Positions 1 through 33,280 of a DNA stretch of 33,280 bases are shown one piece after another. The notes under the pieces are model-generated. The model was not told the origin of the DNA. It made no database searches and saw only the letters and a program-made list of their open reading frames with translations. The position numbers and the translations under genes were made by a program. The DNA comes from an uncultured Acidobacteriota bacterium. GTDB taxonomy: Bacteria > Acidobacteriota > Thermoanaerobaculia > Multivoradales > SZUA-115. The stretch is from assembly GCA_937867335.1 (NCBI GenBank), contig CALMKX010000172.1, positions 1-33,280 of the forward strand, read 5' to 3'. How positions within the stretch are numbered: position 1 is the stretch's first letter; every line of letters starts with the position of its first letter.

Positions 1-1
1 C

Positions 2-610
2 CAGGTGGTCGTCGGCAACCACACGTTCTCGCACGGCAACGCCGCGGCCGAGGGAGTCACCATGGGGCCGCTCGCCACCGCGGCACAGCTCGCCGACAGC
101 CTGGCCGGCGTGGCCGAGCTCCGGCGCGAGGCGGAGATCCTCTTCGGCACAGGCCTGCGCTCGGACGGCGTGGGCAGCCCGGCCGGCAAGGGCTACTTCC
201 TCGCCCCCACTCTGCTCGAAGCCGCCGACGCCCGGGCCGCGCAGGCCATCCACCGCCGCGAAGTCTTCGCACCGGTGGCCACGGTTCTGCCCTACGACGG
301 CGGCGCCGGCACGGCCGCCGAGCTGGTGGCTCTGGGCGAGGGCACGCTGGTGACCTCCGCCTACACCGACGATCCGGCCTGGCTCGGCGAGCTGGTGGCG
401 AGCGGCGGCTCGGCCACCGGCCGCCTCTATGTGGGCTCCGAAGCGGCCGCCCCCGAGGCTCCCGGCTCGGGCGCCGCCCTGCCGCAGAACCTCCACGGTG
501 GACCGGGCCGCGCGGGAGGTGGCGAAGAGCTGGGCGGAGTGCGCGGGCTCGGCTTGTACTTGCAGCGGGTGGCCCTCCAGGGCTCCCGTAGTCTGTTCGA
601 GCGGATCTGA
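2..610 (+). CDS. Aldehyde dehydrogenase, C-terminal part (PaaN/PaaZ-like), 5' end outside window
   Basis: This is the C-terminal ~200 residues of an NAD(P)-dependent aldehyde dehydrogenase; the gene begins before base 1. Visible landmarks are the segment EGVTMGPLA, the GKGYFLAPTLL block that precedes the substrate and cofactor region in this family, the REVFAPVATVLPY block, and the terminal GGPGRAGGGEELGGVRGL, which resembles the C-terminus of the PaaN/PaaZ dehydrogenase domain. PaaN/PaaZ enzymes oxidise the semialdehyde formed after ring opening in phenylacetyl-CoA breakdown. The catalytic Cys and Glu would lie upstream and cannot be seen. The family is clear. The PaaN assignment is inferred from the C-terminal motif, and no other paa gene is in view to support the pathway. 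Confidence 0.7.
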   Translation, partial: QVVVGNHTFSHGNAAAEGVTMGPLATAAQLADSLAGVAELRREAEILFGTGLRSDGVGSPAGKGYFLAPTLLEAADARAAQAIHRREVFAPVATVLPYDGGAGTAAELVALGEGTLVTSAYTDDPAWLGELVASGGSATGRLYVGSEAAAPEAPGSGAALPQNLHGGPGRAGGGEELGGVRGLGLYLQRVALQGSRSLFERI

Positions 611-681
611 CCCCGCCGCTCGCGGCTGCTTCCGCGATCCCGGACGCCGGGTTGGCTCAAACGCCCGGCGCGGGCCCTCCG

Positions 682-687
682 TATGCT
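682..687 (+). promoter_or_regulatory. Possible -10 element (TATGCT) upstream of the secreted repeat protein
   Basis: TATGCT lies in the 165-base gap between the dehydrogenase and the secreted protein, about 88 bases before its start codon. The same hexamer recurs at 2979-2984 and, on the minus strand, at 23056-23061. No convincing -35 is visible, so this is a weak call based on recurrence. Confidence 0.25.
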
Positions 688-775
688 TTTCTGACATACC
701 ACGAACCAGGCCGGTGCTCGAGCCGGCCCTTCTGTCGCGAAACAACCAGGGTCCCAGGCCCCGAGGAGATGGAAG

Positions 776-2833
776 ATGCGAACTCGTTCTGGCCTAAAGC
801 TCGCCTGCTTGACTCTCTCCCTTCTTGCCGCACGGCCGCTCGTGGCCGCTGAAATGGTGCCGATCGGCCTCAATCGACCTCTCGGCCCGGCCGGGCTGAT
901 CGCTGAAAGCGCCGTCGCCGCCGAGGACGATGGCAGCACCCACCAGCTCTACCTCCCCCTGCGCAACGACTTCAGCCACGCCGGAGTGTGGACACGCACC
1001 TTCGCCCGCAACGGCCGGGTGCTCTCCGGCGCCGCACAGATCAGCAGCAGCGCCACGGCGCATGACCTGAGCCTGGCGCTCGACCCCACCGAGGGGACCT
1101 TCGGCGTCTGGGCCGAGCCCGCGAGCGGCAGCACTCGCAGCCGGATCCTCGGCTATCGCTCTTCGACCGGCGAGACCTCGGTGCTCGCCACCGCCGCGCG
1201 GCAGGCGGAGGTCACCAGCTCCGTGTTGTCCTGCCAGCCGGCCGTGGGCTGCGTCCTCACCTGGTACGAGTACACCACGAGCTCCCCCTCGCCCACCGGC
1301 CCGAGCGAGGTCGGCGACGTCAAGGCCCGGCGCCTCGATGCCGGCGGCAATCCGGTGGGCGGGGTGATCAACGTCACCCCCGCCACCCTGCATGGTGTGC
1401 CGCGGGTTCGAGTCGCCCTCGCCGACGATGGCCGCTTCGCGATCAGCTGGCAGGCCTTGCGCACGCAGCCTCTGCCGGGCGGCTATGCGCTGCTCTCGGC
1501 GCCCGCCGGGCGGCTGTTCGACGATCAAGGCCACGCCCTCGCCTCGCTGGCCTTCGCCGGCTACGACCTCAGCAGCGACACGGCGGCCAGCGCGCCCGCC
1601 CTCGCCTGGAACGGCGACGGTATCTTGCAGGCGGTGTGGGGTGTCTCCGGGCCGAGTGGATCGAGCAACCGGCGCCTCTATACCAGCCGCTTCAATGAGC
1701 AGGGGCAGTCCGCCTCCCAGACTTTCAAGATCGACTCCACCTTCCCCGAGTCCGCCGACGTCGCCTGGCAGAAGCGAGTGGACCGCTTCGTGCTCGTGTG
1801 GTCCCGCACCTCCGGCCCGGCCACGCCGGAGAGTCAGACTCAGCAGATCCAGAGCCTGCGGCTCGGAGCGGACGGCCGGCCAGGCCAGCCGCCGGTGCTG
1901 GTGACCGAAGGCAGCTTCCCCCCGGCCACCGAGGATGGCAGCGCCGGCATCCACGCCCTGCGCATCGCCGCCGTCGGCCAAGACACGGTGAAGACCTACT
2001 GGCTGCGGCAGCCGCGGCTCGCCTCCGCCTCCCAGCTGCTCAGCCAGGAGCTCTTCCTGGGCGGCTCGCCGTGCATCGGCTTCCCGCCGGTGCCCTGCGC
2101 CCCGCTCCAGACCAACCAGCGCTTCATCGCCTGGATCAACTACCGCGACGGCTCCGGAGTGCAGTACCTGGCGCCGCCGGTGGGCCTCACCCCGGACACC
2201 TCCGGCTTCACCTTCACCTCGGCCGATGTCCCCGAAGTGGTGGTGAAGGTGCTCGATGGCTCCGGCCTGAACGGCAAGTTCTGGGTGTTCTTCGCTTCGC
2301 TCACCGACCAGGAGTTCTCCCTGGTGGTGGAGGACCGCGTGACCGGAGCCGCCCGCGCCTACTACAACCCGGCGGGCCGGCTGGCGAGCGCAGCCGATAC
2401 CTCGGCCTTCAACGCCGGCTCCCAGGCCGCCGCCGACCGCCTCGAGGAACAGTCCCTCGAGCTGCCCGCCGGGCCGGTCGAGCCGCGCCAGACCAGCGCC
2501 TGCACGCCCTCGCAGACACGGCTCTGCCTGGCCGACGGCATGTTCTTCGTCGAAGTCGATTGGCAGGACTTCAACGGCGGCTCCGGCACCGGTCGACCGG
2601 TGCCGGCAACCGCCTCGGGCGGCTATTTCACCTTCTTCGACCCCAACAACATCGAGCTGGCCGTGAAGCTCCTGGACGGCACCTCCCTCAACGGTCATTA
2701 CTGGGTGTTCTACGCCTCGCTGACCAGCGTGGAGTTCACGCTGCGGGTGCGCGATGCCGCCGGCAACGTGGTCGCCACGTACCACAACCCCAGCGGCAAC
2801 ATGGCGAGCGTGGCCGACGTCCAGGCGTTCTGA
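776..2833 (+). CDS. Secreted protein with two C-terminal tandem domains
   Basis: A 685-residue secreted protein of unknown function. An N-terminal signal peptide (about residues 1-25, cleavage near VAA-E) follows an AGGAG-type ribosome site 7-8 bases upstream of the ATG. Residues ~30-430 are rich in beta-propeller-like repeats (blocks such as FGVWAEPASG, VLTWYEY, FAISWQA, LQAVWGVSG and FVLVWSRT recur every ~50-60 residues). Residues ~446-545 and ~582-685 are two copies of one domain sharing F-x-W/V-DW or AWINYRDG, FTF, VVKVLDG-LNG-FWVF, ASLT-EF and a final Y-NP-G-AS-AD-AF. From memory this module is common at the C-termini of secreted proteins in Thermoanaerobaculia-like genomes. It may serve in surface attachment or sorting, which is inference. 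It is probably a single-gene unit ending in a strong hairpin. Confidence 0.75.
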   Translation: MRTRSGLKLACLTLSLLAARPLVAAEMVPIGLNRPLGPAGLIAESAVAAEDDGSTHQLYLPLRNDFSHAGVWTRTFARNGRVLSGAAQISSSATAHDLSLALDPTEGTFGVWAEPASGSTRSRILGYRSSTGETSVLATAARQAEVTSSVLSCQPAVGCVLTWYEYTTSSPSPTGPSEVGDVKARRLDAGGNPVGGVINVTPATLHGVPRVRVALADDGRFAISWQALRTQPLPGGYALLSAPAGRLFDDQGHALASLAFAGYDLSSDTAASAPALAWNGDGILQAVWGVSGPSGSSNRRLYTSRFNEQGQSASQTFKIDSTFPESADVAWQKRVDRFVLVWSRTSGPATPESQTQQIQSLRLGADGRPGQPPVLVTEGSFPPATEDGSAGIHALRIAAVGQDTVKTYWLRQPRLASASQLLSQELFLGGSPCIGFPPVPCAPLQTNQRFIAWINYRDGSGVQYLAPPVGLTPDTSGFTFTSADVPEVVVKVLDGSGLNGKFWVFFASLTDQEFSLVVEDRVTGAARAYYNPAGRLASAADTSAFNAGSQAAADRLEEQSLELPAGPVEPRQTSACTPSQTRLCLADGMFFVEVDWQDFNGGSGTGRPVPATASGGYFTFFDPNNIELAVKLLDGTSLNGHYWVFYASLTSVEFTLRVRDAAGNVVATYHNPSGNMASVADVQAF

Positions 2834-2851
2834 AGCCGCGATGACTTCGAC

Positions 2852-2889
2852 CGAGCCCCTGCCGGCGGAGACTTGCCGGCGGGGGCTCG
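2852..2889 (+). terminator. Strong hairpin after the secreted repeat protein
   Basis: A 15-bp stem (CGAGCCCCTGCCGGC pairing with GCCGGCGGGGGCTCG, one G-T wobble) closes an 8-base loop, 18 bases after the stop codon. No T-run follows, so it is an atypical intrinsic terminator or a 3' protective hairpin. Confidence 0.55.
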
Positions 2890-2978
2890 ATGCCGCCCCA
2901 GCCCAGCTACCCTCCCGACAGAAGTGTGACGGTTCCGTGACCTTGCAAAAAAACTTCGGAATCCGGAGCATGTTCTGC

Positions 2979-2984
2979 TATGCT
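2979..2984 (+). promoter_or_regulatory. Possible extended -10 (TGC-TATGCT) for the diguanylate cyclase
   Basis: TATGCT is preceded by TGC, giving an extended -10 about 34 bases before the ATG at 3019. The surrounding segment is unusually AT-rich for this window (a run of seven A's near 2947). The -35 is weak. The same TGC-TAnnCT shape occurs upstream of the next gene. Confidence 0.35.
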
Positions 2985-3018
2985 GCGCTCAGCAATCGGC
3001 AAGCCTTTCTAAGCTACG

Positions 3019-4647
3019 ATGAGAACCAACGGCGCCTCCGCTAAGCGAGGACCCCGAACGAGTCCTCCCTACCCGCCGGGGACCGAGGAAGCCCGAGCCT
3101 TGCCCGCAGCCAAGACTCTCCGACTGCTCAACCGGATCGCCCGCATCGCCAGCGAAGACCTGGAGCTCCAGCCGATGCTCCAACGCGTCACCGACGTCCT
3201 GACGGCCGGCTTCGGCTGGCAGCTGGCGGCTCTCGTGCGCGTGGACCGCGAGCACGGCCGGCTGGTCTGCGCCGCGCTTTCCTCCTGCAGCAGCCCGCAG
3301 ATCTTCGTCGGCTTCAGCTGCGCTCTCGGCACCGGAGTGATCGGCGAAGTGGCTCGTTCCGGCAAGGCCCTGGTCTTCGACGACGTGCAGCGGTCCGCCC
3401 ACTACCGGGAGGTCCTGCCCGGGGTGCGGTCCCAGGCCGCTGTGCCGGTGCGCCATCGTGGCAAGGTGGTGGCCGTGCTCTCGGTCGAGAGCCATGAGGC
3501 GGCCGCTTTCCGCGGCCAGCTCGCTCTGCTCGAAACCGTGGCCGAGCAGATCGCCGGGGCGATCGCCTCGAGCGAGCTTTTCGGCGAGCTCCACCGACGA
3601 GCCCGGGATCTCGAGCTGCTCTCCGAGGTCTCTCGGCTGGCCGCCGAGGCCGGCCAGCTGGACGACCAGCTCGAGCAGATCAGCCACTACGCACGCAACC
3701 GTCTCGGGTTCGCCTTCGTCTCGATCAGCTTGCTCGACGAGGAAGGCCGCTCGGCCGTGGTGAAGACCTTCGCCTGCGATGGCGAGCCGCCGCTCGCTCC
3801 GGACACCCTCTGGCCCCTCGACCGCGGGCTGGTGGGCAAGGCTCTGCGCACCGGCGAGAGGCAGGTAGTGCTCGACGTCCATCGCGATCCGGACTTCGTG
3901 CGGCTCCATCCCCTGGTGACCTCCGAAGCGGTGTTCCCGATCCGCTGCAAAGGCGAGCTCCTGGGCATCTTCAACGTCGAGGCCACTTCGCCGGAGGACT
4001 TCCCGCCGGAGAGTCTCGAGCTCCTGGCGACCCTCGCCGATCAGATCGCCGGGGCGATCCGCCTGGCCATGGCCAAGCGCCGCCTCGAGGAATCCAACCG
4101 CCAGCTGCGCGAAGCCAATGTCCGTCTCGAGCGCCTGTCGATGATCGACCCCTTGACCGGAGTGTGGAACCGTCGCCATTTCGACCAGACCCTCGACCTC
4201 GAGTGGCGCCGCGCGCGCAGGGAGCAGCGGCCGCTCTCGGCCCTGATGATCGACATCGACTGCTTCAAGCTGTTCAACGACGCCTACGGCCACCTCGCCG
4301 GCGACACTTCGCTCCGGCAGGTGGCGGACGTGCTGCAAGGGAATCTCAAACGAGCCGGGGACGTGGTGGCCCGTTACGGCGGCGAAGAGTTCGCGGTGAT
4401 CCTGCCCGGCCTGGAGCGCGATGCCGCGTACCAGGTGGGAGAGCGGTTGCGCCGTGAAGTGGAGAGGCTGGGCATCCGGCACAAGCTCAGCAGCGCGGCC
4501 GAAGTGCTCACCATCAGCGCCGGCGTGGCCATCGTGGAGCCCAGCCGGCACGAGGCGGAGCCCGGACTGCTGGTGGCCGAGGCCGACCATGCTCTCTACC
4601 TGGCGAAGAGCGCCGGCCGCAACCGGGTGATCCTGGCTCCCGACTAG
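3019..4647 (+). CDS. GAF-GAF-GGDEF diguanylate cyclase
   Basis: A 542-residue cytoplasmic enzyme predicted to make cyclic di-GMP from two GTP. Two GAF sensor domains (about residues 45-190 and 200-350) precede a GGDEF domain (about 373-542) that starts with DPLTGVWNRR. The active-site loop is GGEEF at 454-458. The metal-binding segment IDIDCFKLFND (411-421) is intact, so the cyclase should be active. The inhibitory I-site RxxD is present as R445-A-G-D448, exactly five residues before GGEEF, so product feedback inhibition is expected. There is no transmembrane segment, so the signal is probably a small cytoplasmic ligand or redox state sensed by the GAF domains. No EAL or HD-GYP partner is nearby. 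The ATG is chosen because the first GAF domain begins ~40 residues in; no clear ribosome site precedes it. Confidence 0.92.
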   Translation: MRTNGASAKRGPRTSPPYPPGTEEARALPAAKTLRLLNRIARIASEDLELQPMLQRVTDVLTAGFGWQLAALVRVDREHGRLVCAALSSCSSPQIFVGFSCALGTGVIGEVARSGKALVFDDVQRSAHYREVLPGVRSQAAVPVRHRGKVVAVLSVESHEAAAFRGQLALLETVAEQIAGAIASSELFGELHRRARDLELLSEVSRLAAEAGQLDDQLEQISHYARNRLGFAFVSISLLDEEGRSAVVKTFACDGEPPLAPDTLWPLDRGLVGKALRTGERQVVLDVHRDPDFVRLHPLVTSEAVFPIRCKGELLGIFNVEATSPEDFPPESLELLATLADQIAGAIRLAMAKRRLEESNRQLREANVRLERLSMIDPLTGVWNRRHFDQTLDLEWRRARREQRPLSALMIDIDCFKLFNDAYGHLAGDTSLRQVADVLQGNLKRAGDVVARYGGEEFAVILPGLERDAAYQVGERLRREVERLGIRHKLSSAAEVLTISAGVAIVEPSRHEAEPGLLVAEADHALYLAKSAGRNRVILAPD

Positions 4648-4698
4648 AGTCCGGATTTCCCGACCCGAAGCCGCCCTGCCGCGAGCTTCCGAGCCTGC

Positions 4699-4704
4699 TA
4701 CACT
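4699..4704 (+). promoter_or_regulatory. Extended -10 (TGC-TACACT) implying a leaderless kinase mRNA
   Basis: TGC-TACACT ends seven bases before the GTG start at 4712, where a transcript would begin at or next to the start codon. No Shine-Dalgarno sequence is present, which fits leaderless translation. The -35 is poor. A similar arrangement occurs before 32333. Confidence 0.4.
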
Positions 4705-4711
4705 TGGCCCA

Positions 4712-6328
4712 GTGACGAACGGGCTCGGCAAAATCAGTCGCTTCGACCTTCGCGAGAAGATCGCCGAAAGCAGCTTCGCGGTCGTCTACAAGGCCTTCGA
4801 TCCAGAGACTTCGGCCCTGGTGGCGGTGAAGCTCTGCGTGGCCACGGACGCCGCCCTGCGCGAGCGTTTCCTGAGAGCGGCCCAGGCCGCCGCCAGCCTC
4901 TCCCATCCGCACATCGCCCGCATCCTCGAGTTCGGCTCGGGCGGGGATCGACCCTATCTGGTGGAGGAGTTCCTCGCCGGCACCGACTTGCGCGAGTACC
5001 TGAAGCACCGCCGGCTGGGCGCCGGCACCAACGAGATCCGCATGCTGGTGCAGATCGCCCGGGCGCTGCAGTACGCACACCGGCGTGGAGTGCCGCACCT
5101 CGACCTGAAGCCGGCGACGGTGCATCTCGAGGGCGGTCAGGACGAGATCAAGCTGGTGGATTTCGGCATCGCCCGCCTGGCGAGCGCAGCGCTCTCCCTG
5201 GGGAGCCCGGGCACCTTGCCGCCTGCCGGCGGCTACCTCGCACCCGAGCAGGCGCTCGGCCTGCCGCCGGACGAGCGCACCGACGTCTACTGCTTCGGCG
5301 CGCTCGCCTACCAAATCTTGACCGGCCGGCCGCCCTTCGAAGGCAAGACCCTGGCCGAAGTGGCGAGAAAGACTCTCGAGGAGGACCCGGTTCCCGTGGG
5401 CTCGAGCTGGGGTGATTGCCCCGCCGAGCTCGAGGTGATGGTGGAGCGCTGCCTCTCGAAGAGCCCGGGCGATCGTTACGGCAGCTTCGACGACGTGCTG
5501 CTGGACCTCGTGCCCACCCTCGAGGCGCTGCGCACCAACTCCACCGGCGAGTTCCTGCGCGTGGTGGAGGAGACCCGGCCCGGGGACGAAACCAGCTTCA
5601 CCCAGCAGGCGGTATCCCTCGACGACACGGTCGAAGTGCCGGTGCCGATCGAAGAGGTTCCCGCCGAGCCCGAGGACGACGACACCCTCGAGGATCGCCT
5701 GGTGACGGCGATCTTCACCCCGGAGGTGCCGCCCTCGCTTGCCTCGACTCCCCGTCCGGCTGCTACGGAGAGTCCGGTGCGGGCGGCAGCGGCGCCAGCC
5801 GCTACCGCCATGGCGCCGCCCGTACCGACTCCGGCAGCCCCGGCCGCTGTGCCGGCCAAGGCCGCGCCCCGGCCGCCTGCGGGGGCCAAGAAGAAGCGCT
5901 GGGTCGCGGTGCTGGCGGCTATCGCCGCCTTCCTGATGCTCGCTCTCGGCGTGGTCTGGCTCGCCCGAGGATTGAGCCGCGAGCAGCCGCCGCGGCCGTC
6001 GCTCGCCCCTGCCCCCAAGCTGGTGACGAGTTCGCCCTCTGCCGCTTCGGCCACCGGGCGCCTGGTGATCGACGCCGTGCCCTGGGGCGAGGTGGTGGCC
6101 CTGCGGGACGCCAGCGGCCGCAGTCAGGCCCTGCCCAGCGAGCGCCGGACGCCGTTGATCCTCGCCCTGCCCCCCGGCCAGTATGTGGCCGAGGTGAGCA
6201 ACCCGGGAGCTTCGACACCTGGCCGGTGCATGACCGAAGTGGTGGACGGCAAGGAGAGCCTGTGCACGGTGCAGGTGCTCAGCCTGAAGGCCGAGGATTA
6301 CTTCGACGTCGCCGGGTGGTGGCGGTGA
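4712..6328 (+). CDS. Transmembrane Ser/Thr protein kinase-like protein with degraded catalytic motifs
   Basis: A 538-residue PknB-type protein: kinase fold (about 8-265), Pro/Ala-rich linker (~290-390), one membrane helix (~395-418, after KKKR) and an outside domain resembling PEGA (~445-530). Kept residues are the VAVK lysine K40, catalytic D131, K133, DFG (150-152) and APE (177-179). Altered positions are the Gly-rich loop, which reads IAESSFAVVY with no glycines. The alpha-C glutamate position reads RFLRAAQ, giving Ala56 where Glu is usual. HRDLKPxN reads HLDLKPAT, so the HRD Arg is Leu and the Mg-binding Asn is Thr136. This points to a weak kinase or a pseudokinase that signals by binding, which is inference. 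The GTG start sits just after a TACACT box. The next gene overlaps it by four bases (GTGA), so the two proteins are probably co-translated. Confidence 0.85.
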   Translation: MTNGLGKISRFDLREKIAESSFAVVYKAFDPETSALVAVKLCVATDAALRERFLRAAQAAASLSHPHIARILEFGSGGDRPYLVEEFLAGTDLREYLKHRRLGAGTNEIRMLVQIARALQYAHRRGVPHLDLKPATVHLEGGQDEIKLVDFGIARLASAALSLGSPGTLPPAGGYLAPEQALGLPPDERTDVYCFGALAYQILTGRPPFEGKTLAEVARKTLEEDPVPVGSSWGDCPAELEVMVERCLSKSPGDRYGSFDDVLLDLVPTLEALRTNSTGEFLRVVEETRPGDETSFTQQAVSLDDTVEVPVPIEEVPAEPEDDDTLEDRLVTAIFTPEVPPSLASTPRPAATESPVRAAAAPAATAMAPPVPTPAAPAAVPAKAAPRPPAGAKKKRWVAVLAAIAAFLMLALGVVWLARGLSREQPPRPSLAPAPKLVTSSPSAASATGRLVIDAVPWGEVVALRDASGRSQALPSERRTPLILALPPGQYVAEVSNPGASTPGRCMTEVVDGKESLCTVQVLSLKAEDYFDVAGWWR

Positions 6329-7572
6329 GCACAGGCGCAGGACAGTCGAAGCGCACGGCCGGCCTTGCCGTCCTGCTGGTCGCTTTGCTCTTCGCTCCCG
6401 CCGCGCGGGCCGATTTCCTCGACAGCTACAAGAAGGGCCTCGAGGCCGTCCAGAAGAGCGACTGGCCGACCGCCGCCCGGCTGATGAAGGAAGCGATCGC
6501 CGGCCGGGCCGAAGAAGACGACCGCCTCACCAAGCGGCTCTATCTCAAGCGCTACCTGCCCCACTTCTACCTCGGTCTGGCGCTCGCCGAGCAAGGCCAA
6601 TGCGAGCAAGCCCTGACCGAGTGGGCGGAGTCCGAGCGCCAGGCCGTGGTGAAGCAATTCGACGAGTACGGCCGCCTCCGCAACGGCCGCAACCGCTGCT
6701 CCGACCAGCTCAACGCGGCCGCCGCCGAGCTCGATCGCAGCCTCGCCGCGGCACGGGACAAGGTCAACGCCGCTGCCGATGCCAAGCGCAAGAGCGAGCT
6801 GGCGCTCACCGGCCTCGCCGGCCTCGTGGCCGCAGCCGACCTCTCGCAGCTCGCCGACCGCGCCCGGGGAGCGCAGGATCTACTCGACCAGGCGGACCAG
6901 CAGCTCAACGTCGCCCGGACCCAGAAGCGTCCGGAGAGCGCGGCGAGCGCTGGTGCCCTGGGAGACCAGGCCCGCAGCCAGTTCGAATCCCTGAGCACCG
7001 AGGCCGAGCGCCTGGCGCAAGCGGCGCGCACGGCTCGGGAAGAGACCCAGGCGGGGCTCTCCGTGGTGCTGGCCGATGCCGAGAAGAGGCTCGCCGCCGT
7101 GCGCGGCCCGGACCCGCTGCCACCGCCCCTCGCGCGGCGCAAGAGCGACGTCCAACGGCTGATCCGCGATGGCAAGAAGCTGCTCTCGGGCGGCTCGGCC
7201 CAGGCCGTGACTGATCTCAAGAAGCGGCTGCTCGACGCCCTCGGCCAACTCGAAGCGGCGGCCACGCCGCCTCCCACAGAGCTGGTCTCCGCCGTCCAGG
7301 CCCTGGTCACCGGCCAATACGACCAGGTGATCAGCTTGCTCGACCGCCCCGGCTTCGCCAGCCGGCGGATCACCGCCCACGCTTACCTGCTCAAGGCAGC
7401 GGCCCGCTACCAGCTCTATCTGCGGGGAGGCTCCCGAGACAACGGCCTGCTCGAAGCGGCTCGCTCGGACGTGCGCTCCTGTCGCGGCGCGGACGACTCG
7501 GTGCGGCCGGTGCCAGCCTTCTTCTCGCCGCGGTTCCTGGAGTTCTGGGAAAGCGAATCGGCTAGGTCGTAA
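6325..7572 (+). CDS. Secreted helical/TPR-like protein coupled to the kinase gene
   Basis: A 415-residue exported protein of unknown function. GTG at 6325 overlaps the kinase stop (GTGA), and starting here gives a clean signal peptide (positive QSKR, hydrophobic core, cleavage near ARA-D at ~29). Residues ~30-110 look like TPR-type helices (YKKGLEAVQKSDWPTAARLMKEAI; FYLGLALAEQGQCEQAL). Residues ~125-310 are Ala/Leu/Arg/Glu-rich and predicted coiled coil. The last ~100 residues (TGQYDQVISLLDRPGF onward) return to a helical repeat. The coupling to a membrane kinase with an outside domain suggests it is a partner or ligand of that domain, which is inference. Its 3' end overlaps the convergent ymdB gene by 11 bases. 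Confidence 0.7.
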   Translation: MSTGAGQSKRTAGLAVLLVALLFAPAARADFLDSYKKGLEAVQKSDWPTAARLMKEAIAGRAEEDDRLTKRLYLKRYLPHFYLGLALAEQGQCEQALTEWAESERQAVVKQFDEYGRLRNGRNRCSDQLNAAAAELDRSLAAARDKVNAAADAKRKSELALTGLAGLVAAADLSQLADRARGAQDLLDQADQQLNVARTQKRPESAASAGALGDQARSQFESLSTEAERLAQAARTAREETQAGLSVVLADAEKRLAAVRGPDPLPPPLARRKSDVQRLIRDGKKLLSGGSAQAVTDLKKRLLDALGQLEAAATPPPTELVSAVQALVTGQYDQVISLLDRPGFASRRITAHAYLLKAAARYQLYLRGGSRDNGLLEAARSDVRSCRGADDSVRPVPAFFSPRFLEFWESESARS

Positions 7573-8347
7573 ACGGCACTAGCATGCGCTCGACGCCGCG
7601 GGCGAGGCCCGTCTCCTCGTCGATGTCGAAGAGCGCGGCCGCCAGCCGGACGTCGTTCTTGGCCACCTCGAACGAGACGTGGGTCTGCAGGTAGAAACGC
7701 TTGAGCACCTTGTCGGCGCGCATCCCGATCACCGATTCGTAGGGACCGGTCATACCGACATCGGTCAAGAAGCCGGTGCCGCCGGGCAGGATCCTCTCGT
7801 CGGCTGTGGGCACGTGGGTGTGGGTGCCCACCACGGCCGAAACCCTGCCATCGAGGTGGAAGCCCATCGCCTGCTTCTCGCTGGTGGCTTCGGCGTGGAA
7901 GTCCACGAAGCGCACTTTGACCCGCTTGGGCAGTCCCGCGAGGATGCGGTCGGCCACTTCGAAGGGCGAGTCCAGGCTGTGCATGAAGGCCCGGCCCTCG
8001 AGATTCAGGGTAGCCACCGGAATGCCCGCCGGAGTCTCGCCCACGAAGAGGCCCGAGCCGGGGTTGCCGGCCGGGTAATTGGCCGGGCGGAGGATGCGCG
8101 GATCCCGCTCGAGCAACGCCAGGCCTTCCTTCTTGTCCCAGATGTGGTTGCCCGAGGTGAAGCAGTCGATCGGCAGCTCTTCGATCTCCCGCATGGTGTC
8201 CGGAGTGATGCCGTAGCCGCCCGCCATGTTCTCCACGTTGACCACGGTGTAGTCCACGCGGTGGCGGTCCACCAGCCGCGGTAGCAGCGCCAGCAGGGCT
8301 CGCCGGCCGGGCTGCCCCATCACATCGCCCACGAACAGCAGCTTCAT
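7562..8347 (-). CDS. ymdB: YmdB-family metallophosphoesterase (TIGR00282)
   Basis: A 261-residue cytoplasmic phosphodiesterase of the YmdB family, whose characterised members hydrolyse 2',3'-cyclic nucleotides such as the products of RNA cleavage. The di-metal site is complete: D8 in GDVMGQPG, E39-N40 in [10 protein letters not shown]67-H68 in TSGNHIWD, H151 in [10 protein letters not shown], and H176/H178 in GTHTHVPT. The length matches the family. The start overlaps the rny stop by four bases (ATGA), an arrangement conserved widely between rny and ymdB. The likely role is tuning RNA turnover together with RNase Y. Confidence 0.93.
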
Positions 8348-9906
8348 CGGGCGAACTCGATCGAGCGGGTCTCCCGGATCACCGTCACCTTGATCTGGCC
8401 GGGGTAGGTGAGCTCGCTTTCGATCTTGCGGGCGATGTCCTTGGACAGCCAGATCGCCTGCTCATCGCCGATCTTGCCGCTGTCGACGATGATCCGCACC
8501 TCGCGACCGGCCTGGATGGCGAAGGTCTTCTGCACACCCTTGAAGCCGGAAGCGATCTCCTCGAGCTTCTCGAGGCGCTTGACGTAGGTCTCGAGGATCT
8601 CGCGCCGGGCCCCCGGGCGGGCGGCCGAGAGGGCGTCCGCCGCGGTCACTAGCACTGCCTCCACGGTTTCGGGATCGTAGTCTCCATGGTGGCAGGCCAT
8701 GGCGTGCACTACTTCCTCGGTCTCGCCGTACTTCCTGAGCAAGTCGATGCCGATCTCGAGGTGGGTACCTTCCATCTCGCGGTCCACCGCTTTGCCGACG
8801 TCGTGGAAGAGGCCGGCTCGCCGGGCCACATGGACATTCGCCTTGAGCTCGGCGGCCATGGTGCCGGCGAGGAACGCCACTTCTTTCGAGTGGTGGAGCA
8901 CGTTCTGGCCGTAGGAGCTGCGGTAGCGCAGCCGGCCCAGGAGGCGCACCAGATCCGGGTGGACGCCACCGATGTTGAGCTCGAGCAGAGCCGCCTCGCC
9001 TTCCTGGCGCACCCGGTCGTCGAACTCCTGCTTCACCTTCTCGACGATCTCCTCGATCCGCGCAGGATGGATGCGACCGTCCTGGATCAGGCGCTCGAGG
9101 GAGACGCGCGCGATCTCGCGCCGGAACGGATCGAAGCCTGAGAGAATCACGGCTTCCGGGGTGTCGTCGACGATCAGATCGACGCCGGTGGCCATCTCCA
9201 GAGTGCGGATGTTGCGGCCTTCGCGGCCGATGATGCGGCCTTTCATCTCGTCGTTGGGCAGCACCACCACGGAAACCGTGGCCTCGGAGACGTAGTCCGA
9301 GGAGGCCCGCTGGATCGCCATGCCGATGATCCTCTGGGCGTGGCGGGCGGCCTGTTCGCGGGCTTCGTCCTCGAGGCGTTTCACCAGGTGGGCGGCCTCG
9401 ATGCGGGCGTCGCCTTCCATCAGCCGCACCAGCTCTTCTTTGGCCTGCTGCGCGGTGAGCCCGGCGATCTGTTCCACTCGAGCTCGCTCTTCGGCCACCA
9501 GGCGCTGGAGCTGCTGTTCTTGCTCGACGATGCCCTTCTCGCGGCCGGCGAGGGAGCGTTCCTGAGTCGAGAGCTCTTGCTCCCGGCGGCTCACCTGCTC
9601 GCCGCGCTTGTCGAGGCCATCCTCTTTCTGCGCCAGGCGGCGCTCCACCGCCTCGAGCTCTTCACGCCGCTTTCTGGATGCCTTCTCGAACTCGGTGCGG
9701 GCCTGGAGCAGCTTCTCCTTGGCGGCGAGCTCGGCTTCACGGACCTTGGCTTCAGCCTGGCGCTCGGAATCCTCACGCAGCCGAGCCGCGTCGCGCTCGG
9801 CCTCGCTGACCATCCGCCGGCGCTCGCGGGAGAGCCACCACAGCCCGCCGAAAATCAGCGCCAAGGCCATAACCGTCTCGGCGACGAAAACGAGAATAGG
9901 ATTCAC
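8344..9906 (-). CDS. rny: Ribonuclease Y
   Basis: A 520-residue membrane-anchored endoribonuclease that starts mRNA decay. Order of parts: N-terminal membrane helix (~5-26), long charged coiled coil (~30-195), KH RNA-binding domain with GXXG as GRIIGREG (223-230), and an HD domain with the metal pair H368-D369 (LFHDVGKA) and downstream CHHGDY. This matches the family's usual ~520 residues. The start is GTG, preceded by a run of six G's acting as ribosome site. It ends in ATGA overlap with ymdB. The 312-base gap upstream is not empty: it carries the 6S RNA candidate. Confidence 0.95.
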
Positions 9907-9987
9907 GGGTTACCCCCCGATCCAGGACCGAAAGGGATGGGGAGCTCGAGGTGGAAGTGGTCGCCTCGGGCCCGGACGCCCGAAGTG

Positions 9988-10183
9988 AAAAACGCATCCC
10001 CCGTGCAGCCGTGTGGGCTGCCGCGTCTAGAACCTGAAACGCGCCAGGTGGGTGTCCGCTCCACGAGCCATTAGCGTCCCCGTCCAGGCGGGGCTGGCAC
10101 AAGCCACGCGGGTAGAAGACTCCCAGAGAGAAAATGTTGGTTCTACAGTGGGTCTACCCATCACCAACAGCACAGGGGATGCA
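9988..10183 (-). ncRNA. ssrS: 6S RNA candidate (RNA polymerase regulator)
   Basis: About 195 nt in the zapA-rny gap, on the same strand. The ends pair in a 13-bp closing stem: GCATCCCCTGTGC (10182-10170) with GCACGGGGGATGC (10006-9994), one wobble. It is followed at once by a run of five T's (9992-9988), as in an intrinsic end. The middle is a long imperfect hairpin with an open central region, and its tip contains CCCCG-CCTGGA-CGGGG flanked by GCCA/TGGC. Size, long-rod shape and position directly downstream of zapA match 6S RNA, which mimics an open promoter and holds housekeeping RNA polymerase in slow growth. It is likely processed or transcribed with zapA. A covariance-model hit would settle it. 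Confidence 0.72.
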
Positions 10184-10218
10184 ACTTCCATATTCGTGAA
10201 CAGGGGAGGTGCCACCAC

Positions 10219-10521
10219 TCAGGGTTCGGTTGCCAGAGCCGTCGTCAGCGCGTCCGTGAGTTGAGTCACCTTCTCCTTGATTCGAACCCTCTCCCCTTCC
10301 TGGCCTTTTCGGCACTGGAAAAGTTCGTCGGACAAATTGAGCGCTGTCAGGATCGCCAGGCGCGGAACATCGACCGCAGAGGCCTTGCCAGCCACCTCTC
10401 TCATCTTCCGGTCTACGTAGCCCGCCAGCTCCTTCAAGTACTCGCCGTCATCATTCCCGCGAAGATGGTAGACCGCGCCAAAAATCTCAACGGCGATGGT
10501 CGAGGAGGCTGATTCCTTCAT
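10219..10521 (-). CDS. zapA: Cell division protein ZapA
   Basis: A 100-residue FtsZ-ring stabiliser. It opens with IAVEIFGAVYHLRGNDDGEYLKELAGYVDRKM, the typical ZapA N-terminal domain (the I-x-G-x-x-Y-x-L-R pattern and the AxYVDxKM helix). A helical tail ending in ALTTALATEP follows. The internal ATG at 10521 is preferred over an upstream GTG because the family starts a few residues before the IxIFG strand. It lies downstream of the zapB-like gene and upstream of the 6S RNA candidate, an arrangement seen in many bacteria. Confidence 0.88.
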   Translation of the reverse strand: MKESASSTIAVEIFGAVYHLRGNDDGEYLKELAGYVDRKMREVAGKASAVDVPRLAILTALNLSDELFQCRKGQEGERVRIKEKVTQLTDALTTALATEP

Positions 10522-10626
10522 CTTCGCAGCACCGGGTCGAAGCCTACAAGGCACGAAAAGCCAAGGACTTGACTGCGGGACTATAGCACAGGCCCGGAGC
10601 CGGAACGGCGCCTCGAGCCGCCTCCC

Positions 10627-10851
10627 TCAGGCCTTGAGCAGGGACTCCAAAGTGGCCACCAGGGCCTCCACTCGCGCCCTCAATTGCTCCCGCTCGCGCT
10701 GCCAATCGGCCGCCTCGGAGTCTCCTCCCGCCCCCTCTTCGAGGCTAGCGAGCTGCTCTCGCAGCCGCTCGTTCTCCTCCTTGAGCTCGGTCAAACGAGC
10801 CGCGGCCTGGTGCACCCGCTGCTCGAGACTCGCCAGAAAATCCTCCGCCAT
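10627..10851 (-). CDS. ZapB-like coiled-coil protein
   Basis: A 74-residue, highly charged protein that is almost entirely one coiled coil (LEQRVHQAAARLTELKEENERLREQL, then REQLRARVEALVATLESLL). Small coiled-coil genes of this kind often sit next to zapA and are annotated as ZapB-like division proteins. The functional link here is by context and shape only. The second ATG (10851) is chosen because GAGAGG lies at good distance from it but touches the first ATG (10860). It lies 27 bases after pheT on the same strand, so probably the same transcript. Confidence 0.65.
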   Translation of the reverse strand: MAEDFLASLEQRVHQAAARLTELKEENERLREQLASLEEGAGGDSEAADWQREREQLRARVEALVATLESLLKA

Positions 10852-10878
10852 GCGATCCATCCTCTCGGAAATCGGGGC

Positions 10879-12942
10879 TCAGGGAGCCCGCAAGCCGAAG
10901 CGTTCTTGGAGCGCCGAAGCGAGCGCGCTCTGCCCCTGGTTGACCTCTTCCTGGGTCAGGGAGCGGTCTTCGGCATGGTACAGAAAAGCGATCGTGGTGT
11001 TGACGGCCCCGGCCGGCACGCCGGCGCCGTGGTAGCGGTCCTTGAGCTCGAAGGAGCTCAGATGGGCCGGCGCTTGGTCGCGAATCACCCCGGCGAGCTC
11101 CAGCCACTCGATCGCGAGGCTGTGGGTCAAGGTGAGGTCCACCGCCACCGCGGGGAAACGCGAGGGCGGGTGGATCGCGCGGGTGCCCAGCGGTGCCGGC
11201 AGGGCCTCGAGGGCGAGCTCGGCCAGCCAGAGCGGGAAATGCTCCTCCTCCTCGAGCAGGCCGAGATGCCCGGCGAGCTTGCCGTCCACCCAGAGCTCGG
11301 CCGTGGCTCCCTCGACCCAACCCTGCCGCCGGCCCGGCCTTGCTTCGAGCTTCCCCTCCAGGTTGCCGATCAAGGTCTCGAGCACGCCTTTGACCGCGTA
11401 GAAATCGAGCTCCTGCCGGCCCTGCCAGGGGCTTCCTACCTCGCCGCCGGCCACCAGGCCGACCATCTCCACCTCCTCGGGCAGGCTGGCTCCTTCTTTC
11501 GGGAAGAACGCCCGCGCCACCTCGAAGAGACGCACCGAAGCGGCGCCACGCCGCTGGTTGAAGCGCGCCGCTTCGACCAACCCCGGCAGCAGCGAGCGGC
11601 GCATCGCGGAGTAGCGCTCGGAGAGCGGGTTCGCCAGCTTGAGGACGGCGCTCTCCGGGCGGAGCGAGCCCAGCCGGGCACCCTCCGCCCCATCCTGGAA
11701 GGCGAAGGTGATCGCTTCAGCGAAGCCGCTCGCCGCGAGCACCCCTCGCACCTGGCGGCGCAAGAGCTGGAGCGGCGTGGGCGGCGGCTCGGCGCCGACG
11801 CTCGGCGGCAACGTCGCCGGCAGCGCGTCGAGCCCGGCGAGCCTCGCCACCTCCTCGAACAGGTCCGCCTCGTAGACGGTGCCGGCGGGAGAGAGAGGCC
11901 GCACGTCGTAGTAGCGCCACGAAGGCACGGTCACCCGCCAGGAGCCCTCTCCCTCGGCGACCAGCGAGAAGCCCAAGCGGCCGAGCCAGCGCTCCACCTG
12001 GGCCGCGGGCACGGAAATGCCCAGGAAACGCTCCAGGCGAGCGAGTTCGAGCCGGCCGCTCGGCAGGGTGAGCGGGCCCTGGCGAACGTCGACCACGCCT
12101 CGAGCCACCTCGCCACCGGCCACCTGCTGGATCAGATGCACCGCCCGCTCGAGAGCCCAGGCGCAGACCTCCGGGTCCGCCCCGCGCTCGAAGCGGTGGC
12201 AGGCGTCGGTGTGCAGGCCCAGCTTCTTCGCGCCCCGTCGCACGGCCTTGGGGTCGAAATGGGCGCTCTCGAGCAGGATGTTGCGGGTGGTCGCCGTCAC
12301 TTCGGTTTCGAGGCCGCCCATTACCCCGGCAAGCCCCACCGCCCGCTCGGCGTCGGCGATCACCAGTACCTCGGGATCGAGCTCCCGGCGCTCGCCGTCG
12401 AGGGTCACCAGCTGCTCGCCCGGCCGTGCCCCGCGCACCGAGATGCGGCCGCCGCGCAGGGTGTCGAGGTCGAAGCCGTGGAGGGGCTGGCCGAGCTCCC
12501 AGAGCACGTAGTTGGTGACGTCCACAACATTGTTGATCGAGCGCTGGCCGATCGCCTCCAACCGTTTGCGCAGCCAGGCCGGGCTGGGCCCCACCTGCAC
12601 GTTCTCGACGATCCGCGCCGCATAGCGGATGCCGCGGGGATCCTCGAGATGGATCGAGACCCTCTCCGAGGCGGGCCGGGAGCTCTCCACGAAGTCGCAA
12701 GGGGGCAGGCGCAGCTCCTGGTCGAAGATGGCCGAGATGTCTCGCGCCAGGCCCAGGTGGTTCATGGCATCCACCCGATTGGTGGTGACATCGACGTCGA
12801 GCACCACGTCCTCGCCCACCCGTTCCACGTGCTCCACGGCGAGCGCCGCCGCCGTCAGGCGGGAAGCGAGCTCTTGGGCCCGGCCGTTCGGATCGGCCGG
12901 CAGGGTGACGTAGTCGGAAAGCCAGCTGCAGGAGAATTTCAT
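10879..12942 (-). CDS. pheT: Phenylalanyl-tRNA synthetase beta subunit, short form lacking the EMAP domain
   Basis: A 687-residue beta subunit of the alpha2-beta2 enzyme that charges tRNA-Phe; this subunit carries editing and tRNA binding. The N-terminus MKFSCSWLSDYV runs through only ~45 residues before DVDVTTNRVDAMNHLGLARD. The OB-fold tRNA-binding (EMAP/B2) insertion present in the ~795-residue E. coli protein is absent. The B3/B4 editing domain (INNVVDVTNYVLWELGQPLHGFD; GVMGG; LLESAHFDP), the B5 segment, the core synthetase-like domain (GFAEAITFAFQ; NPLSERYSAMRRSLLPGL) and the C-terminal ferredoxin-like anticodon-binding domain (PSRFPAVAVDLTLT to the end) are all present. It follows pheS by four bases. 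The shortness looks like a clean domain loss, not a frameshift. Confidence 0.95.
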   Translation of the reverse strand: MKFSCSWLSDYVTLPADPNGRAQELASRLTAAALAVEHVERVGEDVVLDVDVTTNRVDAMNHLGLARDISAIFDQELRLPPCDFVESSRPASERVSIHLEDPRGIRYAARIVENVQVGPSPAWLRKRLEAIGQRSINNVVDVTNYVLWELGQPLHGFDLDTLRGGRISVRGARPGEQLVTLDGERRELDPEVLVIADAERAVGLAGVMGGLETEVTATTRNILLESAHFDPKAVRRGAKKLGLHTDACHRFERGADPEVCAWALERAVHLIQQVAGGEVARGVVDVRQGPLTLPSGRLELARLERFLGISVPAAQVERWLGRLGFSLVAEGEGSWRVTVPSWRYYDVRPLSPAGTVYEADLFEEVARLAGLDALPATLPPSVGAEPPPTPLQLLRRQVRGVLAASGFAEAITFAFQDGAEGARLGSLRPESAVLKLANPLSERYSAMRRSLLPGLVEAARFNQRRGAASVRLFEVARAFFPKEGASLPEEVEMVGLVAGGEVGSPWQGRQELDFYAVKGVLETLIGNLEGKLEARPGRRQGWVEGATAELWVDGKLAGHLGLLEEEEHFPLWLAELALEALPAPLGTRAIHPPSRFPAVAVDLTLTHSLAIEWLELAGVIRDQAPAHLSSFELKDRYHGAGVPAGAVNTTIAFLYHAEDRSLTQEEVNQGQSALASALQERFGLRAP

Positions 12943-12946
12943 CGTC

Positions 12947-13984
12947 CTACCCTCCCTGCCGCAGGGGAATCTGGCGCAGCACGCGCTCGTCGTTCTCGAA
13001 CAGCATGCGGATGTTGTCGAAGCCGTAGCGGATCATCGCCACGCGATCGAGGCCGAGGCCGAAGGCGAAGCCGGAGTAGCGCTCGGGGTCGATGCCGCAG
13101 CCGGCGAGCACCCGCGGGTCCACCATGCCCGAACCGAGGATCTCCATCCAGCCGGTCTGCGAGCAAACGGCACAGCCACCGCCCGCGCAGAACGGACAGG
13201 TGATGTCCACCTCGGCCGAAGGCTCGGTGAAGGGGAAGAAGCTCGGCCGCATGCGAATCGCCGTGCCGGGCGAGAACAGCCGCTTGAGAAAAGCTTCGAG
13301 CGTGCCCTTCAAGTCCGCCAGGCTGATGCCCTCCCCCACCGCCAGGCCCTCCACCTGGTGGAACATCGGCGAGTGGCGCAGGTCGTTGTCGTTGCGGTAC
13401 ACGCGGCCCGGGCAGATCACCCGGATCGGTGGCTGCTGCCGCCCGAGCATGGTGCGGATCTGCACCGGCGAGGTGTGGGTGCGCAGCAGCAGGCCGTTTT
13501 CCAGGAAAAGCGTGTCCTGGGTGTCGCGCGCCGGGTGATCCTGGGGGAAATTGAGCGCCTCGAAGTTGTGGTAGTCATCCTCCACCTCGGGGCCCTCGGC
13601 CACCGAATAGCCCAGGCTCTTGAAGATCTCCTCGATCTCCTGGGCCACCAGGGTCACCGGGTGCAGGCTGCCCAGGCCGAGGCCCTTGCCGGGCAGGGTG
13701 ACGTCGAGCCGGGAAGCGGCCCGCGCCGCTGCGATCTCGGCCTGGGCGAGCTGCTGGTCGAGCTCGGCCAGGCGCTCCTCCACCCGCAGCTTGAGCGTGT
13801 TGACGCCGGCGCCGAAGCTCCGGCGCTCCTCCGGAGGAACGTTCTTGATCTCGGTCTCGAGCGAGCGCAGAAGGCCTTGCTTGCGCCCGGTCCAGGCCAC
13901 GCGCAGGGCTTCCCAGGCGGCGCGATCGGTCACCGCCGCCGCCTCCGCTTCGAAACGAGCCGTCAGGTCGTCGAGGTTGTGCAT
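12947..13984 (-). CDS. pheS: Phenylalanyl-tRNA synthetase alpha subunit
   Basis: A 345-residue catalytic subunit. An N-terminal coiled coil (~1-85, tRNA-binding) leads into the class II catalytic core: HPVTLVAQEIEEIFKSLGY, then FEALNFPQDHPARDTQDTLF, the HTSPVQIRTM block, motif 2 VYRNDNDLRHSPMFHQVEGL, and the C-terminal GFAFGLGLDRVAMIRYG motif 3. A Cys cluster, CPFCAGGGCAVC, as in many bacterial PheS, precedes GWMEILGSGMV. The start at 13984 is supported by AAGGAG seven to eight bases upstream; a longer upstream extension has no homology. It is followed by pheT after four bases. Confidence 0.96.
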   Translation of the reverse strand: MHNLDDLTARFEAEAAAVTDRAAWEALRVAWTGRKQGLLRSLETEIKNVPPEERRSFGAGVNTLKLRVEERLAELDQQLAQAEIAAARAASRLDVTLPGKGLGLGSLHPVTLVAQEIEEIFKSLGYSVAEGPEVEDDYHNFEALNFPQDHPARDTQDTLFLENGLLLRTHTSPVQIRTMLGRQQPPIRVICPGRVYRNDNDLRHSPMFHQVEGLAVGEGISLADLKGTLEAFLKRLFSPGTAIRMRPSFFPFTEPSAEVDITCPFCAGGGCAVCSQTGWMEILGSGMVDPRVLAGCGIDPERYSGFAFGLGLDRVAMIRYGFDNIRMLFENDERVLRQIPLRQGG

Positions 13985-14024
13985 CGGCTGCTCCTTCCGT
14001 GCGAGGGCAAGGCAAGCGCCGGCA

Positions 14025-14064
14025 CTCCCCGCCGTCGGTCGCGGACGGGGTCCGACCGGCGGAG
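14025..14064 (-). terminator. Hairpin in the rplT-pheS gap (possible attenuator)
   Basis: The 130-base gap between rplT and pheS contains a GC-rich hairpin with arms of about 12 bp (CTCCGCCGGTCGG against CCGACGGCGGGGAG, one bulge) and no T-run. It could reduce read-through from the ribosomal genes into pheST or act as an attenuator. No Phe-rich leader peptide was found. Confidence 0.3.
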
Positions 14065-14114
14065 AGCCGCGTTGCGAACGGGAACCGTGGAGCTCGGGCG
14101 ACGAGCGATGATGG

Positions 14115-14474
14115 CTAGGTCTGGCCCAACGCCTGCTTGGCGACGTCGGCCACGCGAGCAAACCCCGGGGGGTCGGAGACCGCGAGGTCAGCCAGCATCT
14201 TGCGGTCGATCACCGTGCCGGCCTTCTTCAGACCGGCCATCAGGCGGCTGTAGGACAGGCCGACGAGATGGGCCGCGGCGTTGATGCGCACGATCCACAG
14301 GCTGCGGAACTGGCGCTTCTTCTGGCGGCGATCGCGGTAGGCGTAGGCGAGGGATTTGTCGACTTGCTGCTTGGCGATGCGGTAGCTCTTGGACTTTTGG
14401 CCGTAGTAGCCGCTCGCCAGCTTCAAAACCTTCTTGCGCTTCTGGGTGCGCTTGTTTCCGCGCTTGACACGCAT
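14115..14474 (-). CDS. rplT: 50S ribosomal protein L20
   Basis: A 119-residue large-subunit protein with the typical basic N-terminus [20 protein letters not shown], then [29 protein letters not shown], and the globular C-terminal half with [28 protein letters not shown]. Length and sequence are standard. It is 139 bases downstream of rpmI, a wider gap than usual, and that gap is rich in potential hairpins. L20 is known to repress its own operon in several bacteria by binding mRNA that mimics its 23S site, so the gap is a plausible site for that. Confidence 0.97.
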
Positions 14475-14613
14475 GGCTCGAGAACCTCGTTTCTAGCCCT
14501 CTCGGGCGGTCGGTGGGGCTCGCTGGGAGCCCGAAAAGCCGCTCTGGACAGGTTCGACCCAGAGTCGGCCGGGGGATCGGGGGCGGGCTCGAGGCCCACC
14601 CGGGCGAGAGCCT

Positions 14614-14814
14614 CTAGCCCTCGGCGCCGATCAGGTGCTTGATGATCTTCAGGAAGGCGCCCTTGACGGTGGTCGCCTTGCGCAGGTGGCGCTTCCGCTT
14701 GGTGCTCTTCTTGGTCAAGATGTGGCTGTGCATCGAATGATGCCGCGTCACTTTGCCGCCGCCGGTGGCCTTGAATCGCTTGGCGGCGCCCTTGTGAGTC
14801 TTCTGCTTCGGCAC
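14614..14814 (-). CDS. rpmI: 50S ribosomal protein L35
   Basis: A 66-residue basic protein starting [21 protein letters not shown] and containing [16 protein letters not shown], standard for L35. The start is GTG at 14814, fixed by the family N-terminus and by AAGGAG about seven bases upstream. It is the first gene of a long minus-strand run (rpmI, rplT, pheS, pheT, zapB-like, zapA, 6S, rny, ymdB). infC, the usual gene before rpmI, is not here; an unrelated divergent gene pair occupies that place. Confidence 0.96.
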
Positions 14815-14913
14815 GGGGTGCTCCTTGCCTTGAAATGCGCCCTGGGCCCTGAACTGCGCCCGAAGATTTGTCTCGACGCACGCAGAGCCGTCGCTCCGCG
14901 CGCAAGAGCCGAG

Positions 14914-14943
14914 ATTGTAGGGCAAGCCCCCGAGGCGATGCAA
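14914..14943 (-). promoter_or_regulatory. Candidate promoter of the rpmI-rplT-pheST run
   Basis: On the minus strand TTGCAT (14943-14938) and TACAAT (14919-14914) are separated by 18 bases, giving a ~93-nt leader before rpmI. The 345-base stretch 14815-15159 between rpmI and the divergent DUF4065 gene otherwise holds the AT-richer dyad at 15057-15083 and no gene I can support. Confidence 0.45.
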
Positions 14944-15056
14944 GGGCGGGGGGAGCGCGGCGCTAGGTTCTCGGCTAGGCCTTGCGGAAGCTTAGCAGCG
15001 GGGAAGCGACGGTCAAGAAGTGAGGTAGAGGGAGCATCCAGGGCGAGGCCGATCTC

Positions 15057-15083
15057 GCAAGTGCTTGCAAAATAGCAACTTGC
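15057..15083 (+). repeat. Nested inverted repeat upstream of the DUF4065 gene (possible operator)
   Basis: GCAAGT (15057-15062) pairs with ACTTGC (15078-15083). Inside are the dyads GCAAG-TG-CTTGC and TTGC-N6-GCAA. It lies ~77 bases before the ATG at 15160 in an AT-richer patch. Nested half-sites of this kind are typical of operators for autoregulated toxin-antitoxin cassettes, although neither downstream protein has a helix-turn-helix that I recognise. Confidence 0.4.
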
Positions 15084-15159
15084 AGGTTGAGAGGCTGAGC
15101 ACAGAGTACTAGATTACAATAGTGAGTCAGTCCCCGGCAGGGGTAGAGAGGCCATCAAC

Positions 15160-15609
15160 ATGGCATCCGTTCACGACCTAGCCGCCTATATCCTGAAACG
15201 CTGCGGGCCCATGACCGCGATGAAACTCCAGAAGCTGGCCTACTACTGCCAAGCCTGGTCTCTGGTTTGGGATGACAAGCCCATTTTCCAGGCGCGAATC
15301 GAAGCTTGGGCCAACGGTCCCGTAACGCCGGCGCTCTACACGGAACATCGAGGTCAATTCAAGGTAGAGAGGTGGAGCAAGGGCGACCCCGGCAAGCTCA
15401 GTCAGAGCGAGCGCGAGTCTGTCGATGCCGTCCTCGACTTCTACGGCAAGCGATCGCCACTGTGGCTCAGCGAGCTCACGCACCGCGAGCCTCCGTGGCT
15501 TGACGCTCGCCGTGGCCTGGCGCCCGGAGAACGCGGCAACCGCGAGATCAGCCTGGCGAGCATGGCTGAGTACTACGGGGGCCTCTATTCCTCGGACGGA
15601 GATGCGTAA
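15160..15609 (+). CDS. DUF4065 / Panacea-type (SocA-like) antitoxin candidate
   Basis: A 149-residue protein of the DUF4065 family, shown by KLQKLAYYCQAWSLVWDDKPIF followed by IEAWANGPVTPALYTEHRG, the family signature. DUF4065 (Panacea) is a promiscuous antitoxin domain that neutralises many unrelated toxins, usually encoded next to it; related SocA and GepA proteins also belong here. The following gene starts eight bases before this one ends, the usual order and spacing of a two-gene toxin-antitoxin unit. A GAGAGG ribosome site lies nine bases upstream. It stands between two housekeeping blocks, consistent with insertion of a small mobile cassette. The family is clear; antitoxin function here is inferred. 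Confidence 0.8.
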   Translation: MASVHDLAAYILKRCGPMTAMKLQKLAYYCQAWSLVWDDKPIFQARIEAWANGPVTPALYTEHRGQFKVERWSKGDPGKLSQSERESVDAVLDFYGKRSPLWLSELTHREPPWLDARRGLAPGERGNREISLASMAEYYGGLYSSDGDA

Positions 15610-16090
15610 GAGCAAGACCCCCGTCTACGCAGGTCCTCCACCACGGTTGAGCAAGGCTGCCTCTACCGGGACCATCGAGCCGCTGGCCAGGAAATCGCCC
15701 GCCTATGTGCCCGATACGACAAGCTACGACAGTCAGAGTCCGGCCTGGCGGCTCTCTCATCTTGACGACGACGGACCTTTTGGCTGGACGCATCTCGACC
15801 AGGACGAAGTGCAGACAATCCGGGCCCGACTGGTAGCGCTGGAATCGCAGACTTGGCACGAGATCCTGGTTCGAGACAAGAGGAACAACCATTCGATCGC
15901 CGTTGAGGACCTGGATCGGCGCGCGCGGAAGCGGCTCCAGGAGCTCAAACTGGACGACCTGGATGCGGTGGTCTCGATCCGAGTTTCGGCGAAACAGCGG
16001 CTCTTTGGCTTCCGCCGCCAGAATGCCTTCCATGCCCTGTGGTGGGATCCAGACCACGAAGTCTGCCCCGCACCGCTGAAGAACACCTGA
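15602..16090 (+). CDS. Unknown partner of the DUF4065 gene, possible toxin
   Basis: A 162-residue basic protein with no family I can name. ATG at 15602 overlaps the preceding gene by eight bases. The first ~45 residues are polar and disordered-looking ([16 protein letters not shown]). A middle segment reads [40 protein letters not shown]. The C-terminus reads [35 protein letters not shown], a pattern (R-x-FGFR, then FH-x-LWWDPxHxVxP) that I associate with small uncharacterised proteins encoded beside antitoxin-like genes. It may be an RNA-acting toxin, but that is a guess from the basic charge, the conserved His/Asp residues and the context. Confidence 0.6.
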
Positions 16091-16274
16091 AGCTAGAGCT
16101 GCCCTGGTGCCTCAGGCCGTCACCGAGCGCCCCAGCCGCTTGGGACACTTCCCGCCCCCTGATCTCCCTTGCCCTTCCCCGGTGGCTCAGCTAGCCTTGG
16201 CGATTCCTCCCCTCGAGGGCGAGATGGGAGGTGTGTCCCTGCGGCCGGGGGGCTCGGGCCGATGGAGGGGTTGG

Positions 16275-17129
<855 letters not shown>

Positions 17130-17151
17130 GATCGCGCTCCGAGCCCGAGCC

Positions 17152-19002
17152 ATGTCCCTCCTCTGTCAGGTCTGCGGCGCCGCCAACCACTCCGAAGCCG
17201 AGCATTGCCGTCGCTGCCACGCCAAGCTCCTGGTGGTCTCCGGGCCGGAGGCGGCCGAGGAAGAGAGCTACGAGGAAGGGCGAGAGGAGGGCTTCTCGTT
17301 CGACGAGCACTTGCTCGAGCGGATCTCGGTGCTCGAGGAGGCGGTGAAGCGCACCACCGACGCGGTGCGCCAGCTGCTGTCGGCGCTGCGCAAGCAGGAG
17401 CGCAACCTGCTGATCAACTACGCCGGCCTCGAGACCGCCCGCGAGCTGCTGGAGGGCAAGGGGCTGGTGAGCCGCGAGGAGTGGGGAGAGCTGTGGTCGG
17501 CCCGGATGGACCAGCAGCTCCTGGCCCTCGAGAAGAGGGATCGCTTCCTCGCCGGCAAGGAACGGATCGTGGCCCTCTACAGCGGCGCCCACCGCAAGGA
17601 GTTCCTCGAGTTCCTGGAGGACGCCGAGTACGCGCTGTTCGGCCTGGATGTCTCGGCGGCAGTCAACTCGCTCGAGAATGCGTTCTACCTGGATCTCGCC
17701 AACTACGAGCTGGCCTGCTTCCTGGGCGAGTTCTACTTCAACGAGGGCGAGCCGGAGCGGGCCCTCGGCTACTTCCAGCGGGTGCTGGCGGTGATGCCGG
17801 AGCACTACGAGGGGCTGGTGTTCTCGGGCGTGATCCACCACGAGCGCGGCGAGATGGCCGAGGCCGAGAAGCTGCTGAAGCGGGCGGTGGCTCGCTATCC
17901 GGAGTCGTTCCTGCCGAATTTCAGCCTGGGCGCGGCCTCGGCCGGTATGGGCCAGCTGGCCCGGGCGGTGCGCTACCTCGAGGCCGCGGTGGCGATCGAT
18001 CCGGTGCCTCAGGCGCAGTTCCTGCTCGGCCGCTGCTACTTCGAGATGGGCAAAGTGGGGCCGGCGATCCGCGCTTTGAAAGAGGTCGTGCGCCGCGACC
18101 CGGCTCACGAGGAGGCCCATGATCTCCTGGGCGTGGCATTCCTCGAGCGCGGCTGGACGCAGAAGGCCTTGGCTTCCTTCCGCGCTGCGCAGCGCCTCGC
18201 TCCGGCCAAGATGCGCTACCAGGATCTGGTGCGCTACCTGTCCGGCCAGCGCGGTGCGCCGCTGCCGGAGGTCGCGGGCGAGGCGAAGAAGCTGCTCACC
18301 GAGGCCGAGCAGCATCTGGCCCAGGGCCGGACCAAGCGGGCCCTGGCTCTCTTGAAGCGCGGCCTCGAGCTCGAGCCGGACCATCCGACGCTCTTGATCA
18401 GCTACGCCGTGGCCTGTCTCGCGGCCAATCGCGGCCAGGAGATCGAGGCGGTGGCTCAGAAGGTGCTGGACGCCAACCCGGACGAGATGCTGAAAGCCAC
18501 GGCCTATGCCACGTGGATCGCGGCGTTGCGCAGCCAGGGCAAGCTGCGGGAGGGCAACCGCTTGGGCAAGCGGCTGCTCGAGGAGGGCTCGAGCCCCTTC
18601 GCCCGCACCATTGCTTTCTACGAGATGGCCTACAACCTGGCCGAGATGGAAGAGGACCTGGACTCCGCTCTGGAGTTCGCGGAGCGCTCGCTGGCGCTCG
18701 CCCCGGAGGAGCTGCGGGCCTTCCCGATGGCCGCGCTGGGCTGGGTGCACTACAAGCGGCGAGACTACCAGCGGGCGGTGAACTTGCTCACCGAAGCGAG
18801 CGAGCTCGGCCCCTCCCCCACCACCCTCACCCACCTGGGCATGGCCCTGCTCGCCTCGGGCCAGGACGAAGCGGCCCGCAAGGTGCTGTCGCAGGTGCGC
18901 GGCGCCGCGGCCCGCGGGCAGGTGCTGGCCGAACGAATGATGGATGTGATGAAAGACAGCGGCCGGCTGCTCGAGCGAGTGCGCCGGCATCAGAAGAAGT
19001 AG
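17152..19002 (+). CDS. Zinc-ribbon TPR protein
   Basis: A 616-residue cytoplasmic protein. Residues 5-22 form a zinc ribbon (CQVC and CRRC). An acidic linker and a coiled coil (~50-85) follow, then an array of TPR helices covers about residues 175-605 (for example LACFLGEFYFNEGEPERALGYFQRVL, AQFLLGRCYFEMGKVGPAIRALKEVV and LTHLGMALLASGQDEAARKVL). TPR arrays bind protein partners; nothing identifies the partner. It lies 22 bases after the dehydrogenase and 12 bases before proS on the same strand, so the three are probably one transcript without an obvious shared pathway. Confidence 0.8.
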   Translation: MSLLCQVCGAANHSEAEHCRRCHAKLLVVSGPEAAEEESYEEGREEGFSFDEHLLERISVLEEAVKRTTDAVRQLLSALRKQERNLLINYAGLETARELLEGKGLVSREEWGELWSARMDQQLLALEKRDRFLAGKERIVALYSGAHRKEFLEFLEDAEYALFGLDVSAAVNSLENAFYLDLANYELACFLGEFYFNEGEPERALGYFQRVLAVMPEHYEGLVFSGVIHHERGEMAEAEKLLKRAVARYPESFLPNFSLGAASAGMGQLARAVRYLEAAVAIDPVPQAQFLLGRCYFEMGKVGPAIRALKEVVRRDPAHEEAHDLLGVAFLERGWTQKALASFRAAQRLAPAKMRYQDLVRYLSGQRGAPLPEVAGEAKKLLTEAEQHLAQGRTKRALALLKRGLELEPDHPTLLISYAVACLAANRGQEIEAVAQKVLDANPDEMLKATAYATWIAALRSQGKLREGNRLGKRLLEEGSSPFARTIAFYEMAYNLAEMEEDLDSALEFAERSLALAPEELRAFPMAALGWVHYKRRDYQRAVNLLTEASELGPSPTTLTHLGMALLASGQDEAARKVLSQVRGAAARGQVLAERMMDVMKDSGRLLERVRRHQKK

Positions 19003-19013
19003 AGGGAGCTGCC

Positions 19014-20714
19014 ATGCGCTGGACCCAGTATTACCTGTTCACCACCCGCGAAGCACCGGCCGACGCCGAAGTGCCGAGCCATCGGCTGATGATGCGCTCG
19101 GGGATGATCAAGAAGGTGGCCGCGGGCATCTACAGCTACTTGCCGTCGGGCTGGCGCAGCCTTTCCAAGCTGATGGCGATCGTTCGCCGCGAGCTCGACA
19201 GGAGCGGTTGCGTGGAGCTCTCGATGCCAGCGATCCAACCGGCCGAGCTGTGGCAGGAATCCGGCCGCTGGCAGCGCTACGGCAAGGAGCTGCTGCGGAT
19301 CAGCGATCGTCACGAGCGGCAGTTCTGCTTCGGCCCCACGCACGAGGAAGTGATCACCGATATCGTGCGGCGGGATGTGAAGAGCTACCGCCAGCTGCCG
19401 ATCTCGCTCTACCAGATCCAGACCAAGTTCCGCGACGAGATCCGCCCCCGCTTCGGGTTGATGCGCGGGCGCGAGTTCCTGATGAAGGACGCCTATTCGT
19501 TCCACTCGAGCGCCGAGAGCCTGGACGCGACGTACGAGGAGATGAAGGCGGCCTACCAGCGGATTTTCCGCGCCTGCCACCTGGATTTCGCGGTGGTGGA
19601 GGCGGATACCGGCACGATCGGCGGCTCGTCGTCGCACGAGTTCATGGTGACGGCCGAAACCGGCGAGAGCGAGATCGTGCGCAACGCAGCGGACGGCTAC
19701 GCGGCGAATACGGAGAAGGCGAACGCGGCGCCGCTGGTGGCGCCGGCGGCCGAGGAGCCGGTGGCGCTGGCCGAGGTGCCCACGCCGGGCAAGAGCTCGG
19801 TGCCGGACGTAGCGGCCTTCCTCGCGGTGCCCACGCAGAAGGTGGTGAAGACGCTGGTCTACGAAACGGACAAGGGGCCGATCGTGGCGGCGGTGCGCGG
19901 GGATCGCGAGGTGAACGAGGTGAAACTCGGCAACCTGGTGGACGCCGAGTGGCTGCAGCTCGCGGGCGAGGAGACGGTGGTGAAGGTGACCGGCTCGCCG
20001 CCGGGCTTCGCCGGGCCGGTGGGGTTGAAGGGGGTGCGGGTGGTGGCGGACGAGTCGGTGCGCGGGCTGACCAACTTCGTCTGCGGCGCCAACAAGGGAG
20101 AGACGCACCTGACCGGCGTGAACTGGGGCCGGGACGCCAGCCCCACGGATTGGGCGGACATCCTGCTGGTACGCGACGGGGACCTCTCGCCCCTGGGCGG
20201 CGGGCCGCTCGAAATGTCGCGCGGCATCGAAGTGGGGCACATCTTCAAGCTGGGCACCAAGTACTCGGCAGCGATGGGCTGCAACTACACGGACGACGCC
20301 GGCAACGATCTGCCGATGATCATGGGCTGCTACGGCCTGGGCATCGGCCGTACGGTGGCGGCGGCGATCGAGCAGAACCACGATGCGGACGGCATCGTCT
20401 GGCCGATGCCTTTGGCCCCGTTCCAGGTGCTGTTGGCGGCCCTGAACATGGAAGACTCGACGGTGGTGGAGACGGCGGAGCGGCTGTACCAGGAGCTCTC
20501 CGGCCAGAACGTCGAGGTGCTCTACGACGACCGCAACGAGCGGCCGGGAGTGAAGTTCAAGGACGCGGATCTGGTGGGAATTCCGCTGCGACTGACGGTC
20601 GGGGCGAAGTCCCTCGCCGAGGGCAAGGTGGAAATGTCGTTCCGCCGGGACCGCGAGAAGCAATTGGTGCCGTTGTCGGACGTGGTGGCGCGAGTTCGCG
20701 GCCTCCTGGGCTAG
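19014..20714 (+). CDS. proS: Prolyl-tRNA synthetase (bacterial type with editing domain)
   Basis: A 566-residue class II synthetase that charges tRNA-Pro. Motif 1 region: MPAIQPAELWQESGRW (~71-86). Motif 2 region: FGPTHEEV (106-113) and KFRDEIRPRFGLMRGREFLMKDAYSF (138-163). Motif 3: YGLGIGRTVAAAIEQ (~439-453). Between motifs 2 and 3, about residues 225-405, is the YbaK-like editing insertion (VPDVAAFLAVPTQKVVKTLVYET) that removes mischarged Ala-tRNA-Pro. The C-terminal anticodon-binding domain (VLLAALNMEDSTVVETAERLY to the end) is complete. The ATG at 19014 has AGGGAG six bases upstream. The gene ends in a strong hairpin shared with the convergent neighbour. Confidence 0.97.
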   Translation: MRWTQYYLFTTREAPADAEVPSHRLMMRSGMIKKVAAGIYSYLPSGWRSLSKLMAIVRRELDRSGCVELSMPAIQPAELWQESGRWQRYGKELLRISDRHERQFCFGPTHEEVITDIVRRDVKSYRQLPISLYQIQTKFRDEIRPRFGLMRGREFLMKDAYSFHSSAESLDATYEEMKAAYQRIFRACHLDFAVVEADTGTIGGSSSHEFMVTAETGESEIVRNAADGYAANTEKANAAPLVAPAAEEPVALAEVPTPGKSSVPDVAAFLAVPTQKVVKTLVYETDKGPIVAAVRGDREVNEVKLGNLVDAEWLQLAGEETVVKVTGSPPGFAGPVGLKGVRVVADESVRGLTNFVCGANKGETHLTGVNWGRDASPTDWADILLVRDGDLSPLGGGPLEMSRGIEVGHIFKLGTKYSAAMGCNYTDDAGNDLPMIMGCYGLGIGRTVAAAIEQNHDADGIVWPMPLAPFQVLLAALNMEDSTVVETAERLYQELSGQNVEVLYDDRNERPGVKFKDADLVGIPLRLTVGAKSLAEGKVEMSFRRDREKQLVPLSDVVARVRGLLG

Positions 20715-20720
20715 GCGCTC

Positions 20721-20754
20721 GCCCCGGAGCGGCCCGAACGGGTGGCTCCGGGGC
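20721..20754. terminator. Bidirectional terminator between proS and the Cys-rich gene
   Basis: A perfect 10-bp stem, GCCCCGGAGC/GCTCCGGGGC, with a nested CCCG-AA-CGGG tip, fills most of the 49-base gap between two converging genes. The short distance to both stop codons (7 and 10 bases) supports termination in both directions. Confidence 0.7.
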
Positions 20755-20763
20755 TCGGGCTCT

Positions 20764-21117
20764 CTAACGGCAGCAGTAGTAGATCTCCTGGTTGCGGAAA
20801 TCCCAGCCGTTGGGGCAGGAGCCGGTCCACTGGTTCCAGCAGGAGTCGTAGGTCCGGCAGACCTCGTAATCCTTCACATACTCTTCGTACCAGGCCCAGA
20901 AACACGCCCGCTGGATGGGCGCCGGGGTCATGTTGGGCAGCTCCTGGCTCTGGAGCGGGTCGCCCACGCTGGCCGGTGCTTCTTGTGCAGCCGTCCCGGC
21001 GAGGACCGCCGGCGTCTGGGCCGCGCCGGCGTCGTCGGCCAGCAGCGGGGCCGCGGCGGCGAGGAGGAGGAGAGCGGGGAGGGTTACGCGCAGCAACCGA
21101 CTCGGAAACTTGAACAT
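20764..21117 (-). CDS. Small secreted Cys-rich protein
   Basis: A 117-residue exported protein of unknown function. The ATG at 21117 has a near-perfect AGGAGGT six bases upstream. A basic start (FKFPSRLLR) and a long Leu/Ala core end in a signal cleavage site near LLA-DD (~27). After an Ala/Pro-rich linker, the last ~46 residues contain six cysteines and many aromatic residues (CFWAWYEEYVKDYEVC, SCW, SCP, ending YYCCR), so a disulphide-stabilised mini-domain is likely. Six cysteines allow three disulphides. There is no immunity or export gene beside it, so a peptide toxin role is not supported. Confidence 0.7.
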   Translation of the reverse strand: MFKFPSRLLRVTLPALLLLAAAAPLLADDAGAAQTPAVLAGTAAQEAPASVGDPLQSQELPNMTPAPIQRACFWAWYEEYVKDYEVCRTYDSCWNQWTGSCPNGWDFRNQEIYYCCR

Positions 21118-21330
21118 GGCGGACCTCCTGGAAGGCCCGGGCGGTTCGTCCGCTCGGGAAAATCTCTCAAAGTGCGGAGTTGGCAATGCCGAGAGTCACC
21201 TAGAAGAAGGTGTGGCGGCCGGGGTCGGCCGGGACAGCGGGCGGCTGGCTCCTGCGGCTGTGGAGTTCGGCTGCGCGGGATCCGGCGAAGGGGGGCGTTC
21301 CCTTCCAAGCCGTGCCCTCCGTGCGTAGGG

Positions 21331-21346
21331 GCGCAGCATGCTGCGC
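21331..21346. repeat. Perfect 16-bp palindrome
   Basis: GCGCAGCATGCTGCGC is a perfect palindrome preceded by TAGGGG. It sits in the 254-base gap 21118-21371, 25 bases past the stop of the amidohydrolase gene. It resembles extragenic palindromes of the TAGGGGCG type. It could be a dispersed REP-like element or a terminator stem. Nothing else was recognised in this gap. Confidence 0.4.
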
Positions 21347-21371
21347 GCTCGGTTCGGAGCTTCGGCCCGGC

Positions 21372-23045
21372 TCAGGGCCCGGGGCGCCAGCCGGGGCCCT
21401 TGACGAAGCGGCCGGGGTGGGCTCCGGTGTGGTGGCCGTCGAGGAGCACGGGCACGCCGTTGACCAGCACGGCCTGGACTCCGGTGGCCAGCTGGTGGGG
21501 CTTTTCGAAGGTGGCGTGGTCGGTGATGGTGGCCGGGTCGAACACCACCACGTCGGCGAAGTAGCCGGGTTGGAGTTGGCCTCGGTGGTCCAGCCGCAGG
21601 TTGGCAGCCGGCAACGCAGCGAGGCGGCGTACGGCCTCGGCAAGGGAGATCCGCTTCTCCTCGCGTACGTAGCGGCCGAGCACGCGGGCGAAGGTGCCGT
21701 AGGCGCGGGGATGGGGCTGGGCATCGGTGAACGGGGGCTCGGGGGCGATCGAGCCGGCGTCGGAGCCGAAGCTCACCCAGGGCAGGGCAATCTCGCGGGC
21801 CACGTTCTCCTCGCTCATGGTGAAGCGCACGGTGCCCACGCGGCTGTTGTCTTCGATGATCAGGTCCATGGCGGTCTCTTCCGCCGAGGTACCGCGCTCG
21901 TTGGCCACGGAGGCCAGGGTGCGGCCGGTCAAGGGGCGCAGCGCGGGATTGCGGAAGCTCACCAGCAGGATGTCTTCCGGCGGGATCATGTCCATCTCCG
22001 CCACCAGCCGCCGGCGGATCTGCGGGTCCTTGAGCCGGGCGACAAAGGCGTCGTGCCCGCCCTCTTGCACCCAGGGCGGGAAAACGATGGCGAGGCCGGT
22101 GCCGCTCGCCGGGTACGGGTAGAGGTTGGCGGTCACCGCCAAGCCCTCGGCGCGTGCCGCTTCGATCCGGTGGATGAGCTCCGGGAGCTTGCCCCAGTTC
22201 TCCTTGCCGGAGACCTTGAGATGGTAGATCTCGCCGCGGGCCCCGGACTCGCGCACGATGCGCAGGAACTCGTCCAGGCCCTCGAAAACGCGGTCCCCCT
22301 CGTTGCGGATGTGCGAGATGTACATCCCTCCGGACTCGGCCGCCACCCTGGCGAGGGCGATCAGCTCTTCGGTGGAGGCATAGACCGCCGGCGTGTAGGG
22401 CAGCGAGGAGGCCACGCCCATCGCCCCCTCGTGCATCGCCTGGCGGGCGAGCTCCTGCATGCGGACGAGCTCCTCCGGGGTGGCCGGGCGGTCGTCGTAG
22501 CCGATCACGTGGATGCGCAAGGTCGTGGCACCCACGAAGGAGGCCACGTTGGGCGAGACGCCGCGCTGCTCGAGGTAGGCCAGGTATTCGCCCAGGGTGG
22601 TCCAGGCCACCTGCCAGCCGGCCTCCTTCTCGTCGCGGCGGCGGGCCTCTTTCATGGCCTCCGAAAGCGGGCCCATCGACCAGCCCTCGCCGAAGACCTC
22701 GAGGGTCACTCCCTGGGAGATGTCGGAGAGGGAGCGCGGGTCGATCAGCAGGGGCTCGTCCGCCCAGGAGAGCATGTTGATGAAACCGGGCGCCACCGCC
22801 AGCCCTTGGGCCGGGATCTCCTGCTTGCCCCGCACCTCGGAAAGGTCCCCGATCGCCGCGATGCGGTCCCCCGAAATCGCCACATCCGCCACCCGCCCGG
22901 GACCCCCGCTGCCGTCGTACACGGTGCCGCCGCGCACGATGACGTCGTACTGGGGAGTCTCCTCCCGGCCCCGCTCGGCCGTGGCGCAGGCGAGGACGGG
23001 ATAGAGTAGGAGGGCTAGAAGGAGCCAGGGGCCGGCGTGGTGCAT
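21372..23045 (-). CDS. D-aminoacylase-like amidohydrolase, lipoprotein, with atypical metal site
   Basis: A 557-residue envelope lipoprotein: hydrophobic signal ending in lipobox VLAC (~17-20). The body matches the N-acyl-D-amino-acid deacylase/dihydroorotase-like family: YDVIVRGGTVYDGSGGPGRVADVAI, VAPGFINM, YISHIRNEGD, IYHLKVSGK, FGSDAG and GYFADVVVFDP. Most members have HxH after GFI and a Cys zinc ligand in a GNCG segment. Here the sites read GFINMLSWADE and VFGEGWSMGP, so HxH is L-S-W and Cys is Glu, while the two later His and the SDAG Asp remain. The same variant seems, from memory, to recur in a subfamily, so activity may be altered and not lost. The ATG at 23045 is chosen over 23060 because the latter lies inside the TATGCT box. 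It is divergent from the propeller-thioredoxin gene. Confidence 0.82.
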   Translation of the reverse strand: MHHAGPWLLLALLLYPVLACATAERGREETPQYDVIVRGGTVYDGSGGPGRVADVAISGDRIAAIGDLSEVRGKQEIPAQGLAVAPGFINMLSWADEPLLIDPRSLSDISQGVTLEVFGEGWSMGPLSEAMKEARRRDEKEAGWQVAWTTLGEYLAYLEQRGVSPNVASFVGATTLRIHVIGYDDRPATPEELVRMQELARQAMHEGAMGVASSLPYTPAVYASTEELIALARVAAESGGMYISHIRNEGDRVFEGLDEFLRIVRESGARGEIYHLKVSGKENWGKLPELIHRIEAARAEGLAVTANLYPYPASGTGLAIVFPPWVQEGGHDAFVARLKDPQIRRRLVAEMDMIPPEDILLVSFRNPALRPLTGRTLASVANERGTSAEETAMDLIIEDNSRVGTVRFTMSEENVAREIALPWVSFGSDAGSIAPEPPFTDAQPHPRAYGTFARVLGRYVREEKRISLAEAVRRLAALPAANLRLDHRGQLQPGYFADVVVFDPATITDHATFEKPHQLATGVQAVLVNGVPVLLDGHHTGAHPGRFVKGPGWRPGP

Positions 23046-23055
23046 CCTGCGGCCA

Positions 23056-23061
23056 AGCATA
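23056..23061 (-). promoter_or_regulatory. Likely -10 (TATGCT) for the amidohydrolase gene
   Basis: On the minus strand GGC-TATGCT ends ten bases before the ATG at 23045, giving an almost leaderless transcript and deciding between two possible start codons. The hexamer is the same as before the genes at 776 and 3019. Confidence 0.4.
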
Positions 23062-23134
23062 GCCGAGTCGCTAGGGAGTTCGAGTGGCAGGCGAGCGCCC
23101 TGGAGCGAGCAACAACCGAGAGGCTTGTCGGACA

Positions 23135-24841
23135 GTGACCAGCAAAGGAACACGGAAGTGGGCTGCACGGCCAGGAGGTTGTGCGCTTCTCGGGGTAGCT
23201 CTCGCCCTGGTGAGCACTTTCAGGAGTGCAACCGCTGCCGAGGAGAGCGGAACCGAGCAGATTCCGCAGGTTGCCATCCTTGCTGCTCCCACTCCCCCTG
23301 GAGCTAGGGCCCCTGCCCTTGCCGTCGAAGGGCCCACCACCGTCACCAAGGAACACCAGATTCTGCTCACCTGGCTCGAGCCCGGCCAAGACGCGATGCG
23401 GCTGCGCTTCTCTCGCCACTCGTCGGCAGGCTGGAGCCCACCTTTGACCGTTGCGGAAGGCCTGGCGAGCCCGCTGCCAGGAGATTCGTCTTCGCTCGCC
23501 CTGATCGAAACCCAGGGTGTGCGCCGCACCCTCCTCGCGCGAACCGGCGAAGTTCTCTCCCACTCCGGAGACGGCGGACTCACCTGGAGCCGACTCCCGG
23601 CCCCTCCGCTCGCCTTCGCCTCCTTCGCGGGAGCCGACGATGCCGCGTGGGTCTTCTGGCCAAAGCTCCGAACCGACGGCACCACCGAGCTCCATGGCTC
23701 TCCGGTGATGACTGGCGAGGCCGTGCTGGCCTCGGCCGTGGCACCCGGAGTGCCAAGCTCCGCAGCCACCACCTGGGATGGCCCGGTGGTGGTGTTCCGC
23801 AGCAGTGGCTCCCAGCCCGCTAGCCTCGCCGTCGTGCGCCGCGAGGCAGGCCGCTGGCTGCCTCCGGTTCCACTCGAGGGCAGCGCGGCGCTCTCAGAAG
23901 ACGAGATCGAGAGCGCTCCTCGGCTAGCCGCCTGGCATCGCGAAGTGGTGGTCGCTTGGCATGCCGGGAACGGGCAGGTACTGGCCGCTTTCTCGGCGGA
24001 CTCGGGACGCAGCTTCGGCAAGCCGATCGAAGTGGCCGCTGGCGATCCGAAGTCCCGCCCGGAGGGCTCGCCGGCGCTGGCGATCACCGAGAGCGAAGCA
24101 CTCGTCTTGTGGTCCTCCGCGGGGACAGACGGCGCAACCCGGCTGAGTTTGGCGCGGGTCCGGCCAGAGGGCCAGCTGGGCGATCCGCTGGAAGTGATGA
24201 GGCTCGAGCCCCGCGCTCTTGCGGGCGAGCTAGGAATGGCTCTCGCCGGAGACCGGCTGGTCGTGGCCTGGCAGGAAGGAGAGCCCCCCCAGGTACGCCT
24301 CCTCGAGGTGCCTCTCGAGCTCCTTCCGGCGGCCCGCGAGCGCAAGCCCCAGCAGCCGGTACCGGCCTATTCCGGCCATGGCCGAGTGGGCGAATCCGTT
24401 CCCGCGACTGAAGTGATGTCGCTCGAAGGAGAGCGAGCCTCTCTCGCCCAGCTCCGGGGGCAGCCCTTGCTGCTCAACTTCTGGGCCACCTGGTGCCAGC
24501 CCTGCCTGGCGGAGATGGCGGAGCTCACCAACCTTGCCAGCCGCTACGCCCAGGCGGGGCTGGTGGTCGTGGCGGCCAGCGTGGACGATCCTGCAGCCCG
24601 GGAGAGGGTGGCTCGATTCACCAAGGAGCGGCAGCTACCCTTTCCGATCTGGCTCGACCCGGAGACTCGCCTTGCCGGAGACTTACGAGTGCAGACCTTG
24701 CCGGTGACCTTCGTGATCGATCGCCAAGGGCGCATTCTCTGGCGTCAGGACGAGCCGGTCCAGCCGAACGACCCCAAGCTCGAGACGATTCTGCGACTGG
24801 CGATCGGAAGTCCCGCGGCGGATACGACCGCCGCCCCTTGA
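23135..24841 (+). CDS. Secreted beta-propeller fused to a TlpA-like thioredoxin domain
   Basis: A 568-residue exported protein. The GTG at 23135 gives a good signal peptide (basic start, core GCALLGVALALVS, cleavage near ATA-AE). Residues ~40-390 contain sialidase/BNR-like repeats (LLTWLEPGQDAMRLRFSRHS, LTVAEG, SGDGGLTWSRLPAP, ADSGRSFGKPIEVAAG, LVVAWQEG). Residues ~415-560 are a TlpA/ResA-type thioredoxin domain with WCQPC (Cys454 and Cys457), the cis-Pro segment QTLPVTFVIDRQGRIL, and ASVDD. The domain is probably a thiol reductase outside the cytoplasm, acting on disulphides or in cytochrome c or copper-protein maturation. The SCO and multicopper oxidase genes lie just beyond a shared terminator on the opposite strand, which makes a copper/redox link possible but unproven. 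Confidence 0.82.
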   Translation: MTSKGTRKWAARPGGCALLGVALALVSTFRSATAAEESGTEQIPQVAILAAPTPPGARAPALAVEGPTTVTKEHQILLTWLEPGQDAMRLRFSRHSSAGWSPPLTVAEGLASPLPGDSSSLALIETQGVRRTLLARTGEVLSHSGDGGLTWSRLPAPPLAFASFAGADDAAWVFWPKLRTDGTTELHGSPVMTGEAVLASAVAPGVPSSAATTWDGPVVVFRSSGSQPASLAVVRREAGRWLPPVPLEGSAALSEDEIESAPRLAAWHREVVVAWHAGNGQVLAAFSADSGRSFGKPIEVAAGDPKSRPEGSPALAITESEALVLWSSAGTDGATRLSLARVRPEGQLGDPLEVMRLEPRALAGELGMALAGDRLVVAWQEGEPPQVRLLEVPLELLPAARERKPQQPVPAYSGHGRVGESVPATEVMSLEGERASLAQLRGQPLLLNFWATWCQPCLAEMAELTNLASRYAQAGLVVVAASVDDPAARERVARFTKERQLPFPIWLDPETRLAGDLRVQTLPVTFVIDRQGRILWRQDEPVQPNDPKLETILRLAIGSPAADTTAAP

Positions 24842-24874
24842 GCCGCCACGGGGTGTGGCAGCTCAGAGGGGCGG
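24831..24874. terminator. Bidirectional terminator between converging genes
   Basis: The arms CCGCCCCTTGAGC and GCTCAGAGGGGCGG pair with one bulge around a second hairpin GCCAC-GGGGT-GTGGC. The left arm includes the stop codon of the propeller-thioredoxin gene, and the whole structure fills the 41-base convergent gap. Confidence 0.65.
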
Positions 24875-24882
24875 TTGCCTGA

Positions 24883-25491
24883 CTACTGAGCTGGGGAAGA
24901 GCCCAGTGCGGAACGGGCCTCCCGAGCCTCCTTGGCTTCCGTGGGGCCGAAAGCCAACCGCAGCAGCCACTCCTTGAGGCGCTTGGCGAAGAGCTGACTG
25001 CGAGGGGAATCGCCCAGAGCCGCGTCCCCTTCACTCACCGCTGCCGCCAAGTCCTGCGAAAACTGGGAGCTCGCCACGCTCGGGTCATGGTCGCTCTGGC
25101 GATCAGCGTGGAAGGAGCCCCGAATCCGTTTCACGGCGCTGGCCGCCCAGCTTTGGAAGCTCTCTTGCGCCGGCCCGGTCAGTCCCAAGAAGACGGACGT
25201 CTTCTCGATGGCCTGGGTGCGGAACTCGGCGATGGAGATCCGGTCGCCGTGCTCCCAGCGCTGCAACTCTTCGAACTCGGCCCAGAGGTGCTCATGGTCG
25301 CGAACATCAGCCATCTTGAGGCCAGGTATACCCGGTTGGAACTCCGGCTCGGCTGGAGACTGCCCTGCCTGAGCTTCGCTGGCACTAGCCGGCAGCCAGC
25401 CTGCACTGACCCAGGCGAACAGCATCAGCAGCATCAGCCACCCTGGGCCCAAAGAGCCGCTCGCAACCTGCTGCTTCCGCAGTTCGCTCAT
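24883..25491 (-). CDS. Small secreted/anchored protein at the end of the oxidase-SCO operon
   Basis: A 202-residue protein of unknown function. ATG at 25491 overlaps the SCO stop (ATGA), so the two are translationally coupled. An N-terminal hydrophobic stretch (LMLLMLFAWVSAGWL, ~17-32) is followed by PASASEA, consistent with a signal peptide. The rest is polar and helical, with EFEELQRWEHGDRISIAEFRTQAIEKTSVFLGLTGPAQESFQSWAASAVKRI in the middle. No cysteine or heme motif is present. Its position downstream of SCO suggests an accessory role in the same secreted copper/redox process. Confidence 0.65.
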   Translation of the reverse strand: MSELRKQQVASGSLGPGWLMLLMLFAWVSAGWLPASASEAQAGQSPAEPEFQPGIPGLKMADVRDHEHLWAEFEELQRWEHGDRISIAEFRTQAIEKTSVFLGLTGPAQESFQSWAASAVKRIRGSFHADRQSDHDPSVASSQFSQDLAAAVSEGDAALGDSPRSQLFAKRLKEWLLRLAFGPTEAKEAREARSALGSSPAQ

Positions 25492-26312
25492 GGCGCGTCG
25501 CCCACCTCTCCGGGAAGTCGGCCGATGGTGTCCGTCGAGCCGGCCTCGGGAGCCATCCAGGCCAGCAACCGGGCGATCTGGCGAGAGTCCGAGAGTGACG
25601 GCACCGAGCCCCACCACCGTTTCGGCTCGTTGCCCATCTTGACCGTGCCGATATGGTTGGTCAGGTCAGCGTCGAGAGCCGGATCGCTCCAGGCGAACCC
25701 GAGCTTCAGGCGCAGCTGCTCGAGATCCTCGGGGTTGCCGGTCAGGAACAGCCAACCTGGCCCAACATCGTAGCGGCTGGCGTACTCGGCCAACACCTCC
25801 GGAGTGTCATTCTCCGGCTCCAGAGTCAGCGAGTAAAACCACACATCCTTGCCCATCCGATCACCCAACAAGTGTTGAACCTTCACGAGGTTCTGGGTGA
25901 TGCCGGGTCAACGCCCCTTGCACGAGGCATACATGAAATTGATCATGACGATCTTGCCCTTGAGCAGATCATCGTAGAACCGAACGTTCCTGCCCTGATG
26001 CGTCTTCAACACCACGTTGGGGAAACGGTCGGCGAAGGGGTTCGGCCCCCACTCTTCGACCGGTGGCACCACACCGACAGCTGCCGACTCGCTCCCTTCC
26101 AGGGAAGCCGCAGCAGGCTCCGTGGACGGGTGCATCTCGTGGCAGGGCATCGGCTCGGCAGCCGGGGCCGGTTCGCTGGCCACAGGGGCCGCCGTTACCG
26201 CCGCCTGAGCGCGAGACGGGCTCGCGCAGAAGGTGGCGGCAACGACGACCAGAGCGGCAATCGCGCCGGCGGCAGCCTTGTGGCTAAGGCTCTGCGACGC
26301 AGGCGACATCAT
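25488..26312 (-). CDS. SCO1/SenC-family copper/redox protein with in-frame UGA, candidate selenoprotein
   Basis: A 274-residue exported protein if UGA at 25910-25908 is read as selenocysteine; a standard reading gives two pieces (to 25908, and 25488 to about 25886). Signal peptide ~1-36. The SCO thioredoxin fold begins near FPNVVLKTHQGRNVRFYDDLLKGK and IVMINFMYAS. The copper motif, normally CxxxCP, reads C131-K-G-R-U135-P with Sec replacing the second Cys. The frame is preserved, and family sequence resumes at once: PGITQNLVKVQHLLGDRMGKDVWFYSLTLEPENDTPEVL, then the conserved His in LTNH220IG. SCO proteins carry copper to oxidases or reduce thiols. The ATG at 26312 has GGAGG nine bases upstream and lies inside the end of the oxidase gene (29-base overlap). 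A stem-loop follows the UGA. The alternative is a nonsense mutation or a sequencing error. Confidence 0.85.
25860..25901 (-). promoter_or_regulatory. SECIS-like stem-loop after the UGA of the SCO gene
   Basis: Six nt after the UGA, ATCACCCA pairs perfectly with TGGGTGAT. Inside it GAACC pairs with GGTTC, and a U-A pair closes the loop CGUGA, with G at loop position 2. A 9-nt bulge lies on the 3' side. The apical loop begins ~20 nt after the UGA, within the range known for bacterial SECIS elements (18 nt in E. coli fdhF). The 3' arm uses GTT, CAA, TTG, TTG, GGT and GAT codons, unusual among GC-ending neighbours, which suggests selection on the RNA. Confidence 0.65.
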
Positions 26313-29124
26313 GATCGACAACCTCCCAAAGAAGCATCATGGCGTGGTCCTCGTGCACCGTGTTGTGACAGTGCATGGGGTACTCGTTGAGCCAATCGCG
26401 CTGGCGGATCGTCAGCGTGATCGAGTCTCCGGGCCGCAGCAGAGCCACATCCTTGCGCATCGACTCGAAGTCCGGCGGTGCAGCACCATCTCGGACCTCG
26501 AACTGGTGCTCTTCCAGGTGAATATGAATCGGATGCTCCCAATCCCGTGACGCGTTGGTCAACGTCCAACGCTCGGCCGAGCCGCGCCGGGTCTGGAATC
26601 GAGGCAGGAAATCGAACAGCCTGCCGTTGATCGTCCAGCCGCCGTTCTTGTTGTCGAAGACGAAAGTCCGCTCGCAGCTGACCTCGTTGTTGGCGATCGT
26701 CGGCTTCTCGCGCATCGTCTCCGGGACGCGGCTGTTGTCCGGCACGGGCCCGCCAACCACCCTGAATTGCAGCACCTTCAGGGCATAGCTTGAAGTCATC
26801 GGAGCGAGAACGCCGCTTCGCCCCTTGCCGCTGGTCTGGTCCGCGATGTCCATCAGGTTGATGCGGTCGCCGTGATGGAACTGACTGAAGTCGATCACGA
26901 TGTCGAACCGCTCGGCGGGGCTGATGCTCACGCTGTCCACCGACACCGGATGCTCGAGCAGGTTGCCGTCGTTGCCCACCAGCACCATCTCAGTGGCCGG
27001 TGCGTCGCTGGCGCACTCGACGCCGTCGCTGCCCACGGGACAGGTCTTGAAGGTGTAGATCCGCGAGGGTCCGGTGTCCACCACCCGGAACCTGTACTTG
27101 CGGCGCAGCACCAGCATGTACGGCGTCACCGCACCGTTGACCACGATGTGCTCACCCAGGAAGCCGTCGAGGTTGAACGGGTCGAAGCTCAGCTTGTGAG
27201 TTACCGGGTCGAACCTCTTGTCTGAAACCGCCAGAGGCACGTCGAACGGCCCGCTCGGCAAGCGGAGGGCTGCCGGGTTGGGATCGTGTTCGTTGCCCGA
27301 GTCGAGCTCGTCGTAGATCAAGAAGCTGCCCACCAAGCCCTTGTAGGTGTTCTGCGACGTGAAATCCGGTCGGTGGTCGTGGTACCAGAGGTGACCCAGG
27401 GCTTCGCGCGGATCGCCTCCCGCAGGGTACATGGCGTAGTGGTGGTCCAGATAGCGGCCCCGGTCGTAGAACATCAACGGGCCGCCGTCGCTCTCGGGAG
27501 CCGAGTGGAAGTTGTGCAGGTGCGTGGTGATCTGCGGAATGCCGAAACCGTCGTTGCCCGGGAAGCCCGCGGGCAGGTTGTTGTGAATCCGCACCACGAT
27601 CGGCTTGCCATAGTGCTCGTGGAAGGTCGGGCCCGGGCTGTAGGTGCGCCCGTTGCGCGTTCCGTAGCCCCAGACGGTCGAGGGCTGCATCAGCTCCGGG
27701 TGGAACTGATGTTCGAACGAGCGTACGTACATCTCGTACTGCTTGACCGGCCGAAAGTCCGCGTACCGCTGAAGGGCACGGTCCGGAGGCCGGTTGGCAC
27801 CGGGCTCTCCAGGGTAGAGGTTGCACCCATCGGTGGGGTCGTTCGCCGGTGGATACTCCGCCTTGCAGTTGTCGTTGGGATCCACCGCAGGCACCAACTG
27901 GCGCACGCGAGCAACTTGGTCAGCGTCGGGCGGAAGCGGTAGGCGCTGGATGAACGGCGTGAGGTGGAGCTCGGGTACTTCGCACAGCTGCCCGGTTTCA
28001 CGCAGGCAGACAAAGTTCTGCAGGATGTCTTCGTCGACGGTAGGAACTGCGACTGCGTCTGCGCTCACTGACCCCGCACGGGGGTCGATGAGGATGGGTC
28101 AAACCACGAATGGAGGCCCGTCCAATGCCTCGTTCTGCGGAGTGGAAGGGTCATCGGGGCGTGCCGCATGGCCTGCGCCGTCCACCTGCCGGCGAGTGCG
28201 CACGTTGACGCAGATCTGGCCGCGCTCTCTCGACACCACGCCGGGAATGTCATTGCGCGGGTCCGGGTTGGGCAGGCCGTGCGCACCCGGAAGGGCGTTG
28301 TGCACCACCACTTGGCTGGCGCCCTGGCCGGCGATCATGTCCGGCCCGGCGACGTCCAAGATCTCCCGCACACGGCGGAAGATCGGCGTGCCATCGGTGT
28401 CGACGCCGTTGCGGGCGGCGAGCTTCGCCATCTCGTCCCGGCATTCCGCCGTGTTGACGTCCGGGCCGTCCCAGGTCACGAAGACGATACGCCACAGCTG
28501 CAGCGGGTTCTTGGTGAGGTAGCCGTTGCCGGTGTCGAAGATGTTGTCCTGGCGCCGGTTGCAGGGAGCCGGATCGAGCAGGTCGCCGGAAGCCGGGTTG
28601 CCGTTGCAGCCTGCCACGGTGTTCGCAGCCTGCTTCTGGCGCGGGAACAGGAAGACGAAGGAACGGTTGGTGAGGTCCTTGGTCTCCTGGTTGAGGAACG
28701 CGCTCTCGAAGAAGAAGGCCGGCGGATCCGGATAGAAGAGCAGCGACCCGGCCGCGTTGGTGCCCATGTTGTGGATGCGGATGCGGGTGTCATCGAGGAA
28801 GCGGCTGTCCGGTGCTACGCCAGTGCCCACGAAGGCGTCGCCCGGGCCACGGTAGAAGGCGCCGAAGCGGCTCGGGCCGGTGGCTCCATTCTCCTGGTTG
28901 CGCAGCTCCTGGCCGTTGATCCCATTGGCAGAGTAGAACGCGTCCGAGAATTGGAATCCCGGCCCACGACCCAACTCGCTGCCACTCTGGACAAAGTCCG
29001 CCTCACCAGGAGCGAAAGTATCACCGCCAATACTGTTTTGGGCCCACGCTGCCCCTACTGGCAACAAGGCCAGCAGGGCCAGCGCGAGAAGCCTTGTAGG
29101 CAAAGGCCCTCTCCATCGTCTCAT
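26284..29124 (-). CDS. Secreted multicopper oxidase with in-frame UGA, candidate selenoprotein
   Basis: A 946-residue protein if UGA at 28101-28099 (codon 342) is decoded as Sec. Standard reading gives an N-terminal piece (28099-29124) and an oxidase piece (26284 to a GTG at 28068). The N-terminal piece has GGAGG before ATG 29124 and a signal peptide (cleavage near AWA-Q, ~28). The oxidase piece has none, yet this enzyme class acts outside the cytoplasm. Frame is continuous: PPFVV-U-PILIDPRAG. Copper ligands follow: THLHNFH (~530), WYHDH (~579), HPIHIH, and the type 1 motif HCHNTVHEDHAM with Cys919. The substrate is unknown; the large size recalls metal-oxidising multicopper oxidases, which is only a guess. 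Residues ~29-400 match no family I can name. The SCO gene overlaps its 3' end by 29 bases. The alternative is two separate genes with a chance in-frame junction. Confidence 0.8.
28070..28086 (-). promoter_or_regulatory. SECIS-like stem-loop after the UGA of the multicopper oxidase gene
   Basis: GACCCC-CGUGC-GGGGUC is a perfect 6-bp stem with a 5-nt loop whose second base is G. The stem starts 12 nt after the UGA and the loop 18 nt after it. The loop begins CGUG, as in the element of the SCO gene, and both lie downstream of a UGA followed by a Pro codon. A rival explanation is a hairpin near a reinitiation site, since GTG at 28068 follows directly. Confidence 0.55.
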
Positions 29125-29312
29125 CGGGAAGCCTCCAGAAAAAGTCAACGGACCCTGAAGCGAGTCTCGCTGATCGCGGATGTTATGTGAGATTCTACAT
29201 CAGCTTCCCTTCTACTGCTCCTCGCTCCGGACACGCAGGGCCTGGCGCCTTGCTCGCCGAGCCTTGACTCCCTCGCCTGGAGCCACCCCTAGAGGGTCGA
29301 GGGCAGCGACCG

Positions 29313-29331
29313 CAGGGGCTCGCTCCCCCTG
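29313..29331 (-). terminator. Weak hairpin after the HZS-alpha-like gene
   Basis: CAGGGG pairs with CCCCTG around a 7-base loop, eight bases past the stop of the upstream gene. There is no T-run. It may limit read-through into the oxidase operon. The rest of the gap 29125-29338 shows only the oxidase ribosome site and some AT-richer sequence near 29180-29200. Confidence 0.3.
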
Positions 29332-29338
29332 AGATCCT

Positions 29339-31639
29339 CTACGGCCCGACCACCCAGCCGGCCAGGTCGCCGGACTCGAAGCCGTCCGAGAAGATCGCCC
29401 CGGTCTGCGCCTTCCAATGCTGGAGGAGCTGCTGCAGCGCCTGCGGCGCGTTGGTGGCCGCGGGGCCTCCTGCCTGGTTGGTGCTGTTCACGCCGTGGCA
29501 GCCGTCGCAGGCCCGGAGCTCCCCGGGCTGGAAGCCGAGCCAGTAGCGCTCCCGCACCACCGGCGTGCCCGTGGGGCTCACCAGCTGCCAGGAGAGGGCC
29601 CGGCGGGCCGGCACGAAGGCCGCCACCGAACCATCCAGCGCCACGGCCGTGCTTCCCGCCGGGCCGCCCGGGTCCGGCGGATTCGCCCCCAGCGCCGCTG
29701 CGTCGTGCAACACCTGCGCGAGCACCCGCCGGCCCGGCCGCGGGTTCACGGTGCCGCCCAGGCCCCGGATCTGATCCCCCTGGAACAGCTGCAGATGGCC
29801 GATCGCGTAGATCGTGCCGCCTGCTCCCAGCGTCTGCACGCCGCCCGGCACTTTCAGGTTGAACGGTTGCTGGCGGTCCGCGTGGTCCCGGAACGTGCCG
29901 TTGCGCACCGAGAGCAGGGCCAGCCCTCGGCTCGCGAGGTCCTTCGAGAGCGTCCGCGGCGCCACGCCCTGGGCCAAGAACACTCCCGCCTCCTGCGCCG
30001 GCAGCGCGGGCTTGGGCTGCGGCGGCACCGGTCGCGCTCGCACCTCCACCGGGTCGAGCTCCCACATCTCGCCGCTGTAGCTCACCAGCACGTCTGGATC
30101 CCAGTAGGAGAGAGTCTTGTTGATCCCGGCCGTCAGCGCCGTGCCGGCGCGCAGGTAGCCGTCCGGCCCGTTGGTCAAGAGCTTCAGGCGGAAGCGGTAG
30201 TTCGGCTGCGGGTTCGACCGCGAGCCCAAGTTGCGCACGCCGTGCGTTTCGGTGGTGTGCGCCACCACCACCCGCCCGTCCGCCAGCGGCAGCGGCTCGC
30301 GGTAGTGGCCGGTGTGCTCCGGCGGCGGGTTCTGGCCGTCCGGCACCGTGGTACCGGTGGCCGGATGGGTGAGGTAGGAAACCGAGATCTGGTCCGCCGA
30401 GAGGCCCGGCGGCGCTGCGAGCGCCACCACCTGGCCGGAAGCGTGGCTGGTGAACTCCGGCGCCTCGATCCCCAGGTAGGTGCCCGCGGCCAGCACGTCC
30501 TCGCGGATCTGCAGCAGGTTCTCGAGCTCGTTCGGGTTGTGGCGGCCCGAGGTCTCGGCGATGAACTCGCTCAGGTTGCCGTCGTCGTTGAGCGCGCGGT
30601 TGAAGTAGCCGTGGAGCTCGTGGCGGCCGATGTGGTTCAGCGTCTCCTCCCCCGTGCCGTCCTGCGAGATCTGCCAGGGGAAGAAGTGGTTGAAGGTGTG
30701 CCCCTCGAGGTTGGTGCCGGCGAGCAAGTCCTGCCGCGCCGGCCGCGGCTCCGGGTAGACCTCGTCGCGCACGGGCAGGGCTGCGGCCCCGGCCGCTTCG
30801 CTGGCGTAGTTGAAGGTGCCGTAGGTATCCCCCGAGAGCACGTCGGTGTCCGCCTGCTGGTCCCGCTGGAGGTGATCCCAGCGGGTGAAGATCACCCGGC
30901 CGTAGCGGTCGAGCGTGGGGTGAAAGAGCCCCGAAGGCGAATGCTCCAGCAGCTTGAGCTCACCGGTGGCAGGGTTCAGGCTCCACAGGCCGGTGTTGGT
31001 GGCGGTGGACTCGTACTCGTCCAGCTGCGGGTAGAGATGGGCCTCGCCGGAGCGGGGGCGGTCCGACACGAACAGGATGCGCCCGTCCGAGGCGTAGATC
31101 GGCATCACGTTGTTGGCGTTGCCGGGCTGGTGCGCCACCTTGGTGATGGCCGCCGTCTGCCCGCTGCCGAGGCCGGTCACTTCGTAGAGCTGCCAGAAGT
31201 AGGTGCCGGTCTGGAACTGCTGGGTGGGCGCTCCCACCACCATGCTGAACACCGCCTTGGTGCCGGAGAAGTCCACCGAGGGGTTGCGCACGGCGATCGC
31301 CCCGGAGCCCTGGAAGCCGGTGGTGCCGTAGCCGGCCTCCTGGGTGAGGTTGCGCAGCGTGCCGTTGGGGTAGCGCAGATAGAGATCCCCGCCCCGGGCG
31401 GCTTCCACCAACCCGCCCCCCTGGTTGGCGAACACCGAGCCGATGGTGGCGAAGTCGTACGGCACCGGCGTCTGGGTAACGAAGAGGATGGGGTTCGGCA
31501 GGGCGCCACCGCCGTCGGCAGCCCGAGCGGCCACCGGGCCGGTCGGCGGTGCGCCGGCGACTCCTTCCGTGCAGAAGACTGTGGGTGTGAGGATCAGTAG
31601 GCTGAGAAAGATCCCGGCAAGTCGACTCGAAGCAAGCAT
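29339..31639 (-). CDS. Secreted hydrazine-synthase-alpha-like / PD40 protein with one CxxCH heme motif
   Basis: A 766-residue exported protein. The ATG at 31639 has GGAGGGG upstream and gives a signal peptide (LAGIFLSLLILTPTVFC). Residues ~35-330 are PD40-like propeller sequence with the segment RILFVSDRPRSGEAHLYPQLDEYESTATNTGLWSLNPATGE, characteristic of proteins annotated as hydrazine synthase alpha subunit-like. Near the end is one heme-c motif, C711-DGC-H715. The C-terminus IFSDGFESGDLAGWVV resembles a tail common on secreted proteins of this lineage. True hydrazine synthase alpha has more heme sites and two partner subunits, none of which are here, so hydrazine formation is not supported. 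A cytochrome c-like role is likely. It lies upstream of the oxidase-SCO genes on the same strand, 214 bases away, and may share their redox function. Confidence 0.78.
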   Translation of the reverse strand: MLASSRLAGIFLSLLILTPTVFCTEGVAGAPPTGPVAARAADGGGALPNPILFVTQTPVPYDFATIGSVFANQGGGLVEAARGGDLYLRYPNGTLRNLTQEAGYGTTGFQGSGAIAVRNPSVDFSGTKAVFSMVVGAPTQQFQTGTYFWQLYEVTGLGSGQTAAITKVAHQPGNANNVMPIYASDGRILFVSDRPRSGEAHLYPQLDEYESTATNTGLWSLNPATGELKLLEHSPSGLFHPTLDRYGRVIFTRWDHLQRDQQADTDVLSGDTYGTFNYASEAAGAAALPVRDEVYPEPRPARQDLLAGTNLEGHTFNHFFPWQISQDGTGEETLNHIGRHELHGYFNRALNDDGNLSEFIAETSGRHNPNELENLLQIREDVLAAGTYLGIEAPEFTSHASGQVVALAAPPGLSADQISVSYLTHPATGTTVPDGQNPPPEHTGHYREPLPLADGRVVVAHTTETHGVRNLGSRSNPQPNYRFRLKLLTNGPDGYLRAGTALTAGINKTLSYWDPDVLVSYSGEMWELDPVEVRARPVPPQPKPALPAQEAGVFLAQGVAPRTLSKDLASRGLALLSVRNGTFRDHADRQQPFNLKVPGGVQTLGAGGTIYAIGHLQLFQGDQIRGLGGTVNPRPGRRVLAQVLHDAAALGANPPDPGGPAGSTAVALDGSVAAFVPARRALSWQLVSPTGTPVVRERYWLGFQPGELRACDGCHGVNSTNQAGGPAATNAPQALQQLLQHWKAQTGAIFSDGFESGDLAGWVVGP

Positions 31640-31753
31640 TCGCAACCCCTCCAGGAAATTGTCACTCGGCAATAGCTTAGCAGTCGCGCCGGCAGGTCGG
31701 AGCCCTGATAGTCTCCGCCCTCGAGGTCAGGGGACTACCCAAGGAGACTGCAG

Positions 31754-32257
31754 ATGTCCATGAGTCAAATGCTTCTTCCCGAGATCGACCATGAAACGGC
31801 CAAGACCCGCAAATTCCTCGAGCGCCTGCCCGAGGACAAACTCGGCTGGCAGCCGCACGCGAAATCGATGACCCTCGGCAAGCTCGCCACCCACATCGCC
31901 GAGATGTACGGCTGGGGCGCCGATACCATGGGCACTCCGGAGTTCGATATCGCGCCGGTCGGAGGCGAGGCCTACAAGTCGCCCAACTTCACCCAGCGCG
32001 CCGAAGTGGTGGCGATGTTCGAAGACAACGCCAAGCGCTTCCGCGAAGCTGTCGAGGGCGCCAGCGACGCCGCCTGGGGCGAGACCTGGGCCCTCAAGGC
32101 CGGGGGCCAGACGCTCTTCGCCATGCCGCGGGCGGCGGTGATCCGCGACATGATCCTGAACCACATCGTCCACCACCGCGCCCAGCTGGGCCTGTACTTC
32201 CGCCTGAACGACGTCGCCGTGCCGGCCGCCTACGGCCCCTCGGCCGACGAGCAGTAG
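31754..32257 (+). CDS. DinB-like (YfiT/DinB superfamily) protein
   Basis: A 167-residue four-helix-bundle protein. The three His of the DinB metal site are visible: H47 in ATHIAEMYGW, and two in NHIVHHRAQLG near 133-137. The AEMYGW and LNHIVHHRAQL segments are family-typical. Some DinB-like proteins are metal-dependent thiol transferases, for example using bacillithiol or mycothiol; the substrate here is unknown. AAGGAG lies seven bases before the ATG, and TAGTCT at 31709-31714 may be its -10. It diverges from the HZS-alpha-like gene. Confidence 0.85.
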   Translation: MSMSQMLLPEIDHETAKTRKFLERLPEDKLGWQPHAKSMTLGKLATHIAEMYGWGADTMGTPEFDIAPVGGEAYKSPNFTQRAEVVAMFEDNAKRFREAVEGASDAAWGETWALKAGGQTLFAMPRAAVIRDMILNHIVHHRAQLGLYFRLNDVAVPAAYGPSADEQ

Positions 32258-32319
32258 CCCTGCCCTGCCGCGGGGCGCGCGACACCGCGCCCCGCGCGCC
32301 CTCTCTCGGCCTTCCCTGT

Positions 32320-32325
32320 TAGCAT
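32320..32325 (+). promoter_or_regulatory. -10-like box (TAGCAT) implying a leaderless dnaC-like mRNA
   Basis: TAGCAT ends exactly seven bases before the ATG at 32333, the same spacing as TACACT before the kinase gene, and there is no Shine-Dalgarno sequence. Both facts suggest a leaderless transcript. Confidence 0.35.
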
Positions 32326-32332
32326 CCTCGGT

Positions 32333-33184
32333 ATGACGGAAGATCTCGCCGGCGCGGCGACCGAAGCCTGTCCGCTCTGCGGCGGCCGGGGCTGGCGGGT
32401 CCAGGCCGACGGCGGAGCCGGCACCGCCACTCCCTGCGACTGCCGCTCCGCCCTCTTGCGAGCCCAGCTCCATGCCACGAGCGGGATCCCGGCGAGCTAC
32501 CGCGGCTGCACCTTCGAGGGCTTCAAGACCGACCACTACTCGCCGGCGGCGAAGAGCCAGCTCGAACGGGCCCTCGCCGAGAGCCGGCTCTATGTCAACA
32601 ACTTCCAGAACAGCGACGGCAGCTTCGCCACAAGCGGCTTGATCTTCGTGGGGCCCACCGGCAGCGGCAAGACCCACCTCGCCTCCGCCCTCACCCGCGA
32701 GCTCGTCGATCGCTACCGGCGGCGGGCCCGCTTCGTGGAATTCACCCAGCTGGTGTACCAGATCCAGTCCACCTTCGGCGCGGCGGCCAGCCGCTCGATG
32801 AGCGAGGTGCTCGACCCGGTGATCGAAGCCGAGCTCCTGGTGATCGACGAGCTCGGCGCGCAGAAGCCCACGCCCTGGGTGCAGAACCTGCTCTACTTGA
32901 TCATCAACTCGCGCTACACCGAGCGCCGCCCCACCCTCTACACCACCAACTTCCGCCTCGAGCCTCTGGCCGGAGCGCCGCGGCGACGCAAGGACGGCAG
33001 CGACCGCAGCGTCACCGAGCCCGAGGAGGACCACAGCGAGTTCCGGGACCTCGACTACCTCGGCCACCGCCTGCCCGCGAACTTGATCAGCCGCCTGTTC
33101 GAGACCACCAAGCCGATCCTGCTCGACGCCGTGACCGACTACCGCCGCGAAGTGAAGAGCGCCGGCCTCAGGCCGCGACGATGA
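32333..33184 (+). CDS. DnaC/IstB-like AAA+ ATPase with N-terminal zinc ribbon
   Basis: A 283-residue ATPase of the DnaC/DnaI/IstB family. The N-terminus has CPLCGGRGW and CDC, a zinc-binding cluster as in DnaI-type helicase loaders. Walker A is GPTGSGKTH (~105-113) and Walker B is LLVIDELG (~167-174). Sensor-1 follows as YTTNF, and an arginine-rich segment with LISRLFE closes the core. It is most likely a replicative helicase loader or primosomal protein. The IstB alternative is disfavoured because no IstA transposase gene is next to it. The following lipoprotein gene overlaps by four bases (ATGA). Confidence 0.85.
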   Translation: MTEDLAGAATEACPLCGGRGWRVQADGGAGTATPCDCRSALLRAQLHATSGIPASYRGCTFEGFKTDHYSPAAKSQLERALAESRLYVNNFQNSDGSFATSGLIFVGPTGSGKTHLASALTRELVDRYRRRARFVEFTQLVYQIQSTFGAAASRSMSEVLDPVIEAELLVIDELGAQKPTPWVQNLLYLIINSRYTERRPTLYTTNFRLEPLAGAPRRRKDGSDRSVTEPEEDHSEFRDLDYLGHRLPANLISRLFETTKPILLDAVTDYRREVKSAGLRPRR

Positions 33185-33280
33185 AGCGCTCCTGGCTCGC
33201 CGCCGTGGCCTTGGCCGGCCTGGCGGCTTCCTGCATCAGCGCACCCCGGCCGCCGGCGGCGGTCCCTCCCCGCCCGCTGC
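33181..33280 (+). CDS. Start of a lipoprotein gene, 3' end outside window
   Basis: ATG at 33181 overlaps the stop of the ATPase gene (ATGA). The first residues, MKRSWLAAVALAGLAASC, form a textbook lipoprotein signal with lipobox AASC, followed by a Pro/Ala-rich start. Only ~33 residues are in the window, so the function cannot be judged. Confidence 0.7.
   Translation, partial: MKRSWLAAVALAGLAASCISAPRPPAAVPPRPL

Follow-up and report, generated by a model that had tools for sequence, protein, structure and literature searches.

A SCO1/SenC-family gene with UGA at its second motif cysteine, very probably encoding a previously undescribed selenoprotein

A SCO1/SenC-family gene from an uncultured Acidobacteriota bacterium contains one in-frame UGA, at the second cysteine of the family's copper-binding motif, and very probably encodes a previously undescribed selenoprotein in which selenium is predicted to lie in the copper site. 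The gene is carried by a stretch of 33,280 nucleotides (the window), which makes up the whole of contig C172 in a 5.56-Mb draft genome with a completeness of 97%. As the same UGA and the same hairpin occur in three other genomes with selenocysteine (Sec) machinery, the proposal of a preliminary description, that this is a candidate selenoprotein, is now supported by the UGA in four genomes, the hairpin, the machinery and selection downstream of the UGA; it remains a prediction from sequence. Insertion of Sec at UGA-135 is predicted with near certainty. The reading as a whole, a periplasmic Sec-containing SCO protein that would metallate the multicopper oxidase encoded beside it, is given a probability of about 0.9.

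The SCO gene and its in-frame UGA

The features of the window that bear on this proposal are collected in Table 1. The window also contains a 6S RNA gene (9994-10181, minus strand; Rfam RF00013, 77.6 bits).

Table 1 Positions of the SCO gene, its motif codons, the hairpin and the neighbouring genes in the window
Feature	Positions	Strand	Remark
SCO1/SenC-family gene with one in-frame UGA	25488..26312	-	274 aa if read through
In-frame TGA, codon 135, predicted Sec	25908..25910	-	second Cys of CxxxC
TGC, Cys131	25920..25922	-	first Cys of motif, from alignment
CAT, His220 (TNHIG)	25653..25655	-	third SCO copper ligand; aligns with conserved His of Cys homologues
bSECIS-like hairpin GAACCU-CGUGA-AGGUUC	25877..25893	-	6 bp, 5-nt loop, G then U
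Multicopper oxidase	26284..28068	-	upstream neighbour, overlaps SCO start
Conserved 349-aa protein (hyp349), no Pfam/NCBIfam match	28099..29148	-	first gene of shared cluster
Small ORF, 202 aa, no known family	24883..25491	-	starts inside SCO stop (ATGA overlap)
Convergent gene, C-terminal TlpA/ResA-like thiol reductase domain (CxxC)	23084..24841	+	candidate SCO reductant

The gene boundaries (25488-26312) given in the preliminary description were correct, and so was its statement that the frame is the same on both sides of the UGA (25910-25908). A single frame includes both halves and the TGA, the context after readthrough being YASCKGRUPGITQNL, and the match to the Pfam model SCO1-SenC (PF02630; residues 111-210, E 2.7e-16, 60.2 bits against a cut-off of 22.8) runs across the TGA. 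Sequence matches in the PDB were to Sco proteins (1.7e-10), and in the best of these alignments the TGA stands opposite the second cysteine of C-x3-C. Two of the SCO copper ligands, Cys131 and His220, are kept and the third position is encoded by the UGA, so the CXXXC...H motif is complete only if residue 135 is Sec. The N terminus, as read from the translation, is hydrophobic and signal-like. The terminal stop is likewise TGA, in a 4-base overlap with the next ATG. An AlphaFold model of the protein (5 sequences) had a mean pLDDT of 40 and was too poor for use.

The product resembles the SCO1/SenC/PrrC chaperones (PF02630; B. subtilis YpmQ, 1xzo/1on4; human SCO1) in its thioredoxin-like family, the position of the motif, the histidine and the exported-looking N terminus, but differs from them in that the second cysteine is replaced by UGA, predicted to be read as Sec.

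Relatives with the same UGA

The search covered 59 relatives, 149 genomes of the class, 396 of the phylum and one GTDB contig scan, as well as the class and the phylum to which a second UGA-containing member belongs. A TGA at the equivalent of codon 135 was found in four genomes in all, a sample of four members of which three are close: that of the window (motif CKGRU), G031 (CSERU, 77% identity to the SCO protein of the window; same order, another family), G149 (VBKG01000243.1; CKERU, 79%) and G590 (CTDSU, 53%). G149 is a metagenome-assembled genome (MAG) that bears the title Deltaproteobacteria bacterium DP_3 and is placed in Myxococcota. When the TGA column was left out of the alignment, a tree of 38 relatives still put the four UGA forms together in one clade (support 96/92), and all four keep the ligand histidine. 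The column of the TGA holds cysteine in 30 of the 34 relatives without UGA, which bears out the earlier placing of the UGA exactly at the second cysteine; the other 4 belong to one divergent clade, in which the two cysteines and the histidine are all missing.

The part of the protein 3' of the TGA is under purifying selection. Among the three close members dN downstream of the TGA is 0.15-0.17 and dS 0.73-1.38, and in comparisons with G590 the values are 0.45-0.51 and 0.92-1.17, giving dN/dS of about 0.1-0.2 and about 0.4-0.5 respectively. Decayed pseudogenes in relatives had been named beforehand as an outcome that would speak against a selenoprotein; what was found was three further genomes with the same TGA, an intact frame and this selection.

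Some further loci were set aside as UGA forms: in L032-L034 and L082 the TGA either ends the reading frame or falls outside the conserved domain. A scan of viral contigs gave no relatives. Plasmids gave only relatives of <60% identity, and those inspected were annotated open frames and included no UGA forms.

Two other groups of SCO relatives were noted. A well-supported SCO-like clade (L013, L014, L015 and L017, from G033, G022, G001 and G044; example sequence SVRGNEVYPVT) lacks both cysteines and the ligand histidine, so that the usual copper binding is impossible. In L074, L091 and L092 the spacing of the cysteines is longer than in CxxxC, by one or two residues (CADGTC, CTAEAIC).

The downstream hairpin and the selenocysteine machinery

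The published model of the bacterial SECIS (bSECIS) has a loop of 3-9 nt with G in its first two bases and a stem of 4-16 bp, at 16-37 nt from the UGA and with MFE <= -7.5 kcal/mol (PMC13188914). The preliminary description had reported a perfect stem-loop with a SECIS-like loop at the expected distance, and this agrees with the model in every respect: the hairpin of the window has 6 Watson-Crick pairs and a distance of 20 nt from the UGA to the start of the loop, and the form GAACCU-CGUG[A/C]-AGGUUC is found with this same spacing in 4/4 UGA-form genes (5-nt loop with G as its second base, stem of 6-7 bp, MFE -10.4 to -12.0 over 43 nt).

An equally good hairpin at an allowed distance follows only 3-6% of the TGAs in the window and arises in 2-5% of cases when each peptide is recoded at random with synonymous codons. 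Whichever two UGA-form genes are compared, G590 included, they use the same synonymous codons in the hairpin (4/4 or 5/5); other downstream codons for shared residues are just 42-61% identical. Partial hairpins also occur in the Cys relatives, because the peptide NLVKVQ dictates part of the structure, and L089 has a perfect one, so the hairpin alone is modest evidence. An outer 8-bp stem (ATCACCCA/TGGGTGAT) is perfect in the window and lost in the relatives; only the 6-bp hairpin is therefore taken to be meaningful.

A search of the genome of the window for selA, selB, selC and selD, as suggested in the preliminary description, found all four: SelA (522 bits), SelD (257 bits), a tRNA-Sec whose anticodon is UCA (69 bits against a gathering cut-off of 47) and a split SelB, of which the N-terminal half on contig C71 scored 288 bits, over the cut-off, and the C-terminal half begins at the first bases of contig C299. 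The selB pieces lie at L056 1-520 (C71) and L057 1-900 (C299). On C71 the N-terminal half runs into an unrelated pilin-like ORF on the other strand, suggesting an assembly misjoin. SelB was also above the cut-off in G031, G149 and G590, and SelA was present in both genomes tested for it, G031 and G149. A tRNA-Sec was located only in the genome of the window; an Rfam scan limited to the selA and selB contigs of the other genomes gave none on those contigs. A second candidate in the genome of the window (C333) proved to be a tRNA-Ser.

Could the TGA be a true stop, because the gene is a decayed pseudogene, was misread in sequencing or consists of two parts, the second restarting at the GTG at 25886? 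From this GTG an ORF of 132 aa is indeed open, and TGA ends 10 of the 20 ORFs checked in the window, so the genetic code is not simply changed. However, four assemblies share the TGA, although protein identity falls to about 53% among them, and the sequence 3' of it is under purifying selection, and thus a sequencing error or a pseudogene is, for practical purposes, not the explanation; an identical mistake would have had to arise separately four times, which is not credible. A split within the active-site motif, moreover, is expected to destroy the thioredoxin fold, and a true stop is regarded as very improbable. Most bacteria show some readthrough of UGA, so a selenium-free product in which a suppressor or near-cognate tRNA inserts another amino acid, such as Trp or Arg, may also be considered. 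This is thought less probable still, since the position is Cys in relatives, a SECIS-like hairpin and SelB go together in all four genomes and the full machinery is present in that of the window. Decoding as Sec is by far the better explanation of the UGA.

Gene neighbourhood and proposed role

The SCO gene shares an operon with the gene of a multicopper oxidase in which the customary His/Cys motifs of the copper sites (HLH, HDH, HPIHIH and HCH...HEDHAM) are all present. The order hyp349, multicopper oxidase, SCO gene and small ORF, with the TlpA/ResA-like gene beside it, is shared by the genome of the window, G031 and G149, and G590 has the first three genes. Identities are 70% (G031), 67% (G149) and 34% (G590) for hyp349, about 50% for the 202-aa ORF in G031 and G149, and 44% for the TlpA/ResA-like gene in the same two genomes. 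Upstream of the cluster in the window (29339-31672, minus strand) is a large secreted-looking protein with a match to PF18582, the middle domain of hydrazine synthase alpha (6.5e-9); it is not beside the cluster in G031, G149 or G590. In the Deltaproteobacteria MAG the multicopper oxidase (L060 6219-7882) is in two frames (residues 1-360 and 383-594), owing either to a frameshift or to misassembly.

The Sco proteins that have been studied have cytochrome oxidase as their client, whereas that of the window is encoded with a multicopper oxidase. This pairing extends to Cys-type SCO relatives: the closest ones (50-58%; for example, L061 of a Bryobacteraceae and WP_202684573.1 of Skermanella mucosa) likewise adjoin a multicopper oxidase but have a Cys codon and not UGA. 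The pairing thus probably predates the change from Cys to Sec, and the neighbourhood does not explain the use of Sec.

The proposed pathway is as follows. UGA-135 would be decoded as Sec by SelB and tRNA-Sec, guided by the hairpin whose loop begins 20 nt downstream, and the product, presumably periplasmic, would carry a C-x3-U...H site. The copper ligands of SCO proteins are two Cys and a His, with a possible reductant role in addition (PMC9145763). By analogy, Cys131, Sec135 and His220 would form the copper site as in Cys-containing SCO proteins, and it is about an even question whether copper is bound through selenium; Cys131 and Sec135 would also form a thiol/selenenylsulfide redox pair. 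The copper would be handed to the product of the adjoining upstream gene, the multicopper oxidase, which gene order makes the rather probable client. As TlpA is reported to reduce Sco ahead of copper uptake (PMC9145763), the neighbouring TlpA/ResA-like protein might re-reduce the S-Se bond, a role that is suggested tentatively. The Sec prediction is well supported, and the remaining mechanism draws on analogy and gene context.

It is also possible, though less probable, that Sec is inserted but that the protein is a thiol/selenol oxidoreductase that holds the cysteines of the oxidase, or another periplasmic client, in the reduced state, with binding of copper by selenium minor or absent. A reductase role has been proposed for SCO proteins, whose fold is that of thioredoxin (PMC9145763), most known selenoproteins have Sec in the thioredoxin-fold site of redox enzymes (PMC13188914), and three genomes have a gene with a thiol reductase domain beside the SCO gene. 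A purely oxidoreductase role fits less well with the retention of the copper-ligand histidine in all four members and with a copper enzyme as the immediate partner, and a Sec-containing chaperone for that enzyme is preferred.

The preliminary description knew of no SCO selenoprotein with Sec at this position, in agreement with two catalogues: SCO is absent from the 2022 list of prokaryotic selenoproteins (PMC9312934) and from the 119 families and subfamilies of a 2026 review, in which there is also no CxxxU motif (PMC13188914). None of the NCBIfam models (June 2026) matches the SCO product, and a full-text search of largely open-access literature for SCO/SenC with selenocysteine returned nothing relevant. 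The gene thus represents a predicted Sec form, absent from earlier lists, of an established protein family. The nearest parallels are thioredoxin-fold selenoproteins (the UGC TlpA family, Prx-like UxxC and DsbG-like proteins), which have the same substitution of Sec for a redox Cys and a downstream bSECIS, but none of those listed is a SCO protein and none has CxxxU (PMC13188914 Table 1). Sec also occurs at or near a metal site in the unrelated CopZ-family (2Fe-2S) proteins, the SO_0444 Cu/Zn transporter, NiFeSe hydrogenase and formate dehydrogenase; in the last two it binds Ni or Mo/W, not copper.

To our knowledge there is no established example of a natural copper-selenocysteine site, and the Sec-containing SCO protein may be one. 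That the four members represent a copper chaperone family with a natural Sec ligand (Cys-Sec-His), of single origin and spread across distant lineages within a multicopper-oxidase operon, is put forward at slightly less than even odds. The Sec form would add a selenoprotein family beyond the catalogue of 119, and automatic annotation would cut its genes short at the motif. As a copper chaperone, SCO has received wide study from bacteria to human mitochondria, and it is a standing question whether its two cysteines are mainly copper ligands or a redox pair. A natural Sec variant would place selenium at the SCO cysteine site and so would allow a direct test of both roles.
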